From assembly GCF_007644105.1 (NCBI RefSeq), contig NZ_VFAC01000007.1, positions 1-64,000 of the forward strand: 64,000 bases of DNA, written 5' to 3'. Shown here in pieces: positions 1 to 64,000 of the stretch. The stretch comes from Elioraea rosea (lineage in GTDB: Bacteria > Pseudomonadota > Alphaproteobacteria > Acetobacterales > Acetobacteraceae). Below the pieces are notes generated by a model. The model ran no database searches and was not told where the DNA came from. It saw nothing but the letters and a program-made list of their open reading frames with translations. A program made the translations under genes and the position numbers. Numbering within the stretch: position 1 is the stretch's first letter; every line of letters begins with the position of its first letter.

Positions 1-2
1 CC

Positions 3-836
3 CCGGCCGACGCGACCGCCCAGGCCGCCGCGGCACGTGCGGTCGCCGGCTTGATCGAGGCGGCGTTCGAGGCGGCCGAGCCCCCGCCGACGCTTGCCGA
101 GCTCGCCGAGCGCACGGGCTACTCGGCCTTCCACCTGCTCCGGCTGTTCAAGGCGCAGACGGGGCTCACCCCGCGCGCCTATGCCGAGGGCCTCCGCGCA
201 CGGCGCCTCGGCGAGCGGCTGGCGCGCGGGGAGGGGGTGGTCACGGCCGCCTTCGCGGCGGGCTATGGCAGCCTCCGCGGCGCCTATGCGGCGACAGGCG
301 GGATCACCCCGGGCCGCGCACGCCGGGGCGGGCAGGGAGAGACCATCCGCACCGCCTTCGCCGAGACGCGCTTCGGCCCGCTTCTCGTCGGCGCCACCGG
401 CCGCGGCGTCTGCTTCATCGGGTTCGCCGAGCCGCGGGCGGCGCTTCTCGCGGATCTGCAGCGACGTTTCCCGAACGCGACGGTCGCCGAGGACGACGCG
501 ACGCTTGCGGGCCATGTGCAGGCGGTGCTGGCCTATCTCGAGGCGCCGCGCGCCGGGCTGGCCTTGCCGCTCGACCTTCAGGGAACCGCCTTCCAGAAGC
601 GCGTGTGGGACGCGCTGCGCGCCATTCCGCCGGGCGAGACCCGCACCTACAGCGAGGTGGCCGCCTCGCTCGGCCGGCCAGATGCCGTGCGCGCCGTCGC
701 CACGGCCTGCGCACGCAACCCCACATCGCTCGTCGTGCCCTGCCACAGGGTGATCGGCAAGGACGGGGGCCTGCACGGCTATCGCTGGGGGCTTGCCCGC
801 AAGCGCGCCCTGCTCGCGGCCGAGGCGGGGGACTGA
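3..836 (+). CDS. ada: Ada-type bifunctional regulator / O6-alkylguanine-DNA methyltransferase (5' truncated by window edge)
   Basis: Repairs O6-alkylguanine by transferring the alkyl group to its own cysteine, and as Ada regulates the adaptive response. The visible 277 residues hold an AraC-type helix-turn-helix (FHLLRLFKAQTG) followed by the methyltransferase domain. That domain ends with the PCHRV active site (Cys codon at 741-743) and a GLHGYRWG segment. The frame is open to the first base and the residues before the TTG at 51 align with the linker of E. coli Ada. The gene therefore starts upstream and the N-terminal zinc/phosphotriester domain is not seen. A DMT transporter follows 7 nt after the stop. 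Confidence 0.93.
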   Translation, partial: PADATAQAAAARAVAGLIEAAFEAAEPPPTLAELAERTGYSAFHLLRLFKAQTGLTPRAYAEGLRARRLGERLARGEGVVTAAFAAGYGSLRGAYAATGGITPGRARRGGQGETIRTAFAETRFGPLLVGATGRGVCFIGFAEPRAALLADLQRRFPNATVAEDDATLAGHVQAVLAYLEAPRAGLALPLDLQGTAFQKRVWDALRAIPPGETRTYSEVAASLGRPDAVRAVATACARNPTSLVVPCHRVIGKDGGLHGYRWGLARKRALLAAEAGD

Positions 837-843
837 TGCCCGG

Positions 844-1713
844 GTGAACATCCTCCTCTTCGCGGTGACGTCCGTGCTCTGGGCGCTCGGCTGGGCGGCG
901 ATCAAGATCCAGGTGGCGATCGGACCGGCAGGCCCGGCCGTCGCCTGGCGGCTTCTTCTCGCCGGCACGATCCTGCAGCTCTGGCTCCGCGGCACCGGGC
1001 GGCACAAGGGCTTCGCCTTGCGCGACCTGCCCTTCGTCGCCATCCAGGGGCTCGGGCTGTTCGCCATCAACAACCTCGTCTTCTACGAGGCTGTGACGTT
1101 CATCGCCTCCGGCCTCGTCGCAGTCATCGTGGCCATGGTGATCCCGCTGAACGCGATCGGGCTACGGCTCGGCTTCGGCCTTCCCATCCGGCCGGCGGTG
1201 ATCCTCGGCGCCGCCGTCGCCGCCTCGGGGCTCGCGCTCGTCTTCGCTCCGGAATGGTCGATGCTCGCCGAAGCCGGCGCCTGGCGCGGCGTCGCGCTCG
1301 GCATCGGCGGCTCCTTCGTCGTCGCCTCTGCCAACATGGCGGCGGTGCGCAACGCCCGCGCGCGGCTGCCGACTCTCGCGGTGATCGCTGACGGGCTCGT
1401 AATCGGCGGGGTGTTCGCAGCGATCGTCTCGGTGCTGCGCGGGCAAGGGCTTGCCGTCCCGCTCAATGCGGCGTGGATCGCGGCGCTGGTGTTCCAGGCG
1501 CTGCTCGTCTCGATCCTCTCCTTCTTCTGCTACTTCACGTTGCAGACGCGCATCGGCGCGGACCGCGCGGCGTATGTGCTCGTGGTCGTTCCGGTGCTGT
1601 CGCTCGCGCTGTCCTCGGTGCTGGAGGACTATCGCTGGTCGGTGCTCGCGGTGATCGGTGCCGGTCTCGTCGCGCTCGGCAACGCCATCGCGCTCGCCCC
1701 GCGCCGCGTCTGA
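844..1713 (+). CDS. EamA-family DMT transporter
   Basis: Inner-membrane drug/metabolite transporter of 289 residues with about ten hydrophobic segments arranged as two EamA repeats. A conserved start (LWALGWAAIKIQVAIGPAGP) and the YEAVTFIASGLVAVIVAM segment are visible. I chose the GTG at 844, which begins VNILLFAV at the first membrane helix. An earlier start at 793 would lie inside ada and add a non-hydrophobic tail. The gene is probably co-transcribed with ada. The substrate cannot be inferred; family members export amino acids and metabolites. Confidence 0.88.
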   Translation: MNILLFAVTSVLWALGWAAIKIQVAIGPAGPAVAWRLLLAGTILQLWLRGTGRHKGFALRDLPFVAIQGLGLFAINNLVFYEAVTFIASGLVAVIVAMVIPLNAIGLRLGFGLPIRPAVILGAAVAASGLALVFAPEWSMLAEAGAWRGVALGIGGSFVVASANMAAVRNARARLPTLAVIADGLVIGGVFAAIVSVLRGQGLAVPLNAAWIAALVFQALLVSILSFFCYFTLQTRIGADRAAYVLVVVPVLSLALSSVLEDYRWSVLAVIGAGLVALGNAIALAPRRV

Positions 1714-1740
1714 GTTATTGCGCCAGCGTGCCGGGCGGCG

Positions 1741-1770
1741 TTGACAGCCCCGCTGGGTGGGGACCACACT
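1741..1770 (+). promoter_or_regulatory. candidate sigma-70 promoter of nadC
   Basis: A perfect TTGACA (1741-1746) is followed after 18 nt by CACACT (1765-1770), a 3/6 match to the -10 box. It lies in the 93-bp gap before the nadC start. The -10 element is weak, so this is a candidate only. Confidence 0.3.
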
Positions 1771-1806
1771 GATCATACGCATACGAACAATCAGGGGAGC
1801 GCGGGC

Positions 1807-2649
1807 GTGCTGGAATGGCCTTCGGTGCATCGGATCATCGCCGCCGCCTTCGCAGAGGATGTCGGGGCGATCGACCTGACGAGCGAGACGGTCATCCCCG
1901 CCGAGGCGCGCGCCACCTTCGTTCTCCGCACCCGTGAGACCATCGTCGTCTGCGGCATCGACGTCGCCGAGGCGGTGTTCCGCAGCCGTGCACCGCAGTG
2001 CGGCTTCGAGGCCGGCGCGAAGGACGGCGCGAAGGTCGAGAAGGGAACGGTGCTCGCAACCGTCACCGGCCCCGCCCGCGCTCTGCTGACGGCCGAACGC
2101 ACGGCGCTGAACCTGCTTTCCCACATGTCAGCGGTCGCAACCGTGACGCGCCGCTATGTCGAGCGCATCGAGGGAACGAAGGCGCAGCTGATCGACACGC
2201 GCAAGACCACGCCCGGCCTGAGGGCGATCGAGAAGCACGCGACCAGCGTCGGCGGGGCGCGCAACCACCGGCTCGACCTCGCCGGCGGCATCATGATCAA
2301 GGACAACCACATCTCCGTCTGCGGCTCGATCGCCGCCGCCGTCGCCCGTGCCCGCGCCACCGCCCCGGTTCTGACCAAGATCGAGGTGGAGTGCGACAGG
2401 CTCGACCAGGTGAAGGAAGCGGTCGAGGCGGGGGCGGACGTGATCATGCTCGACAACATGAAGCCGCCGATGCTCGCCGAGGCGGTGGCGATGGTGGCGG
2501 GCCGCGTGCCGCTCGAGGCTTCCGGCGGTGTCAACCTCGACACGATCCGCGCGATCGCAGAGACGGGGGTGGACTTCATCTCCGTGGGCCGGATCACCCA
2601 GGGCGCGCCGCCGGTCGATATCGGCCTCGACGCGACGATCGAGGCCTGA
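1807..2649 (+). CDS. nadC: nicotinate-nucleotide pyrophosphorylase (carboxylating), quinolinate phosphoribosyltransferase
   Basis: Converts quinolinate and PRPP to nicotinate mononucleotide, CO2 and pyrophosphate in de novo NAD synthesis. The product has 280 residues, the usual length. It shows the phosphoribosyltransferase motifs DTRKTTPGLR, the HRLDLAGGIMIKDNH loop, and a C-terminal barrel with VIMLDNM and LEASGGVNLDTI. I chose the GTG at 1807 because AGGGGAG lies just upstream and the protein then begins VLEWPSVHRII. The TTG at 1741 would add 22 unlikely residues. nadA and nadB are not adjacent. A LOG-family gene follows 3 nt after the stop. Confidence 0.95.
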   Translation: MLEWPSVHRIIAAAFAEDVGAIDLTSETVIPAEARATFVLRTRETIVVCGIDVAEAVFRSRAPQCGFEAGAKDGAKVEKGTVLATVTGPARALLTAERTALNLLSHMSAVATVTRRYVERIEGTKAQLIDTRKTTPGLRAIEKHATSVGGARNHRLDLAGGIMIKDNHISVCGSIAAAVARARATAPVLTKIEVECDRLDQVKEAVEAGADVIMLDNMKPPMLAEAVAMVAGRVPLEASGGVNLDTIRAIAETGVDFISVGRITQGAPPVDIGLDATIEA

Positions 2650-2652
2650 GGG

Positions 2653-3210
2653 ATGGGAGCGGTCTGCGTCTTCGCCTCGGCCAATGATACGCTCGCGGCG
2701 TCGCTGAAGCAGGCGGCGGAGGAGGCGGGGGCTGGCATCGCGCGGCTTGGCCATTCGGTCGTCTATGGCGGGTCCTCGCGCGGCCTGATGGGGGCGGTGG
2801 CGCGCGGCGCGGTCTCGGCCGGCGGGCGCGTCGTCGGCGTCATGCCGCGCCACCTCGCGGGGCGCGAGCGCGCGGCGATCGACATCGCCGAGATCCACCT
2901 CGTCGACACGCTCGCGCAACGCAAGCAGCTGATGGCCGATCTCGCTGACATCTTCCTCGTGCTTCCGGGCGGCGTCGGCACGCTCGACGAGGCGCTCGAG
3001 ATGATCACGTGGTACGACGTCGGGCTGAGCCGCAAGCCGGTGCTGTTCGTCGATGTCGAAGGGTTCTGGCGCGACTTCGCGCAGATGATGGCCGGGCTCA
3101 AGGCCCGCGGCGTGCTGCGCGCAGACATCGAGGGGGCGTGGAGCGTGCTGCCCGACGTGCCGAGCGCGCTCGCGGTGATCGCGTCCTCGTTCGCCCCGCG
3201 CGCGGCGTGA
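2653..3210 (+). CDS. LOG-family protein (TIGR00730), nucleoside 5'-monophosphate phosphoribohydrolase
   Basis: A 185-residue Rossmann-fold protein of the LONELY GUY / lysine-decarboxylase-like family. It has the signature PGGVGTLDEALEMITW and an upstream SSRGLMGAVARGA loop. The PGGxGTxxE motif is diagnostic. Characterised members hydrolyse cytokinin ribotides or other nucleoside monophosphates to base and ribose-5-phosphate. They are often misnamed lysine decarboxylase. The start is 3 nt after nadC, so the two are probably one operon, consistent with nucleotide salvage. Confidence 0.9.
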   Translation: MGAVCVFASANDTLAASLKQAAEEAGAGIARLGHSVVYGGSSRGLMGAVARGAVSAGGRVVGVMPRHLAGRERAAIDIAEIHLVDTLAQRKQLMADLADIFLVLPGGVGTLDEALEMITWYDVGLSRKPVLFVDVEGFWRDFAQMMAGLKARGVLRADIEGAWSVLPDVPSALAVIASSFAPRAA

Positions 3211-3242
3211 GGCGGCCGAGAGATGACTGGGAGAGAGGGAGA

Positions 3243-4235
3243 ATGAACATGCCGGTGCAACGTCGACTTCTCCTCGGTGCGGCCGCTGCCGCGCCGGCCA
3301 TTCTCGCCGCGCGCGGCGCCGGCGCGCAGGAGGCGATGCGGATCACGCTCGCGGGCGGCTCGGTCGGCGGCGCGTGGAGCGCGATCGGCAACGCGATCGG
3401 CGAGAGCATCCGCCGTGCCGTGCCGGGCTCCTCCTTCAGCTACGAGCCGGGGCGCGATGCAGCGAACGTACTTCTGGTCTCACAGGGGCGGGTGCAGCTC
3501 GGCATCGCACATGCGCAGATCGCGTTGCGCGCCATCAAGGGCGAGCCGCCCTTCGACCGGGCGATGCCGAACGTGCGCGCCGTGAGCCTGATCGACAGCG
3601 AGGCGGCTTGGCAGGCGCTCGTGCGCGAGGGCGGGCCGGTCTCCTCGATCGAGGAGATCGCGCAGAAGCGCGCGCCGGTGCGCGTGACGGCGAACCTCCG
3701 CGGCACGCTGATGGCGCTCGCGACCGAGGAGGCCTTCGCCGCCGCGGGCGCGCCCTTCGCGCAGATCGAGCGCTGGGGCGGCAAGACGCACTACGTCGCC
3801 TGGAACGACGCGCTCGACATGCTGAAGAACAACCAGGCCGACATCATCACCAACGTCGTCGACTTCCCTTCGCGCCAGGTGATCAACGCAACGCGCGAGA
3901 TGCCCGTGCGCATGCTGAAGCTCGGGCCCGAGGTCGTGGCGAAGGTGAACGAGCGGCTCGGCTCGACGCCGGTGACGATTCCGGCCAATTCCTACCCGTT
4001 CCAGCCCGAGGCGCTGAACACGTTCCGCGCCCATGTCATCCTGCTCACCTCCGCCGACGTGCCGGAGGCGACGATCGAGACGATCGTGAAGGCGATGATC
4101 GCCAATTTCGACGCGATCAAGCGCAGCCACGCCACAATGGCGCGGCTCGAGCCGAAGGCGCTACCCGACACGGGCGGCGTGGGGCTGCACCCCGGTGCGG
4201 CGAAGGCCTACCGCGCAGCGGGGCTGCTCGCCTGA
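3243..4235 (+). CDS. TAXI-family TRAP transporter solute-binding protein
   Basis: Periplasmic substrate-binding protein of 330 residues. It starts with an export signal (QRRLLLGAAAAAPAILAARG, cut near GAGAQE) and then the TAXI-type opening RITLAGGSVGGAWSAIGNAIGE. The twin arginine makes Tat export possible. The ATG at 3243 has a GGGAGAGAGGGAGA ribosome site just upstream; the longer open frame from 3009 only reads through the previous gene. The fused TRAP permease follows at once. TAXI proteins bind organic acids such as glutamate or 2-oxoglutarate, but the ligand here is unknown. Confidence 0.92.
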   Translation: MNMPVQRRLLLGAAAAAPAILAARGAGAQEAMRITLAGGSVGGAWSAIGNAIGESIRRAVPGSSFSYEPGRDAANVLLVSQGRVQLGIAHAQIALRAIKGEPPFDRAMPNVRAVSLIDSEAAWQALVREGGPVSSIEEIAQKRAPVRVTANLRGTLMALATEEAFAAAGAPFAQIERWGGKTHYVAWNDALDMLKNNQADIITNVVDFPSRQVINATREMPVRMLKLGPEVVAKVNERLGSTPVTIPANSYPFQPEALNTFRAHVILLTSADVPEATIETIVKAMIANFDAIKRSHATMARLEPKALPDTGGVGLHPGAAKAYRAAGLLA

Positions 4236-4303
4236 GCATCGTCGCCCGGTTCGGGCCAGGCAACAGGCGGGAGCTTCCACCGGCGGAGGCTGCCGCCGTC
4301 GCC

Positions 4304-6133
4304 GTGCTCGGAACCGGACTCTCGAGCTGGATGCTGGCGCTTGCGCTGGGCTGGGAGAGCGACCGCAACGCAACGCTCTTCGCCTTCCTCGGCACGGTGC
4401 TCGCGCTCGGCTTCCTCACGGTCACAGGCAATGCCCTGAGGCCAAAGGGGCGATCCTGGTTCGCGAACGGGCTCGCCGCGCTCTCGCTCGCCACCTGCGG
4501 GTATTTCGTCTGGATGGCGCCGAAGCACGCGCTGCGCTGGCCGATGGTGAGCCCGCTGTCGGACGCCGACATGATCGCGGCGGTCCTGCTCTGCCTTCTT
4601 GTCCTCGAGGCGACGCGGCGGACGATCGGGCTCACCCTCTGCATCCTGGTCGCCGGGTTCCTCGCCTACGCCGTCTGGGGCCATCACGTGCCCGGCTCGT
4701 TCTCGCACCGGCCGCTAACGCTCACCGAGATCGTCGATCATCTCGTCTTCACGACGAACGGGCTGATCGGCCCCGCGCTTGCGGTCGCGGCGTTCCTCGT
4801 CTTCGTGTTCGTGCTGTTCGGCGCGGTGCTCGACAGGCTCGGCGGCGGGGATTTCTTCCATGATCTCGCAGGCGCCCTGGTCGGCCGCCAGGCGGGCGGG
4901 CCGGCCAAGGTCGCGGTTGTCTCCTCTGCGATGTACGGCACCATCTCAGGCTCGCCAACGGCGGACGTGGTGACGACCGGAAGCCTCACCATCCCGATGA
5001 TGAAGCGCCTTGGCTACGCGCCGGCCTATGCCGGCGGGGTCGAGGCGGCGGCCTCCGCGGGCGGCGCGATCCTGCCGCCCGTCATGGGCTCTGCGGCGTT
5101 CCTGATGAGCGACTTCACGGGCATCGCGTATGCCGACATCGCCTTCTCCGCGATCACCATCGCGGTGCTCTATTACGTCGCGGTGTTCTACCAGGTGCAT
5201 GCGCGCGCGGTGCTCGACGGGCTTGGCGCGTTCGAGAAGGCGGGGCCGCGCGTGGTGGAGGTGATGCGCCGCGGCTGGTGGTTCCTCGTGCCGATCGCGG
5301 CGATGGTCTGGCTCGTCGTCTCGGCCGACAGGCCTGTCTATGGCGGCGGCATCGCCGTGCTGCTCGCCGGGGCGATGGCGGTGGTGATGACGCGCGACCC
5401 GCTGCGCGTTGCCCGCGCGCTGTTCGAGGCGGCGCAGGACGGCGCGCGCCGTGCCGCACCGGTGGGCATCGCCTGCGGCGTGGCGGGTCTCGTGGTCGGC
5501 ACGCTCACCATCACCGATCTCTCCGGCAAGTTCTCCTCCCTGCTGTTCGGCTTCGCGCCGAACCAGATCCTGTTCGTGATGCTGATCACGGCGGGGGTGA
5601 CGCTGCTTCTCGGGATGGGCATGCCGACGCCTGCCGTCTATGTGCTCGCCGCCGTGCTTGCCGCGCCGGCGATGATCAATCTCGGCGTGCCGGTGCTCGC
5701 AGCGCACCTCTTCGTCGTCTACTTCGCCTCGATGAGCGCGATCACGCCGCCCGTCGCGGTCGCTGCCTTCGCCGCCGCCTCGATCGCCCAGGCAGACCCG
5801 ATCCGCATCGGGCTGATCGCCTGCCGCCTCGCGGTCGCTGCCTTCGTGCTGCCGTTCTGCTTCGTGTTCCGCCCCGGCCTGCTTCTGGTGGGCGAGCCGA
5901 TCGTCGTCCTCTGGGCGGTGTTCGTCACGCTCTGCGGCGTGGTGTCCCTCGCCGCAGGGTTCGAGGGCTGGCTTGGCCGCCGGCTCGCACCCGGGCAGCG
6001 CGCGGTACTGATCGCCGCGGGCCTCACCCTCGTGGCGCCCGACTGGCGGGCGGATGCGGCGGGCCTCGGCCTTCTCGCGCTCGCGCTCGCCTGGGTCAGG
6101 CTCGACCGTGCGGGGGAGAAGCTCCGCGCGTAG
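4304..6133 (+). CDS. fused TRAP transporter permease (4TM/12TM)
   Basis: Sodium-coupled secondary transporter in which the small DctQ-like and large DctM-like subunits are one polypeptide, typical of TAXI-TRAP systems. It has many hydrophobic helices and conserved stretches such as SGSPTADVVTTGSLTIPMMK, AGGAILPPVMGSAAF, and LGMGMPTPAVYVLAAVLAAP. The start is uncertain. There is no ATG in the expected place; the GTG at 4304 gives 609 residues. The frame is open back across the stop of the binding-protein gene (CTG at 4232), so a start overlapping that gene is also possible. Confidence 0.88.
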   Translation: MLGTGLSSWMLALALGWESDRNATLFAFLGTVLALGFLTVTGNALRPKGRSWFANGLAALSLATCGYFVWMAPKHALRWPMVSPLSDADMIAAVLLCLLVLEATRRTIGLTLCILVAGFLAYAVWGHHVPGSFSHRPLTLTEIVDHLVFTTNGLIGPALAVAAFLVFVFVLFGAVLDRLGGGDFFHDLAGALVGRQAGGPAKVAVVSSAMYGTISGSPTADVVTTGSLTIPMMKRLGYAPAYAGGVEAAASAGGAILPPVMGSAAFLMSDFTGIAYADIAFSAITIAVLYYVAVFYQVHARAVLDGLGAFEKAGPRVVEVMRRGWWFLVPIAAMVWLVVSADRPVYGGGIAVLLAGAMAVVMTRDPLRVARALFEAAQDGARRAAPVGIACGVAGLVVGTLTITDLSGKFSSLLFGFAPNQILFVMLITAGVTLLLGMGMPTPAVYVLAAVLAAPAMINLGVPVLAAHLFVVYFASMSAITPPVAVAAFAAASIAQADPIRIGLIACRLAVAAFVLPFCFVFRPGLLLVGEPIVVLWAVFVTLCGVVSLAAGFEGWLGRRLAPGQRAVLIAAGLTLVAPDWRADAAGLGLLALALAWVRLDRAGEKLRA

Positions 6134-6136
6134 CGC

Positions 6137-7570
6137 TCACGGCATCACGGCGACGCGCAGCGCATTCGTCGTGCCCGATTCCCCGAACGGTACGCCCGCG
6201 ATCACCACGATCTCGTCTCCCTGCTTCAGGAACCCCTCCTGCGAGGCGATGCGCAGGCTCTTCGAGACCGTCTCGGTCATGGAATGGACATCGGCCGTGA
6301 CGACGGGGTGGACGCCCCAGGTCACGGCGAGGCGCCGCGCCGTCGTCATGCGCGGGGTGAGGCCGAGGATCGGCGCGTCGGGCCGCTCGCGCGCCATGCG
6401 AAGCGCGGTCGATCCGCTCATCGTGAAGGTCGCGATCGCCTCGGCCCGTATGGTGGAGGCAACCTGGCGCGCCGCGGCGGTGATCGCATCGGCCGTCGAA
6501 TGCTCGGGCGGGTTCCGCGTCGCCTCGACGATCTCTCGCCAGGTCGGGTCCGCTTCGACGCGGGAAACGATTCGGTCCATCATCGCCACCGCCTCGCGCG
6601 GGAAGGAGCCTGCCGCGCTCTCCGCCGACAGCATCACCGCATCGGCCCCGTCGAACACCGCGGTGGCGACGTCGGAGGCCTCGGCGCGCGTCGGCGTGGG
6701 GGCGGAGATCATGCTCTCGAGCATCTGCGTCGCGACGACCACTGGCTTACCCGCGCGCCGGCACGCCTTGACGATGCGCTTCTGCGCGAGCGGCACGGCC
6801 TCGGGCGGAAGCTCCACGCCGAGATCGCCGCGCGCGACCATCACGCAGTCAGACAGCGCGACGATCTCGTCCAGCGCGTCGAGCGCGCCGGGCTTCTCGA
6901 GCTTGCTCATGATCCAGGCGCGGTCACCGATGATCTTCCGTGCCTCGGCGACGTCCTCCGGCTTCTGCACGAAGGAGAGACCGACATACTCGACGCCGTT
7001 GTCGAGAGCGAAGGCGAGGTCGCGCTTGTCCTTCTCGGTCAGCGCCGGGATCGGCAGCGTCACGTCGGGCACGTTGACGCCCTTGCGGTCCGACACCGCG
7101 CCGCCGACGACCACTTCGGTCTCGAGATGGTCCGCCCGCGCGCGCGTCACGCGCAGCCGGACCTTGCCGTCGTCGATCAGCAGCGTCGAGCCGATGCCTG
7201 CCGAGCCGATGATCTCGGGGTGCGGGAGCGAGACGCGCGTGCGGTCTCCCGGAACGGGGGAGAGATCGAGCCGGAAGCTCTGCCCGGTCTGGAGCTGCAC
7301 GCGCCCGCCGCCGAACGTGCCGACGCGGAGCTTCGGGCCCTGGACATCGACGAGCACGCCGATCGGCCGGCCAGCGCGCTTCTCAATCCCGCGGATCGTG
7401 TTCAGCCGCGCGAGATGATCCTCGTGCGTGCCGTGGCTGAAGTTCAGGCGGAACACGTCGGCTCCTGCCTGGAACAGCGCCTCGATCACCTCCGGTGTCG
7501 AGCTCGCCGGGCCGAGCGTGGCAACGATCTTGGTGCGGCGGTGCCGCCTCAGCGCGGGTTTCTGTCGCAT
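6137..7570 (-). CDS. pyk: pyruvate kinase
   Basis: Makes pyruvate and ATP from phosphoenolpyruvate at the end of glycolysis. It has 477 residues, the normal length. Motifs include TKIVATLGPASS at the N-terminus, FRLNFSHG, the active-site WIMSKLEKPGAL (Lys and Glu kept), MVARGDLGVELP, and ATQMLESMI with TRAEASDVATAV. The C-terminal allosteric domain contains TMSGSTALRMARERP. It lies 13 nt downstream of the glycerate 2-kinase gene on the same strand, the classic alphaproteobacterial glycerate-to-pyruvate pair. Its end faces the TRAP permease end 3 nt away. Confidence 0.97.
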   Translation of the reverse strand: MRQKPALRRHRRTKIVATLGPASSTPEVIEALFQAGADVFRLNFSHGTHEDHLARLNTIRGIEKRAGRPIGVLVDVQGPKLRVGTFGGGRVQLQTGQSFRLDLSPVPGDRTRVSLPHPEIIGSAGIGSTLLIDDGKVRLRVTRARADHLETEVVVGGAVSDRKGVNVPDVTLPIPALTEKDKRDLAFALDNGVEYVGLSFVQKPEDVAEARKIIGDRAWIMSKLEKPGALDALDEIVALSDCVMVARGDLGVELPPEAVPLAQKRIVKACRRAGKPVVVATQMLESMISAPTPTRAEASDVATAVFDGADAVMLSAESAAGSFPREAVAMMDRIVSRVEADPTWREIVEATRNPPEHSTADAITAAARQVASTIRAEAIATFTMSGSTALRMARERPDAPILGLTPRMTTARRLAVTWGVHPVVTADVHSMTETVSKSLRIASQEGFLKQGDEIVVIAGVPFGESGTTNALRVAVMP

Positions 7571-7583
7571 GAGTCTCCGGAAC

Positions 7584-8873
7584 CTATCGGGGGGCGATGA
7601 GGATGGCGCGGATGTCGTTGACGTTGGTCAGCGTCGGCCCGGTTACGACAAGGTCACCGGTGCCTGAAAACAGGCTGTAGCTGTCGAAGCCGGCGGCGAG
7701 GGCGGCCGCGTCGAGGCCTGCGGCGCGGGCGCGGGCGATCGTGTCGGGGGTGACGATCGCGCCGGCGGCATCCTCCGTGCCGTCGATGCCGTCGGTGTCG
7801 CCGGCGATCGCCCAGATGCCTGGCGTGCCCTTCAGCGCGAGCGCGAGGCCCACGAGAAAGGCGGTGTTGCGCCCGCCGCGCCCGGCGGGGCCGGAGCCGA
7901 TCGTCACCGTCGTCTCGCCGCCCGAAAGCAGCACGCAAGGCGGTTTCGCGGGCGTGCCATGCGTGGCGCAGGCCAGCGCGATGCCGGCCATCACGGTGCC
8001 GACGATGCCGCTCTCGCCCTCGATCGCATCGCCGAGGATCAGCGGCGCGAGCCCGTGCGCGCGCGCGGCCTCGGCTGCCGCCTCGAGCGCCATCTGCGGC
8101 GTGGCGATCATGTGGAACGCGGCGCGATCGAGCCGCGGGTCGCCCGGCTTCGGCGTCTCCTCCTCCGCGCGCATCAGGTGCGCGGCCACCGCATCGGGAA
8201 GCGCGATGGCGTATTTCGCGACGAGCGCGCGCGCATCGGCGAAGCTCGTGGGGTCGGCGACGGTCGGGCCGGAGGCGATCACCGCCGGGTCGTCGCCCGG
8301 CACGTCGGAGATCGCGAGGGTGACGATGCGCGCAGGCGCCGCTGCCGCGGCGAGCCGTCCGCCCTTGATCGCGGAGAGGTGTTTCCGCACCGCGTTCATC
8401 TCGTGGATCGTCGCGCCGGAGGCGAGCAGGGCGCGGTTCACCGCCTGCTTGTCCTCCGCTGTCAGGCCGGGCGCGGGAAGCGACATGAGCGCCGAGCCGC
8501 CACCCGAGATGAGCGCGATGACGAGATCGTCCTCGCCGAGACCGCGCACCGCCTCGAGGATGCGCCGCGCCGCCGCCTCGCTCCGCGCGTCCGGCACGGG
8601 GTGGCGCGCCTCGAGCACGGCGATGCGCTTCGTCGGCACTGCATGGCCGTCACGCGTGACGACAACGCCTTCGACGGAGCCCTGCCACGCCTCCTCGAGA
8701 ACCGAGGCCATCAGCGCGGCCGACTTGCCCGCGCCGATCACCACCGTGCGCCCCTTCGGCGACGCGATTCCGGCGAGCGCCTTCGGCAACACACGCCGCG
8801 GGTCGGCCGCGGCGACCGCGCCATCGAACATGGCCCTCAGCGCCGCTCGCGCCGCAGCGTCCGTCACCTCCAC
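7584..8873 (-). CDS. gckA: glycerate 2-kinase (MOFRL family)
   Basis: Phosphorylates D-glycerate to 2-phosphoglycerate, linking glyoxylate, serine or tartrate breakdown to glycolysis. The 429-residue protein has the GckA/TtuD layout. An N-terminal domain carries VVIGAGKSAALMA and ALISGGGSALMSLPAPG. A C-terminal MOFRL domain carries VLLSGGETTVTI, GRGGRNTAFLVGLALAL and AGDTDGIDGTEDAAGA. It heads a two-gene operon with pyk. Also called ttuD or hydroxypyruvate reductase in older annotations; the kinase assignment is the better supported one. Confidence 0.94.
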   Translation of the reverse strand: MEVTDAAARAALRAMFDGAVAAADPRRVLPKALAGIASPKGRTVVIGAGKSAALMASVLEEAWQGSVEGVVVTRDGHAVPTKRIAVLEARHPVPDARSEAAARRILEAVRGLGEDDLVIALISGGGSALMSLPAPGLTAEDKQAVNRALLASGATIHEMNAVRKHLSAIKGGRLAAAAAPARIVTLAISDVPGDDPAVIASGPTVADPTSFADARALVAKYAIALPDAVAAHLMRAEEETPKPGDPRLDRAAFHMIATPQMALEAAAEAARAHGLAPLILGDAIEGESGIVGTVMAGIALACATHGTPAKPPCVLLSGGETTVTIGSGPAGRGGRNTAFLVGLALALKGTPGIWAIAGDTDGIDGTEDAAGAIVTPDTIARARAAGLDAAALAAGFDSYSLFSGTGDLVVTGPTLTNVNDIRAILIAPR

Positions 8874-8972
8874 GCCCGGAAACCTCCCTCATCCCAGCTC
8901 GGCGCGGGGAGTATGGCGAAGACCGTCCCGGCGCGCCATGTTGAGGGTCAGGTGTGTCACAGGAGGCGAGAC

Positions 8973-9287
8973 ATGGCCGCACCCGAATTCGACGACGCGA
9001 CGCGCACGGCGCTCGAGGCCGCTGCCTTCCGCCGGCTCGTGCAGCATTTCCGCGAGAGGTCGGACGTGCAGAACATCGACCTGATGAACCTCGCGGGCTT
9101 CTGCCGGAACTGCCTCTCGAAGTGGTACCGCGCGGCGGCCGAGGAGAAGGGCCTGGCGCTGACCTATGACGAGGCGCGCGAGATCATCTACGGCATGCCG
9201 TACAAGGAGTGGCAGGCGCTGCACCAGAAGGAGGCGTCGGCTGAGCAGCTCGCCGCCTTCGCCGTCGCCCAGCCGAAGGACCATTGA
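8973..9287 (+). CDS. DUF1244 family protein
   Basis: Small soluble protein of 104 residues, almost all of it the DUF1244 domain common in alphaproteobacteria. It includes the conserved core DLMNLAGFCRNCLSKWY (a C-x2-C pair) and the YGMPYKEWQ motif. No function is established. The ATG at 8973 is preceded by a perfect AGGAGG at 8961-8966. The next gene begins at or just after its stop, so the two are likely co-translated. Confidence 0.92.
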   Translation: MAAPEFDDATRTALEAAAFRRLVQHFRERSDVQNIDLMNLAGFCRNCLSKWYRAAAEEKGLALTYDEAREIIYGMPYKEWQALHQKEASAEQLAAFAVAQPKDH

Positions 9288-9295
9288 GCGCCGGC

Positions 9296-9766
9296 ATGGA
9301 GGCGCCTGTGGCGAAGGCCGGCATGCTGATCCGCCGGCCTGTGGCGGAGGTGTTCGAGGCCTTCGTCGATCCAGCCGTCACGACACGGTTCTGGTTCACC
9401 GAGGCTACCGGGCGCGTCGAGCCTGGCGCGAGGCTTCGCTGGTCATGGGCGATGTACGGTGTCGCCACCGATCTCGAGGTCAAGGCGATCGACGATGGTC
9501 GCCGCATCGCCATCGCATGGGATCTCGCCGACGATCCCACCGAGGTCGAGTGGCTCTTCAGCCCGAGGGCCGATCACACCTTCGTCGAGGTGGTCAATCG
9601 CGGCTTCGGCGCGGGGCGCGGGGCGGTCGAGCGGGCGCTCGACGCGGCCGGCGGCTTCGCGCTTGTCCTGGCCGCCGCCAAGATCTGGCTCGAGCACGGC
9701 GTCGACCCCCGCTTCGTGGCGGATCGTCACCCCGATGCCCATGTCCGTGGGTGGCAGGAGCCTTAG
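9296..9766 (+). CDS. SRPBCC-family protein (AHSA1/START-like)
   Basis: A 156-residue Bet-v-1-like fold protein. It has the typical N-terminal pattern of SRPBCC proteins (IRRPVAEVFEAFVDPAVTTRFWF), then a beta-rich middle, and a C-terminal helix (LDAAGGFALVLAAAKIWLEHG). These proteins bind hydrophobic ligands or act as co-chaperone-like factors; the ligand is unknown. The ATG at 9296 is used here. A TTG at 9284 overlapping the previous stop is an alternative. The stop is immediately next to the stop of the convergent catalase-like gene. Confidence 0.85.
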   Translation: MEAPVAKAGMLIRRPVAEVFEAFVDPAVTTRFWFTEATGRVEPGARLRWSWAMYGVATDLEVKAIDDGRRIAIAWDLADDPTEVEWLFSPRADHTFVEVVNRGFGAGRGAVERALDAAGGFALVLAAAKIWLEHGVDPRFVADRHPDAHVRGWQEP

Positions 9767-10798
9767 CTAGCTTGGCTCTGCCTGCCTCGGCTCCGCGCGC
9801 ACGGTGCCGTTCAGCTCGTGGCGCAGGCGCGAGATCGCCTCGTACACGGCGAGGCGCGAGCGGTTGATGCCGCCGAGCGGCCGGTGCGCCGGCACGCAAT
9901 GCCACGGCGTGAAGGACAGGTTCTCGCAGAACGCCATCTGCTCGGCCGTCTCGAAAGCCTGGCGCGGGATGGTCAGCCGCGCGACGGGAATGAAGGGCGA
10001 GGCGGCCTCGCTCCAGATCACCGTCGGGTCCTCGATCGGCATCGCGTCGGGATCGCCGCGAAGCTGTACGAGGAAATCGAAGGCCGCGCCCGCCTCGGCC
10101 AGGTGCCGCGAGAGGTTGCGGCGGAGGAAGTCGGGCCCATCGGTACCATGGAACCGTGACGGCGGCGATGCAGGGCGCGCGGAGAACTTGCAGGCGACAT
10201 CGCCGAACAGATACGGCGTCATACTCCAGTAGCGGATGTCGAGCGGGTTGGTGACGCGGCGGCGCACGATCGCGCCGGCGACGGCGAGCTCCCTCCACCG
10301 GAACCGGGTCGGGTTCCAGCCGGGGAAGAAGAAGCGCCAGCGCGGTTTCGCCGCCTGGAAGGCGATGTAGTCGATCGCGTTGCGCACGAAGAAGCTCGGA
10401 TGGTTGATCAGCAGGAAGTCCTGCGTACCCGACGGACTCCCCTCGACGCCGAGCAGCTTGATGGCGAGCCCGCGGCCGTCGCCGCGCCGATCGTTCCTCG
10501 GGGTCTCGGAGCCGTTCGAGAGACGCACCCATGCGGGGTAGCAGCGCGGCTCGGCGAACACGCCTGCGCGGAGATGCACGGGAAGGCCGTCAAGCACGCG
10601 GAACTCGGCGCGCACGCAGCCATGCGCCTTCGGGTGCGCATCCCTGCGGGCGGGCCCGGTCGCGGCCGTCGAGCGAACCTCGGCCTCGATCGCGGCGACG
10701 ACCGCGCCGATCGCCTCCGGCTCTCCCTCGGGGATGGCCTCGCCCGCCACGGGCGCGAAGCGGAACGGCTCGCCTTCGGCTGTCTCGGGATGGGTCAT
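9767..10798 (-). CDS. catalase-family haem protein (y4iL-like)
   Basis: A 343-residue protein of the catalase-like superfamily, shorter than true catalases (about 480 or more). It keeps the family pattern around RLSNGSETPRNDRRGDGRG, AIKLLGV, QDFLLINHPSFFVRN and the MTPYLFGD segment near the expected haem-ligand region. Members are predicted haem-dependent peroxidases, often linked to fatty-acid hydroperoxides. The start at 10798 gives MTHPETAEGEPF. The frame extends to an ATG at 10864, adding 22 arginine-rich residues, and I cannot exclude that form. No signal peptide is evident on the shorter form. Confidence 0.82.
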   Translation of the reverse strand: MTHPETAEGEPFRFAPVAGEAIPEGEPEAIGAVVAAIEAEVRSTAATGPARRDAHPKAHGCVRAEFRVLDGLPVHLRAGVFAEPRCYPAWVRLSNGSETPRNDRRGDGRGLAIKLLGVEGSPSGTQDFLLINHPSFFVRNAIDYIAFQAAKPRWRFFFPGWNPTRFRWRELAVAGAIVRRRVTNPLDIRYWSMTPYLFGDVACKFSARPASPPSRFHGTDGPDFLRRNLSRHLAEAGAAFDFLVQLRGDPDAMPIEDPTVIWSEAASPFIPVARLTIPRQAFETAEQMAFCENLSFTPWHCVPAHRPLGGINRSRLAVYEAISRLRHELNGTVRAEPRQAEPS

Positions 10799-10981
10799 CC
10801 TGGGCCCGGCTGTGGCAAGGGAAATGCTGCGCCGAAGCGAGGCGGGCGCTGCCCGGGTGAGCATATAGCCAATCGCGACGGCAGATGCATCGCGGCGGAG
10901 GGGTGGGGCCTAAAGCCCCGGGCTTGATGTCGGGGCCCGCCGCCGCTATCCCTCCCGCCCCTTCGCGACGGAGTGACGCGC

Positions 10982-11254
10982 ATGGCCAAGGCAGCCGAGA
11001 AGACAGCCGACGACCAGACCTACGGCATCGCTGCCGACAGGCTCCGCAGCCTTGTCGAGCGCATCGAGCGGCTCGAGGAGGAGCGCAAGGCGCTCGCGGG
11101 CGACATCAAGGACATCTACGCCGAGGCCAAGTCGGCCGGGTTCGATGTGAAGGTGCTGCGGCAGATCATCCGCATCCGCAAGCAGGACCAGGCCGAGGTC
11201 GAGGAGCAGGAGAGCCTGCTCGATCTCTACAAGCGCGCCCTCGGCATGGGCTGA
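10982..11254 (+). CDS. gapR: GapR family nucleoid-associated protein (DUF2312/UPF0335)
   Basis: A 90-residue helical protein. The central coiled coil (RLRSLVERIERLEEERKALAGDIKDIYAEAK) and GFDVKVLRQIIRIRKQD are diagnostic of UPF0335. Caulobacter GapR encircles overtwisted AT-rich DNA ahead of replication and transcription and stimulates topoisomerases. The ATG at 10982 is preceded by GGAG at 10970-10973 with 8-nt spacing; a GTG at 10973 overlaps that site and is less likely. The gene is monocistronic, followed by a hairpin with a T run. Confidence 0.93.
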   Translation: MAKAAEKTADDQTYGIAADRLRSLVERIERLEEERKALAGDIKDIYAEAKSAGFDVKVLRQIIRIRKQDQAEVEEQESLLDLYKRALGMG

Positions 11255-11281
11255 GGGGGCGCGGCCCCCGGCGGGATTTTT
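11255..11281 (+). terminator. probable intrinsic terminator of gapR
   Basis: A GC-only hairpin, GGGGGC (11255-11260), 3-nt loop, GCCCCC (11264-11269), starts right after the gapR stop. A TTTTT run follows at 11277-11281. The T run is 7 nt from the stem, longer than ideal. Confidence 0.45.
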
Positions 11282-11301
11282 GCGCAGGCGTCGGCGCCGC
11301 G

Positions 11302-12552
11302 TCACGTCGCGGACAGCCCGTCGAACCAGGATTTCCACTCGGGCACCGCGCGCGCGAACGTGCCGCGATGCGTCGTCGGGCCGGTCGAGACCGCCTCGAC
11401 CCTGGCATTGCCCATCGCCCGCTGGAACTCCATCGCCAGCCGCCCGATGCCGTGGCGGATCGCCTCGTCTCTCTCGCCGTAGTGGTTGCGCACGGGCGTG
11501 CGGATGATCCAGCGATAGGCCTGGTTCGCGGCCATCTGGCGCCCGAAGGCGGAGGCCGTGAAGAAGCCCGGGTCGAAGTAGGCGTCCGCGATCAAGCTGC
11601 GCAGATCCGTCGGGATCCGTGCGGGGTCGACCACCTGTCCTTCATAGGCCTGCCTGCAGATGTCGTAGTGCTCCGGCCTTATCATCGACCGTGCGAGGCC
11701 GGGCAGGGCGTAGTAGGTCTCGAACGAGAAGGACGAGAGGATGAAGATCGTCGTGATCCAGGTCGCATCGATTGGTCGCGGGAAGTTCAGGAAGCCCGCG
11801 AGCGCGGCCCAAAGGTCGATCGGCGCGCTTGCCGTGGCGGTCGCTGTGACAGGCATGCCGATCGCCTCGAGCCGCTCGAGCAGCGCCATCGTCACGTAGC
11901 CGCCCTGCGACCAGCCGGACAGGAAGAGGTGACGGTCGGTGAGGCCCTCTGCCCGCAGCACCGTGCGGGCGGCGATGATCAGGTCGGCTGTTGCCTGCTG
12001 GTGGCTGCCCTTGACCATGTAGCCCTGCGGCTCGGTCGACTCGCCCATCCCGATGTAGTCGGCACCGATCACCGCGTAGCCCTGGCCCGCGAACTGCGCG
12101 ACCATGAGCTGGGTCTCGGGTGACTGCTCGGGGAAGGACGGAACCTGCTGTTTCCCGTACACGGTGCCGTGCTGGTACGAGAGGAGCGGCAGGGTGGCAG
12201 CGCCTGTCTCCGGAATGGCGACGAGGCCTGTGAGCGTGACGGGCGTGTTGCTTCGCTCCGGCACCACCGACGGATAGCTCACGCGATAGAGCCGCACCGC
12301 AGTGCGCGCGGGGCTGTAGGTGACCGGTATGCCCGCGAAGGCCGGCGTATCGGCGGTGAGGATCCGGTTCAGCCGCGCCACGTCCCACCGCGCGATGAGG
12401 CGATAGGTCACGTGGCCTGGCACCTTCTGCGCGGCTGCCGGCTGCGCCGCGCCCGGCGTGGCTGCGAGCGCCATCGCGCCGAGGCTCAGGCCTGCGGCCG
12501 CACCGGCCATCTGTCGCCGCGGCAGGCCTGGTGGTGGCGAGCGGTCACGCAT
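11302..12552 (-). CDS. exported alpha/beta hydrolase (secretory lipase-like)
   Basis: A 416-residue hydrolase with an N-terminal export signal of Tat type (PRRQMAGAAAGLSLGAMALA, cut near ATPGAAQ). The catalytic core shows YQHGTVYG, GADYIGMGES and the nucleophile elbow GWSQGG. A C-terminal histidine region (TTHRGTFARAVP) could supply the catalytic His. The size and layout resemble secretory lipases and triacylglycerol-lipase-like esterases. The substrate is unknown. It lies 77 bp downstream of an acyl-CoA ligase on the same strand, which fits fatty-acid release followed by activation, although the two may be independent. Confidence 0.82.
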   Translation of the reverse strand: MRDRSPPPGLPRRQMAGAAAGLSLGAMALAATPGAAQPAAAQKVPGHVTYRLIARWDVARLNRILTADTPAFAGIPVTYSPARTAVRLYRVSYPSVVPERSNTPVTLTGLVAIPETGAATLPLLSYQHGTVYGKQQVPSFPEQSPETQLMVAQFAGQGYAVIGADYIGMGESTEPQGYMVKGSHQQATADLIIAARTVLRAEGLTDRHLFLSGWSQGGYVTMALLERLEAIGMPVTATATASAPIDLWAALAGFLNFPRPIDATWITTIFILSSFSFETYYALPGLARSMIRPEHYDICRQAYEGQVVDPARIPTDLRSLIADAYFDPGFFTASAFGRQMAANQAYRWIIRTPVRNHYGERDEAIRHGIGRLAMEFQRAMGNARVEAVSTGPTTHRGTFARAVPEWKSWFDGLSAT

Positions 12553-12629
12553 GTCGTCCTCGCTGCGGGGGCTGGGTCGCGCGGGTACCGTGCCCGATCT
12601 TCGTTGACGAATGGCGAGCGAGCCGCCTG

Positions 12630-14414
12630 TCAGGCGTACATCCTCTCCACGATGTCCTTGTGCTCGCGCAGCACGATCTGGCGGCGCACCTTCTGCGTCG
12701 AGGTCAGCAGCCCGTTCTCGATCGTGAAGGCCGGAACCGCCCGCCAGTGGCGGATCCTCTCCGTCACCGTCAGCGTGCGGTTGGCCTCGTCCACCGCGAG
12801 GCCGATCTCCTTCTCGTCCGCCCCATCGGCCGGAACGATCAGCGCCACGAGATGCGACCGCCCGTCGCCCGCCACCACGGCCTGAGCGATCGCCGATTGC
12901 TGCGCGAGGATGCCTTCCACGCGCGCGGGGCTCACCATGTCGCCGCCCGTCGTCTTGATGATCTCCCGCTTGCGGTCGGTGATGCGCAGATAGCCGTCCT
13001 CGTCGAGCGAGCCGACATCGCCTGTGTGCAGCCAGCCATCGCGGATCGCTGCCTCGGTGGCCTCGGGGTTGTTCCAGTAGCCCTGCATCACGAGATCGCC
13101 GCGCACGAGGATCTCGCCGTCATTGGCGATGCGCACCTCGACATTGGGCAGAGGCAGGCCGACCGTGTCGATGCGGATGCGCCCCGGCGGGTTGGCCGCG
13201 ATCACCGGCCCCGCCTCCGTCTGCCCGTAGCCCTGCATGATCGGGATGCCGAGGGCGAGGAAGAAGCCGCCGACATCGGGGTCGAGGCGGGCGCCGCCGC
13301 TCATGATGCCCTTGAGCCTGCCGCCGAAGCGCGCGCGCACCTTGCGCCGCACGAGGAACTCGAGCGCCTTGTCGGCGAACCACCCCGTCGGCCCGAGGCT
13401 CTGCCCGCGCACCCGTCGCGCGCCGAGCGCGAGCGCGGCGACGAAGAGGTCGCGCTTCCATTTCGGCTCGCGCTTGAGGCCCGTGAGGATGCGCGAGCGG
13501 ATCACCTCGAACAGTCTTGGCACGGCGGTCATTACCGTCGGGCGCACCTCGAGCATCTCGGGCGCGATCCTGTCTGCGCCCGAGGCGTAGTAGATCTGCG
13601 TGCCGATCGAGAGAAGGAAGAACTGCCCGCAAGTGTGCTCGTAGCTGTGCGAGAGAGGCAGGAAGGAGAGGTAGACCTCGTCCTTGAGGCCGAGCGGCTT
13701 GAGCAGCTCCCACGCCCCGGCGCAGTTCGACAGGAGCGCGCGGTGCGGCAGCATCACGCCCTTCGGCGCCCCGCCCGTGCCGGAGGTGTAGATCAGGCAC
13801 GCCGTCTGCTCGCCCGGGATGGCGAGAAGCTCCTCTGCGAAGCCAGGCAGTGGCGGGCGGGAGACGCCCTCGGTCCAGGGCAGGACGGTGGTACCCGCAA
13901 GCGCGCCGACATCCTCCATCGCGACGACGAGGTCGAGCCCGCCGGCACGGCCCGCGCCGTCCATCAGCTTCTGCGCCAACGCCCGGGTCGAGACCACCGC
14001 TGCGCGGGCGCCGCTGTCTGCCAGCACATGGGCGATGTCGCCCGGCGTGAAGGTCGTGTAGGCGGGAACGCAGACGCCCCGCACCGCCATGATCGCAAGG
14101 TCGGCGATCGGCCATTCGGGCCGGTTCTCCGCAAGCAGGAGCACCCTGTCGCCAGGCTCCACGCCATGGGCGCGGAGCGCGGAGGCGAGGCCCGCCGCAG
14201 CCTGTCCGAGCGCGGCCCAGCTCGTTGCGCGCCAGGACGTGCCTTCCCTGGCCCACACGGCCGGGCGCTCGCCCCATTCGGCGGCGCGGGAAAACATCAT
14301 CGCGGCAAGGTTCGGCCAGGCGGGATAGCCCGAGCCTGCCTGCCCCATGGAAGCCAGCGCACCGTTGGCCTTAAGGCTCGCGGCAAGGTCATCCCAGTCA
14401 CCCGAATTCGTCAC
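12630..14414 (-). CDS. long-chain fatty acid-CoA ligase (AMP-dependent)
   Basis: A 594-residue adenylate-forming enzyme that activates fatty acids to acyl-CoA via an acyl-AMP. It shows the phosphate loop IYTSGTGGAPKGVMLPHRA, the A5 motif MQGYGQTEAGP, the A7 motif WLHTGDVGSLDEDGYL and the A8 hinge ITDRKREIIKTTGG. The catalytic C-terminal region is present up to LTSTQKVRRQ, where Lys sits in the A10 region. Length and linker fit the FadD15/FACL long-chain class rather than acetyl-CoA synthetase. The gene is divergent from the M3 peptidase gene across 140 bp. Confidence 0.92.
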   Translation of the reverse strand: MTNSGDWDDLAASLKANGALASMGQAGSGYPAWPNLAAMMFSRAAEWGERPAVWAREGTSWRATSWAALGQAAAGLASALRAHGVEPGDRVLLLAENRPEWPIADLAIMAVRGVCVPAYTTFTPGDIAHVLADSGARAAVVSTRALAQKLMDGAGRAGGLDLVVAMEDVGALAGTTVLPWTEGVSRPPLPGFAEELLAIPGEQTACLIYTSGTGGAPKGVMLPHRALLSNCAGAWELLKPLGLKDEVYLSFLPLSHSYEHTCGQFFLLSIGTQIYYASGADRIAPEMLEVRPTVMTAVPRLFEVIRSRILTGLKREPKWKRDLFVAALALGARRVRGQSLGPTGWFADKALEFLVRRKVRARFGGRLKGIMSGGARLDPDVGGFFLALGIPIMQGYGQTEAGPVIAANPPGRIRIDTVGLPLPNVEVRIANDGEILVRGDLVMQGYWNNPEATEAAIRDGWLHTGDVGSLDEDGYLRITDRKREIIKTTGGDMVSPARVEGILAQQSAIAQAVVAGDGRSHLVALIVPADGADEKEIGLAVDEANRTLTVTERIRHWRAVPAFTIENGLLTSTQKVRRQIVLREHKDIVERMYA

Positions 14415-14554
14415 CCGGCGTTATCCTCCCAGATCGGCCGCCCAGGCCGGCTCGGCCTGCGCGGCGGTGTCCCCGCAGCATCCCGCCCGTGCCGGTTGTC
14501 CCGGCCCGGCGCGGTGCCATATCCCTTCAGCGCCAACAGAGGTAGGAAGCCGCC

Positions 14555-16399
14555 GTGCCGCACGCCAGCCGAGATCGCTACGCCACACTCGCCGCTTCCC
14601 CCGAGGCGCCGGCCGCGGGCGCGCAGGCCCAGCAGCTTCCCGCCTGGGACCTTTCCGACCTCTACCCCGGCCCGGACAGCCCCACCGTGGCGGCCGACCT
14701 CGACGCAGCCGAGAAGGCAGCGAAGGCGTTCGCCGAGCGCTTCAAGGGCCGGCTCGCAAGCCTTTCGGGAGCAGACCTCGCCGCGGCGATCGAGGAGTAC
14801 CAGCGGATCGAGGAGATCCTGGGCAAGGTCATGTCCTACGCCCAGCTCCTGTTTGCCGAGGACGCGACCTCCGCCGAGATCGGCAAGTTCTATCAGGGCT
14901 GCAACGAGCGGGTCACCACGATCAGCTCGCACCTGATCTTCTTCACCCTCGAGCTGAACCGGCTCGAGGATGCCGCGCTCGAGAAGAAGCTCGGCGATGC
15001 CGCGCTCGCCCGCTTCCGCCCCTGGCTGCGCGACCTCCGCGTGTTCCGCCCGCACCAGCTCGCCGACGAGCTCGAGCGCCTGCTGCACGAGAAGGAGGTG
15101 ACGGGCCGCTCGGCGTGGAGCCGCCTGTTCGACGAGACGATGGCGGGGCTCCGCATCACCATCGAGGGCGAGGAGCTCACGCTCAGCCACGCGCTGAACC
15201 GGCTGTCGGACCATGACCGCGCGCGACGCGAGGCGGCGGCGAAGGCGATCGGCGCGACGCTCGCGGGCAATGCGCGCCTCTTCGCGCTGATCACCAACAC
15301 GCTCGCCAAGGACAAGGAGATCATCGACACCTGGCGCAGCTACGAGCGGCCCGAGAGCTACCGCAACCGCGCCAACATGGTGGAGGACGAGGTCGTTGAG
15401 GCGCTTGTCTCCGCCGTCACTGCCTCCTTCCCGCGCCTGTCGCACCGCTACTACGCCCTGAAGGCGCGCTGGCTCGGCCTCGAGAAGCTCGCCTACTGGG
15501 ACCGCAACGCCCCGCTGCCCGAGGATGACGACAGGCTGATCTCGTGGGACGATGCCGTCCGCCGCGTGCGGTCGGCCTATCGCAGCTTCTCCGACGAGCT
15601 CGCCGATGTGGGAGACCGGTTCTTCGCCGGCCCCTGGATCGATGCGCGGCTGAAGCCGGGCAAGGCCTCGGGCGCCTTCGCCCACCCGACCGTGCCGTCG
15701 GCGCACCCCTACCTGCTGCTGAACTATCACGGCCGCGCGCGCGACGTCATGACGCTCGCGCATGAGCTCGGCCACGGCGTGCACCAGGTTCTCGCCGCGC
15801 CCAACGGCTACCTGATGTCGGGCACGCCGCTGACGCTCGCAGAGACCGCCTCGGTGTTCGGTGAGATGCTGACCTTCCGCCAGATGCTGGACGGCGAGGC
15901 CGATGCGCGCCGCCGCCGCGTGCTTCTCGCGGGCAAGGTGGAGGACATGCTGAACACGGTCGTCCGCCAGATCGCCTTCTACCGGTTCGAGCAGCGCGTG
16001 CATGCAGAGCGGCGAAAGGGCGAGCTGACGCCCGACGCGCTCGCCGCCATCTGGATGGAGATGCAGGCCGAAAGCCTCGGCCCCGCCTTCACCTTCGACG
16101 ACGACTACCGAACCTACTGGGCCTACATCCCCCACTTCATCCACACCCCCTTCTACGTCTACGCCTACGCGTTTGGAGACTGCCTGGTGAACGCGCTCTA
16201 CGGCGTGTTCCGCGACGGCCACCCGCGCTTCCAGGAGAAGTATCTCGATCTCCTCCGTGCGGGCGGAACGAAGCGACACAAGGAGCTGCTGGCACCCTTC
16301 GGGCTCGACGCGTCCGACCCCGCGTTCTGGAACAGGGGGCTCGACGTGATCGCGGGCTTCATCGACGAGCTCGAGGCAGCGATGCCTGCGAAGGCCTGA
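14555..16399 (+). CDS. pepF: M3 family oligoendopeptidase (PepF-like)
   Basis: Cytoplasmic zinc metallopeptidase of 614 residues that degrades short peptides. The zinc motif HELGHGVHQ (HExxH, codons 15761-15775, His near residue 403) is followed by the second ligand region LAETASVFGEM. The N-terminal oligo-F region (LPAWDLSDLYPGPDSP) matches the PepF clade. The GTG start at 14555 is preceded by GAGGTAGGA. An ABC1 kinase gene follows 14 nt downstream and may share its transcript. Confidence 0.93.
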   Translation: MPHASRDRYATLAASPEAPAAGAQAQQLPAWDLSDLYPGPDSPTVAADLDAAEKAAKAFAERFKGRLASLSGADLAAAIEEYQRIEEILGKVMSYAQLLFAEDATSAEIGKFYQGCNERVTTISSHLIFFTLELNRLEDAALEKKLGDAALARFRPWLRDLRVFRPHQLADELERLLHEKEVTGRSAWSRLFDETMAGLRITIEGEELTLSHALNRLSDHDRARREAAAKAIGATLAGNARLFALITNTLAKDKEIIDTWRSYERPESYRNRANMVEDEVVEALVSAVTASFPRLSHRYYALKARWLGLEKLAYWDRNAPLPEDDDRLISWDDAVRRVRSAYRSFSDELADVGDRFFAGPWIDARLKPGKASGAFAHPTVPSAHPYLLLNYHGRARDVMTLAHELGHGVHQVLAAPNGYLMSGTPLTLAETASVFGEMLTFRQMLDGEADARRRRVLLAGKVEDMLNTVVRQIAFYRFEQRVHAERRKGELTPDALAAIWMEMQAESLGPAFTFDDDYRTYWAYIPHFIHTPFYVYAYAFGDCLVNALYGVFRDGHPRFQEKYLDLLRAGGTKRHKELLAPFGLDASDPAFWNRGLDVIAGFIDELEAAMPAKA

Positions 16400-16413
16400 G
16401 GAGAGCGCGCGGG

Positions 16414-17763
16414 ATGGCGGGGGAAGAAGCCTCGATCTTCGGGCAGCTGAGGCGCGTGGTCCGCACCTCGGGCGCCGTGGGCGGCATCGCAGCGCGCGTC
16501 GCGGGCGAGCGCCTGTTCGGCGTCAAGACCGACAGGGTCGGGCATGCGGAGGACCTCAAGGCCGTGCTCGGGGGGCTGAAGGGCCCTCTGATGAAGGTCG
16601 CGCAGTTCCTCTCCACCATCCCCGATGCCCTGCCGGCGGAATACGCCGCCGAGCTCGCCCAGCTCCAGGCGAACGCGCCCGCGATGGGCTGGCCCTTCGT
16701 CAACCGCCGCATGCAGGCAGAGCTTGGGCCGCAATGGAGCACCAGGTTCGCGAGCTTCGGGCGCGAGGCTGCGGCTGCGGCCTCGCTCGGCCAGGTGCAC
16801 CGCGCGACATTGCCTGACGGCCGGTCCGTCGCCTGCAAGCTGCAATACCCGGACATGGCGAGCGTGGTCGAGGCCGATCTCCGCCAGCTCAAGCTCGCGA
16901 TGGCCGTCTACCGGCGGATGGACAACGCCATCCAGCAGGAAGAGATCTACAAGGAGCTGACGGAGCGGCTGCGCGAGGAGCTCGACTACGCGCGCGAGGC
17001 GGCGAACATGCGCCTTTACCGCGCGATGCTCGCGGCCGAGCCCTCCGTGCACGTGCCCGATCCGATCGAGGGCTACTGCACGTCGCGCCTGCTGACCATG
17101 ACCTGGCTCGAGGGCCGCGCGCTGATGCGCAGGCTCGAGGAGGATCCGCCGCAGGAGGAACGAAACGTCATTGCATTGAACCTGTTCAAGGCGTGGTATG
17201 TTCCGCTCTACCGCTACGGCGTCATCCACGGCGATCCCCACCTCGGCAACTACCAGGTGCGCGCCGATGGCGGGGTGAACCTGCTCGACTATGGCTGCAT
17301 CCGGATCTTCCAGCCGCACTTCATCCGCGGCGTGATCGACCTCTACGAGGCGGTGCGGGACAAGGACGAGGACAAGGCCCACCACGCCTACGAGACATGG
17401 GGCTTCACCGGGCTCGACCGGGAGAAGATGGCGGTGCTTAACCTCTGGGCCGAGTTCCTCTACGAGCCGCTCCTGCAGGACCGCACCCGCCGCATCCAGG
17501 AGAACGACGACCCCCAATTCGGCCGCCGCGTCGCCGAGGAGGTGCATGCGGGGCTCAAGCGGATCGGCGGCGTGAAGCCGCCGCGCGAGTTCGTGCTGAT
17601 GGACCGTGCGGCGATCGGGCTCGGCTCGGTGTTCCTCCGGCTCGGCGCAGAGCTCAACTGGCACCAGCTCTTCCACGGCCTGATCGACGATTTCGAACAG
17701 GGCGTGATGGCCGAGCGCCAGGCCGCCGCGCTTGCCGAAGCCGGGGTTCCCCAGCCGACCTGA
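16414..17763 (+). CDS. ABC1/AarF (UbiB-like) atypical kinase
   Basis: A 449-residue protein-kinase-like ATPase of the ABC1 family, associated with ubiquinone and lipid homeostasis. It has the modified KxGQ-type motif KGPLMKVAQFLSTIPDALP, the alanine-rich loop AAAAASLGQVHRA, an invariant Lys in VACKLQYP, the catalytic loop GVIHGDPHLGN and the metal motif LLDYG in place of DFG. There is no C-terminal membrane helix like that of UbiB, so this is a soluble AarF-type member. No ubi genes adjoin, so its target cannot be read from context. Confidence 0.9.
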   Translation: MAGEEASIFGQLRRVVRTSGAVGGIAARVAGERLFGVKTDRVGHAEDLKAVLGGLKGPLMKVAQFLSTIPDALPAEYAAELAQLQANAPAMGWPFVNRRMQAELGPQWSTRFASFGREAAAAASLGQVHRATLPDGRSVACKLQYPDMASVVEADLRQLKLAMAVYRRMDNAIQQEEIYKELTERLREELDYAREAANMRLYRAMLAAEPSVHVPDPIEGYCTSRLLTMTWLEGRALMRRLEEDPPQEERNVIALNLFKAWYVPLYRYGVIHGDPHLGNYQVRADGGVNLLDYGCIRIFQPHFIRGVIDLYEAVRDKDEDKAHHAYETWGFTGLDREKMAVLNLWAEFLYEPLLQDRTRRIQENDDPQFGRRVAEEVHAGLKRIGGVKPPREFVLMDRAAIGLGSVFLRLGAELNWHQLFHGLIDDFEQGVMAERQAAALAEAGVPQPT

Positions 17764-17788
17764 CGGACGCGAGGCCCCGCCGCGTTTC

Positions 17789-18877
17789 TCAGCCGGCGTG
17801 CCGGGCGAGGCCCTTCCAGTCGAAGCCTATGCCATGGCCCGGCCTGTCGGGAGCGATCGCGCTCCCTTCGACGAGGCTGATCGGCTCGGCGATGAACCGG
17901 TCGAGCCCGAAGCCGTGCGCCTCGAGATATGCGCGGTTCGGGCACGCGGCGAGCAGGTGCACCGTCACGTCATGCGCGCCGTGCGAGGTCACCGGCAGGT
18001 TGAACGCCTCCGCGAGCCGCGCGACCTTCATGAAGACCGTCACCCCGCCGCAATTCGTCACGTCAGGCTCGGGGAAGCTCACCCCGCCTGCGGAGATCAT
18101 CTGCTGGAATTCCCAGAGGGTGCGCATGTTCTCTCCCGTCGCGACCGGCAGCCCGCCCTCGCGGAGGATGCGCGCGTGGCCCGCGACGTCGTCGGGGATG
18201 GTCGGCTCCTCGAGCCAGACAAGGTCATAGGGCGCGAAGGCGCGGGCGCGGCGGATCGCTTCGTCGACGGTCCATTTCATGTTGGCATCAACCATCAGCG
18301 GGAAGCCCTCGCCGAGATGGCTGCGCATCGCCGCGACCCGCTCGACATCCTCTGCCATGTGCACGCGGCCGGCCTTCATCTTGATGGCACGTAAGCCGCG
18401 GGCGAGATTGCCGTCGGTCTGCGCGAGAAGGTCGGCGACGGAAAGGTCGAGGTCGATGCCGCCCGCGTAGCAGGGCACGGCCGGGTCGTACCCGCCGAGC
18501 AGGCGCCACAGCGGCGCGTTGGCGCGCACGGCCTTGAGGTCCCACAGCGCCATGTCGAACGCCGACTGGGCCAGCACCGAAGGGCCGCCGCGCCCGCCAT
18601 AGTGCAGCGCCCACCACACCTTCTGCCAGAGATGCTCGATCCGGTCGGCATCCTCGCCGGCGACGATCTCGGGGATCTCGCGCCTGGCGATGTCGGCGAT
18701 CGCGCCGCCGTTCCGGCCCGTGGTGTAGGTATAGCCGACGCCCTCGGCGCCGTCCTCGTCGCGCACGCGGATAGTCACGAGCTCGAACCGCGTCATGACG
18801 CCGTGCGTCGAATCGGACAGCGGCACATCGAGCGGTATGCGGAACAGCCCGGTGTCGATCGATGCGAGTCGCGCCAT
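17789..18877 (-). CDS. enolase-superfamily enzyme, mandelate racemase/muconate lactonizing family
   Basis: A 362-residue enzyme that enolises a carboxylate substrate on Mg2+. Residues match the mandelate-racemase subgroup: the base motif KMK (166-168), metal ligands Asp197, Glu223 and Glu249 (VDAN, WLEEP, TGEN), and the Asp272/His299 dyad (PDVTNCGG, TSHGAHD). KxK plus the His-Asp pair is typical of acid-sugar dehydratases such as talarate/galactarate dehydratase. The exact substrate is unresolved. The ATG at 18877 follows a GGAGGAAGG site. There are no other sugar-acid genes beside it. Confidence 0.88.
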   Translation of the reverse strand: MARLASIDTGLFRIPLDVPLSDSTHGVMTRFELVTIRVRDEDGAEGVGYTYTTGRNGGAIADIARREIPEIVAGEDADRIEHLWQKVWWALHYGGRGGPSVLAQSAFDMALWDLKAVRANAPLWRLLGGYDPAVPCYAGGIDLDLSVADLLAQTDGNLARGLRAIKMKAGRVHMAEDVERVAAMRSHLGEGFPLMVDANMKWTVDEAIRRARAFAPYDLVWLEEPTIPDDVAGHARILREGGLPVATGENMRTLWEFQQMISAGGVSFPEPDVTNCGGVTVFMKVARLAEAFNLPVTSHGAHDVTVHLLAACPNRAYLEAHGFGLDRFIAEPISLVEGSAIAPDRPGHGIGFDWKGLARHAG

Positions 18878-18954
18878 GTGCTTCTGCCTTCCTCCCGGTT
18901 CGTTTGCGCGGGAGCATGGCGTCGCGGGGTGGGCGGTGCAATCCGCGCGGGGGT

Positions 18955-19512
18955 CTAGCCCGGCGGGACCCGCCGCCACTTGATCGCGCAGCCGATCGCC
19001 TGGACCTGCTCCTCCGGCGCGGGGCGGCCTTCGGCGACGGCGCGCATCGCCTCGAACAGCTCCCGCCGCGCGCCGGGGATCGCCGTGGTGCGCGAGGCGT
19101 CGAGTCGCCCGCGATAGACGAGCCGCCGCGCGGCATCGAAGCCGAAGAAATCCGGCGTGCAAACCGCACCATAGGCGCGTGCGACCTGCTGCAGCGGGTC
19201 GTGCAGATAGGGGAAGGGCAGGCCTTGGTCGCGCGCGAGGCGCTGCATCGCCGGGAACCCGTCCTCGGGATAGGCCTCCTGGTCGTTCGAGCAGATGCCG
19301 GCGAAGCCGATGCCGAGCCGCGCGAGTTCGCGGGCATCGCGGATCATGAGGTCGAGCACCGCCTTCACGTAGGGGCAGTGGTTGCACATGAAGACGACCA
19401 CCGCACCCTTCGGCCCGGCGATGTCGGCGTAGGCCAGCGTGCGCCCATCCGTCGCCGTCAGCAGGAAATCCGGCGCCGTCGCGATCGTTTCATGTCGTTC
19501 CGCCACGTCCAT
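18955..19512 (-). CDS. thioredoxin-fold redoxin (AhpC/TSA-like)
   Basis: A 185-residue soluble protein of the thioredoxin/redoxin group. It contains CNHCPYVKAV (Cys43 and Cys46, a CxxC-type centre) after the strand AVVVFM, then GICSNDQEAYPEDG and the cis-proline-type region TPDFFGFD. These proteins are thiol peroxidases or disulfide reductases; the reductant is unknown. The ATG at 19512 has a strong GGAGGCAAGG ribosome site, so the extension to 19545 is not needed. It is divergent from the CRP-family regulator, which may control it. Confidence 0.87.
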   Translation of the reverse strand: MDVAERHETIATAPDFLLTATDGRTLAYADIAGPKGAVVVFMCNHCPYVKAVLDLMIRDARELARLGIGFAGICSNDQEAYPEDGFPAMQRLARDQGLPFPYLHDPLQQVARAYGAVCTPDFFGFDAARRLVYRGRLDASRTTAIPGARRELFEAMRAVAEGRPAPEEQVQAIGCAIKWRRVPPG

Positions 19513-19609
19513 GCCTTGCCTCCATCCGCCTCGTGGGCGCAGCATAATGCAAGCCGGGTTGCGATGCTGCCCGGATTTGCAACCTTAACGTTCGGGGGTC
19601 CATCGCCTG

Positions 19610-20347
19610 ATGGCTGTTCCGAGGCGCGCCGATCTCGCACCACCGCAGAAGGCGGACACGCTGGCCGACCGCGCGGCGCTGCTCGGCCGAGCGCCGCTGC
19701 TCCGCCGCCTGCCTGCCGAGGCGCTGGCGCGACTCGCGGGCTTCGCGCATCTCCGGCCGATGACGAAGGGCGAGACGCTGTTCCGCAGGGGCGACCCCGG
19801 GACGGGACTGCTCCTCGTCGTGAAGGGACGAATCCGCGTCTCCGTTCCCTCGACGGAAGGACGCGACGGCGTTCTGAACCTCGTCCGCGCAGGCGAGGTG
19901 GTGGGCGAGATCGCGCTTCTCGACGGGCACCCCCGCACGGCGGACGCGATCGCCGATACCGACGGCGAGGTGATGCTCCTCGAGCGCCGCGACCTCCTGC
20001 CGCTTCTCGAGGAGAACGGCTCGCTCGCGCTCGCGCTGATGGAGGTTCTCTGCGAGCGCCTGCGGCAGACCTCCGCGCAGGTCGAGGCACTGATGTTCCA
20101 GGAGACGGGGCCGCGACTCGCGCGCGCGCTGCTGCAGCTCTCCGCGGTGCAGCGTCTCGCCTCCGTGGCGGTGACGCAGAAGCAGCTCGGCGAGATGGCG
20201 GGCACGAGCCGCGAGAGTGCCAATCGCACGCTTAAGGCGTGGGAGGCGAAGGGGTTCGTCTCGCTTGTCCCTGGCCGGGTGACGCTGCGCGACGAGGCGG
20301 CGATACGCACGATCGCCGAAGGCGTGCGCGAGCACCAGGAGGGCTAG
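19610..20347 (+). CDS. Crp/Fnr-family transcriptional regulator
   Basis: A 245-residue regulator with an N-terminal cyclic-nucleotide-binding-type beta barrel (GETLFRRGDPGTGLLLVVKGRIRV, GEVVGEIALLDGHPRTADAIAD), a long dimerisation helix and a C-terminal winged helix with recognition helix TQKQLGEMAGTSRESANRTLKAWE. The N-terminal Fe-S cysteines of FNR are absent, so it is CRP-like. GEIALLDGHPRTADA resembles the phosphate-binding cassette, but cAMP binding is not proven. The only visible cyclase gene in the window is about 5.6 kb downstream. Confidence 0.92.
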   Translation: MAVPRRADLAPPQKADTLADRAALLGRAPLLRRLPAEALARLAGFAHLRPMTKGETLFRRGDPGTGLLLVVKGRIRVSVPSTEGRDGVLNLVRAGEVVGEIALLDGHPRTADAIADTDGEVMLLERRDLLPLLEENGSLALALMEVLCERLRQTSAQVEALMFQETGPRLARALLQLSAVQRLASVAVTQKQLGEMAGTSRESANRTLKAWEAKGFVSLVPGRVTLRDEAAIRTIAEGVREHQEG

Positions 20348-20348
20348 C

Positions 20349-20708
20349 CTAGCCGTTTTCCTTCTTCGCGACCTCCACTTCCGCGGCGAGTTCGTGTTGA
20401 AGAAAGTAGTTGAGGAAGGTGCGGATCGCGGCGACCGCCGCAAGCTTGCCGATCTGTTCCCAGTTCGGAGAGATCGCCGTACCGACGATGTCGGCGGCAA
20501 GCTGGAACTCGAGCGCGAGCGACAAGCCGCGCGCGAGTGCGATTCGCGCTGCCGTCGTTCCGGACCCCAGAAGCTTGAACAGCGCGAAGGCAATGGCTGC
20601 GAGGACGATCGTCACGCTGATCGCCTCGATGCCGAGCTTCAGCCACGAGGCAGCCTCGATGACGGCCTGTTCCGCCGACGCGGAAAGCGCACGTTCCTCC
20701 ACCGCCAC
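20349..20708 (-). CDS. DUF1622 family membrane protein
   Basis: A 119-residue integral membrane protein with two or three predicted helices (ISVTIVLAAIAFALFKLL and LALEFQLAADIVGTAI, plus a C-terminal segment). The LARGLSLALEFQLAADIVGTAI core is the DUF1622 hallmark. It is the last gene of the radical SAM cassette, 6 nt after the subtilisin stop. Its role is unknown. DUF1622 proteins are often lone genes, so its linkage here may be incidental or may give the cassette a membrane anchor. Its stop lies 1 nt from the stop of the convergent CRP-family gene. Confidence 0.85.
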   Translation of the reverse strand: MAVEERALSASAEQAVIEAASWLKLGIEAISVTIVLAAIAFALFKLLGSGTTAARIALARGLSLALEFQLAADIVGTAISPNWEQIGKLAAVAAIRTFLNYFLQHELAAEVEVAKKENG

Positions 20709-20714
20709 CTCCCC

Positions 20715-23700
20715 CTAGCCGGCGCGCGCCGCGGGTGCCATCGTGACCGAGCACGAGGCGACGCGCCTTCCGGCAGACAGCATCAGCCCCGTCAGCCGAT
20801 TCGCGCCGCTACCCGCGATCAGCGCGAGCGGGACCGTCGCCCCCGCGGCGAGCCTGAGACGCGGCAGGACCACCGTCTGGCCCCCCTCGATCGTGGCGAA
20901 GCCATGCGCGATGCCGAGGCTCGTCGCACCGAGCGTCTCCGTCAGCGCCTCGATCGGCCGCTCGCCCTTCACCTGGTCGCGCAGATTGGCAACCGGGTCG
21001 AGCACCTCGTCGGAGGAGCCCGCATAGGGCCGCCGCCTCTGTCCCCAGGGTCCCGCATAGAGCCCGGCACGGCGATAGGGCAGGGCAGCCGAGGGGATGA
21101 CGAGGCGGAGGAAGGAGGCGCCGGGCGCGCGAAGGACGAGCCCGTCCTCGTCGTCGCTTCCCGTGACAAGCAGACGCAGCCGCGTGCCCATCGGGGCGCT
21201 CCGGGCGCTGGCGAGCGAACGGATCGCCGCATTGTTCCGTGCAGGCAACGGCTCGTCCGCGCTCAGCGGGTCGTCGGGGCTGTCGATCGTCGCGACGAGC
21301 AGGGGGGTGGACGGGTCAGGCTGCGGCCAGGCGAGCCGCGCCGTGTACCGGTTTCGCGGCTTGACCTCGCCGAGGGCCTGCTCGGCGATCAGCGTGAACA
21401 GCCCTTGCCGCTTCGGCGAGGGTGGCGTGGCAGCGAGCGAGGCCGGCGCGGCCCACAGCCTGAGCACGGCCTCGCGTGCCGGTGCGCCGCCGCGGTTGCC
21501 GTAGCGCACGGTGACGGTGGCGGGACCCTGGCAGGCGGCGAGGTCACCCACCGGCGCGCCCTCCTCGTCGGCCACCGCGATGGCGGGGCTCGCGCAGAGG
21601 TCCTCCGACACAAGAGGTTCGATGCCTGTATCGCCCTCGTATCGTTCGACCCAAAGATCGGCTCCCGCGACGGCTTCCTCGCCTGTCGCTGCAACCATCG
21701 CTGCGATGTCGAGCGCGCCGAAGCCGGCGGCGGGGTCCCACCCCGTGGCGTCCTCCGGCGTATCGGCGGGGCCGAGCGCGACCACGTCGCGGCGCGCCGT
21801 TTCGCAGAGCACCTGGCGGATGTCGGCAGCCGCGGGGGCAAGGCCGGTCAGCGCATGGATGCGCTCGCAGTAGAGCGCGGCTGCGCCTGCCACCTGGGGG
21901 GCCGCGAAGCTCGTGCCGCCGCTCGTCCGCACCGGTCCGCCATTGGTGATCAGCCCCCGCATCGAGGGCGCGGTGACGAAGGCGCCGATGGCGGAAAGCT
22001 CGGGCTTGGGGAACCCGCCGCCGCGAACCGGGCCGCGGCCCGAGAAGTCCGACACGCGCATCGGCGCGCCGTCGCTCCGCGCATCGAGCGAGGCGACGGC
22101 GAGAACGCGCCGCGCGGTTGCCGGAACGTTCACCGTCGTGCCGAGCGCGATGCCGTCGATGCCGGGCTGGCCGAGCCAGCGGCGGAGCATCCGGTTGTTG
22201 CGATCCACCCAGCCATGCACGTCGCCGCTCGCGCCATGGACGAGAAACTGCCAGGTGCCGCGCGGCAGCGTCGCGCCAGGTGCCGGGCGCACCGTCAGGG
22301 TGAGGCAGCAGAGGCCGCCCGCCTCGCGCGACAGCAGCCCCTCTGCCAAGAAGCCTGACGGTGCGGGCGAGACGGGGATCGGCACGATGCCGTCCGTCTC
22401 GCGCACGGTCACCGGCCCGATCATCCGTGCCGGAGCGAGGATGCCCGAGATCGTCACCGAGGCCGCGCCGGTGCTCTCGAACCAGAGCTCGGCCGCCTCG
22501 GCGAAGAGGCAGCCCGGCGCGAACTCGAGCGCGAGCGCGACGTCACGTGCCGTGGCATCGCCAGGCACCACGGCGTGTGCGGGCATCGGCACGGGCGGCA
22601 GGCCCTGGAAGCGGAGCAGGTGCTCGTTGCCCGCCGCGACGACGAGCGCGCGGCCGGGCAGGAGGAGCAGGTTGTCTAGGAACTCCTCGCCGAGGAGGCC
22701 GCCGTCATGCGGTCCGAGATTGTCGCCGTTGGAGAGGTTGACGACGACGCCCGCGAAGGGCGCGAGAGGCGTTGCGGTGGCGAACAGGTCTGCCACGCCC
22801 GCAAGCATCGCTGCCTCGTTGCCGAAGCGCCGTTCGTCCTGCCCCGCCGCCGCGACGAAGGCGAGCGCTGCCTCGGGCGCGATGCCAGGGAGGCTGCGCT
22901 GGGCGAGCCTGCCGCTTCCGCCAGCGATGCCGGCGACCATCGTGCCATGCGTCTGCAGCACGGTGCGGTCGCCGGCTGCGGTCGGCGCGAGAGGCAGGTC
23001 GCGCGCGCGCACGAGATGGGCGAGCGCGCCGGATGGGGCCCCGCCCGCCGCGTGCGCCGCGATCGCGACATCGATCTCGCCGCGCTCGAAGCGCGCCCCC
23101 ATCGCCGGCTGGCCGGGCCCCGGGCGCGGCGGCAGCGAGAGATCGTGCAGCCAGGCGAGCCGAGTGGTTCCGTCCTCATTCCGGAGATCGGGATGCAGCA
23201 GGTCGATGAAGGTGTCGACCACGCCGACCAGCGTTCCCGCCCCGGTGAGCCCCTCCGCACCGTCGCCGTGGGGAGGCAGGGCATGGACGCGGGCGACCTC
23301 CACCGGCGTCGCTGCGGCCTGCCAGGTTCGCCCCGGCTCGGCGCGCACGGTGGCAGGGTGCTCGAGCACGCGCACGAGACCGATGACGTTGACCCACACG
23401 ACGAAGATGTCGGCCGCCTGAGCGGCGACCTCCGCGCCGAGTGCCTCGAGCTCCGCCCTCTGGCCGAGGAAGCGGAGAAGCACGCCGGCGAAAGGGCGGG
23501 AGCGGTCGAAGGTCGTGACGATGCCGGCCTCCCGCGCCTCGGCCGCGCGGCGGAACGCAAGCCGCTCGGGCGTGGCCGTGATGCCGAGCCGCCGCGCGTA
23601 CTCGTCGAGCGCCTCGAGCCCCTCGCGCACGGTCTCGTCCACCGCCTCGTCGGCGAGCGAGGCGAGCAGGGCGGTGACGCGCCCCGAGAGGCTGAGGCCG

Positions 23701-23792
23701 TAGCGTGTGGCCGATGGCGCGCCTGCGCGCGGCTTGTCGCGCGGCGTGACCGGTGCGACCCGCCTCCGCCTCGGAGGGTCGCGTTCCGTCAC
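20715..23792 (-). CDS. large cytoplasmic S8 (subtilisin-like) serine peptidase
   Basis: A 1025-residue subtilase. The triad is visible: Asp193 (LVGVVDTFIDLLHPDL), His282 (THGTMVAGIAGGSG) and Ser628 (GGTSFAAPQVAGAAALY), with the oxyanion Asn389 (VVAAGNE). About 170 residues are inserted between Asn389 and Ser628. About 180 residues precede the Asp and could be a prodomain. A 300-residue beta-rich tail follows the catalytic domain. The arginine-rich N-terminus (PPRRRRVAP) is not a signal peptide, so action in the cytoplasm is likely. Its start overlaps the preceding gene by 4 nt. In this setting it may process the cassette's product. Confidence 0.9.
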   Translation of the reverse strand: MTERDPPRRRRVAPVTPRDKPRAGAPSATRYGLSLSGRVTALLASLADEAVDETVREGLEALDEYARRLGITATPERLAFRRAAEAREAGIVTTFDRSRPFAGVLLRFLGQRAELEALGAEVAAQAADIFVVWVNVIGLVRVLEHPATVRAEPGRTWQAAATPVEVARVHALPPHGDGAEGLTGAGTLVGVVDTFIDLLHPDLRNEDGTTRLAWLHDLSLPPRPGPGQPAMGARFERGEIDVAIAAHAAGGAPSGALAHLVRARDLPLAPTAAGDRTVLQTHGTMVAGIAGGSGRLAQRSLPGIAPEAALAFVAAAGQDERRFGNEAAMLAGVADLFATATPLAPFAGVVVNLSNGDNLGPHDGGLLGEEFLDNLLLLPGRALVVAAGNEHLLRFQGLPPVPMPAHAVVPGDATARDVALALEFAPGCLFAEAAELWFESTGAASVTISGILAPARMIGPVTVRETDGIVPIPVSPAPSGFLAEGLLSREAGGLCCLTLTVRPAPGATLPRGTWQFLVHGASGDVHGWVDRNNRMLRRWLGQPGIDGIALGTTVNVPATARRVLAVASLDARSDGAPMRVSDFSGRGPVRGGGFPKPELSAIGAFVTAPSMRGLITNGGPVRTSGGTSFAAPQVAGAAALYCERIHALTGLAPAAADIRQVLCETARRDVVALGPADTPEDATGWDPAAGFGALDIAAMVAATGEEAVAGADLWVERYEGDTGIEPLVSEDLCASPAIAVADEEGAPVGDLAACQGPATVTVRYGNRGGAPAREAVLRLWAAPASLAATPPSPKRQGLFTLIAEQALGEVKPRNRYTARLAWPQPDPSTPLLVATIDSPDDPLSADEPLPARNNAAIRSLASARSAPMGTRLRLLVTGSDDEDGLVLRAPGASFLRLVIPSAALPYRRAGLYAGPWGQRRRPYAGSSDEVLDPVANLRDQVKGERPIEALTETLGATSLGIAHGFATIEGGQTVVLPRLRLAAGATVPLALIAGSGANRLTGLMLSAGRRVASCSVTMAPAARAG

Positions 23793-24397
23793 GCTCCCGA
23801 CGGTCCGGTGGCGATCGAGTGGCCGATCAGGTCACCGACGGCGGAGAGGAGCAGCATCTTCTCGACCTGCACCGTCTCCTCGTCGAGCAAAAGCGCGAGG
23901 AAGGTGCGGATCCGGTCGAACCGTGCCCGGTCGGTTGCCTTGGTTGCGGCGAGCGCGCGGCCCCAGGCCGAGGCGTACTGCGCCTCCGAGACGGGTCGCG
24001 TGAGGCCGATCAGCATCCGCACCGTGCGCTTGGCACGGCCGGCGACGATGAAGGTGCCGAGATAGCGCGCGCTTCCCGCGAGCTCGCTGTCGGCGAAGAG
24101 CGTGTCGGAGACGAGCTCGGCCAGCTCCGTCTCGTTGCTCACGCCGGGGCTGTCGGACTCCTTGTCGGTCAGCCAGTCCTGCACCGCCGCAGCGCTCTGC
24201 CACGAGAGAACGGCGGTGACGGAGATGATCGCCGCGAGCGTGCCGGAGACATTGATGCCGGCGGCGGGCGCCGCGCCATGCTCGCCGAAGAACGGCAGCG
24301 CCGCTTCCGTGCGCACCTCGGAGACAATCTCTCCTGCCCGTGGCTCGCCTGCGCCAAGGCGGGCGAGAAGCTCGCGTGGGGAGATGTCATTCGTCAT
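23789..24397 (-). CDS. hypothetical 202-residue protein, candidate substrate of the radical SAM cassette
   Basis: I do not recognise this family. The protein has no cysteine. Residues 1-48 are charged and leader-like (SPRELLARLGAGEPR). Residues 51-72 form a hydrophobic stretch (GTLAAIISVTAVLSWQSAAAV). The remainder is helical, ending LIGHSIATGPSGA. Its start overlaps the PqqD-like gene and its stop overlaps the subtilisin gene, 4 nt each, so all three are translationally coupled. Position between an RRE-like protein and a protease suggests it is either the modified substrate or a scaffold. It is far larger than usual RiPP precursors. Function unproven. Confidence 0.75.
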   Translation of the reverse strand: MTNDISPRELLARLGAGEPRAGEIVSEVRTEAALPFFGEHGAAPAAGINVSGTLAAIISVTAVLSWQSAAAVQDWLTDKESDSPGVSNETELAELVSDTLFADSELAGSARYLGTFIVAGRAKRTVRMLIGLTRPVSEAQYASAWGRALAATKATDRARFDRIRTFLALLLDEETVQVEKMLLLSAVGDLIGHSIATGPSGA

Positions 24398-24726
24398 GGG
24401 GGCGTGTCCTTCCGGGTCTGCATCGAGGCGTGGGGGTTGGCGGCGGTGGTGACGAGGCCGAGCGCGGCAAGCTGCTCGAGCCCGCGCGAGAACGCGCCCT
24501 GCTCCGGCGCGGGGCCGGGCAGGGAGCGGAGCGCGTCGTTGAACTCGGCGGCGATCGCCGCGCGTGGCCGTCCGTCGCAGAGCGTCAGCAGCAGCCAGGA
24601 TGTGGCGTTCAGCGTGTGCAGCCGCGCGCGCGCCGGGTCGTAGGCGAGGCAGGTCCCCATCTCCGGCACCGGCCTCAGGCGCAGGCCGCGCGCGGCGCTA
24701 ACGCAGTCGGTCGGGGAGAACGGCAA
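24394..24726 (-). CDS. PqqD-like protein (RRE fold)
   Basis: A 110-residue protein with the PqqD pattern. The N-terminal strands (LRLRPVPEMGTCLAYDPA) lead to the hallmark LHTLNATSWLLLTLCDG and a C-terminal helical part. PqqD-type domains bind the leader of a precursor and present it to a radical SAM enzyme. It overlaps the end of the radical SAM gene by 29 nt and the start of the 202-aa gene by 4 nt. No pqqA, pqqB, pqqC or pqqE is nearby, so this is not PQQ synthesis. Confidence 0.82.
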   Translation of the reverse strand: MPFSPTDCVSAARGLRLRPVPEMGTCLAYDPARARLHTLNATSWLLLTLCDGRPRAAIAAEFNDALRSLPGPAPEQGAFSRGLEQLAALGLVTTAANPHASMQTRKDTPP

Positions 24727-25711
24727 GGTCCACTCCCTCGTTCAGCGTCACGTCGAACGGATCGGGCGCTTCCCAGCGCCCGTGGAAGGCAAAGGCGGTC
24801 GAGCGGCAGCCGCCATGGCTCCTCTGCGTCGCCGAGCAGTCCGGGCAGGAGGCTTCGACATTGCCCGAGCGGATGCGGCGGTAGAGCGGATCGTTCCGCC
24901 AGGCATCGAGGTAGGAGCGCTCGAGGATGTTGCCGTAGTTCACGTACTCGCGGAGATACTGGCAGCCGATGATGTCGCCTGCCGCATCCAGCGCTGCGGC
25001 CTGCCAGCAGCAGTTCTGGTCGCGCGGGTGCCAGGACTGCATGACGCCGAGCCCGTCCGGCGGGTCGAGCGAGGCGATCGCTGCCATCTGCGCCTCGAGC
25101 GGCAGCGCGATCTCCTCCCAGATGCGCTTGGCGCGCCCGAGCGGGTAGAGCCTCAGAATGCCCACCCGTTCGGCGCCGAGACGATGCGCGAGGCGAAGGA
25201 TCGCGTTCAGCCGCGGGGCCGTGCGGCGCGTCAGGACCACGAGCGCATCGACGGGGATGCCACGCCGCGCGCATTCCTCGATCGCCGTGCAGGCGGAATC
25301 GAACGCGCCCGGCGCGCCGGCGGTCGCGTCGTGGGAGGCTGCGTCGTCGCCCATCAGGTCCACGAGCACGCGGCCGACACGGATGGCGGCGAGCCGGTCC
25401 GCCACGGCGGCGTCGAGGCCGGCGCCGCGTGTTCGCACGAGCGTCATCATCCGCGGCGCGACGGCCTCGAGCAGGTCGAGGAAGCCGGGCTTGGCGAAAG
25501 GCTCGCCGCCTTCGAAATAGACCTGGATGAACCCGTCATCGGCGAGCTTCGCCAGCACCTCGCGCCAGGCAGGGATGGAAAGCTCGCGCGGCTTGGGCGC
25601 CGCGGAACAGTCGCTGTAGCAGTGCGCGCAGGCGTGCGGACAGGCCTCGGTGATCGAGACCGAGATCTTCGGTGGCGTCTCGAGGACGGGGTTTGCATAC
25701 GCAGCAGTCAT
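24698..25711 (-). CDS. radical SAM/SPASM protein (peptide/protein maturase)
   Basis: A 337-residue enzyme. The cluster motif CPHACAHC (Cys24, Cys28, Cys31) binds the SAM [4Fe-4S] cluster, and GGEP follows at 68-71. The C-terminal SPASM region is clear: Cys235-x9-Gly-x4-Cys250, then Cys289-x2-Cys292 and Cys302, able to hold auxiliary clusters. This is the architecture of PqqE and RiPP maturases. It is the first gene of a five-gene minus-strand cassette with a PqqD-like partner, a 202-aa protein, a subtilisin and DUF1622. The reaction is unknown. Cys35 and Cys234 are additional cysteines close to the clusters. Confidence 0.9.
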   Translation of the reverse strand: MTAAYANPVLETPPKISVSITEACPHACAHCYSDCSAAPKPRELSIPAWREVLAKLADDGFIQVYFEGGEPFAKPGFLDLLEAVAPRMMTLVRTRGAGLDAAVADRLAAIRVGRVLVDLMGDDAASHDATAGAPGAFDSACTAIEECARRGIPVDALVVLTRRTAPRLNAILRLAHRLGAERVGILRLYPLGRAKRIWEEIALPLEAQMAAIASLDPPDGLGVMQSWHPRDQNCCWQAAALDAAGDIIGCQYLREYVNYGNILERSYLDAWRNDPLYRRIRSGNVEASCPDCSATQRSHGGCRSTAFAFHGRWEAPDPFDVTLNEGVDLAVLPDRLR

Positions 25712-25911
25712 CGAGCGGCCCTGATCGCGCGGACGTCATTGTCCCGACATATTGTTCCCGGGTCGCGACGGAGTGTAGGCAGCAGCGATCCGTGGCACAA
25801 TCCGGCCAGGGAGCGGGCGGCGCCTGGCCGGTTGACACCGGACGCGTCGCACTCCGCCAGTGGCTCGGAAGGCGAAGGCAGAACGGGCGCAGATGCGCGA
25901 AGACGACCGCC

Positions 25912-28900
25912 ATGGCACATGACGGTGCGATGACCCTCTCCTGCCGCGACTGCGGCGAGGTGCTGCCGCCCGCGGCGCGCTTCTGCCCGGCCTGCGGCAC
26001 GCGCGTCGCGCAGGCGGCGCCGGGGCCGGTGGCCGATGGCGGCGAGCGCCGGCATGTGACCGTTCTCTTCTGCGACCTCGTCGGGTCGACCGGACTCGCC
26101 GCGAGGATGGATCCCGAGGAGTTCGCCGACCTGCTCGTCGCCTACCGGCAGGAGGCGATCGGCTGCGCGCGGCGGCATGGCGGGCACATCACCCGGTATG
26201 TCGGCGACGGCATCCTGATGACCTTCGGGTACCCGCGCGCGCTCGGGCGCGACGCCGAGGCGGCCATTGCCTGCGGGCTCGAGCTTGTCGGCGCGATCAC
26301 CGCACGCTACCCGGACGGCGTGGCCGGGCGGCCGGTGACGGTGCGTATCGGGATCGAGAGCGGCCTCGTGCTCATCGGCAATATCGGGCCCGAGGGCGGC
26401 GTCGAGCAGGACGCGATCGTGGGCGATGTGCCCAACACGGCCGCCAAGCTCCAGGTCGCGGCCCCGCCTGGCGGGGTGGTGATCGGGGAGGGCACGCAGC
26501 GCGTCGCGGGCCAGCATTTCCTCTGCCGCGACATCGGCGCCCCGCCCGGCCTCGCGCGCCCGATGCGGGTGCAGCTCGTGACGGGCCGGGCTCATTCCGC
26601 CCGCGTGCGCCTCGGCTTCGACGGCGCGCCGCCGCCCCTGATTGGCCGCGAGGCGGAGCTCGAGGCGCTCGCGACACGCTGGCGCAAGGCGGCGGACGGA
26701 TACGGCCAGGTCGTGTTCCTCAGCGGCGAGGCGGGCATCGGCAAGTCGCGCCTCGCGCTGGCCCTCAGCGAGCGCATCGCGCAGGCGAGTGCCGCGCATG
26801 CCGACCTGGTCGCCACCTGCGCGCCGCAGACGGAAAGCTCCGCGCTTCGCCCGCTCGTCGTCGCCCTTCGGCGCGCGCTCGGCCTCGGCGATGCCGCGCC
26901 CGCCTCGGACATCGCCGCCGCCGCCGACCAGCTCATCGACATGCTGAGGCTGCCGCGCGAACCGGCGCGGTCGATCCTCGCGGCCCTTCTCGAGGGCGGC
27001 GACCTTCCCTCCGCAGCGACGCTCGACATGACGCCGGAGGCCATCCGCCGCGTGGTGTTCGACGCGCTTCTCGCCTTCGTCGCGCAGAAGGCAGAGCAGG
27101 CGCCGCTGATGTTCCTGGTCGAGGACCTGCACTGGGCAGACCCCTCGCTTCTGGCGTTCGTGCGCCTTCTCGTCGAGCAGATCGTGCGCCAGCGCGTGCT
27201 CCTGGTCGCCACGCACCGGCCGGAGATGGTGCCGGACGTTCCCGAGCACGGGCATGTGCTCCGGCTCGCGCTGCGGCCGCTGGCGGCATCCGAAAGCCGC
27301 CGCATCGTCGCGGCCGGCGTCGGCGCGGGTCTCGATGAGGCGACGGTGGGGCGCATCGTCGCCCGCTGCGACGGCGTGCCGCTCTTCCTCGAGGAGTACG
27401 CCCGCGCCGCGACCGAGCGTGGCGGGGCGGAAGAGGCAGAGGTGCCGGAGACGCTCGCGGAGGTGCTCGAATCGCGCCTCGATGCCGTCGGCGAGGCGAA
27501 GGCAACCGCACAGGTCGCCGCCGTTCTCGGCCGCGAGGTGACGGCCGATCTGCTTCGCCCGCTCTGCGGCCTCGGCCCGGAGGCGCTTCTGTCGCATCTC
27601 GATCGCCTTGCCGCCGCGGGGCTTCTCGTGCCGACGCGCGCCGTACCCGAGCCCGCCTATGCGTTCCGCCACGCCGTCCTGCGCGAGGCGGCCTATGCGA
27701 GCCTCAGGCGGGACAAGCGTCGCGCGCTGCATCGCGCGACCGCCGAGCTGATCGCCTCCGCCCATCCCGAGCTTGCCCGCGCCGAGCCGGAGACGGTGGC
27801 ACTGCACTGGGCCGAGGCGGGCGAGGCGCAGCGCGCGGCCGCGCTCTGGCGCGTCGCCGCCGCGCGCGCTCTCGGCGCCTCGGCGAACGAGGAGGCCGAG
27901 CGGCATGTGCGCGCAGCACTTCGCGTGCTTCCCCCTGGCGAGCAGGCAGGCGAGGAGACGCGGCTGCTCACGCTGCAGCTGATGCTGCAGCTCGGCTCCG
28001 CGCTCACCGCCCTGCGCGGCTATGCCGCCCCCGAGACCTTTGATGCGTTCGAATCCGCCCGGCGCCTCGCGGAGGGGCTCACCGATGCCGCGAGCCTCTA
28101 CCCGGTGCTGTCGGGTCTGAAGGCGTTCTACATGGTGCGCGGCCCGCTGCCCGAGGCGCGGCGGCTCGGCGAGAGGCTGCTCGCGCTCGCCGAGCGTGGT
28201 GGCAACCCTGCCCATCTGCGCGACGCGCGCCGCCGCATGGGCTGGTGCCTGACCGCGATGGGCGAGCTCGCCGACGGCGAGGCGATGCTGCGCCAGGTCG
28301 TCGCCGAGGAAGGGCCGGTGCCGGAGGGCGCAGGCAGCGACGTGGTGGCCATGGCGTGGGGCAACCTCGCGATGAACGCGATGCTCGCTGGCCCCGCAGA
28401 GACGGCGCGCGCCGCCGCGGAGGCCGGCGTGCGCCGGGCGCGCCGCGGCAGCCACTCGCTCAGCCTCGCCTATGCCGCGGGCCTGGCCGCAACCTCTGCG
28501 CAAGTGCTGGGCGATGTCGAGGCGACGCGCAGCCTCGCCGAGGAGGTGCACGCCGTCGCGCTCGACCGCGGCATCACCTACTGGTCGGCCATGGCGCGAA
28601 TCATTTCGGGCTGGGTGCGGGCCGTCGATGGGGAGCCGGCCGACGGGGTGGCCCGCATCCGTGCCGGCATCGCGCTCTATCTCGACACGCAGGGCGCCGT
28701 GCTCCTGCCCTACGCGCAGGGCCTGCTCGCCGATGCGCTTGCGCTCGCGGGCCAGGAGGAGGCGGCACGCGAAGCCGTGCGGCACGGCATCGCCACGGCC
28801 ACCACGCTCGGCGGCAAGGCCTTCCTGCCCGATCTCCTGCGCCGCCTCGGCACGCTCGGCGAGGCAGACGCGTTCGACCGCGCGGCCGCGCTCGCCGAAG

Positions 28901-29031
28901 TCATGGGCGCCCACCTCGCTCTCGAGCGGATCGTGCGGGCGCGGGCTCACGCGGTGGCGGCGGACGCTGCCGGAGGGGCGACGGCGGGTGACACCCGGGC
29001 GAGCAGCCTCAGCGCCGGCGGCATCGCGTAG
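25912..29031 (+). CDS. zinc-ribbon / class III nucleotide cyclase / AAA ATPase / helical-repeat signalling protein
   Basis: A 1039-residue protein with four parts: a zinc ribbon (Cys11, 14, 25, 28), a class III cyclase domain (about 47-225), a STAND-like ATPase (Walker A GEAGIGKS at 272-279, Walker B LMFLVEDLHWAD) and a long TPR-like helical C-terminus. Both metal Asp are present (Asp55 in FCDLVGST, Asp99 in YVGDG). The transition-state Arg of NxxxR is Lys179 (NTAAKLQ), so cyclase activity may be weak. The ATG at 25912 is chosen; 25930 is an alternative. It is divergent from the radical SAM cassette across 200 bp. Its 3' end overlaps the convergent BASS gene by 85 nt. Confidence 0.88.
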   Translation: MAHDGAMTLSCRDCGEVLPPAARFCPACGTRVAQAAPGPVADGGERRHVTVLFCDLVGSTGLAARMDPEEFADLLVAYRQEAIGCARRHGGHITRYVGDGILMTFGYPRALGRDAEAAIACGLELVGAITARYPDGVAGRPVTVRIGIESGLVLIGNIGPEGGVEQDAIVGDVPNTAAKLQVAAPPGGVVIGEGTQRVAGQHFLCRDIGAPPGLARPMRVQLVTGRAHSARVRLGFDGAPPPLIGREAELEALATRWRKAADGYGQVVFLSGEAGIGKSRLALALSERIAQASAAHADLVATCAPQTESSALRPLVVALRRALGLGDAAPASDIAAAADQLIDMLRLPREPARSILAALLEGGDLPSAATLDMTPEAIRRVVFDALLAFVAQKAEQAPLMFLVEDLHWADPSLLAFVRLLVEQIVRQRVLLVATHRPEMVPDVPEHGHVLRLALRPLAASESRRIVAAGVGAGLDEATVGRIVARCDGVPLFLEEYARAATERGGAEEAEVPETLAEVLESRLDAVGEAKATAQVAAVLGREVTADLLRPLCGLGPEALLSHLDRLAAAGLLVPTRAVPEPAYAFRHAVLREAAYASLRRDKRRALHRATAELIASAHPELARAEPETVALHWAEAGEAQRAAALWRVAAARALGASANEEAERHVRAALRVLPPGEQAGEETRLLTLQLMLQLGSALTALRGYAAPETFDAFESARRLAEGLTDAASLYPVLSGLKAFYMVRGPLPEARRLGERLLALAERGGNPAHLRDARRRMGWCLTAMGELADGEAMLRQVVAEEGPVPEGAGSDVVAMAWGNLAMNAMLAGPAETARAAAEAGVRRARRGSHSLSLAYAAGLAATSAQVLGDVEATRSLAEEVHAVALDRGITYWSAMARIISGWVRAVDGEPADGVARIRAGIALYLDTQGAVLLPYAQGLLADALALAGQEEAAREAVRHGIATATTLGGKAFLPDLLRRLGTLGEADAFDRAAALAEVMGAHLALERIVRARAHAVAADAAGGATAGDTRASSLSAGGIA

Positions 29032-29903
29032 AACACGATCGCCGAGAGGGCGAGCATCTGCTCGGTCGCCTCCGGCAGCATCCCCGCCGTCGCTGCCCAC
29101 ACCACGGCGATGTTGCGCGACACCGCGCTCACCGCCACCCCGCGCGCATCGGCCTTGGCGTGGCGCGAGAAGGCCAGCGCGGTCGCCGCATAGGCCGCGA
29201 GAAGCAGGGCAGCGATCAGGAGCGCGATGGAGGCGGCCTCGAGTGGCGCCTCGCGCAGCATCGGCCCGATGCCCGATGATCGGGCGAGCGTCGTCGGCAG
29301 CAGGATGGCGAAGGCAAGCGTGGTCCAGCGCGCGGCGTTCAGCCTGGCATCGGCGAAACGGACGCCGGCGCGCCGCAGCGCGAGCGCGGCCAGCGCCGGC
29401 AGCAGGACCACCACCGCCGCGCGGCCGGCCAGCGCGAGCGGCGCCATCCCCTCTGCCGGAAGCGCGACGAGCAGGGCGAGAAGGGGCAGCAGCAGCGGCA
29501 GCGCGAGGAAGGTGACGGCGGAGAGGCAGAGCGCGAGCGCGGCATTGCCGCCTGCGAGCGTCACGTAGAGGGCAGCGCCCGTGCCGACGGGCGCTGCGAG
29601 AAGCAGCATCGCGCCGAGGGCGAGTGCGGGGTCTGCCCCGGCTGCCGCGGCGAGGCACCAGCCGGCGAGGGGCAAGGCGAGCTGGATGAAGAGCGCGGCG
29701 CAGAGAAGCCGGGCCGGGGCGCGCAGCACGGCGGCGAAGCGCGCCGCATCGGCACCCATGACGGTCGTGAACACCAGCGCGGCGACGAGGGCGGGGAGAA
29801 GCGGCAGGGCTGCGGCAGCCGCGCCCGGAGCGAGGATGCCGAGGGCGAGCGCGCCCGGCACCGCGAGGGTCGCGACGTCACCGATCGCAGGGATGCGCGG
29901 CAT
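28947..29903 (-). CDS. BASS-like (bile acid:sodium symporter family) transporter
   Basis: A 318-residue inner-membrane protein with about nine or ten hydrophobic helices, very rich in Ala and Leu. It contains LLLAAPVGTGAALYVTLAGGNAALALCLSAVTFLALP, similar to the core of BASS and arsenite-type permeases, and SRNIAVVWAATAGMLP near the end. The substrate is unknown. The last 28 codons overlap the cyclase gene tail to tail. A CRP-like palindrome lies about 80 bp upstream of its start. Confidence 0.72.
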   Translation of the reverse strand: MPRIPAIGDVATLAVPGALALGILAPGAAAAALPLLPALVAALVFTTVMGADAARFAAVLRAPARLLCAALFIQLALPLAGWCLAAAAGADPALALGAMLLLAAPVGTGAALYVTLAGGNAALALCLSAVTFLALPLLLPLLALLVALPAEGMAPLALAGRAAVVVLLPALAALALRRAGVRFADARLNAARWTTLAFAILLPTTLARSSGIGPMLREAPLEAASIALLIAALLLAAYAATALAFSRHAKADARGVAVSAVSRNIAVVWAATAGMLPEATEQMLALSAIVFYAMPPALRLLARVSPAVAPPAASAATA

Positions 29904-29981
29904 GGCGGTGCTCCGCAGGGGCTGGCAGGGACCGGTGACCCGGCCCGTGCCGCACTCTGCGTCGGCCGCCCCGCCGCGCCG

Positions 29982-29997
29982 TGTGGCCTACCTCACA
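29982..29997. promoter_or_regulatory. CRP-like palindrome
   Basis: TGTGG-N6-TCACA differs from the CRP consensus TGTGA-N6-TCACA at one base of one half-site. It lies between glcB (stop at 30022) and the BASS gene (start at 29903), about 80 bp upstream of the latter. It can also fold as a 6-bp stem. A CRP-family regulator and a cyclase-domain protein are encoded in the same window, but no link is shown. Confidence 0.35.
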
Positions 29998-30021
29998 CGC
30001 GAGCGGCTTGACGCGGCCCCC

Positions 30022-32178
30022 TCAGGCGGCCTTGGCCTCGCGCCGGCGCGCGTGCAGCACGAACTCGGTGTAGCCGTTCGGCTGCTCGCGGCCCTTGAAC
30101 ACGAGGTCGCACGCCGCCTTGAAGGCAGGGCCGTCGAACTCAGGCGCCATCGGGCGATAGGCCGGGTCGGACGCGTTCTGGCGGTCGACCACCGCTGCCA
30201 TGCGCTTCAGCGTCTCCATCACCTGCGCCTCGGTGACCACGCCGTGGTGCAGCCAGTTGGCGACGTGCTGGCTCGAGATGCGCAACGTCGCGCGGTCCTC
30301 CATCAGCCCGACATCGTCGATGTCCGGCACCTTGGAGCAGCCGACCCCCTGGTCCACCCAGCGCACCACGTAGCCGAGGATGCCCTGGCAGTTGTTGTCG
30401 AGCTCGGCCTGCAGGTCCTTCGGGTCCCAGTTCGGCCGGTCAGCGATCGGGAGCACGAGGATGTCCGACACCGTGGCGGGGCTGCGGGTGGCGATCTCCT
30501 TCTGCCGAGCCCCGACATCGACCTGGTGGTAGTGCAGCGCATGCAGGGTCGCGGCCGTCGGCGAGGGCACCCACGCGGTGTTGGCGCCCGCCTTGGGGTG
30601 GCCGACCTTCTGCTCGAGCATCGCGGCCATCCTGTCCGGCATCGCCCACATGCCCTTGCCGATCTGCGCCCGACCCGCGAGGCCGCAGGCGAGCCCGGCA
30701 TCGACATTGTTGTTCTCGTAGGCGCCGATCCAGACCGCGTTCTTCATCTCGTTCTTGCGGATCATCGGGCCCGCTTCCATCGCGGTGTGGATCTCGTCGC
30801 CCGTGCGGTCGAGGAAGCCCGTGTTGATGAAGGCGACGCGATGCTTCGCCGCGGCGATGCTGGCGCGGAGGTTGATCGAGGTGCGCCGCTCCTCGTCCAT
30901 GATGCCCATCTTCATGGTGTGGCGGGCGAGGCCCAGCAGGTCCTCCACGCGCGAGAACAGCGCGTCGGCCCAGGCGATCTCGGCCGGGCCGTGCATCTTC
31001 GGTTTCACCACGTAGATGCTGCCCGCGCGGCTGTTGCGGAAGCCCGCCGCGCCCTTGAGGTCATGCACCGCGCAGAGCGAAGTCACCGCCGCGTCGAGGA
31101 TGGTCTCGGGGATCTCGCGGCCCTCGGCATCGAGCACCGCGTCGGTCATCATGTGGTGGCCGACATTGCGCACCAGCATCAGGGACCGGCCGGGAAGCGT
31201 GATCGTGCCGCCAGACGGCGTGGTCCAGCTCCTGTCGGGGTTCAGCCTGCGCTCGACCGTTCGGTCGCCCCGCTTGAAGGCGGCCGACAGCGTGCCCTTC
31301 ATCAGCCCGAGCCAGTTCCGGTAGACGCCGACCTTGTCTGCGGCATCGACGGCCGAGACGCTGTCCTCGCAGTCCTGGATCGTCGAGACGGCGGCCTCGA
31401 GCACGACATCGGCGACGCCGGCCCGGTCGTCCCGGCCGATCGCGTGCGAACGGTCGATCCGGATCTCGACATGCAGGCCGTTGTGGCGGAGCAGGATGGA
31501 GGACGGGGCTGCCGCGTCCCCGGCATAGCCGACGAAGGCCCCGGCGTCCTTGAGCCCCGTCTTGCCCGAGGGAAGGGCGACGGCGAGCGCGCCGGCCTCG
31601 ACCGCGTAGCCCGTCGCCTCGGCGTGCGACCCGGCGGCGAGAGGGGCCACCTCGTCGAGCACCTTGCGAGCGCGGGAGACGACGGCGGCGCCACGGGCGG
31701 GGTCGTAGCCAGGGCCGCCCGGCAGGCCCATGCCCATCGCATCGGTGCCGTAGAGCGCATCGTAGAGCGAGCCCCAGCGGGCATTCGCGGCATTCAGCGC
31801 ATAGCGCGCGTTGGAGACGGGCACGACCAGCTGCGGCCCGGCGATGCGGGCGATCTCGTCGTCGACATTCGCGGTCGCGGCCTGCACCGGGCCGGGGTCG
31901 GGCAGGAGGTAGCCGATCTCGCGGAGGAATGCCTCGTAGGCGGCCTGGTCGTGCTTCTGGCCGCGGCGGGCCTTGTGCCAGGCATCGATCTCGCCCTGCA
32001 GGCGGTCACGCTCGGCGAGCAGCCGGGCGTTGCCGGGCGCGAGTTCGGTGACGATGGCGCCGAGGCCCGACCAGAAGGCGGACGGGTCGATGCCCGTTCC
32101 GGGAGCAGCCTCGTCCGCGACGAAGGCGGCCAGCTCCTGTGCAACCTGGAGGCTCCCGGCCTCGATCCGTGACGTCAT
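30022..32178 (-). CDS. glcB: malate synthase G
   Basis: Condenses glyoxylate with acetyl-CoA to malate. With 718 residues it has the length of the monomeric G isoform, not the shorter A form. Visible landmarks are the N-terminal helix ([18 protein letters not shown]), [63 protein letters not shown] (catalytic Arg region), [17 protein letters not shown] and a C-terminal [20 protein letters not shown]. The ATG at 32178 has a GAGGAGAAGG ribosome site; the frame runs further to 32388 without support. No aceA is adjacent; glyoxylate may come from glycolate or other routes. Confidence 0.96.
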
Positions 32179-32257
32179 GCGCCTTCTCCTCGTTTGCACT
32201 TGCGGGCCAAGCCTCCGGGCGCGGCCCGTTCCTGCACCGTTCTTCTTCCGGAGCGGT

Positions 32258-32271
32258 TGCAGTGCAGCATG
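32258..32271. promoter_or_regulatory. TGCA-repeat motif, possible PhaR operator (copy 1)
   Basis: The 14-mer TGCAGTGCAGCATG lies 80 bp upstream of glcB and 194 bp upstream of pntAA. Its complement contains CTGC-ACT-GCA, close to the CTGC-N3/4-GCAG consensus reported for the alphaproteobacterial polyhydroxyalkanoate regulator PhaR. The same 14-mer recurs before the patatin gene at 55463. Confidence 0.35.
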
Positions 32272-32404
32272 CTCCGGTTCAAGGCCGTTTTGAAGGGGAT
32301 GGGTGGGATTGTCGACAGGAGCGGCCCCGGAAAGAGGCGCAATGCAGCCCTGCCCCATGCTCTTGCGCAGGTGACCCCTTTGCAGCATATGCGGCCTTCA
32401 TGCT

Positions 32405-32430
32405 CCGGCAGGGCTCGCCTGCCGGGCGTT
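32405..32430 (+). promoter_or_regulatory. strong hairpin in the pnt leader, possible attenuator
   Basis: CCGGCAGG (32405-32412), loop GCTCG, CCTGCCGG (32418-32425) is a perfect 8-bp stem. It is followed by GCGTTCTTT, 40 nt upstream of the pntAA ATG. The T content after the stem is modest, so it may be an attenuator, an mRNA-stability stem or chance. Confidence 0.35.
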
Positions 32431-32464
32431 CTTTGGCCGGCCATCTCGAGAAGGATCATCGCCG

Positions 32465-33634
32465 ATGCGCCTTGCGGTGCTGAAGGAACGTCGCCCGGGT
32501 GAGGCGCGTGTGGCGGCCACCCCGGACACGGTGAAGAAGCTCACCGCGCTCGGCCTCACCGTCGTGGTCGAGAGCGGAGCGGGTGCGGGCAGCTCGATCC
32601 CCGACAGCGAGTTCGCCGCCGCCGGCGCCGAGATCGCGCCCGATGCCGCGGCGGCGCTCTCGGGGGCGGGGATCGTCTTCAAGGTGCAGGCGCCCCTCGG
32701 CCCGGGCGAGGGTGACGTCGACGAGATGGCCCTGATCCCGCGCGGCGCGCTCCTCGTCGGGACGCTCGGCGCCTACGGCAACGAGGACAGGACGCGCGCC
32801 TACGCCGAGCGCGGCATTGATGCCTGCGCGATGGAGCTCCTGCCCCGCATCACCCGCGCGCAGAGCATGGACGTGCTGTCGAGCCAGGCGAACCTCGCCG
32901 GCTACCGCGCCGTCCTCGAGGGCGCGACCGCCTATGGCCGCGGCTTCCCGATGATGATGACGGCGGCAGGCACGGTTCCTCCCGCGGCGGTGTTCGTTCT
33001 CGGCGCCGGCGTCGCCGGGCTCCAGGCCATCGCGACCGCCCGACGCCTCGGCGCGAAGGTGTCGGCCACCGATGTGCGCCCCGCGGCGAAGGAGGAGATC
33101 AAGTCCCTCGGCGCCGCCTTCATCGGCGTCGAGAGCGAGGAGACGGCCGCGGCCCAGACCTCCGGCGGCTACGCCAAGGAGATGAGCGAGGACTTCAAGC
33201 GCCGCCAGGCCGAGCTGATGGCCGAGACGGTGAAGAAGCAGGACATCATCGTCTGCACGGCGCTGACGTTGGGCCGCGCCGCGCCGAAGATCCTCTCGGC
33301 AGAGCATGTCGCCTCGATGAAGCCCGGCGCGGTGATCGTCGACATCGCGGCGGATGCGGGCGGCAACTGCGCGCTGACCGTTCCCGGCGAGAAGGTCGTG
33401 ACCGAGAACGACGTGACCATCCTCGGCTGGCGGAACTGGCCCTCGCGCATCGCTGTGGCCTCCTCCGCCCTCTATGCGCGCAACCTCCTGACCTTCCTGA
33501 CGGCGTTCTGGGACAAGGACGGGAAGAAGCCGAACCTCAAGCCCGAGGACGAGATCGTCCAGGGCGTGGCGCTGACGCGCGGCGGCGCCGTCGTCCACCC
33601 CGCCTTCGCGCCGAAGCCCGCAGCGGCTGCCTGA
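32465..33634 (+). CDS. pntAA: NAD(P) transhydrogenase subunit alpha part 1 (domain I, NAD-binding)
   Basis: Soluble NAD(H)-binding subunit (389 residues) of the proton-translocating transhydrogenase that makes NADPH from NADH using the proton gradient. It opens with the family signature [25 protein letters not shown]. It also has the RQD-loop region [25 protein letters not shown], the Rossmann motif [20 protein letters not shown] and the [10 protein letters not shown] segment. The alpha chain is split into two genes, as in Rhodospirillum and most alphaproteobacteria. GAGAAGGA precedes the ATG. First gene of pntAA-pntAB-pntB. Confidence 0.96.
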
Positions 33635-33656
33635 TCTCCAACAGGGACACAGCATC

Positions 33657-34064
33657 ATGAACCCCAACCAGGTCGCTGAGACCGCGAGTTCGCTGGCGCG
33701 CGACGCCGCCGCGCTCGCCGACCGCGCCAACGCTCTTGCGATGCAGGCCGCGGGCACGGCAGCCGGCACGGCGGAAGTGGTCGAGCCCTTCCTGTTCCTG
33801 CTCTCGATCTTCCTGCTCGCCTGCTTCGTCGGCTACTACGTGGTGTGGAACGTCACGCCTGCGCTGCACTCGCCGCTGATGGGCGTGACCAACGCGATCT
33901 CCTCGGTGATCATCGTCGGTGCGCTTCTCGCCGTCGGCCTCGCCGACGACCCGGTCGCGCGCGTCTTCGGCTTCATCGCCGTGCTTCTCGCCTCGGTGAA
34001 CATCTTCGGCGGGTTCATCGTCACGCAACGCATGCTCTCGATGTTCCGCAAGAAGGGGAAGTGA
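33657..34064 (+). CDS. pntAB: NAD(P) transhydrogenase subunit alpha part 2 (membrane)
   Basis: A 135-residue membrane subunit carrying the first helices of domain II of transhydrogenase. After about 40 residues come hydrophobic segments ([66 protein letters not shown]). [13 protein letters not shown] and [19 protein letters not shown] are typical of PntA C-termini. It lies 22 nt after pntAA and 4 nt before pntB. Confidence 0.95.
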
Positions 34065-34068
34065 GACG

Positions 34069-35469
34069 ATGAGCGCTTCCCTCACCGCGGTCGCCTACCT
34101 CGTCGCCTCCGTCTGCTTCATCCTGGCGCTGCGCGGGCTCTCGAGCCCGGAGACGGCGCGCCAGGGCAACATGCTCGGCATCGCAGGCATGGCGATCGCG
34201 GTGTTCGCGACGCTGCTGAAGCCGGGCATGGGCGGGTTCCACTGGATCATCCTCGCGGTCGCGATCGGCGGCGGCGCGGGCGCCTACATCGCCACCCGCA
34301 TCCAGATGACGGCGCTGCCGCAGCTCGTCGCCGCCTTCCACAGCCTCGTCGGCCTCGCCGCGGTGTTCGTCGCCGCCGCCGCCCTCTACTCGCCGCAGAG
34401 CTTCGGCCTCGGCCTTCCCGGCACGATGAAGGCCGCCTCGCTGATCGAGATGAGCCTCGGGCTTGCCATCGGCGCCATCACCTTCTCCGGCTCGGTGATC
34501 GCCTTCGCCAAGCTGCAGGGCATGATGTCGGGCGCGCCGATCACCTTCGCCAACCAGCACATGCTGAACGCCGTGCTCGGCGTCGTGCTCGTGCTGCTGG
34601 TGATCATCTTCGTCTCGACCGAGAGCCGGGCGGTGTTCTGGCTGATCGCCCTGCTCGCCTTCGCGATCGGCTTCCTGATCATCATCCCGATCGGCGGCGC
34701 GGACATGCCCGTCGTCGTCTCGATGCTGAACTCGTACTCGGGCTGGGCTGCCTGCGGCATCGGCTTCACCGTCGGCAACCTGATGCTGATCATCGCCGGC
34801 GCGCTGGTCGGCGCCTCGGGCGCGATCCTCTCCTACATCATGTGCAAGGGGATGAACCGCTCGATCATCAACGTGCTGCTCGGCGGCTTCGGCACCGACA
34901 CCTCGACGGCCGGTGCCGGCGGCGGCCCTGGGGGCGACCGCTCGGTGCGCGCGGGCGCGGCGGACGATGCGGGCTTCATCATGAAGAACGCCTCGAAGGT
35001 GATCATCGTTCCGGGCTACGGCATGGCGGTGGCGCAGGCCCAGCACGCGCTGCGCGAGATGGCCGACACGCTGAAGAAGGAAGGCGTGGAGGTGAAGTAC
35101 GCCATCCACCCCGTCGCGGGCCGCATGCCCGGGCACATGAACGTCCTGCTCGCCGAGGCCAACGTTCCGTACGACGAGGTGTTCGAGCTCGAGGAGATCA
35201 ACAACGACTTCTCGACCGCGGACGTGGTGTACGTGATCGGCGCGAACGACGTGACCAACCCAGCCGCCAAGACCGACCCGCAGAGCCCGATCTACGGCAT
35301 GCCCATCCTCGAGGTGGACAAGGCAAAGACGGTGCTCTTCGTGAAGCGCTCGATGGCCTCGGGCTATGCCGGCGTCGACAACGAGCTGTTCTTCCGCCCG
35401 AACACGATGATGCTGTTCGGGGACGCGAAGAAGATGACTGAGGAGATCGTCCAGAGCCTCGGCCACTGA
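34069..35469 (+). CDS. pntB: NAD(P) transhydrogenase subunit beta
   Basis: A 466-residue subunit with about nine membrane helices of domain II (proton channel) followed by the NADP(H)-binding domain III. Domain III is recognised by VIIVPGYGMAVAQAQHALREM, YAIHPVAGRMPGHMNVLLAEA, the VIGANDVTNPAAKTDP loop, and VLFVKRSMASGYAGVDNELF near the C-terminus. It is the last gene of the operon. A stable hairpin lies between it and the convergent oxidoreductase gene. Confidence 0.97.
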   Translation: MSASLTAVAYLVASVCFILALRGLSSPETARQGNMLGIAGMAIAVFATLLKPGMGGFHWIILAVAIGGGAGAYIATRIQMTALPQLVAAFHSLVGLAAVFVAAAALYSPQSFGLGLPGTMKAASLIEMSLGLAIGAITFSGSVIAFAKLQGMMSGAPITFANQHMLNAVLGVVLVLLVIIFVSTESRAVFWLIALLAFAIGFLIIIPIGGADMPVVVSMLNSYSGWAACGIGFTVGNLMLIIAGALVGASGAILSYIMCKGMNRSIINVLLGGFGTDTSTAGAGGGPGGDRSVRAGAADDAGFIMKNASKVIIVPGYGMAVAQAQHALREMADTLKKEGVEVKYAIHPVAGRMPGHMNVLLAEANVPYDEVFELEEINNDFSTADVVYVIGANDVTNPAAKTDPQSPIYGMPILEVDKAKTVLFVKRSMASGYAGVDNELFFRPNTMMLFGDAKKMTEEIVQSLGH

Positions 35470-35495
35470 GCTTGCCGCACCGTGGCAGCGTGATT

Positions 35496-35523
35496 GCGGG
35501 CGGGGGCTTCGGCTCCCGCCCGT
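35496..35523. terminator. intrinsic terminator between pntB and a convergent oxidoreductase gene
   Basis: GGGCGGGGGC (35498-35507), TTCG tetraloop, GCTCCCGCCC (35512-35521) forms a 10-bp stem, extendable to 12 bp, closed by a C(UUCG)G loop. TCTCATTT follows. It sits between two convergent stops and probably serves pntB. Confidence 0.65.
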
Positions 35524-35524
35524 C

Positions 35525-36109
35525 TCATTTCGCGTCTCGGCCGAGTGCGCGCATCTCAGCGAGCCAGCGCGCCCGCTTCGCCTCCGGCGCCGCCTCGACG
35601 CCGCCGAGATAGGTCTTGCGCACCGGCCGTATGCCGACGAGGCCGAGCACGGCGCGGTCCAGCGTCCTCACCCCGTGTGCGCCGAACCACCAGCGGTAGG
35701 CGAGGGAAGGCATGCCCATCGTGACGACGACGCGCGCCGAGATCCCTGCGAGGCGCCGCCTGCCGCGCCAGCCGCTGTCGGGATCGAGCAGCGCGAAGGA
35801 AGGGCGCAGGATCTGCTCGAGCGCGCCCTTCAGGACGGCCGGCATTCCGCCGAGCCAGAGCGGGAAGACGAGCAGGAGATGGTCGGCCGCGGCGAGCATC
35901 TCCTGCACGGCGGCGACCTCCGGCGGCGCGGGACGCTCGAACTCGGCCTTCGTCTGCAGCGGCGGCAACGCGAGCGAGGCGACCGTGACGACATCCACGC
36001 CGTGCCCGGCCTCACGCGCGCCCGCGGCATAGGCCTCGGCAAGCGCGTGGCAGAGATGCCCGCCCGCCGGGTCGGGGTGGCCCTGGATGATCACGATACG
36101 CTTCGCCAC
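35525..36109 (-). CDS. NAD(P)H-dependent flavin oxidoreductase (flavodoxin-fold, KefF/NQO-like)
   Basis: A 194-residue flavodoxin-like protein. The N-terminal flavin phosphate region is RIVIIQGHPDPAGGHLCHAL, and the isoalloxazine-side loop is LLVFPLWLGGMPAVLKGALEQI, typical of NAD(P)H:quinone reductases (MdaB, KefF, DT-diaphorase). It probably performs two-electron quinone reduction. No potassium channel gene is nearby, so a KefF role is not supported. It is divergent from the PPOX flavoprotein gene across 53 bp. Confidence 0.88.
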   Translation of the reverse strand: MAKRIVIIQGHPDPAGGHLCHALAEAYAAGAREAGHGVDVVTVASLALPPLQTKAEFERPAPPEVAAVQEMLAAADHLLLVFPLWLGGMPAVLKGALEQILRPSFALLDPDSGWRGRRRLAGISARVVVTMGMPSLAYRWWFGAHGVRTLDRAVLGLVGIRPVRKTYLGGVEAAPEAKRARWLAEMRALGRDAK

Positions 36110-36162
36110 GGCTGCGCGACCTCTCCCTCGCCTCGGCCAGGCGAGGACGCTACCATCGCCGC

Positions 36163-37083
36163 ATGAGCGACGCCCACACCGCCGAACACGCCCTTCCCGT
36201 CACCCTCACGCCCGATCCTGACGCGCCGCCCTATGTCGCGCTGCCGTCAAGCCGGTTCCGAGTGAAGTTCGATGCGCGCGTCGACTTCACCAACGGGGGC
36301 CACGCGGCGGTCGAGGATTTCCTGCTCGACATTCCGGGTGAGAGCATCACGCCGGGGCGGCTCGCGGAGATCATCGTCTCGTCGATGAACCTCCTCCGCG
36401 CGGGGCCGGTGACGATCACGCGCATGGAGGTGGTGCCGCGCGGCGCGCATGAGGACGCCGAAGCCGCCGCGGAGGACACGCTCGCCTCGCCCGAGCAGGT
36501 GCGCGCCGCCTATGGCAGCCCGCGCCCGCTCGCTGCGTCCAAGACGCGCACGGCGCTCGACCACTGGTCGCGAAGGTTCATCGCGCTCTCGCCTTTCTGC
36601 GTCATCGCCTCGGCCGACCAGCGCGGCTGGTGCGACGCGACGCCGCGGGGCGACGCACCGGGCTTCGTCCGTGTCCTCGACGACGCGACGCTGGCCATCC
36701 CCGATCGCCTGGGCAACAACCGCGTCGATACGATGATGAACGTCGCCGCCAATCCGCGCGTCGGGCTCCTGTTCATGATCCCCGGCGTTCGCGAAACGTT
36801 GCGCGTGAACGGCCGCGCTGCGATCAGCACGGACCCGACGCTGCGCGCGACGATGATCGAGCGCGGCAAGGTGCCTGCCTCGGCGCTGGTGATCACGGTC
36901 GAGGAGGCGTTCTTCCACTGCGGCAAGGCGCTGATCCGCTCCGAGCTCTGGAACCCGGAGAAGCACCTGCCGGCCGGCACCCTGCCGACGATCGGGAGGA
37001 TGGTGGCCGAGCAGGTCGGCGGCATCGACCCTGACAAGGCGGAGGCCGATACGTTCACCGCCTATGTCGAGAGGCTGTACTGA
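36163..37083 (+). CDS. PPOX-class FMN-dependent flavoprotein with N-terminal extension
   Basis: A 306-residue protein. Residues from about 115 onward form a pyridoxamine-phosphate-oxidase-like split barrel (FCVIASADQRGWCDATPRGD, LAIPDRLGNNRVDTMMNVA, VGLLFMIPGVRETLRVNGRA), matching the MSMEG_1061-type PPOX group. The first 110 residues (VDFTNGGHAAVEDFLLDIPGE, EIIVSSMNLLRAGPVTIT) are a separate domain I do not recognise. It probably uses FMN or F420-like cofactors; the substrate is unknown. It begins a short run of tightly packed genes. Confidence 0.82.
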   Translation: MSDAHTAEHALPVTLTPDPDAPPYVALPSSRFRVKFDARVDFTNGGHAAVEDFLLDIPGESITPGRLAEIIVSSMNLLRAGPVTITRMEVVPRGAHEDAEAAAEDTLASPEQVRAAYGSPRPLAASKTRTALDHWSRRFIALSPFCVIASADQRGWCDATPRGDAPGFVRVLDDATLAIPDRLGNNRVDTMMNVAANPRVGLLFMIPGVRETLRVNGRAAISTDPTLRATMIERGKVPASALVITVEEAFFHCGKALIRSELWNPEKHLPAGTLPTIGRMVAEQVGGIDPDKAEADTFTAYVERLY

Positions 37084-37086
37084 GCG

Positions 37087-37350
37087 ATGGCCGCCTACCG
37101 GAACCCGCAGAACGGCTACACGGAATCGGTCACCCCGCTCTCGGTGATCGGCGCCGGGCTGCTCGGGCCGATCTGGTTCGGCCTGCAGGGGCTCTGGGCG
37201 CATGCGGTGATCTCGCTGCTGCTGATCCTGCTGTTCTCCGGCTTCTTCCTGTTCTGGCCGCTGATCGTCGTGGTGTGGGTTCTCTACGCGATCGCAGCCC
37301 CCTTCATCCTGTCGCGTTCCTATCTCAGGCGGGGCTGGCAGCGGGTGTAG
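37087..37350 (+). CDS. small membrane protein of unknown function
   Basis: An 87-residue protein with an N-terminal soluble stretch (AAYRNPQNGYTESVTPLS) and two or three hydrophobic segments (SVIGAGLLGPIWFGLQGLW, VISLLLILLFSGFFLFWPLI). The tail is basic (SRSYLRRGWQRV), indicating a cytoplasmic C-terminus. It starts 3 nt after the PPOX gene and ends 4 nt before the cyclotransferase gene, so it is almost certainly translated with them. Family not recognised. Confidence 0.75.
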   Translation: MAAYRNPQNGYTESVTPLSVIGAGLLGPIWFGLQGLWAHAVISLLLILLFSGFFLFWPLIVVVWVLYAIAAPFILSRSYLRRGWQRV

Positions 37351-37354
37351 CCCC

Positions 37355-37813
37355 GTGCCCCTCTACGTCTCCTACGGCTCGAACATGGACCCCGCGCGGC
37401 TCGCGTCCCGCACGGGGGCGGATGCCGCGCGCGTCGCGGGGCGCATCGCGGTGGTGGTGCGGGGGATGCGCCTTGCGTTCCTCAAGCGCAACGACGACGG
37501 CACGGCCTACGCGACGCTTCTGCCGGACCATGCGTCGCAGGCCGAAGGCATCGGCTACGAGCTGACGGAGCGCGAGCTCGACGCGCTCGATGCGGCAGAG
37601 GGCGTGCCAGGCCATTACCTCCGCGCGACCATCGAGGTGATCCCCCGCGCGGGCGGCGTCGCGCGCCCGGCGGTCACCTATCTCGCCAACCCCGCGCGCT
37701 GCGCAGAAGGGCTTGCGCCACCGGCCTGGTACCTCGCGCATTTCCTCGCCGCAGAGGACCTGCTGAGCCCCGAATGGGTGGCGATGCTGCGGCGGCAGAA
37801 GGTGGCGGGCTGA
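37355..37813 (+). CDS. gamma-glutamylcyclotransferase family protein
   Basis: A 152-residue protein beginning with the family signature LYVSYGSNMDPARLASR. The acidic residue expected for catalysis is in ALDAAEGVPGHYLR. The fold (BtrG/GGCT-like) converts gamma-glutamyl amines to 5-oxoproline plus amine. The real substrate (glutathione-derived dipeptides or other) is not determinable. It starts at GTG 37355, 4 nt after the previous stop. The next gene overlaps its 3' end by 40 nt. Confidence 0.88.
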   Translation: MPLYVSYGSNMDPARLASRTGADAARVAGRIAVVVRGMRLAFLKRNDDGTAYATLLPDHASQAEGIGYELTERELDALDAAEGVPGHYLRATIEVIPRAGGVARPAVTYLANPARCAEGLAPPAWYLAHFLAAEDLLSPEWVAMLRRQKVAG

Positions 37814-38229
37814 GCCGCATCCCCCTCCGCACCGTCCCTGCCTACAGGGCGGCGCGCTACGCGGTGTGGTTCCGAGACGAGACAATTTCGCTTTCCGTCG
37901 GCACGACGGTGCCGCGGCGCGTCGGCGCCTGGCTGGGCGCGGCGATGGCTGCGGTATTCGTCACGCCCTGCGCGCCGCGCGGCAGGCCACGGCGCCCAGG
38001 CGTGGAGCGCGCGAGCTTTCGTCGTTTCCGCGCGAGGGTGGTTGCGGCACGCATCGCGCATCTCGAAGGCGAGGGGGGCGATCACGCAGGGCAGTGGCCG
38101 TCGGAGCCGAGCCTGCTTGTCCGGCTCAAGCACCCGTCCCATGCAGCAGGCTGGGGGCGTGCTCTCGACCAGAACGCCGTCCTGCTCGTCCAGCGCCGCG
38201 GCGCTGTGCGGCTCCTGCTGCTTCGGTGA
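37774..38229 (+). CDS. DUF3293 family protein
   Basis: A 151-residue protein whose main part (from RTVPAYRAARYAVWF) matches the DUF3293 pattern. This includes an AAVFVTPCAPRGRP segment where the family has AFIT-type residues, then GQWPSEPSLLV, and a C-terminal ALDQNAVLLVQ. Function unknown. The only normal start codon in frame is the ATG at 37774, inside the cyclotransferase gene, so the two genes overlap by 40 nt. An unusual CTG start at 37810 is the alternative. It is convergent with soxZ. Confidence 0.75.
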   Translation: MGGDAAAAEGGGLSRIPLRTVPAYRAARYAVWFRDETISLSVGTTVPRRVGAWLGAAMAAVFVTPCAPRGRPRRPGVERASFRRFRARVVAARIAHLEGEGGDHAGQWPSEPSLLVRLKHPSHAAGWGRALDQNAVLLVQRRGAVRLLLLR

Positions 38230-38232
38230 CGC

Positions 38233-38556
38233 TCAGGCGACCGTGACGCGATGCGTGGCCGATGCGGTGCGGCCCTGCTCGTCCGCGTAGGTGAAGACGA
38301 GGTCTGCCGTGCGGTCGAGGCGGAGCCAGAACACGTGGAACGGGTTCGCTGCCGTGCCGTTGCCGAAGCGCGCCTCGAACAGCGTCTCGCCTCCGGCGGC
38401 GACCGTCATGCTCGCGAGCATGTCGCGCGGAACCGACGGCGCGCCGATGCGGATGCCGCTTTCCATCCTGTGTTCCATCAGCAGCCGCACCTCGAACGCC
38501 TCGCCTGCGCGGGCGATTCGCGGGACGCGCAGCCGCGGCGTCGCGAGCCCGCTCAC
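38233..38556 (-). CDS. soxZ: thiosulfate oxidation carrier complex protein SoxZ
   Basis: A 107-residue beta-sandwich partner of SoxY; together they carry the sulfur substrate during Sox oxidation. Conserved features are the start PRLRVPRIARAGEAFEVRLLMEHRMESG, RDMLASMTVAAGG and the DEQGRTASATHRVTVA end. The GTG at 38556 overlaps the TGA of soxY (GTGA), showing translational coupling. It is the last gene of the sulfur cluster. Confidence 0.9.
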   Translation of the reverse strand: MSGLATPRLRVPRIARAGEAFEVRLLMEHRMESGIRIGAPSVPRDMLASMTVAAGGETLFEARFGNGTAANPFHVFWLRLDRTADLVFTYADEQGRTASATHRVTVA

Positions 38557-38987
38557 GACAGGCACCCGCCCGTGGTGACGCGCACCGAGGCGGTGGCGCG
38601 CCGCAGCGTGCCGTCGGAGAGCTCGGCGATCGCGACGACCACCTGCTCCTCTGCGAGGCGTATGCGCGTCGTCACCTCCGGCTTCGCGACCGCGCGGGTC
38701 AGCCGGAAGCTCGCGACGCCGGGCGTGGGGTTGCGCGTGGCGAAGAGGTGGATCGCGGTGACGTGGAGGGTCCCGTCCTGCGGGCTCTCCACCGTCACGG
38801 TCACAGGCACCTGGCCGCCATTCTCGGCAACCGTGGGTGCGGACAGCGTCACGCCCCCATCGGTCGGCGTGCGCCCGCCCGTCGCCTCTGCGATCGCGCG
38901 GTCGAGCGCGCCGGCTTCCGCCACGGCAGCGAAGGGAACCGGGGCGAGGGCGAGGGCAGCGAGGAAGGCTCGTCGGCTCGTCGTCAT
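38553..38987 (-). CDS. soxY: thiosulfate oxidation carrier protein SoxY, atypical C-terminus
   Basis: A 144-residue exported protein with signal sequence TTSRRAFLAALALAPVPFAAVAEA (twin Arg, Tat-type). SoxY loads sulfur on a cysteine near its C-terminus. Here the tail reads VTTGGCLS, so the cysteine is kept but the usual GGCGG arm is replaced by GGC-Leu-Ser. The ATG at 38987 overlaps the TGA of fccB (ATGA). The body (PVTVTVESPQDGTLHVTAIHLFATRNPTPGVASF) matches SoxY. Confidence 0.88.
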   Translation of the reverse strand: MTTSRRAFLAALALAPVPFAAVAEAGALDRAIAEATGGRTPTDGGVTLSAPTVAENGGQVPVTVTVESPQDGTLHVTAIHLFATRNPTPGVASFRLTRAVAKPEVTTRIRLAEEQVVVAIAELSDGTLRRATASVRVTTGGCLS

Positions 38988-40264
38988 GCCCCGAACATGT
39001 AGTCCGTGATCGCCTTGTACCAAGCGTCGGCGTAGACGGCCTCGAGGCGCCGCTGCTCAGGGTGGTCGCCGCGCGGGGAGATGCCGCCCGAGTTCGGCGT
39101 CTCGACGAAGCCCTGCCCGCCGGGGCGGAAGAGGTTGACGACGGAGATGCCGTACTCGTCTCCGCAATGGCTGTAGCAGGTGTTGAAGTAGGTCGGGTTG
39201 CCGGGCGGCTGCCCGCCCCGAGCAAGCGCTATGGCGGACGCGACGGCCTGGCGCGAGGTCGAGTTCGCGATGAAGCCCGATTTCGGCATCGGCGGCGCGG
39301 TGTTGGCGTCGCCGATCACGTGGATGCCCTGAGCCGCCTTCGCCTCGAAGGTGACGGGATCGACTTCGACCCAGCCGCCGGCATTGGCGAGCCCCGCCTC
39401 GATCGCGATGGAGGCAGCGCTCTGCGGCGGGATGACGTTGGCGACCGCCACCTTGTGCTTCGTGCCGAACTCCGTCTCGAGCACGCGCTCGCGCGGATCG
39501 ACCTTGACGACGCGGCCGTCGCGGTTGCCAGGCACCCACTCGATCATGCCGGGGTAGAGCGCGGCCCAGGCATCCTGGAACAGGGGCTGCTTGCTGAACC
39601 CCTCCTTGGCATCGAGCGCGAGGATCTTCGAGCGCGGCTTCGCGCGCTTGAGGTAGCTCGCGATCATGCTGATCCGCTCATAGGGTCCGGGCGGGCAGCG
39701 GAACGGGTTGGCCGGGATGGCGAGGCCGACGACGCCACCATCCTCCATCGCCTCGAGCTGGCGGCGCAGAAGCGCTGTCTGCCCGCCGTCTCCCGGCACC
39801 CAGGCATGCGGCAGGAGCTCCGACGCCGCCTCGTCATATCCCTCGATGCCGCCCCAGCGGAGCGCGATGCCGGGCGAGAGGATCAGCCGGTCATAGGCGA
39901 GGCTCTGCCCGCCGGCGAGGCGCACGCTGCGCGCCGCGGCATCGATCCCTGCCGCGCGGTCATGGAGCACCGTCACGCCGCGGGCGCGCACGGCATCGTA
40001 GCCGAAGCTGATCTCAGGGAGCTGGCGCTTCCCGGCGATCACCAGGTTTCCGTAGGGGCAGGTGACGAAGCGCGTGCGCGGCTCGATGAGCGTCACCTGC
40101 ACGTCGGGGTACGTGTCGCGCGCGAAGCGTGCGGCCGAGGCGCCGCCGAACCCGCCGCCGATGATGACGAGGCGCAGCGATGCCTGCGCGCGCGCGACGG
40201 AGGGGGCGGCGAGAAGGGCGGCGGTGCCGAGCGCGAGGGAACGGCGTGTGAGCAGGGCGGTCAT
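38984..40264 (-). CDS. fccB: flavocytochrome c sulfide dehydrogenase flavoprotein subunit
   Basis: A 426-residue periplasmic FAD protein that oxidises sulfide and passes electrons to its cytochrome partner. An export signal (TRRSLALGTAALLAAPSVARAQ) precedes the FAD Rossmann motif LVIIGGGFGGASAARFAR. CPYGNLVIAG and NTCYSHCGDEYG supply the redox-active cysteines, and HVIGDANTAPPMPKSGFIANS is the second FAD motif. The C-terminal FCSD dimerisation region is present. Gene order cytochrome-fccB-soxY-soxZ suggests the product enters a Sox carrier. Close relatives are called SoxF. Confidence 0.93.
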   Translation of the reverse strand: MTALLTRRSLALGTAALLAAPSVARAQASLRLVIIGGGFGGASAARFARDTYPDVQVTLIEPRTRFVTCPYGNLVIAGKRQLPEISFGYDAVRARGVTVLHDRAAGIDAAARSVRLAGGQSLAYDRLILSPGIALRWGGIEGYDEAASELLPHAWVPGDGGQTALLRRQLEAMEDGGVVGLAIPANPFRCPPGPYERISMIASYLKRAKPRSKILALDAKEGFSKQPLFQDAWAALYPGMIEWVPGNRDGRVVKVDPRERVLETEFGTKHKVAVANVIPPQSAASIAIEAGLANAGGWVEVDPVTFEAKAAQGIHVIGDANTAPPMPKSGFIANSTSRQAVASAIALARGGQPPGNPTYFNTCYSHCGDEYGISVVNLFRPGGQGFVETPNSGGISPRGDHPEQRRLEAVYADAWYKAITDYMFGA

Positions 40265-40276
40265 GGCGAGCGTCCT

Positions 40277-40585
40277 TCAGCGCCAGGAGGAGAGCGCGGC
40301 GGCGATCGCGGCGATCTCCTCGTCGGTGTAGCCGCGGGCGATGCGTCCCATGATCGTGCCCGGGCGCTCGTTGGCGCGGAACGCCTTCATGGCGGAGACG
40401 ATCTCCTGCTCCGGCCGCCCCGCGAGGGCGACGACGGGGCCAGAGCCGGTGCTGCCGACGCCGTGGCAGCCGCCGCAGGCGTAGGCGGCGAGGGGGGCAG
40501 AGAGGGCGGAAACCTGCCGGGTGGGCGCCTGCGCCATCGCCGGCGCGGCAAGCAGCGCAGCGGTTGCAAGGATGGCAATGCGCAT
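40277..40585 (-). CDS. fccA: class I cytochrome c, FccA/SoxE-type
   Basis: A 102-residue monohaem cytochrome c with a cleavable signal (MRIAILATAALLAAPAMA). The haem site is CGGCH (CxxCH), and the distal Met is in GTIMGRIARGYTDEE. It lies 12 nt upstream of fccB and would accept electrons from its FAD. It is the first gene of the four-gene fcc/sox operon. The size fits the single-haem form rather than the dihaem FccA of purple sulfur bacteria. Confidence 0.9.
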   Translation of the reverse strand: MRIAILATAALLAAPAMAQAPTRQVSALSAPLAAYACGGCHGVGSTGSGPVVALAGRPEQEIVSAMKAFRANERPGTIMGRIARGYTDEEIAAIAAALSSWR

Positions 40586-40621
40586 GTGTTCCCCCCGGCA
40601 CGCGTCGTTCAGAGGAAAATG

Positions 40622-40650
40622 CGTTTACTTGACGTGGTTTTCTGTTTCAA
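40622..40650 (-). promoter_or_regulatory. candidate promoter of the fccA-fccB-soxYZ operon
   Basis: On the minus strand TTGAAA (40650-40645) is followed after exactly 17 nt by TAAACG (40627-40622), 5/6 and 3/6 matches to sigma-70 boxes, about 37 nt before the fccA ATG. The region is also relatively AT-rich. Confidence 0.35.
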
Positions 40651-41813
40651 GCGCCAAAACGTGGCGAGAGCCCGAACAGCGGCCGAAGCCTGACGCCCGC
40701 GGCGTTGCCGATCAGCGCGGGGACGATCCATGCCCAGCCATGCAGCGAGCCCGACGCAATGCCGGCGAGATAGGCGCTGATGTTGCACCCCGTCGCGAGT
40801 GTCGCGCCGATGCCGAGGCAGAGCCCACCGATCACCGAGGCCGCCGCCTCGCCTGGCCGTGGTAGGGCGAGCACCATCGGTCCGCCGCGCAGGCGTGCCG
40901 CGAAGGCCGCGCCTGCGATGATGCCGAGATCCATCACCGTGATGCTGTCTGCGAGAAGCGGCCGGAGCAGCGCCTCCGTCCGCGTCGGGTCTTCCCAGTA
41001 GGGCCAGAAGGCTGGGTCATCGATGCCGAGCGCCTCGACCAGCCGCGAGCCCCAGAGCGGGAAGGCGGCGGTGATGGCCCAGGGGCGGCCGGCGATGGCG
41101 AGGGTGGCGAAGGAGAGAAGTGCCAAGCCCACCGCGCCCCAGAGGAGCGGCCACGGGCCGAAGGCCAGGCTTCCCCTGCCGCCGATCGGGGCGATGGCAC
41201 CGTGCCACGCCCGCTCGATGGTGACGGACGCGAGCCAGGCGAGGGCTAGAACCCCGAGAGCGGCCGCTGCGGCCCCCGCCGGGCCGAGAAGCGCTGGAAG
41301 AGAGATGGGCGGCAACGCGGGCAGGGCGCTCCAGAGCTCCGACTGCCAGGCAGCAAGCGTCGCGCCGGCAACGAAGCAGGCGAGGGTGAGCCACATGCGC
41401 GGCACGCCGCCGCCTGCCGAATAGAGCGTTCCCGAGCCGCAGCCGCCGCCAAGCTGCATGCCGATGCCGAACAGGAAGGCGCCGATGACCAGCGCAAGGC
41501 CGGTGGGAAACACGAAGCCGCGCACAGGTTGCCCGGCGATCTCCCCGGCCGCGAGCGCAGGCGCGAACAGTGCAAGCGTCAGCCCGATCAGGACGAGCTG
41601 GGCGCGGAACCCTGCCCCCCGTCCTTCGGCGAGAAGCGCCCGGAAGCCCGCGGTGAAGCCGAACCCGGCATGCAGCAGAACGAGGCCGAGTCCCGCGCCG
41701 ATCGCCCAGAGTACGCCGAGACGCCAGCCATGCTCGGCGGCGAGCCAGAGGCCGGCCGCGACGATCAGCCCGGCAAGGGGGAGTACGGCAAGACGAGAGG
41801 AAACACCCGGCAT
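40647..41813 (-). CDS. YeeE/YedE family (TsuA-like) sulfur compound transporter
   Basis: A 388-residue membrane protein with about nine or more helices and the two cysteine-bearing motifs of thiosulfate channel TsuA: GGGCGSGTLYSAGGG and ATGCNISAYLAGIASGSLHGW. Cysteines in these loops relay thiosulfate in characterised TsuA. It is encoded upstream of fccA on the same strand, 61 nt away, with a candidate promoter between. It likely imports a sulfur compound for the Sox/Fcc system or for assimilation. tsuB (TusA-like) is not adjacent. Confidence 0.9.
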   Translation of the reverse strand: MPGVSSRLAVLPLAGLIVAAGLWLAAEHGWRLGVLWAIGAGLGLVLLHAGFGFTAGFRALLAEGRGAGFRAQLVLIGLTLALFAPALAAGEIAGQPVRGFVFPTGLALVIGAFLFGIGMQLGGGCGSGTLYSAGGGVPRMWLTLACFVAGATLAAWQSELWSALPALPPISLPALLGPAGAAAAALGVLALAWLASVTIERAWHGAIAPIGGRGSLAFGPWPLLWGAVGLALLSFATLAIAGRPWAITAAFPLWGSRLVEALGIDDPAFWPYWEDPTRTEALLRPLLADSITVMDLGIIAGAAFAARLRGGPMVLALPRPGEAAASVIGGLCLGIGATLATGCNISAYLAGIASGSLHGWAWIVPALIGNAAGVRLRPLFGLSPRFGA

Positions 41814-41922
41814 GGCGGCGTGGAAACAGAAAAACCCGATCGCCGCAAGACGTCAGCGCCGCGTGGCGGCAGCCGAGAGGGGGCAGGGCAGCGCCCCGCC
41901 CCGTCGTCGTCCCATGCTGGCT

Positions 41923-42639
41923 TCAGGCGCTGTGGCGCCGCCGCGCGGCGACGCCGAGCCCGAGCAGCCCGGCGAGCAGGAGCGCCATCGTCCCCGGCTC
42001 CGGCACCTGCACAATCAGGTCCTGGCTGCCGATGCGGAGGATGACGTCGAGATTCTCGGTACCGGCCATCCAGCTCGCCTCGTCCAGGTAGGCAAGCGCC
42101 TGGGCGCGCACCGCGCCAGAGGCGGTGTAGCGGAACGCGCCGTCGCCGAGATCGGCCACCGCGTCGTAGGCGACTTCCCAAAGCGCGACCTGGAATGCGG
42201 CCGACTTGGTGGCGCTCGTCAGCGAGTCGGCGAAATGCGTGTTCACGAGCCGGGTCAGCGCCGTCTCGTCCGCCGCGTAGGGCGTGCCGGCGAGGCCCTC
42301 GGAGAACGAGCCCTTCTTCGGCGTGCTGCCGGATATGCCGAGCAGCTCGTCGGGCTCGAGGCAGTAGGTGAGGAAATCGGTCCAGCCCGGGGCGGAGCCG
42401 CCGGGGGTGGCCTCGGAGAAGATGTACTGGAGCCGGAAGGCACCGGCCTGGACGGTGGTGTTCACCCCGTCGACCCGCACGGTCAGCGTGACCGAGCCGG
42501 GGCCGCCATTGAACACGGTGCCGCCATTGCCGTCGCGCACCCAGATGGTCGACGCCTCGGCCGGCGCGGCGAAGGCGAAGGCGCCGCAGAAGGCGGCGGC
42601 GAGGGGCAGCGAAACCTTGAGAGCGGTGATCGAGCGCAT
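41923..42639 (-). CDS. PEP-CTERM sorting domain protein
   Basis: An exported 238-residue protein. A signal peptide (LKVSLPLAAAFCGAFAFAAPAEA) leads to a beta-rich passenger (ASTIWVRDGNGGTVFNGGP). The C-terminus is a complete PEP-CTERM anchor: VPEPGTMALLLAGLLGLGVAARRRHSA spans the motif, hydrophobic helix and basic tail. Such proteins are processed by exosortase EpsH/XrtA, which is not in this window, and are often part of exopolysaccharide/floc formation. The ATG at 42639 gives a proper signal peptide. A perfectly spaced sigma-54 promoter lies upstream. Confidence 0.92.
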   Translation of the reverse strand: MRSITALKVSLPLAAAFCGAFAFAAPAEASTIWVRDGNGGTVFNGGPGSVTLTVRVDGVNTTVQAGAFRLQYIFSEATPGGSAPGWTDFLTYCLEPDELLGISGSTPKKGSFSEGLAGTPYAADETALTRLVNTHFADSLTSATKSAAFQVALWEVAYDAVADLGDGAFRYTASGAVRAQALAYLDEASWMAGTENLDVILRIGSQDLIVQVPEPGTMALLLAGLLGLGVAARRRHSA

Positions 42640-42708
42640 CGTCGAGTTCCCCACGAACGGTGTGATGCAAAGTCCCGCGTGACGCGAGAGGGTCATGCCA
42701 CTCGTGGT

Positions 42709-42725
42709 AGCAAGCGTGATGCCAA
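42709..42725 (-). promoter_or_regulatory. sigma-54 (-24/-12) promoter of the PEP-CTERM gene
   Basis: The minus strand reads TTGGCATCACGCTTGCT. The GG and GC dinucleotides are separated by exactly 10 nt, and TGGCA/TTGCT match the RpoN consensus TGGCACG-N4-TTGCW. It lies about 70 nt upstream of the ATG at 42639, in AT-richer intergenic DNA. PEP-CTERM genes are known to be controlled by RpoN with PrsK/PrsR in other bacteria. Confidence 0.7.
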
Positions 42726-42813
42726 GTGATTAAGGCGTTGATTGCGTTCGAAAGGCGATGAATACGTCGGTAGGACTGTCACAATCTCCGACAATAATAC
42801 CAATGTACTTGCG

Positions 42814-43665
42814 CTATTTCCGGTTGATCAGCGCCAGCGCGCCGAGGATGGGAACGAGGCCGAGCAGGTCGGTCACCGCCAGCGTCTCGCCATGCAGGAG
42901 CGCGCCATACGCAAGGCCGAGCGGCGGCACGGCGAACTGCGCGACGGCCGCGGCGGCGAGGCTGCCCGAGCGCAACATGCGGAACCAGATCAGGTAGCCC
43001 GCGATCGACACGCCGCCGACGAGCCAGGCCTGGCTTGCGACAAGTGTCGCGGTGGCGCGGATCGCGCCCCAGTTCTCGAGCGCGGCAGAGACGGGAACGA
43101 GGGCGAGGCCTGCGCCGAGGCTCTGCACAGCGTTGGCGAGAACAGGCTCCGCCCGCGTGCCGTAGCGGCGGAACAGCACCGTGCCGAGGGAGAGCGAGAT
43201 GAGCCCGAACACGGCAAGCGCATAGCCAACGGCATCGCCGCCGCCGCTTGCGACTGCACGCGGCAGCATCACGATGGCAAGCCCCGCGACGCCGAGCCCG
43301 AGTGCCGCGATCGCCCGCCGGCTCGGCGTCTCGCCGAGCAGCACCGCAGCGGCTGCGACCGACAGCACCGGGTTTACGCCCACGATGGCGGCGACCACCG
43401 CGCTCGGCACGAAGGCGAGCGCGACAGTGGAGAAGCCGAGATAGGCCCCGAAGTTCAGAAGCCCGAGCCCCGCGAGGACGGCGACTTCGCGCCGCCCGGT
43501 GCTGATTCCGCGCGCTGCCGCCCAGGCGAGCATGATGCTGCCGGCAGAGACGAAGCGGATGACGAGGAAGAGAAGCGGCGGACAGTCGGCGATGCCGAAC
43601 TTGGCTGCGGCGAAGGCGCTCGACCAGATCAGCGCCGCCGCGCCCGCGAGCGCGAAGCCCTGCAT
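42814..43665 (-). CDS. EamA-family DMT transporter
   Basis: A 283-residue inner-membrane transporter with ten hydrophobic segments in two EamA halves. It opens FALAGAAALIWSSAFAAAKFGI and has the repeat signature VALAFVPSAVVAAIVGVNPVLSVAAAAVLLGE. The second half ends in LHGETLAVTDLLGLVPILGALALI. The substrate is unknown. It lies 26 nt downstream of lpxR on the same strand and could share its transcript. Confidence 0.88.
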   Translation of the reverse strand: MQGFALAGAAALIWSSAFAAAKFGIADCPPLLFLVIRFVSAGSIMLAWAAARGISTGRREVAVLAGLGLLNFGAYLGFSTVALAFVPSAVVAAIVGVNPVLSVAAAAVLLGETPSRRAIAALGLGVAGLAIVMLPRAVASGGGDAVGYALAVFGLISLSLGTVLFRRYGTRAEPVLANAVQSLGAGLALVPVSAALENWGAIRATATLVASQAWLVGGVSIAGYLIWFRMLRSGSLAAAAVAQFAVPPLGLAYGALLHGETLAVTDLLGLVPILGALALINRK

Positions 43666-43691
43666 TCAGGCCTGCCTTCAGGTCGGTGCGG

Positions 43692-44756
43692 TCAGAGCCG
43701 GAACGACAGCGTGATGGACCCGAACTGCTGCAGTTCCTCCTGGGTGTCGAATTCGCGCGAGCGGAAGGTGTGGCTGTAGGAGAGCCTGGCCCAGGGCATG
43801 ATCACGGCGAAGCCGAACACGCCATCGCCCACGAAGTTCCGCTTGTCCACGCTCGGGCTGTCGCGCCAGGTATTGCCGTCGAGGAACACGTCGACAGCGA
43901 CCGCGCGCACCTCGCCACCCGCGAACACGTACCAGCCCCAGCGGCCGTCCGGCTGGAAGAAGCCGGAGCCGGCCGGGGCGGGCCGGATGCGGGGCGGCCC
44001 GAAATCGGCCTCGAGATTGCTGCCGAAGCGCATGAGCAGGCCCGCCGAGGCGTAGGTCTGCACGTTGCCGAGGCTTGCGGTGAAGCTCGGGACGAAGCCG
44101 CCGGCGAGGCCCTGCGGGTCCTCGGCATCGATCGGCAGGTTCACCCGCCACTGCCTGGTCAACACCAGGTTGGCGCCCGGCTGGTCCTTCAGCTGGTAGT
44201 CCCAGCCAAGCGCACGCTTGAAGTTGAAGAGGTCATGGACGTTGTTCTGGACCTGCTCGCCGAGCGCGGATGGCCCGACCACGCCGACCTGCAGCTCGAT
44301 CGCGCCGTACTTGGTGACGTTCATCTGCCGGGCCTGGTAGGCGGCCTCGGCGTATGAGGTCAGCGAGATCGTGCCGTAGAGCCACCCGGCATAGGGCCTG
44401 TCCGTCGGGTCTGGGATGCGGGCCTGGGTGTCGGAGGGCGTGTAGATGTTCTGCCCGAACCCTGCGCCCCAGCGGACCGCGCCGTTGCTCGGCAGCAGAA
44501 ACAGCGAGTGGTTGGCGACCCATTGCAGGAAGTAGGGCGCGCCCTCGGACGGGGACTGCCACTGGAACAGGAAGCCGTTGGTGTAGTTCTTGTCGGTTCC
44601 CGCGAAGGTGTCGTTCTCGAAGGTGAAGGAGAACGTGCCCTTCGGGTCGAGGGTCTGCGCCGTGGCATCGCGTGCGGCGGGGAGCGTCCCGGCAAGGGTC
44701 ACCGCCATGGCAGTGACGAGAAGGCGGGCGCGCCGCAAAGAGGATTTGTGCTTCAT
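43692..44756 (-). CDS. lpxR: LpxR family lipid A 3'-O-deacylase (outer membrane)
   Basis: A 354-residue outer-membrane beta-barrel enzyme that removes the 3'-acyloxyacyl group from lipid A. A signal peptide (RLLVTAMAVTLAGTLPAARDATA) precedes the LpxR/DUF2219 opening FSFTFENDTFAGTDKNYTNG, which holds the Asn-Asp active-site pair. RPYAGWLYGTIS and NNVHDLFNFKRALGWDYQL (catalytic His region) follow. The last residue pattern ITLSFRL with terminal Leu after aromatic/basic residues fits a barrel closing strand. I use the ATG at 44756; a TTG lies one codon upstream. Confidence 0.9.
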   Translation of the reverse strand: MKHKSSLRRARLLVTAMAVTLAGTLPAARDATAQTLDPKGTFSFTFENDTFAGTDKNYTNGFLFQWQSPSEGAPYFLQWVANHSLFLLPSNGAVRWGAGFGQNIYTPSDTQARIPDPTDRPYAGWLYGTISLTSYAEAAYQARQMNVTKYGAIELQVGVVGPSALGEQVQNNVHDLFNFKRALGWDYQLKDQPGANLVLTRQWRVNLPIDAEDPQGLAGGFVPSFTASLGNVQTYASAGLLMRFGSNLEADFGPPRIRPAPAGSGFFQPDGRWGWYVFAGGEVRAVAVDVFLDGNTWRDSPSVDKRNFVGDGVFGFAVIMPWARLSYSHTFRSREFDTQEELQQFGSITLSFRL

Positions 44757-44876
44757 CAAGACCGATAGCGCACGAGCGTGCGCCAGGTTGTCAACCGAAG
44801 CGAAGAAATCTGCGCCGGTTTACGGCCGGCTGTTGCCGCACCGCCTCTGACAAGCCCGTGCCGCGCTCAATGCGAG

Positions 44877-44908
44877 GACGCCGGCCACCCTTCCGGGCGG
44901 CCGGCGTC
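44877..44908 (-). terminator. strong hairpin downstream of degP
   Basis: GACGCCGGCC (44877-44886) pairs perfectly with GGCCGGCGTC (44899-44908); CCC/GGG inside the loop extends the fold. It lies 30 nt beyond the degP stop and also upstream of lpxR. No T tract follows, so Rho-independent termination is not certain. Confidence 0.5.
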
Positions 44909-44937
44909 GCCGGACCGGTGCTTGCCCCTTGCCCCGG

Positions 44938-46398
44938 TCAGGCCGCGCGCAGGGGAACGGCGATGTATCGCCGCCCGGCCCCGGCACGCTCGACCTGCAG
45001 CGCCACCGAGCGCTCGCCCGATGCCCGCGCCTTCTCCACCGCCTCGACCACCTCGGCGGGCTTCGTCACCTCCCGCTCGCCGACGCGGCGGATGACGTCT
45101 CCCTCACGGAAGCCTCGCTCTGCCGCGACGCTGCCCGGCTCGACGCGCATCACGCGCACGCCGCCCTCGGGCGATTCGCCGAGTGCGAGGCCGATCGCCG
45201 GGCGCTGGTCGCCGGCCGGGCGTGCCGCCTCGGCACGGCTCCCCGGATGCTCGCCGAGCGTGACGCGAAGCTCCTTCACCTCGCCCTCACGCCGGATCGC
45301 GAGCGTCATCGCAGCACCAGGCTTCGCCGCACCGACGGCCGTGGCAAGGTCGCGCGGGGTCGCGATCGCCGCGCCATCGACGCTGGTCACCACGTCTCCC
45401 GCCTTGAGCCCCGCCTTCGCGGCAGGCCCCTCGGCCTCGACGGAGGCGACGAGCACGCCCTTCTCGGCGCCCGCCTTCAGCGCGGTCGCGAGCTCGGGGT
45501 CGAGCGGCTGCATCGAGACGCCAAGCCAGCCGCGCTCGACCCTGCCTTCCGCCTTCAGCTCGGCGACCACGCGCTTGACCATGGCGGAGGGCACGGCGAA
45601 GCCGATGCCGATATTGCCGCCGGAGGGAGAGAAGATCGCGGTGTTCACCCCGATCACCTCGCCCGACGCGTTCACGAGCGGCCCGCCCGAGTTGCCCGGG
45701 TTGATCGGCGCATCGGTCTGGATGAAGTCGTCATACGGCCCGGCGCCGATCTGGCGACCGCGCGCCGACACGATGCCGGCCGTCACCGTTCCGCCGAGGC
45801 CGAACGGGTTGCCCATCGCCATCACCCACTCACCGACGCGCACATGGTCGCTGTCGCCGAAGGCGAGCGTCGGCAGCGTCCCGCCGGCCTCGACCTTGAT
45901 CAGCGCGATGTCGGTCGGCCGGTCGCGGCCGACGACCTTGCCCTCGAGGGTGCGGCCGTCCGCGAGCACGACCTCGACGTTCTCGGCCGAGGCGACGACA
46001 TGGGCGTTCGTCACGACGTAGCCGGCGCCATCGACGATGAAGCCCGAGCCTTCGCCCATGCGCGGCCGCTCGCCGGCCTGGGGCGCACGCTCGCCGAAGC
46101 GGCGGTAGAGATCCTCGAAGGGCGTGCCGCGAAGCTCTGGCGGCATCTCCATCGCTGCGACCGGGCGGACGGCCTGGGTGGCGCGCACCCGCACCACGGC
46201 CGGCCCGACGCGGGCTGCGGCATCGGCGAAGTCTGGCCCCGCCGCGCGGCCAATTGCCTGGACAGGGATCGACTGCACGGGGGCGGCGCGGTCCTGCGCG
46301 ATGCCGGGAAGGCCGGTCAGCGCCGTGGTCGCGAGCGCCAGCGCGAGCACGCCGCCGGCAAGCGCGCCCCGGCGGTGTCGGCGGATCAGTGTCATCAT
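44938..46398 (-). CDS. degP: periplasmic Do-family serine protease/chaperone DegP (HtrA/MucD)
   Basis: A 486-residue protease that degrades or refolds damaged envelope proteins. A signal sequence (RRGALAGGVLALALATTALTGLPGIAQ) is followed by the trypsin-like domain with His133 (VVTNAHVV), Asp163 (PTDIALIKV) and Ser237 (INPGNSGGPL). Two PDZ domains come next (GWLGVSMQPLDPEL; RPAIGLALGESPEGG). The ATG at 46398 is preceded by AGGGAGCC. It is divergent from an OmpR-type two-component pair across 114 bp, the usual MucD/Cpx-like layout for stress control. Confidence 0.95.
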   Translation of the reverse strand: MMTLIRRHRRGALAGGVLALALATTALTGLPGIAQDRAAPVQSIPVQAIGRAAGPDFADAAARVGPAVVRVRATQAVRPVAAMEMPPELRGTPFEDLYRRFGERAPQAGERPRMGEGSGFIVDGAGYVVTNAHVVASAENVEVVLADGRTLEGKVVGRDRPTDIALIKVEAGGTLPTLAFGDSDHVRVGEWVMAMGNPFGLGGTVTAGIVSARGRQIGAGPYDDFIQTDAPINPGNSGGPLVNASGEVIGVNTAIFSPSGGNIGIGFAVPSAMVKRVVAELKAEGRVERGWLGVSMQPLDPELATALKAGAEKGVLVASVEAEGPAAKAGLKAGDVVTSVDGAAIATPRDLATAVGAAKPGAAMTLAIRREGEVKELRVTLGEHPGSRAEAARPAGDQRPAIGLALGESPEGGVRVMRVEPGSVAAERGFREGDVIRRVGEREVTKPAEVVEAVEKARASGERSVALQVERAGAGRRYIAVPLRAA

Positions 46399-46512
46399 CG
46401 GTGAGGCTCCCTCTGGTGGTCTCATCTCGGGAGGGAGGAAAGCGCATGGGCCATCGTGCTTCGCTGTCCGGGGGCTTACGGTTTCGTATGCTGGCGCACG
46501 GAGGTGTGGGGT

Positions 46513-47190
46513 TTGCGTATTCTCCTGGTCGAGGACGATTCCGAGACGGCCGCCTATGTGCGCCGCGGCCTGATCGAGGCGGGCCACACGGTCGACCATG
46601 CTGCCGATGGCCAGGAGGGGCTGTTCCTCGCCTCCGGCGGTGGCCATGACGTGCTCGTGGTCGACCGCATGCTGCCCAAGCTCGACGGATTGTCCCTCGT
46701 CCGCGCGCTGCGCGCCGCCGGGGTGACGGCGCCGGCGATCTTCCTCACCGCGCGTGCCGGCGTCGGCGACAGGGTGGAGGGCCTCGATGCCGGGGGCGAC
46801 GACTACCTCGCCAAGCCCTTCGCCTTCGCCGAGCTTCTCGCGCGCGTCAACGCGCTCGCCCGCCGCCCGCGGCTGCAGCAGGAGACCACTCTTCTCCGTG
46901 TCGGCGACCTCGAGATGGACCTGCTTCGCCATACCGTCTCGCGCGCGGGCCAGCGCATCACGCTGCAGCCGCGGGAGTGGCGGCTCCTCGAGTTCCTGAT
47001 GCGGCGGAAGGGCGAGGTGGCGACGCGCACGATGCTTCTCGAAGCCGTCTGGGACTTTCATTTCGACCCGATGACGAGCGTGGTCGAGACCCATATCAGC
47101 CGGCTGCGGTCCAAGATCGACAAGGGCTTCGACCGCCCGCTGATCCATACCGTGCGCGGCGCGGGCTACGTGGTGCGCGACGATGGGTGA
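46513..47190 (+). CDS. OmpR/PhoB-family response regulator
   Basis: A 225-residue DNA-binding regulator. The receiver domain begins RILLVEDDSETAAYV, has phospho-acceptor Asp51 (VLVVDRMLP) and Lys101 (YLAKPF). The winged-helix effector spans about 125-222 and includes LQPREWRLLEFLMRR and HTVRGAGYVVRDD. The start is decided by GGAGG at 46500-46504, which gives 8-nt spacing to TTG 46513; upstream codons have no receiver homology. It overlaps the kinase gene by 8 nt. Its target is probably the divergent degP, but that is inference. Confidence 0.93.
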   Translation: MRILLVEDDSETAAYVRRGLIEAGHTVDHAADGQEGLFLASGGGHDVLVVDRMLPKLDGLSLVRALRAAGVTAPAIFLTARAGVGDRVEGLDAGGDDYLAKPFAFAELLARVNALARRPRLQQETTLLRVGDLEMDLLRHTVSRAGQRITLQPREWRLLEFLMRRKGEVATRTMLLEAVWDFHFDPMTSVVETHISRLRSKIDKGFDRPLIHTVRGAGYVVRDDG

Positions 47191-48559
47191 GGGCGGCGGC
47201 TTCACCCGCACCACCACCTTCCGGCTGACACTTCTCCACCTCGCCCTCACGCTTGCCGGAACCGTGCTGCTCGGCGCCATCGCCTGGTGGGCGACGGTGG
47301 GCTTCGCCGCGCGCCAGGCCTCCGAGGAGGTCGCGCGCGGCATGGGCGTGCTCGGCCAGTCCGCCGCTCTCTCTGGCCTGCGCGGCGTCGCGCTCTCGAT
47401 CGAGGCGCGGCTCGCCGCCGACCGTGCGGGCGTCGAGTACTACCTGCTCGCCGCGCCCGACGGGCAGAGGCTCGCCGGCAACCTCGCCACCGCCCCGCCA
47501 GAGATGGGCTGGCAGACGATCGAGGTGCGCGAGGCCTCCGGTGCGACCGTTCCGGTGATCGCGCTTCGCGCCGCCCTCTCCGGCGGCGCGACGCTTGTGG
47601 TCGGGCGCGACCTCTCTGCCGTCCGCGCGCTCGAGTCGCGGCTGCTCGGCGCGGCGGGCTGGGTGGCGTTCGGGGCGATCGTGATCGGGCTTGCCGGAGG
47701 CTATCTGATCGGCCGCGGGATCGCGCGGCGTACCGCGGCGATGGACCGGGCGCTCGCCGCCGTCGCTGCCGGCGACCTCGCGCGCCGACTGCCTGTCGCC
47801 GGGCGCGGAGACGAGTTCGACACGCTGTCGGCGCGGATCAACGCGATGCTCGACAGGCTCGGCGAGGTGATGGCCGCGCTCCGCTCCGTCACCGACGACA
47901 TCGCCCATGACATGCGCACGCCGCTCACCCGGCTTCGCCAGCGGCTCGAGGAGGTGCGCCGCGCCGCGGGCGAGGGCGAGGCGGCGAAGGCGGCGGCTGC
48001 GGCGGAGGCGGAGTGCGACGCGATCCTCGAGCTTTTCGCCGCCCTTCTCCGCATAGCCCAGGTCGAGGCCGGCGCGCAGCGGAGCGCCTTCGGCCGGTTC
48101 GACCTCTCCGGCGTCGCCGAAGCGGTGGCCGAGGTCTATGCGCCCGCGGCGGAGGAGCGCGGCCAGACGCTCGAGGCAGAGATCGTGCCTGGCATCGAGG
48201 GCTTCGGCGACCGCGCGCTGATCACCCAGCTCATCGCCAATCTCGCGGAGAACGCGGTGAGGCACGGTCGGGAGGGCGGGGCGGTGCGCATCGCGCTCAG
48301 CCCCGCGGCCGCAGGCGGGGTGGAGCTCTCCGTCACCGATGACGGTCCGGGCATTCCGGAGGCCGAAAGGGAGCGCGTGTTCCGCCGCTTCCACCGGCTC
48401 GATTCCGCCCGCGCAACGCCAGGCTCCGGGCTCGGGCTCGCGCTCGTCCGCGCCGTCGCCGGCCTGCACGGCATGGCGGTGACGCTCGAGGACGCCGCCC
48501 CCGGTAGCGACATGCCGGGGCTTGTGGCGCGCGTCTTCATCCCCCCGCCGCCGGCGTAG
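47183..48559 (+). CDS. sensor histidine kinase (partner of the OmpR-type regulator)
   Basis: A 458-residue membrane kinase. TM1 spans about residues 15-38, a periplasmic sensing region about 40-153, TM2 about 154-176, and a HAMP domain follows. The phosphorylated His is His242 in DDIAHDMRTPLTRLR, and the ATP-binding domain carries LAENAVRHG (N box), VTDDGPGIPEAERERVF (G1/F boxes) and GSGLGLALVRAV (G2). It starts within the end of the regulator gene. The signal is unknown; position opposite degP suggests envelope stress. Confidence 0.94.
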   Translation: MGEGGGFTRTTTFRLTLLHLALTLAGTVLLGAIAWWATVGFAARQASEEVARGMGVLGQSAALSGLRGVALSIEARLAADRAGVEYYLLAAPDGQRLAGNLATAPPEMGWQTIEVREASGATVPVIALRAALSGGATLVVGRDLSAVRALESRLLGAAGWVAFGAIVIGLAGGYLIGRGIARRTAAMDRALAAVAAGDLARRLPVAGRGDEFDTLSARINAMLDRLGEVMAALRSVTDDIAHDMRTPLTRLRQRLEEVRRAAGEGEAAKAAAAAEAECDAILELFAALLRIAQVEAGAQRSAFGRFDLSGVAEAVAEVYAPAAEERGQTLEAEIVPGIEGFGDRALITQLIANLAENAVRHGREGGAVRIALSPAAAGGVELSVTDDGPGIPEAERERVFRRFHRLDSARATPGSGLGLALVRAVAGLHGMAVTLEDAAPGSDMPGLVARVFIPPPPA

Positions 48560-48607
48560 CGGACGCGGGCATATCTCCCGGGGGCGGAATCGGCCTAGCC
48601 TCGGGTC

Positions 48608-49396
48608 ATGCCTGATCCGCAACAGCCGACGGTGCTTGCCGCCCGCGCCCTTCTCGTCGGCGAGCGGCTCGACCTGCGCGGCCTCGGCCGGGCGGGGGCA
48701 GCGACGGCCGACCCGCTGCAGATCGTCCTGCCCGGGGTGGAGGCGGCCTTCGCGATGCGTTGGGGCGCGCTCGTCCTGTTCGGCGCCAACGAGGCGGCCG
48801 AGGCCGCCGCGCTCGAGGCGCTACGCCCCCGCATGGTCAACCGGATGGCGCAGCCGGTCGACGAGAAGGCGGTGGCGGTGATCGGCGCCGAGGACGGGGT
48901 GGAGCCGGGCGGGACGATCACGCTTACCGGATTCGACCCTGCCCGCCTCGCCGTGGTGGCGGATGCGCTGGCCAAGAGCGCTGCCCTCTCCCACCAGGAA
49001 ACCTCGCTTGCCGGAACCCTCGACGGCATGGAGCCGGTGATCGCGCGGCTGAAGCGGCTCGGCCGCGTCGGCGCCACATCGCGCAGCCTGCTCCGCGCCG
49101 TCGGCTCCGCCCTGGATGCGCGGAGCCGGGCCACGGCACGGGTGGATGCCGACGGCAAGCCGGACGTGCTGTGGGACAATCCCGCGCTCGAACCGCTGCA
49201 TGCCCGGCTCGTGGAGGAGTTCGAGCTGCGCGAGCGGGCCGGCCTGCTCGACCGCAAGCTCGCCCTCGTCGGCGAGACGGTGCAGTCGCTGCTGCAGATC
49301 ATCGAGGCGCGCCGGAGCCTCGGCCTCGAGATCGCCATCGTCGTGCTGATCGCCATCGAGGTCATCGCCACCCTGTACGAGGCGATCGCGGGCTGA
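48608..49396 (+). CDS. RMD1/YagE (DUF155) family protein
   Basis: A 262-residue protein of the DUF155/RMD1 family known from eukaryotic mitochondria and bacteria. It has the characteristic AFAMRWGALVLFGANEAAEAAALEAL start, the long helical middle (VLWDNPALEPLHARLVEEFELRERAGLLDRKL) and a C-terminal membrane anchor (GLEIAIVVLIAIEVIATLYEAI). Its biochemical function is unknown. It is followed after 91 nt by the RND efflux operon. Confidence 0.88.
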   Translation: MPDPQQPTVLAARALLVGERLDLRGLGRAGAATADPLQIVLPGVEAAFAMRWGALVLFGANEAAEAAALEALRPRMVNRMAQPVDEKAVAVIGAEDGVEPGGTITLTGFDPARLAVVADALAKSAALSHQETSLAGTLDGMEPVIARLKRLGRVGATSRSLLRAVGSALDARSRATARVDADGKPDVLWDNPALEPLHARLVEEFELRERAGLLDRKLALVGETVQSLLQIIEARRSLGLEIAIVVLIAIEVIATLYEAIAG

Positions 49397-49487
49397 GCGC
49401 CGCCTTGATCTTTCTCATCGCCCCGCGCCCGCCTCTCATGGTTAGGTGCGGCATCAACATGACCGGCCCTGGCCGGCGAGGGGATCG

Positions 49488-50573
49488 ATGCGACACGGAC
49501 TGCTGAGGGCATTTGGCCTTGCCGCGCCTCTGCTTGGCCTGCTCGCCGCCTGCGGCCAGGAGGCCCAGCAGGACGCCGAGCCGATCAGGCCCGTCCGCGT
49601 CATCACCATCGAGAAACGGGAAGGGGGCGAGACCGTCTCCCTCACCGGCCGGATCGAGGCAGAGGACAATGTCGCTCTTTCCTTCCGCGTCGCGGGGAGG
49701 ATGACGGCACGGACGGTCAATGTCGGCGACCGTGTCGAGGCCGGGCAGGTGATTGCCCGGCTCGAGCCCGAGCAGGCAGAGAATGCGCTGCGCGGCGCGC
49801 GGGCAAACCTCGCCGCAGCGATGAGCGTGCTGACCAAGACGCAGAACGAGTTCGGCCGGCAGGACCAGTTGTTGCGCGACGGCTGGACCACGCGCGCGCG
49901 GCACGACCAGGCCGTGCAGGCCTTCCGCAGCGCCCAGGCGCAGGTGGACGCGGCGCACGCGCAGGTGGCGATCGCGGAGGAGAATCTGAGCTACACGGTG
50001 CTGGTCGCCGATGCGCCGGGCCACGTGACCGCCCGTGGCGCGGAGCCTGGCGAGGTCGTCGCGGCCGGGCAGATGATCGTGCGGCTCGCGCGCGAGGGTG
50101 GGCGCGATGCCGTGTTCGACGTTCCCGCCGCGCTGTTCGGCCAGGCGCCGCCCAACCCGGTGATCGCCGTCGCGCTGACCTCAAACCCTGCCGTGCGCGC
50201 CACCGGGCGCGTGCGTGAGGTTGCCCCGCAGGCAGACCCGGTGACGCGCACCTTCGAGGTCAAGGTGGGCCTCACCGACCCGCCCGAGGAGATGCGCCTC
50301 GGCTCGACCGTGACGGGCTCGGTACGGCTCGAGGGCGGAGCAGGGATCGGCATCCCAAACTCGGCGCTGACGCGGGCCAACCAGCTTCCCGCCGTCTGGG
50401 TCGTCGACCCCGCGAGCAACGCGGTGTCGCTCCGCCCCATCGAGGTGGACCGCTACGACCTTGCGAACGTCATCGTCCTGCGCGGCCTCGAACCGGGTGA
50501 GGTGGTCGTCACCGCCGGGGTGCAGGCGCTGCGCCCTGGCCAGAAGGTCCGCCTGCTCGGCGCCACGCCGTGA
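49488..50573 (+). CDS. RND efflux periplasmic adaptor (membrane fusion) lipoprotein
   Basis: A 361-residue adaptor linking the inner-membrane pump to an outer-membrane channel. A lipobox (LLGLLAACGQ) predicts a lipidated N-terminus. The lipoyl/barrel-sandwich motifs are VSLTGRIEAEDNVALSFRVAGRMTART and SYTVLVADAPGHVTARGAEPGEVV, with a helical hairpin between, and GSTVTGSVRLEGGAGIGIPNSAL follows. The ATG at 49488 follows GAGGGGA. Its TGA overlaps the GTG start of the permease gene. No outer-membrane TolC-like gene is adjacent. Confidence 0.93.
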   Translation: MRHGLLRAFGLAAPLLGLLAACGQEAQQDAEPIRPVRVITIEKREGGETVSLTGRIEAEDNVALSFRVAGRMTARTVNVGDRVEAGQVIARLEPEQAENALRGARANLAAAMSVLTKTQNEFGRQDQLLRDGWTTRARHDQAVQAFRSAQAQVDAAHAQVAIAEENLSYTVLVADAPGHVTARGAEPGEVVAAGQMIVRLAREGGRDAVFDVPAALFGQAPPNPVIAVALTSNPAVRATGRVREVAPQADPVTRTFEVKVGLTDPPEEMRLGSTVTGSVRLEGGAGIGIPNSALTRANQLPAVWVVDPASNAVSLRPIEVDRYDLANVIVLRGLEPGEVVVTAGVQALRPGQKVRLLGATP

Positions 50574-53500
50574 GCTTCAACCTCTCGGCCTGGGCGGTCC
50601 GCAACCGCTCGATCGTCGTGTTCCTGATGATCGGCGCGCTCGTCGCCGGCACGCTCACCTTCCTCCGCCTCGGACGTGCCGAGGACCCTGTGTTCACCAT
50701 CCGCACCATGGTCGTCCAGGCGCAGTGGCCGGGTGCCACGCTTGAGGAGACGCTCGAGCAGGTGACGGAGCGGCTCGAGCGCAAGCTCCAGGAGACGCCG
50801 CATCTCGACAACCTCCGCAGCTACACCAACCCCGGCCTCTCGGTGATCTTCGTCGACCTCGTCGGCTCCGCGCAGGAGCGCGCGGTGTCCGACGCCTGGT
50901 ACCAGGTGCGCAAGAAGGTCGGCGACATCCGCCATACATTGCCTGCCGGCGTGCTCGGCCCGTTCTTCAACGACGAGTTCGGCGACACCTACGGCATCAT
51001 CTACGGCTTCACGGCTGACGGGTTCTCGCGGCGCGAGCTTCGCGACAGGGTAGAGGAGGCGCGTTCTCGGCTGCTTATGGTCCCGGACGTGTCGAAGATT
51101 GAGATCCTCGGCGCGCAGGACGAGCGCATCTTCGTCGAGTTCACCTTCGCAACGCTTTCCCAGATCGGCGTGACGCCCGACCAGCTCGTCGCCGCGCTTG
51201 CCGCGCAGAACGTGGTCCGGCCCGCAGGCGTCATCCGCACTGGGGCGGAGGCGCTGTCGGTGCGCGTCTCGGGCGCCTTCACGAATGAGCAGGACATCCT
51301 CGACGTCAACTTCGCCGTGGGCGGACGTATCCTGCGGCTGCGCGATGTCGCGACTGTCCGCCGCGGCTATGCCGACCCGCCGCAGCCGCTGTTCCGCGTC
51401 AACGGACAGGAGGGGCTCGGGCTCGCCATCGCCATGCAGGAGGGCGGCGACATCCTCGGCCTCGGGCGGAACATCGCCGAGGAGATGCGGAAGATCGTCG
51501 CAGAGTTGCCGATCGGCATCGAGGCGACGCTGGTGGCCGACCAGGCGGCGACGGTCGACGAGGCGATCTCGGATTTCACCACCTCGCTGTGGCAGGCGAT
51601 CCTGATCGTGCTCGTGGTCAGCTTCATCGCGCTCGGCGTACGCGCCGGCACGGTGGTGGCGATCGCCATTCCGCTGACGCTCGCGATCGTCTTCCCGCTT
51701 ATGGAACTGGCCAGTATCGACCTCCAGCGAATCTCGCTCGGCGCGCTGATCATCGCGCTCGCGCTTCTGGTCGATGACGCCATGACGACGATCGATGCGA
51801 TGACGCGGCGCCTCGCCGCCGGCGACAGGATGGAGGATGCCGCCGTCTACGCCTACAAGGCGCTTGCCTTCGCGATGCTCGCGGGCACGCTCGTCACCGC
51901 GGCGGGCTTCGTTCCGATCGGCTTCGCGCAGAGCTCTGCGGGCGAGTACACCTTCTCGATCTTCGCCGTCGTCGGCATCGCGCTGATCACGTCGTGGTTC
52001 GTCGCGGTGATCTTCGCCCCGCTTCTCGGCATCGCGCTGCTTCGTCCGCCGAAGCCGGGCAAGGAGCCGGGCGACGGCGGCGCCGTGCTCCGCGCCTATC
52101 GCGGCTTCCTCGGCACAGCCATCCGCTTCCGCTGGGTGACGGTGGGGGCAGCGATCGGTTTGTTCGTCCTGTCGATCCTCGCACTTCCGCTCGTTCCACG
52201 GCAGTTCTTCCCGCCGTCGGACCGGGTCGAGCTTCTCGTCGATCTCAAGCTGCCGATGAACGCCTCGATCCACGCAACCAACGACGCCATCCGCCGGCTC
52301 GACGAGCGGCTCGCCGAGGACGCCGACATCGCGCGCTGGTCGAGCTATGTCGGGCGCGGCGCGATCCGCTTCTACCTGCCGCTGAACGTCCAGCTCGCCA
52401 ACCCGTTCTTCGGCCAGAGCGTGATCGTGACGAAGTCGATCGAGGCGCGCGAGAGGCTGCAGCCAAGGCTCGAGGCGCTACTCGCAGAGGAGTTCCCCGA
52501 GGCGATCGGGCGCGTCTATCCGCTCGAGCTCGGCCCCCCCGTCGGCTGGCCGCTGCAGTATCGCGTCACCGGCCCGGGACTTTCGGAGGTGCGCGAGATC
52601 GCGCTCGAGGTCGCGCAGGTGATGGCGCGCGCGCCCGATACGCGGCGCATCAACTTCGACTGGATGGAGCCCGCGCGCGTGCTGCGCATCCAGGTCGACC
52701 AGGACGAGGCGCGGCTTCTCGGCCTCTCCTCCAACGCCGTCGCCAGCGCCCTGAACGCGGCGATCTCTGGCGTGACGGTGACGCAGGTGCGCGACGACAT
52801 CTACCTCGTCGATGTCGTCGTGCGCGAGACGGACGGCCAGGCGCTCTCGATCGAAACGCTGCGCACCCTCCAGCTGTCGCTGCCTGGCGGGCGTTCGGTG
52901 CCGTTGAGCCAGTTCGCGCGCTTCGAGTATGCGCAGGAGTATCCGCAGGTCTGGCGCCGCAACCGCGTTCCGACGCTGACGGTGCAGTCCGACGTCGCAC
53001 CCGGCGTCCTGCCGGAGACGGTGATCAGCGCGATCGAGGACGACATGGCGGCGCTCGCCGCGCGCCTGCCGGAGGGCTATCGCATCGAGTTGGGTGGCAT
53101 CGCCGAGGAAAGCGCGGACAGCCAGGCCTCGGTGTTCGCCGTCGTGCCGCTGATGATGATGCTCGTCCTCACCGTTCTGATGTTCCAGCTCAAGAGCTTC
53201 CAGCGCATGACGATCGTTCTCTCGGTCGTGCCGCTGGGGCTCATCGGCGTCGTCGCGGCACTTCTCGTCTCCGGCCAGCCGCTCGGGTTCGTCGCCATCC
53301 TCGGCATCCTTGCGCTGGTTGGCATGATCGCGAAGAACGCGGTCATCCTGATCGAGCAGATCGAGGCGGAGCGGCGTGCGGGCAAGCCCGTGCGCGAGGC
53401 GGTGATCGAGGCGTCCGCCTCGCGCTTCCGGCCCATCCTGTTGACCGCGCTTTCGACCGTGCTCGGCCTGATCCCGATCGCGCCGACGGTGTTCTGGGGC

Positions 53501-53623
53501 GCGATGGCCTTCGCCATCATGGGCGGGCTGCTCGTCGCCTCGCTTCTCACCCTCGTGTTCCTGCCGACCGTCTATGCCACCTGGTTCGGCTGGCGCGAGC
53601 GGCGCGAGGCGACAAAGGGCTGA
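50570..53623 (+). CDS. RND efflux transporter permease (AcrB/MexB-like)
   Basis: A 1017-residue proton-driven multidrug pump with 12 membrane helices and two large periplasmic domains. Typical features are FNLSAWAVRNRSIVVFLMIGALVAG at TM1, the paired Asp in TM4 (IIALALLVDDAMTTID), and EEFPEAIGRVYPLELGPPVGWPLQYRV in the pore/docking region. The C-terminal half has VLGLIPIAPTVFWGAMAFAI. GTG start at 50570 overlaps the adaptor stop (GTGA). It is in the branch that lacks an outer-membrane partner in the operon. Confidence 0.94.
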   Translation: MSFNLSAWAVRNRSIVVFLMIGALVAGTLTFLRLGRAEDPVFTIRTMVVQAQWPGATLEETLEQVTERLERKLQETPHLDNLRSYTNPGLSVIFVDLVGSAQERAVSDAWYQVRKKVGDIRHTLPAGVLGPFFNDEFGDTYGIIYGFTADGFSRRELRDRVEEARSRLLMVPDVSKIEILGAQDERIFVEFTFATLSQIGVTPDQLVAALAAQNVVRPAGVIRTGAEALSVRVSGAFTNEQDILDVNFAVGGRILRLRDVATVRRGYADPPQPLFRVNGQEGLGLAIAMQEGGDILGLGRNIAEEMRKIVAELPIGIEATLVADQAATVDEAISDFTTSLWQAILIVLVVSFIALGVRAGTVVAIAIPLTLAIVFPLMELASIDLQRISLGALIIALALLVDDAMTTIDAMTRRLAAGDRMEDAAVYAYKALAFAMLAGTLVTAAGFVPIGFAQSSAGEYTFSIFAVVGIALITSWFVAVIFAPLLGIALLRPPKPGKEPGDGGAVLRAYRGFLGTAIRFRWVTVGAAIGLFVLSILALPLVPRQFFPPSDRVELLVDLKLPMNASIHATNDAIRRLDERLAEDADIARWSSYVGRGAIRFYLPLNVQLANPFFGQSVIVTKSIEARERLQPRLEALLAEEFPEAIGRVYPLELGPPVGWPLQYRVTGPGLSEVREIALEVAQVMARAPDTRRINFDWMEPARVLRIQVDQDEARLLGLSSNAVASALNAAISGVTVTQVRDDIYLVDVVVRETDGQALSIETLRTLQLSLPGGRSVPLSQFARFEYAQEYPQVWRRNRVPTLTVQSDVAPGVLPETVISAIEDDMAALAARLPEGYRIELGGIAEESADSQASVFAVVPLMMMLVLTVLMFQLKSFQRMTIVLSVVPLGLIGVVAALLVSGQPLGFVAILGILALVGMIAKNAVILIEQIEAERRAGKPVREAVIEASASRFRPILLTALSTVLGLIPIAPTVFWGAMAFAIMGGLLVASLLTLVFLPTVYATWFGWRERREATKG

Positions 53624-53633
53624 TCGGCCGGCG

Positions 53634-54851
53634 ATGGCCGAAGGAGTCGAGCCGTCGCTCCGCGTCACCGATCGTCGCGCCTACTATCACCTGTTCGCGA
53701 GCCAGGTGCTGGCGCTGCTGGCTACCGGCATCGCGACGGTCGCGCTCGCGCTTCTGTCCTACGACCTCGCAGGCGCCGATGCCGGTGCCGTGTTCGGCAC
53801 CGCGCTCGCGATCAAGATGGCAGCCTACATCCTGATCTCCCCCGTTGCCGCGGCGCTCACCTCGCGCCTGCCGCGCCGGTCTCTTCTGATCGCAATGGAC
53901 GGGCTTCGCGCAGCCGTCGCGCTCACGATGCCCTTCGCAGCCTCGGTGTGGCAGATCTATTTCCTGATCTTCGTGTTCCAGGCGGCCTCAGCCGTGTTCA
54001 CACCGGTGTTCCAGGCGACCATCCCGGAACTGCTTCCGGAGGAGGCGGACTATGCCGGCGCTCTCGCGCGTGCCCGCCTTGCCTATGAGCTCGAAGGCAC
54101 GGCGAGCCCGGTCCTCGCCGCGGCACTTCTGCTCGTCGTGGAAGGCCCGGCGTTGTTCGTTGGCACCGCCATCGGCTTCGTCATCTCAGCCGCGCTGATC
54201 CTCCGCGTCGCCCTGCCGCAGCCGGTGCCGCGGCCGGGGCGGGGCGTTCGCGAGCGCCTCGCCGTCGGCTTCCGCGCCTTCGCTACGACACCGCGGCTGC
54301 GCGCGCTCGCGGCATTCGGCGTCGTGTCCGCGCTCGGCACGGCAATGGTCGTCGTCAACACGGTCGTTCTCGTCAATGTCCGCGCCGCCGATCATGACCG
54401 CGCCACAGCGATCGGGCTTGCCACCTTCGGGCTCGGCTCGGTGATCGGCACGCTCGCGATGCCGTGGCTGCTCACCCGGCGGCGCGAGCGGAACGTCATG
54501 CTCACAGGCGCGCTTCTCGTCGCCCTGTCGCTTGTGGCTGGAACGGCGGTGCAGGGGCTGCGGGCGCTGCTGCCTCTCTGGTTCCTGATCGGCCTCGGCG
54601 CCGCGCTCGCGACGACGCCCTACGGCATCCTGATCCAGCGATCCGCGGCGCGGGAGGACAAGCCCTCGCTCTACGCCGCGCAGTTCGCGCTCAGCACGCT
54701 GGCGCTGCTGCTTGCCTACCCGCTCGCGGGCTGGCTCGGCGTCGAGGCGGGGTTTGCCGCAACCTTCGCCACCCTTGGCGTGTTGGCTGCCTTGTCGGGG
54801 CTCGGCGCAGCCTGGATCTGGCGCGGCGACCCGAAACCCGAGCGCGCTTGA
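53634..54851 (+). CDS. MFS transporter (drug/metabolite efflux type)
   Basis: A 405-residue major facilitator with about 12 hydrophobic helices. The family signature between helices 2 and 3 appears as VAAALTSRLPRRSLLIAMDGLRAAVAL, and a second LTRRRERNVMLTGALLVALS loop marks the second half. It resembles MFS exporters of the multidrug/macrolide type. The ATG at 53634 is 10 nt after the RND permease stop, so it is in the same operon and probably has a related export role. Confidence 0.88.
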   Translation: MAEGVEPSLRVTDRRAYYHLFASQVLALLATGIATVALALLSYDLAGADAGAVFGTALAIKMAAYILISPVAAALTSRLPRRSLLIAMDGLRAAVALTMPFAASVWQIYFLIFVFQAASAVFTPVFQATIPELLPEEADYAGALARARLAYELEGTASPVLAAALLLVVEGPALFVGTAIGFVISAALILRVALPQPVPRPGRGVRERLAVGFRAFATTPRLRALAAFGVVSALGTAMVVVNTVVLVNVRAADHDRATAIGLATFGLGSVIGTLAMPWLLTRRRERNVMLTGALLVALSLVAGTAVQGLRALLPLWFLIGLGAALATTPYGILIQRSAAREDKPSLYAAQFALSTLALLLAYPLAGWLGVEAGFAATFATLGVLAALSGLGAAWIWRGDPKPERA

Positions 54852-54926
54852 ATGCCCCGATGATTTCCGCTCACCTCATCTCCGCCGGACCCTCAGACAG
54901 ACGCACAACGAAACGGGAGAGAAATC

Positions 54927-55442
54927 ATGGCCGATCTACTCGTCGTCGAGTTCCCGACCGAGGCGCAGGCCGAGGCGCTGCGCAGCAAGCTCATCTCGAT
55001 GCAGCAGGAGTATCTCGTCGAGCTCGGCGACGCCGTCGTCGCGGTGAAGCAGGCCGACGGGTCGGTGAAGCTGAACCAGCTCTTCCAGCCGGTGAAGGCG
55101 GGCGCGCTTTCCGGCGCGCTGTGGGGCAGCCTGATCGGCCTCCTGTTCCTGATGCCGATCGCCGGAGCCGCCATCGGCGCGGCGGGCGGCGCGCTCGGCG
55201 GCAAGCTCACCGATCTCGGCATCAACGACCAGTTCATGAAGGACGCCGCCAAGACGCTTCATTCGGGCAACGCGGCGCTGTTCGTTCTGATCCGCAAGAT
55301 GACGACCGACAAGGTCCTCGCCGAGCTCAAGGGCTTCGGCGGCACGGTGCTTCGCTCCTCCTTCGACGAGACGAAGGAGGAGGCGCTGCGCGAGGCGCTT
55401 GCCGGCGCCGAGGCGGCGCACGCGGCCTCGGCCAAGGGCTGA
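54927..55442 (+). CDS. DUF1269 family membrane-associated protein
   Basis: A 171-residue protein matching DUF1269. The conserved N-terminus is DLLVVEFPTEAQAEALRSKL, a glycine-rich hydrophobic hairpin spans about 53-92 (GALSGALWGSLIGLLFLMPIAGAAIGAAGGALGGKL), and DLGINDQFMKDAAKTLHSGNAALFVLIRKM is the classic second half. Function unknown; members are small envelope stress-linked proteins. A GGGAGAGAAATC site precedes the ATG. It is 75 bp from the MFS gene. Confidence 0.9.
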   Translation: MADLLVVEFPTEAQAEALRSKLISMQQEYLVELGDAVVAVKQADGSVKLNQLFQPVKAGALSGALWGSLIGLLFLMPIAGAAIGAAGGALGGKLTDLGINDQFMKDAAKTLHSGNAALFVLIRKMTTDKVLAELKGFGGTVLRSSFDETKEEALREALAGAEAAHAASAKG

Positions 55443-55462
55443 CGCCGCCCTCCGTTCCGTTG

Positions 55463-55476
55463 TGCAGTGCAGCATG
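55463..55476. promoter_or_regulatory. TGCA-repeat motif, possible PhaR operator (copy 2)
   Basis: The 14-mer TGCAGTGCAGCATG is identical to that at 32258-32271. It lies 48 nt upstream of the patatin ATG, a position where a repressor would overlap a promoter or leader. Confidence 0.35.
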
Positions 55477-55523
55477 GGTGTGCTAGAGCCTGCTCCGAAG
55501 CGCTATCGAAACGGGGGCGGCCA

Positions 55524-56609
55524 ATGGCTCGGAAACCTGGCGGCGGCAGAACGAAGCCGAAGGCGACGCCGGCTGGTGATGGCGCTCCGCGTGGCACGCT
55601 GAAGGTCGATCTCGCGCTCCAGGGCGGCGGCGCGCATGGCGCCTTCACCTGGGGCGTGCTCGACCGGCTTCTCGAGGAGCCCTGGCTCGTCATCGAGGGT
55701 GTCTCGGGCACCTCCGCCGGTGCGATGAACGCTGCCGTGCTTGCCGATGGTTACGTTGCTGGCGGCGCGGAAGGCGCGCGCCTCGCGCTCGCTGGCTTCT
55801 GGCGCGCGGTGTCCGACGCCGCTGCGTGGAGCCCGCTTCGCCGCAGCCCGGTCGACGTGATGCTCGGTCGATGGTCGCTCGACACCTCGCCCGCCTTCAT
55901 CGCGATGGACGTGATGACGCGGCTCTTCTCCCCGTACGACCTGAACCCGCAGGGGCTGAACCCGCTGCGCGAGATCCTGGCTGCCTGCGTCGACTTCGAG
56001 CGCCTCGCACGCTCGCCGATGAAGATCTTCGTCACGGCGACGAACGTGCGCACGGGCCGGGGCAAGATCTTCCGCAACGCCCAGCTCAGCCCCGACGTGC
56101 TGCTCGCCTCGGCCTGCCTGCCGACGATGTTCCAGGCGATCGAGATCGACGGCGAGGCCTACTGGGACGGCGGCTTCGCAGGCAACCCGACCATCACTCC
56201 GCTCGTCCGCGAAACGGATGCCGACGACACCATCCTCGTGCAGATCAACCCGCGCGAGCGGCCCGGCACGCCGCGCACCGCGGCCGAGATCCTCAACCGC
56301 ATCAACGAGGTCTCCTTCAACGCCACGCTGCTGAAGGAGCTTCGCATGATGGCGCTGCTCCGCCAGGTGGTCGGCCCCGGTGCGCAGGGCGAGGCGGCGC
56401 GCTGGGCGAGGATGCGCACGCACCGGATCCGGTCCGACATGATGGTTCGGCTCGGCCAGTCCTCGAAGCTGAACGCGGAATGGGCGTTCCTGACGATGCT
56501 GCGCGACGAGGGGCGGCGGGCCGCCTCGGAGTTCCTCGAGACGCGTGGCGACAGGCTCGGCCGCACCTCCACCTCGGACATGAACGTGCTGCTCGAGCAG
56601 GAGTGCTGA
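55524..56609 (+). CDS. patatin-like phospholipase
   Basis: A 361-residue lipid acyl hydrolase using a Ser-Asp dyad. The oxyanion-hole motif is GGGAHG (34-39), the nucleophile is Ser64 in GTSAG, and the Asp lies in EAYWDGG. There is no signal peptide, so it is cytoplasmic. The ATG at 55524 is preceded by GGGGGCGG. A GntP permease gene follows 3 nt later. Relatives include phospholipases and proteins of polyhydroxyalkanoate or lipid metabolism; a TGCA-repeat motif before it is suggestive of the former link. Confidence 0.9.
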   Translation: MARKPGGGRTKPKATPAGDGAPRGTLKVDLALQGGGAHGAFTWGVLDRLLEEPWLVIEGVSGTSAGAMNAAVLADGYVAGGAEGARLALAGFWRAVSDAAAWSPLRRSPVDVMLGRWSLDTSPAFIAMDVMTRLFSPYDLNPQGLNPLREILAACVDFERLARSPMKIFVTATNVRTGRGKIFRNAQLSPDVLLASACLPTMFQAIEIDGEAYWDGGFAGNPTITPLVRETDADDTILVQINPRERPGTPRTAAEILNRINEVSFNATLLKELRMMALLRQVVGPGAQGEAARWARMRTHRIRSDMMVRLGQSSKLNAEWAFLTMLRDEGRRAASEFLETRGDRLGRTSTSDMNVLLEQEC

Positions 56610-56612
56610 GGC

Positions 56613-58058
56613 ATGGGCCTTCTCGGCATCCTCGCAGGCCTCGTCCTGCTCATCGGGCTTGCCTATCGCGGCTGGTCGGTGCTCCTGCTCGCGCCCATCG
56701 CTGCGCTGATCGCTGCCGCCGCGTCCGGCGAACCGCTGCTCGCGCACTGGACGCAGACCTTCATGGATGGCGCGGCCGGGTTCGCGGCACAGTTCTTCCC
56801 GTTGTTCCTGCTCGGCGCGGTGTTCGGCAAGCTGATGGACGACAGCGGCGCGGTGCGCGCGATCGCCGCCTGGGTGTCGCAGCGGCTCGGCCCCGAACGC
56901 GCGGTCCTCGCCGTCGTTCTCGTCGGCGCCGTCGTCACCTATGGCGGCGTCAACCTCATGGTCGCCTTCTTCGTTCTGGTGCCGATGGCGGCCGCGCTGT
57001 TCCGTGAGGCCGACATTCCGCGCAGGCTGATGCCGGCAGCAATCGGGGTGGGAACTTTCACCTTCACCATGTCGGCGCTGCCAGGCTCGCCTGCGCTGCA
57101 GAACGCGATCCCGATGCCGTTCTTCGGCACGACGCCCTTCGCGGCACCCGGGCTCGGGCTGATCGCGTCGGCCATCATGCTCGGCTTCGGTCTCTGGTGG
57201 GTGGGCCGGCGCGAGGCCGCGGCGCGCCGTGCCGGCGAGGGGTTCGAGGGGGTCGCCTCGCCCGAGGCCATGGCCGACCCGCGCGTGCGCGAGCTCGCCA
57301 CGGTGGCACGGGAATTCGACCCGGCGGAGCTTGCGCAGGGCGAGCGGGTGGCCGAGCCGCCGGCGTTCCTCGCCTCGGTGCTGCCGCTGATCACCGTGCT
57401 TATCGTCAACCTGGTGATGAGCTTCGTGGTGCTGCCGCGGATGGATGCCTCCTTCCTCGCAGACCCGGCCTGGGGCGGCACCACGCTTTCCGCCGTGGGC
57501 GGCGTGTGGGCCGTCATCGTCGCGCTGGCTGCCGGCATCGTCATCCTGCTCGCGTTGCACTGGCACAGGCTGCCTGCGCTCAAGGAGACGGTCGATGCCG
57601 GGGCCAACGCCTCGGTCCTGCCTGTGCTCAGCGTCGGCTCGCTCGTCGGCTTCGGCGGCGTCGTTGCGGCGATGCCGGCCTTCGAGCTGGTGCGGGACTG
57701 GGTGCTCGGCATCGGCGGCGGGCCGCTCGTGTCGCTCGCCGCCTCCATCAACGTCCTCTCCGCGCTCACCGGCTCCGCTTCGGGTGGGATGACGATCGCG
57801 CTCGGCACGCTCGGCGAAACCTACATGCAGCTTGCCGCCGAATACGGGATCGACCCCGCGCTGATGCACCGCATCGCGGTGATGAGCTCAGGCACGCTCG
57901 ACTGCCTGCCGCACAACGGTGCCGTGGTCACGCTGCTGAAGGTCAGCGGAACGACGCATGGCGAGAGCTACGGCGATCTGGTGATGTCGGTGATCGTCGG
58001 GCCGGTGATCGCGCTCGTCGCGGTGGTGGTGATCGGCTCGCTCGTCGGCTCGTTCTGA
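56613..58058 (+). CDS. GntP-family carboxylate permease
   Basis: A 481-residue inner-membrane transporter with about 12 helices. It has the GntP features LPLFLLGAVFGKLMDDSGAVRAIAAWV, the YGGVNLMVAFFVLVPMAAALFREADIPRRL loop and, near the C-terminus, SGTLDCLPHNGAVVTLLKVSGTTHGESYGD. Family members take up gluconate, glycerate or hydroxybutyrate; the last would fit the lipase-like neighbour, but this is inference. Its end overlaps the convergent AI-2E-type gene by 91 nt. Confidence 0.9.
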   Translation: MGLLGILAGLVLLIGLAYRGWSVLLLAPIAALIAAAASGEPLLAHWTQTFMDGAAGFAAQFFPLFLLGAVFGKLMDDSGAVRAIAAWVSQRLGPERAVLAVVLVGAVVTYGGVNLMVAFFVLVPMAAALFREADIPRRLMPAAIGVGTFTFTMSALPGSPALQNAIPMPFFGTTPFAAPGLGLIASAIMLGFGLWWVGRREAAARRAGEGFEGVASPEAMADPRVRELATVAREFDPAELAQGERVAEPPAFLASVLPLITVLIVNLVMSFVVLPRMDASFLADPAWGGTTLSAVGGVWAVIVALAAGIVILLALHWHRLPALKETVDAGANASVLPVLSVGSLVGFGGVVAAMPAFELVRDWVLGIGGGPLVSLAASINVLSALTGSASGGMTIALGTLGETYMQLAAEYGIDPALMHRIAVMSSGTLDCLPHNGAVVTLLKVSGTTHGESYGDLVMSVIVGPVIALVAVVVIGSLVGSF

Positions 58059-59080
58059 GCGAGCCTTCCGGTTCCGCCGGAGAGCAGCACCGCGACCCAC
58101 CGTGCACCCTCGCTCCGCTCGCAGACGGAGAGGATGGCGATGAGGATCGGCGTGCCGAGGAAGGCGCCGGCCACGCCCCAGATCAGCGCGCCGAAGAACA
58201 CCGCGAACAGCACTGCGAAAGGCGAGACGGAGAGCACGCGTCCCGTCATCCGCGGCTCGAGATAGGATCCGAGAACGAACTGGATCAGGTTCATGCCGAG
58301 GAAGACGGTGATCGCCATCTGCCACTCGCCGAACTGAAGCCCGGCAAAGAGGGTCGGGAATACCGTCGCCACCAGCGGTCCGATGAAGGGGATGTAGTTC
58401 AGCGCGAAGGCGATGACGCCCCATTCCTCGGCAAGCTGGAGGCCGGTGACGCGCGCGAAGGCCCAGATGCCGAAGCCCGTCAGCAGACTCATCACCGTGC
58501 GGACGGCCATGTACACCTGGAGCTTGCGCGCGATGTCGCGCGAGGTGCCGACCGCGCTTGCCCCGCGTTGGCCGAGCCGCGCGAGCCGTTCCGCAACCGC
58601 CTCGACCTCGAGCAGCCCGAGAAGCGTGAACACCAGCGTGATGATCGTGAAGCTGACGAAGCCCTGCACGTAGCCGGTGAGCTGCTGCGCCGCCCGCACC
58701 ATCCAGCGTATGTCGAAATGTTCCGCAAGCAGCGCGGCCGCGCCGATGCCGTGGTCGTCCAGCCAGGCCGTCTGCTGGACGAAGATCTCCTGCAGCCGCG
58801 CGCCGTTCGCGATCAGCCAGAAGGCGACGCGGTTGAACCCCCATACCACCATCGAGGCCAGCATGCCGACCGCGACGAGCGTCGCGAACACCGTGACCAG
58901 CACGGCAAGGACCGGCGTCATCCGCGCCTGCAGCGCCTTCTGCAGAGGCCAGACGACGGCGATGAGGAACAGCGCGCAGGCGACGGGCGCGAGCACCGGG
59001 CGCGCGAGGGCCAGCGCGGCGATGACGAGGATGGCGGTGACGGTCGCCACCATCGCGGTCATTCCGCGCGACGTGCTCAT
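57968..59080 (-). CDS. AI-2E family transporter
   Basis: A 370-residue membrane protein with the AI-2E exporter layout: two N-terminal helices, a soluble middle (FDIRWMVRAAQQLTGYVQG), then the conserved helical core (VMSLLTGFGIWAF, IAFALNYIPFIGPLVATVFPTLFAGL, FFGALIWGVAGAFLGTPILIAIL). The last 30 residues read antisense to the GntP gene and look degenerate (EPTSEPITTTATSAITGPTI). Either the stop was lost or the overlap is tolerated. Transport of AI-2 is not implied for all members; some are Na+/H+ exchangers. Confidence 0.87.
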   Translation of the reverse strand: MSTSRGMTAMVATVTAILVIAALALARPVLAPVACALFLIAVVWPLQKALQARMTPVLAVLVTVFATLVAVGMLASMVVWGFNRVAFWLIANGARLQEIFVQQTAWLDDHGIGAAALLAEHFDIRWMVRAAQQLTGYVQGFVSFTIITLVFTLLGLLEVEAVAERLARLGQRGASAVGTSRDIARKLQVYMAVRTVMSLLTGFGIWAFARVTGLQLAEEWGVIAFALNYIPFIGPLVATVFPTLFAGLQFGEWQMAITVFLGMNLIQFVLGSYLEPRMTGRVLSVSPFAVLFAVFFGALIWGVAGAFLGTPILIAILSVCERSEGARWVAVLLSGGTGRLAQNEPTSEPITTTATSAITGPTITDITRSP

Positions 59081-59150
59081 CGCTGCTCCCCAGGCTTGCC
59101 CCCGGCCGGAGCATGGGAACCGGCTTGCCGCGGCATGGGCGGAGATACCC

Positions 59151-59465
59151 TCATGTAAGGCTGAGCACGACCATCGCCGGCACGATCACCGCACGCGCGA
59201 AGCGCGCGAAGGCGGGGTCGGCGTCATCGCGGCGGGCCGAGCGCAGTACGCCGACGGTCGCGATGACGTTATAGGGCACCGACAGGAGGTAGCCGATGAC
59301 GAGCGCCCATTCCGGCTCGTCGGCGATCAGCAGAACGTAGCAGGCGATCGAGGTCGAACCGTTGAGGATGAAGCCGATCGTGACTGCCCAGGTCCAGAAC
59401 GCATCGGGCAGCGGAATCTCGCCGCGCCAGAGTCGCCCGAGTGCCCCTCCGCGGCTGAGCGACAC
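59151..59465 (-). CDS. small membrane protein of unknown function
   Basis: A 104-residue protein with three hydrophobic segments (FWTWAVTIGFILNGSTSIACYVLLI, WALVIGYLLSVPYNVIATVGVL, FARAVIVPAMVVLSLT). GTG at 59465 is the start; it lies 8 nt after the panE stop on the same strand, so the two are probably co-transcribed. Family not recognised. Confidence 0.65.
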   Translation of the reverse strand: MSLSRGGALGRLWRGEIPLPDAFWTWAVTIGFILNGSTSIACYVLLIADEPEWALVIGYLLSVPYNVIATVGVLRSARRDDADPAFARFARAVIVPAMVVLSLT

Positions 59466-59473
59466 CGGCGCGG

Positions 59474-60457
59474 TCAGCCGTAGCAGCCGGCTTCGCGCGC
59501 CCGTGCGCGCACGAGCGCAAGCACGGTCTCGCAGATCGGTGCCGGGCGGCCGACGAGCGCGGCAAGCTCGACGACGACGCCGAGCAGCGCGTCGATCTCC
59601 ATCGGCCGGCCGCGCTCGAGGTCCTGCAGCATCGAGGTGCGGTGCGCGCCCACCTCGGCCGCACCAGCGATGCGCTTGTCGACATCGATCGCGAAGCGGA
59701 TGCCGAGCGCCTCGGCCACGGCCTGCGCCTCCAGCATCATCGCCCGTGCGACGCCACGCTGGCCGGCATCGGCCGTGAGCGTGTCGAGCGTGGACGTCGT
59801 CAGCGCGCTGATCGGATTGAAGGCGAGGTTGCCCCAGAGCTTGACCCAGATCTCGTCGCGGATCTTCGGCCGCACGGGCGCCTTGAACCCTGCGGCGATC
59901 AGCGCCTCGGAGATCGCGCTCACGCGCGGGCTGCGCGAGCCATCCGGTTCGCCGAGCGTGAACCGGTCGCCATAGGTGTGCTCGATCACGCCGGGCTCGA
60001 CCACCTCGGCCGCCGGATAGACGATGCAGCCGATCGCCCGCTCGGGCGGCAGCAGGCGCCAGACCGACCCGTCTGGGTCGACGGAGGACAGGCGGTGCCC
60101 CTCATGCTGCCCGCCCGGGTGCTTGTGGAAATACCACCAGGGTATGCCGTTGACGGCGGAGACGATCGCGGTGTCGGGTCCGAGCAGGGGCTGCATCTGC
60201 TCCGCCGCTGCGGGAAGCGAGTGCGCCTTCAGCGTGACCACCACGTAGTCCTGCTCGCCCGCCTCTGCGGCGGAGGCGACGCAGCGGGGGCGGACGGTGA
60301 TCTCCTCGCCGTCGCTGCGGAGCACGAGGCCCTTCTCCTGCATCGCCGCGAGATGCGGCCCGCGCGCAATGATGGTGACCTCCGCCGCGTCCTTGGCGGC
60401 AAGCCGCGCGGCCATCAGCCCGCCGATCGCGCCGGCGCCGAAGATGCAGATGCGCAT
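59474..60457 (-). CDS. panE: 2-dehydropantoate 2-reductase
   Basis: NADPH-dependent ketopantoate reductase of 327 residues in pantothenate synthesis. The Rossmann motif is ICIFGAGAIGGLMAARLA. The conserved AVNGIPWWYFH and KIRDEIWVKLWGNLAFNPISALT contain the substrate-binding Lys and Asn, and the C-terminal helix region has LQDLERGRPMEIDALLGVVVELA with Glu. ATG at 60457. The gene is 13 nt downstream of an acyl-CoA ligase on the same strand. Alternatives in this family (other 2-oxoacid reductases) are possible. Confidence 0.9.
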   Translation of the reverse strand: MRICIFGAGAIGGLMAARLAAKDAAEVTIIARGPHLAAMQEKGLVLRSDGEEITVRPRCVASAAEAGEQDYVVVTLKAHSLPAAAEQMQPLLGPDTAIVSAVNGIPWWYFHKHPGGQHEGHRLSSVDPDGSVWRLLPPERAIGCIVYPAAEVVEPGVIEHTYGDRFTLGEPDGSRSPRVSAISEALIAAGFKAPVRPKIRDEIWVKLWGNLAFNPISALTTSTLDTLTADAGQRGVARAMMLEAQAVAEALGIRFAIDVDKRIAGAAEVGAHRTSMLQDLERGRPMEIDALLGVVVELAALVGRPAPICETVLALVRARAREAGCYG

Positions 60458-60470
60458 CAGACCACGCCCC

Positions 60471-61988
60471 TCACGCCGTCAGCCCAAGCTTCTCGGCAAG
60501 CCCGATGCGCATGAGCTTGCCCGTCGCGCCCTTCGGAATCTCGGGCAGGAACACCACCTTGCGCGGCACCTTGAAGTCGGCCAGGTGCTTGGCCGCGAAA
60601 TCGCGCAGCTCGCGCTCGGACAGCTCCATCCCCTCGCGCAGCACCACTGCCGCGCCAACCTCCTCGCCAAGCTTCGGGTGCGGAATGGCGAAGGTGAGCG
60701 CCTGGGCGACGGCTGGGTGGTCGGACAGGATGCCGTCGACCTCGAGAGGCGAGACCTTCTCGCCGCCGCGGTTGATCAGCTCCTTGAGCCTGCCGGTGAG
60801 CTGGAGGAACCCGTCCTCGTCGAACATCCCCTGGTCGCCGGTGCGGAACCAGCCATTGGTGAAGGCCTTGGCGTTCGCCTCCGGGTTCGCCTCGTAGCCC
60901 TTCGTCACGTTCGGGCCGCGGATCACGACCTCGCCGATGCCGCCGCGCGGCAGGATCGTTCCGTCATCGTCCATGATCGCGACGTCCGGCCCCGCAGGAA
61001 GGCCGACGAAGCCTGGCTTGCGCGGGCCGGCGAGCGGGTTCGAGGCCATCTGGTGCGACGCCTCCGTCATGCCGTAGCTCTCGACGAGCGGGGCGCGGAA
61101 CGTTTCCTCGAGCTGGCGCATCACCGGCCCGGGAAGCGAGGCGGAGGAGGAGCGCAGGAAGCGGAGCGGCGCGCGGGCGATGATCTCGGCGTTGCGGTCC
61201 GCGCGGGCGAGGATCGTCTGGTGCATCGTCGGAACGGCCGTGTACCAGGTGGGCCGCTCCTCATCGAGCCAGCGGAAGAACTTGAGCGCGTCGAAGCCCG
61301 GCGTGCAGCACACCGCCCCGCCCGCGCCGATCGAGGAGAGCACCGCGGCGATCAGCCCGTGGATGTGGAACAGCGGCATGATGTTGAGGCAGCAATCGCC
61401 GGGCCCGAGCGCGAGCGTCGCGCCGATGTGCCGGGCCGAGGCGCAGACATTGCCGTGGGTCAGCGGAACGATCTTCGGCCGCGCCGTGGTGCCGGAGGTG
61501 TGCAGCACGAGAGCGACGTCATCCTCGCCCGCCATGCCCGGCGAGGCGGCACGGCCCTCGCGACCGCCTTCGAGGGTGAAGCTGCCCGCTTCCTCACCCG
61601 GAACGAGCTCGATGACGGGAATGCCCAGGCGCTCGGCGGCGGCCCGGGCCGGGCTCGCCACCCCGCGCTGGGCGACGAGCGCGCGGCAGTTCACGTCCTC
61701 CATGTAGAAGGCGAACTCGTCCTCGCGGTAGGCAGGATTCAGCGGCGCGTTGGTCGCCCCGCAGGCGATGGCGAGGAAGGCGGTGGCCATCTCCGGCCCG
61801 TTCGGCAGGACGATGCCGACACGGTCGCCCCGGCCGATGCCGCGGGCGTTCAGCGCCTCGACGGTGCGCGCGGCGAGCGCGCGAAGCCCGGCATGGGTGA
61901 GGGGACGGCGCCCCTCCGGCGCGCGGATCGCGGGCGCCTCTGCCGGGCCTGCCTCGAGAAGCCGGGGAACCGTCGTGAAGGCCGCCAT
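60471..61988 (-). CDS. AMP-dependent acyl-CoA ligase (oxalyl-CoA synthetase-like)
   Basis: A 505-residue adenylating enzyme. Motifs are LVLHTSGTTARPKIVPLTHGN (P-loop), LVESYGMTEASHQMASNPL (A5), WFRTGDQGMFDEDGFLQLTGRLKELINRGGEKVSPLEVD (A7-A8) and the catalytic-Lys region PKGATGKLMRIGLAEKLG. The compact size and SYGMTEASHQMASNPL region match the Pcs60/AAE3 oxalyl-CoA synthetase group. Substrate oxalate is inferred by similarity. The ATG at 61988 has GGAGGAAAGG upstream. No formyl-CoA transferase or oxalyl-CoA decarboxylase is adjacent. Confidence 0.87.
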   Translation of the reverse strand: MAAFTTVPRLLEAGPAEAPAIRAPEGRRPLTHAGLRALAARTVEALNARGIGRGDRVGIVLPNGPEMATAFLAIACGATNAPLNPAYREDEFAFYMEDVNCRALVAQRGVASPARAAAERLGIPVIELVPGEEAGSFTLEGGREGRAASPGMAGEDDVALVLHTSGTTARPKIVPLTHGNVCASARHIGATLALGPGDCCLNIMPLFHIHGLIAAVLSSIGAGGAVCCTPGFDALKFFRWLDEERPTWYTAVPTMHQTILARADRNAEIIARAPLRFLRSSSASLPGPVMRQLEETFRAPLVESYGMTEASHQMASNPLAGPRKPGFVGLPAGPDVAIMDDDGTILPRGGIGEVVIRGPNVTKGYEANPEANAKAFTNGWFRTGDQGMFDEDGFLQLTGRLKELINRGGEKVSPLEVDGILSDHPAVAQALTFAIPHPKLGEEVGAAVVLREGMELSERELRDFAAKHLADFKVPRKVVFLPEIPKGATGKLMRIGLAEKLGLTA

Positions 61989-62074
61989 TCTCGGTCCTTT
62001 CCTCCTGGAACGCGGCCGCCGCGCCGCGCGCGAAGCATGTGGCATCCCGGGGCGCTGCGGGAAAGCCCCCCAGC

Positions 62075-62132
62075 CTGAGCGTTTCGTCCTGAGCGTTTCG
62101 TCCTGTGCGTTTCGTCGGCGCGCGTTTGGTTC
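62075..62132. repeat. three-copy 14-bp tandem repeat with a degenerate fourth
   Basis: The unit CTGAGCGTTTCGTC occurs at 62075-62088 and 62089-62102, with CTGTGCGTTTCGTC at 62103-62116. A degenerate CGCGCGTTTGGTTC follows at 62119-62132. It lies between divergent genes (acyl-CoA ligase and HSL hydrolase). Confidence 0.85.
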
Positions 62133-62165
62133 TAGCCTTGGGATGGAACGAAGGGGGAGGGCCGC

Positions 62166-63143
62166 ATGCAACGCCGCTACGGAAGGATCGATTCCACGCT
62201 CGAGGCGGTCTACGCGAAGCTGGCGGACGAAGGCCATGTCTCGCCCGACCCGATGGTGATGCCGATCGCGGAGGCCCGGGCGGGCAACGTGCGCTACCTG
62301 ACCCATGTCGGGGCGGGCGGGCCCGAGATGGCTTCCGTCACCGTCCGCGACATTCCGGGCCCGGCCGGCCCGATCCCCGTGAAGATCCTCAGGCCCGAGA
62401 CGGCCGACATCCCGGCCCCGGCGGTGCTCTACCTGCACGGCGGCGGCTTCGCCTTCGGCGATCTCGACACCCATGACGGGCTTGCCCGCCATCTCGCCGC
62501 CGAGAGCAACGCGGTGATCGTGATGCCGCACTACCGCCGCACGCCGGAGCACCCGTTCCCCGGGGCCTATGACGACAGCCTCGCCACCTGGCGGTGGCTG
62601 GCGAGCGAGGCGACCATCGGTGAGCTCGGCCTCGATCATCGCCGCCTCGGGCTTGCCGGCGATTCGGCTGGCGGCAATCTCGGCCTCGCCCTTGCCGCGG
62701 CGCTTCGCGACGGGGCAGGCCCGGTTCCGGCAGGGGCTGCGCTGATCTACGGCATGTTCTCGCGCAGGAGCGACACGCGCTCGCAGCAGGCCTATGCCGC
62801 CGGGCCCGGCCTGACCAGCCCGCGGCTTGCCTGGTTCTGGGATGCCTACCTGCCCGGAGGCGTCGGCGCGGAGGACCCGCGTGCCGTGCCCTGGCACGTC
62901 ACGCTCGAGGGGCTGCCGCCGCTCGCCCTCTTCGTCGCCGAATGCGACATCCTCGCCGACGACACCTGGGACATGGCCGAGCGGCTCGAGAAGGCGGGCG
63001 TTCCGTTCACGCTCGATGTCTTCCCCAACGCCACCCACGGCTTCATCCAGCTCTCGCGCTTCTACGCGCCGGCGGGGGATGCGCTCTCGGTCATCGGCAG
63101 GCGGATCGCCGAAATGCTTGGCGCGCCGGGAATGTCAGCTTAA
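62166..63143 (+). CDS. HSL-family alpha/beta hydrolase (acetyl esterase-like)
   Basis: A 325-residue esterase of the hormone-sensitive-lipase type. HGGG (91-94) forms the oxyanion hole, Ser167 is in GDSAGGNL, Asp lies in AECDILADDTWDM, and His in NATHGFIQ. The ATG at 62166 has AGGGGGAGGGCCGC upstream. No signal peptide. The substrate is unknown; HSL enzymes cleave short-chain esters. It is followed after 9 nt by idi, so it may be co-transcribed with isoprenoid genes. Confidence 0.9.
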   Translation: MQRRYGRIDSTLEAVYAKLADEGHVSPDPMVMPIAEARAGNVRYLTHVGAGGPEMASVTVRDIPGPAGPIPVKILRPETADIPAPAVLYLHGGGFAFGDLDTHDGLARHLAAESNAVIVMPHYRRTPEHPFPGAYDDSLATWRWLASEATIGELGLDHRRLGLAGDSAGGNLGLALAAALRDGAGPVPAGAALIYGMFSRRSDTRSQQAYAAGPGLTSPRLAWFWDAYLPGGVGAEDPRAVPWHVTLEGLPPLALFVAECDILADDTWDMAERLEKAGVPFTLDVFPNATHGFIQLSRFYAPAGDALSVIGRRIAEMLGAPGMSA

Positions 63144-63152
63144 GTTGACATC

Positions 63153-63689
63153 ATGGAGGAACAGGTCGTCCTGGTCGATCGGCAGGATCGCCCGCTCGGC
63201 GTGATGGGCAAGCTCGCCGCGCACCAGGAGGGGCGGCTGCATCGCGCGCTGTCCGTCGTCCTGCGCTCCGCCGACGGGCAGAAGCTGCTGCTTCAGCGGC
63301 GGGCGAGCTGCAAGTACCACTCCGGGGGGGCCTGGACGAACACGTGCTGCAGCCACCCCCGCCCGGGCGAGGACCCCGAGCAGGCCGCCGTGCGCCGCCT
63401 CCGCGAGGAGATGGGCATCGCCCTTCCGGGCCTCGAGAAGCTCTTCACCACCGTCTACCACGCCCCTGTCGGGTCGGGCCTGACGGAGCATGAATACGTC
63501 CACGTCTTCGGCTGCGCCTGGGACGGCGAGGTGCACCCCGACCCCGCAGAGGTCGAGAGTTATGCCTGGTTCGACGCCGAGGCGCTGAGGCGCGACATGG
63601 CCATGCACCCCGAACGCTACAGCGTGTGGTTCAGGACCTACGCCGATGCGTTCTGGGAGCGCATGGCCGGAGTGAAGCCTGCCGCATGA
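63153..63689 (+). CDS. idi: isopentenyl-diphosphate delta-isomerase, type 1
   Basis: Interconverts IPP and DMAPP in isoprenoid synthesis. The 178-residue Nudix-fold enzyme shows the IDI-1 metal-site and catalytic motifs HRALSVVLRSADGQKLLLQ, GAWTNTCCSHPRPGE with the catalytic Cys, RRLREEMGI, and TEHEYVHVF with conserved Glu. The stop TGA overlaps the tspO ATG. idi next to tspO is the order seen near carotenoid or bacteriochlorophyll gene clusters in purple bacteria. Confidence 0.95.
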   Translation: MEEQVVLVDRQDRPLGVMGKLAAHQEGRLHRALSVVLRSADGQKLLLQRRASCKYHSGGAWTNTCCSHPRPGEDPEQAAVRRLREEMGIALPGLEKLFTTVYHAPVGSGLTEHEYVHVFGCAWDGEVHPDPAEVESYAWFDAEALRRDMAMHPERYSVWFRTYADAFWERMAGVKPAA

Positions 63690-64000
63690 GCGGCGGAAGG
63701 CATTCCCCGCTCCTGCCGGTGATCGTCGCGGCGGGGGCGGCGCTTCTCGTTGCCGCCGTCGGCGCGACGATGACCGATCTCGGCCCCTGGTACCAAAGCC
63801 TCGTCCGGCCGTCCTGGCAGCCGCCCGACTGGGCCTTCGGCCCGGCCTGGACGGTGATCTTCTCGCTGATGGCCCTGTCGGCAGTCACTGGCTGGCGAGA
63901 CGCGCCAGACCAGGCGACGCGGGAATGGCTCGTCGGCCTCTTCGCCGTCAACGGCGTGCTCAACATCGTCTGGAGCGGCATCTTCTTCCGCCTGCGCAGG
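63686..64000 (+). CDS. tspO: TspO/MBR family protein (truncated by window end)
   Basis: The first 105 residues of a tryptophan-rich membrane sensor. The ATG at 63686 overlaps the idi stop (ATGA). Signature motifs WYQSLVRPSWQPPDWAFGPAWTVIF and NGVLNIVWSGIFFR are visible, with two to three helices. TspO (CrtK) binds porphyrins and regulates photosynthesis genes or stress responses in purple bacteria. The 3' end is outside the window. Confidence 0.92.
   Translation, partial: MSGGRHSPLLPVIVAAGAALLVAAVGATMTDLGPWYQSLVRPSWQPPDWAFGPAWTVIFSLMALSAVTGWRDAPDQATREWLVGLFAVNGVLNIVWSGIFFRLRR

What the first reader, a model, noticed from the sequence alone, without database searches (positions are those of the whole stretch)
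20349..25711. Five-gene cassette: radical SAM/SPASM, PqqD-like protein, unknown 202-aa protein, cytoplasmic subtilisin, DUF1622
Seen directly: radSAM with SAM- and SPASM-cluster cysteines, a PqqD-like RRE, a 202-aa protein and an S8 protease overlap by 29, 4 and 4 nt, and DUF1622 is 6 nt further. Established: rSAM/SPASM plus PqqD domains and subtilases occur in RiPP and cofactor maturation such as PQQ and QhpD/QhpE. Here there is no short precursor and the 202-aa gene lies where one would be. Inference: the enzymes modify and cut a protein-sized substrate, a class I do not recognise. It could also be a family already known under another name.
Basis: partly seen in the sequence, partly recalled or inferred. 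Interest (0 to 1): 0.88.

Follow-up and report, generated by a model that had tools for sequence, protein, structure and literature searches.

The report
Radical-SAM cassette modifying a protein-sized substrate
A small, apparently undescribed gene set found in scattered alphaproteobacteria appears to use peptide-natural-product machinery to chemically alter, and often to trim, a whole folded protein that carries a peptide-style recognition tag at its front end.

Summary
The genes are as described. The cassette belongs to a discrete family: 15 of 299 Acetobacteraceae genomes, one genome of another alphaproteobacterial family, 5 of 118 in one further genus and a Microvirga plasmid. It is a zinc-ribbon/cyclase/AAA/TPR protein (window 25918-29031, missed), the radical SAM/SPASM enzyme, the PqqD-like RRE and the 202-aa protein "X". 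The subtilase, triad intact, is frequent (14 loci) but absent from 7. DUF1622 occurs only in Elioraea.

X is unknown to Pfam, NCBIfam and PDB sequence searches. Its N-terminal ~36 residues are a conserved segment (helix, strand, invariant [VI]R[TS]); a disordered linker and a predicted alpha/beta-barrel (NIPSNAP-like) domain follow. Roseomonas nepalensis has a second copy of the system without X. There a 54-aa ORF with the same segment lies just upstream of the radical SAM gene, like a short RiPP precursor. So X's front end is most likely a RiPP leader fused to a folded protein, and X the substrate. X lacks Cys in 13 of 21 members, excluding thioether chemistry for those.

The modified residue and function are unknown. 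Closest in logic is QhpC/D/E; it is not a member. I found no description in the literature searched.

The parts
24698..25711 (-). Radical SAM/SPASM enzyme. CxxxCxxC SAM-cluster motif (C24, C28, C31), an extra C35, and five conserved SPASM-region Cys (C235, C250, C289, C292, C302).
   Evidence: Pfam PF04055 and PF13186 above cut-off. Cys columns conserved in 22-23 of 23 homologues. No NCBIfam equivalog cut-off reached.
24394..24726 (-). PqqD-like stand-alone RiPP recognition element (RRE)
   Evidence: TIGR04353 29.8 bits, below cut-off 35. AlphaFold model pLDDT 75; best PDB matches PqqD 5sxy and leader-bound TbiB1 5v1u/5v1v, probability 1.00. Homologues pass PF05402.
23789..24397 (-). Substrate protein X (202 aa): putative leader 1-36, disordered linker ~37-54, predicted alpha/beta-barrel-like domain ~55-190
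   Evidence: No Pfam/NCBIfam/PADLOC/PDB sequence hit. 21 homologues in the same slot; R29, Y112, G114, T115 invariant. AlphaFold model. NIPSNAP-type matches Z about 5.5.
24290..24397 (-). Putative leader of X (residues 1-36): helix 7-16 and strand 24-29, with the conserved [VI]R[TS] motif at 28-30
   Evidence: Secondary structure. Same segment in a stand-alone 54-aa ORF in R. nepalensis.
20715..23792 (-). S8 subtilase, Asp/His/Asn/Ser catalytic residues present, no N-terminal hydrophobic signal
   Evidence: PF00082 87.6 bits. Catalytic-residue alignment. Hydropathy. Present in 14 loci, absent in 7.
25918..29031 (+). Divergent zinc-ribbon / class III nucleotide cyclase / AAA_16 / TPR protein, probable regulator.
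   Evidence: PF00211 and PF13191 above cut-off, TPR_12 and zinc ribbon weak. Homologue beside the cassette wherever the contig allows, except R. nepalensis L005. Metal-binding Asp 19/19, Walker Lys 19/19.
20349..20708 (-). DUF1622 protein. Adjacent, not part of the conserved system.
   Evidence: PF07784 84.7 bits. Found only in the two Elioraea loci.

Best explanation
A protein-maturation cassette built on RiPP logic. The PqqD-like RRE binds the N-terminal leader of X (helix, then a strand with [VI]R[TS]) and presents X to the radical SAM/SPASM enzyme, which alters a residue of X by chemistry that needs no cysteine in most members. Where a subtilase is encoded, it then cuts in the disordered linker and frees a folded, modified alpha/beta-barrel-type protein that stays in the cytoplasm. 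The divergent cyclase/AAA/TPR protein probably controls the system. Shown by computation: gene conservation, decay of the components together, leader conservation, the stand-alone leader peptide, RRE fold, intact protease active site. Inferred: leader binding, modification, cleavage, regulation. Unknown: the modified residue and what the product does.
For: The radical SAM family is discrete: 15 of 299 Acetobacteraceae hit at E below 1e-100, nothing else passing 1e-60. PqqD and then X follow the radical SAM gene in every locus whose contig continues, except L005. X occurs once per genome, only in genomes with the radical SAM gene or with decayed remnants of several cassette genes together, apart from chance-level fragments. 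In the g365 genus the cassette is only cyclase, radical SAM, PqqD and X, so X is the only conserved candidate substrate encoded there. X leader: R29 invariant in 21 of 21, and the leader is more conserved than the core between lineages (30% against 21% identity). R. nepalensis locus L005 has no X but a 54-aa leader ORF just upstream of the radical SAM gene. It is the best non-X match among 5220 six-frame segments with a leader model built without it; chance in that neighbourhood is about 3e-5. A strong hairpin (z = -4.8) separates it from the radical SAM gene. The same genome also has a full X cassette. The PqqD model matches leader-binding RREs. The subtilase active site is intact and no signal peptide is seen.
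Against: No experiment and no complex model. The 54-aa ORF is a single case; it could be a relic of an X gene. No residue in the barrel domain is obviously a modification site apart from the invariant YxGT, which may be structural. The subtilase is missing in 7 loci. The X fold rests on a two-sequence AlphaFold model (pLDDT 61, core about 75) and weak structural matches (Z at most 5.5, tied with M16 peptidase domains and others). PqqD divergence follows the core of X better than the leader, so leader-RRE co-evolution was not shown.
Confidence: 0.62

Rival explanations
1. The N-terminal ~45 residues of X are the real modified product, released as a small peptide or cofactor by the subtilase, and the barrel domain is a carrier, follower or fused enzyme.
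For: The R. nepalensis version has only this N-terminal segment plus about 20 residues, so segment and enzyme suffice there. A hydrophobic or aromatic residue follows [VI]R[TS] within a few positions in most members. In R. nepalensis L005 a transporter gene (EamA) overlaps the end of PqqD by 4 nt, as for an exported small product.
Against: The segment looks like a leader (helix plus beta-strand) and the residues after [VI]R[TS] are variable. The barrel domain is kept in all other copies, including those without a subtilase.
Confidence: 0.2
2. X is an enzyme or adaptor that works with the radical SAM/PqqD pair on a substrate encoded elsewhere; the shared N-terminus is only a docking tag for PqqD.
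For: X has a predicted fold seen in small monooxygenases and heme-degrading enzymes. Docking tags would also be conserved.
Against: No second leader-bearing ORF at comparable score was found in the cassette genomes, apart from the R. nepalensis pair. The tag occurs alone on a 54-aa ORF next to the radical SAM gene. The core of X is the fastest-evolving part (21% mean identity against 52% for the radical SAM), unlike a typical catalytic partner.
Confidence: 0.12
3. A signalling or conflict system: the cyclase/AAA/TPR protein senses a stress and switches a cytoplasmic protease, with X and its modification acting as the signal or target.
For: The cyclase/AAA/TPR gene is part of the conserved unit with catalytic Asp pair and Walker Lys intact. 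Patchy distribution.
Against: The protease is absent from 7 loci, and PADLOC gives only weak subtilase and viperin similarity. No evidence of defence-island context was collected.
Confidence: 0.06

Closest known systems
QhpC/QhpD/QhpE of quinohemoprotein amine dehydrogenase
   Same: A radical SAM enzyme acts on a protein-sized substrate with an N-terminal leader; a cytoplasmic subtilisin-like protease removes the leader (PMC7876137).
   Different: X lacks Cys in 13 of 21 members, whereas QhpD makes Cys-to-Asp/Glu thioethers. Here a separate PqqD-like protein is present. The QhpF exporter, the QhpG flavoprotein and the dehydrogenase subunits are not part of the conserved cassette.
PQQ biosynthesis (PqqA/PqqD/PqqE)
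   Same: Radical SAM/SPASM enzyme with a stand-alone PqqD-type RRE and a leader-bearing substrate. The R. nepalensis second copy (54-aa ORF, radical SAM, PqqD, transporter) has this layout.
   Different: X is about 170-235 aa with a folded domain. PqqE scores only 100 bits against a cut-off of 381. No other pqq genes belong to the conserved cassette.
Mycofactocin maturase MftC
   Same: Best NCBIfam relative of the radical SAM enzyme (128.8 bits); also works with a small RRE partner (own knowledge).
   Different: Far below the equivalog cut-off of 265; no mycofactocin genes in the conserved cassette.
HPr-rel-A system PqqD family chaperone (TIGR04353)
   Same: Best NCBIfam relative of the PqqD-like protein (29.8 bits).
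   Different: Below its cut-off of 35; no HPr-related gene in the conserved cassette.
NIPSNAP / dimeric alpha/beta-barrel proteins
   Same: Predicted core of X has the beta-alpha-beta-beta-alpha-beta order; structural matches 5kak, 5k9f, 1vqs, MhuD, IsdG.
   Different: No sequence match; X adds a leader and linker; Z of about 5 only.

Membership tests
RiPP biosynthesis (RRE-dependent) | RRE domain encoded with the modifying enzyme | tested here: met
   PqqD-like protein; AlphaFold model matches PqqD and leader-bound RREs at probability 1.00.
RiPP biosynthesis (RRE-dependent) | Ribosomal precursor with a conserved leader next to the enzymes | tested here: met
   Conserved N-terminal segment of X in 21 members and a stand-alone 54-aa ORF in R. 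nepalensis. Function as leader is inferred.
RiPP biosynthesis (RRE-dependent) | Product is a peptide, usually from a short precursor | tested here: not met
   In all cassettes but R. nepalensis L005 the leader is fused to a ~130-aa predicted domain; X is 169-235 aa. So it works like a RiPP system; the canonical cassette is not filed as one.
RiPP biosynthesis (RRE-dependent) | Precursor is covalently modified | not testable with these tools
   Needs mass spectrometry.
QHNDH maturation (qhp) | QhpC-type gamma subunit with crosslinked cysteines | tested here: not met
   Window X has no Cys; 13 of 21 X have none.
QHNDH maturation (qhp) | Subtilisin-like protease encoded with the substrate | tested here: inconclusive
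   S8 present in 14 loci, window included, absent in 7 with about 9-kb flanks.
PQQ biosynthesis | PqqE equivalog score | tested here: not met
   100.2 bits, cut-off 381.
Mycofactocin system | MftC equivalog score | tested here: not met
   128.8 bits, cut-off 265.
Radical SAM/SPASM superfamily | CxxxCxxC motif and SPASM domain | tested here: met
   PF04055 and PF13186 above cut-off; five SPASM-region Cys conserved, fewer than the seven of classical SPASM domains (the seven is from my own knowledge).
NIPSNAP-like dimeric alpha/beta barrel | Ferredoxin-like beta-alpha-beta-beta-alpha-beta fold | tested here: inconclusive
   Predicted order present; best Z 5.5 tied with M16 peptidase domains.

The most novel reading that the evidence does not exclude
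A new class of RRE-guided radical SAM maturation in which the substrate is a folded globular domain: the enzyme installs a protein-derived cofactor or crosslink into an alpha/beta-barrel protein, by non-thioether chemistry, and the same enzyme family also works on a stand-alone short peptide, showing how a RiPP leader moved onto (or off) an ordinary protein.
Probability: 0.45. Interest if true: 0.88.

Novelty: new variant of a known kind. Interest (0 to 1): 0.74.

Why it matters
RiPP searches usually look for short precursors, so leaders fused to folded proteins can be missed. This family gives a testable set (cyclase, radical SAM, PqqD, X, with or without protease) for asking whether RRE-guided radical SAM enzymes modify whole proteins, what chemistry they do without cysteine, and how leaders move between peptides and proteins. 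If a new protein-derived cofactor is found in X, it would join the small group known (TTQ, CTQ and others).

Tried and rejected
DUF1622 as a component: rejected, only in Elioraea. Five-gene core: rejected, the S8 gene is absent from 7 loci. Catalytically dead subtilase: a first pattern search suggested it for L028 and L032; the alignment shows Asp, His, Asn and Ser in every intact member. L027's S8 is split into two ORFs; not resolved. Conserved W145 in X: dropped as a modification-site candidate, because inspection of the alignment suggests it joins non-equivalent Trp residues of different subgroups. A hit to G036 with internal stops and G034/G143/G194/G234 fragments: treated as chance. X searched in plasmids by protein, radical SAM in viral contigs: nothing. 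X profile against PDB sequences, Pfam and NCBIfam for all 16 members: nothing beyond isolated weak hits. Foldseek on X: no match better than E = 0.012, and several top rows were M16 peptidase/cytochrome bc1 core folds with poor rmsd. Tree-likeness correlations show co-inheritance but cannot separate it from shared ancestry; PqqD tracked the core of X better than the leader, so no leader-RRE co-evolution was shown. Promoter/terminator scan of the window stretch was uninformative. Literature searches found no such system; the library holds only open-licence PMC papers.

Full report
OBSERVATION. Pfam confirms the radical SAM and SPASM domains, the S8 peptidase and DUF1622. The PqqD match is below its cut-off for this protein, and the 202-aa protein ("X" below) matches nothing in Pfam, NCBIfam or PADLOC. 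The source is an Elioraea-type genome (Acetobacteraceae): its nearest relative is Elioraea sp. bin.267.

DISTRIBUTION. With a four-sequence profile of the radical SAM enzyme, 15 of 299 Acetobacteraceae genomes match at E below 1e-100 and no other genome passes 1e-60, so the family is sharply bounded. In a sample of 385 genomes of the class, one further genome (G392) matches. A sample of 249 genomes of that order gave only the same two. A Microvirga ossetica plasmid carries another copy, with only the radical SAM gene and the cyclase annotated in the table shown. No relative in viral contigs.

GENE CONTENT. I collected 24 loci. The radical SAM gene is followed by a PqqD-like gene and then by an X gene in every locus whose contig continues, except one (L005, below). 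A zinc-ribbon/guanylate-cyclase-type/AAA/TPR gene lies next to the set, nearly always divergent; in the window it is 25918-29031 on the plus strand. Its metal-binding aspartates and Walker lysine are conserved in 19 of 19. A subtilase is present in 14 loci, either after X or before the radical SAM gene on the same strand, and absent in 7 (five of the g365 genus, Microvirga, G288). Its Asp, His, Asn and Ser residues are all present in the intact members, and neither it nor X has an N-terminal hydrophobic signal. DUF1622 is confined to the two Elioraea loci. So the conserved unit is cyclase/AAA/TPR, radical SAM, PqqD and X, with an optional protease.

CO-INHERITANCE. Searching the same 299 genomes with an X profile gave X once per genome, next to the radical SAM gene, in 14 of 15 positive genomes (the fifteenth, G313, ends within the cassette) and, beyond four chance-level fragments, in two others, G256 and G287. 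In G256 broken pieces of the radical SAM, S8, cyclase and X genes are found; in G287 pieces of X and cyclase. The components therefore decay together. Distance matrices of the components correlate, which fits co-inheritance but does not by itself show interaction.

ANATOMY OF X. Twenty-one X proteins (169-235 aa) share little sequence, but R29, Y112, G114 and T115 are invariant, and the motif [VI]R[TS] closes a conserved N-terminal segment. Between lineages this segment is 30% identical and the rest 21%, against 52% for the radical SAM enzyme. An AlphaFold model of the window X (two sequences only, pLDDT 61, pTM 0.62) shows helix 7-16, strand 24-29, a low-confidence stretch 30-52 and a core of ferredoxin-like order, with core pLDDT around 75. 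Foldseek gave nothing significant. VIA-align gave NIPSNAP-like domain 5kak (Z 5.5), 5k9f, 1vqs, MhuD and other dimeric alpha/beta-barrel proteins over residues ~54-191, tied with M16 peptidase domains. I take the fold as likely, not shown. Thirteen of 21 X, including the window's, contain no cysteine.

THE EXCEPTION THAT EXPLAINS THE RULE. Roseomonas nepalensis locus L005 has the radical SAM and PqqD genes but no X. A 54-aa ORF at 8786-8950, just upstream of the radical SAM gene, reads MNKLASIAELAKKLDIIEPPVVQEVDRHVRSGEMFPPGEWHTRTVAAEKHEDKR and aligns to the X leader. With a leader model built without it, it scores 13.7 bits, E = 0.012 among 5220 six-frame segments, and is the best match after the true X genes; for the 13 segments near that radical SAM gene the chance is about 3e-5. 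A hairpin (-38 kcal/mol, z = -4.8) lies between it and the radical SAM gene. An EamA transporter gene overlaps the end of PqqD by 4 nt. The same genome also holds a complete X cassette on another contig. The simplest reading is that the segment is a RiPP leader, carried by a short peptide in one copy and by a folded protein in all others. A degenerate X gene is possible, but the ORF is upstream, not downstream, of the enzymes.

THE RRE. An AlphaFold model of the PqqD-like protein (pLDDT 75) matches PqqD 5sxy and the lasso-peptide RRE TbiB1 bound to its leader (5v1u, 5v1v), plus RRE-bearing radical SAM enzymes such as TigE and the sactipeptide synthase of 5why. RREs bind a leader as an added beta-strand (established knowledge); the strand predicted at X 24-29 would fit, untested.

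MECHANISM. Most likely the RRE binds the X leader, the radical SAM enzyme modifies X, and the protease, where present, cuts in the linker. This is the order of events in QhpC/D/E, where QhpD acts on a protein-sized substrate and the subtilisin-like QhpE removes a 28-residue leader (PMC7876137). X lacks the cysteines used there, so thioether chemistry is excluded for 13 of 21 members. The site is unknown; it may lie in the barrel domain or close to the leader, as the short R. nepalensis form suggests.

NOVELTY. No NCBIfam equivalog covers the radical SAM enzyme (best 128.8 against 265) and no family covers X. Searches of the open PMC library found no account of it, which does not exclude one in subscription journals. 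The parts and logic are known; the leader fused to a globular domain, the cyclase/AAA/TPR partner and the coexistence of protein and peptide substrates for one enzyme family are, as far as I can tell, new.

Noticed in passing
L005 12775-17261 and L092 4684-7644: A second S8 protease, a 613-aa cyclase/TPR protein and a PAP2-domain protein form a separate trio, 59-69% identical between R. nepalensis and G192, near their cassettes.
   Followed up: partly
L060, L061 (G287, G256): Decayed remnants of the cassette lie between genes that look like an undecaprenyl-diphosphatase gene and an ispG gene; a sister genome (L037) with the intact cassette has a similar downstream gene.
   Followed up: partly
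L006 9965-10933: PqqD and X of the Microvirga ossetica plasmid are absent from the gene table shown for that record (the table may be incomplete).
   Followed up: yes
L027 11184-14473: The S8 gene is split into two overlapping ORFs, a frameshift or an assembly error.
   Followed up: no
window 19610-20347: A CRP/FNR-type regulator converges on the cassette and lies beside DUF1622 in both Elioraea loci.
   Followed up: no
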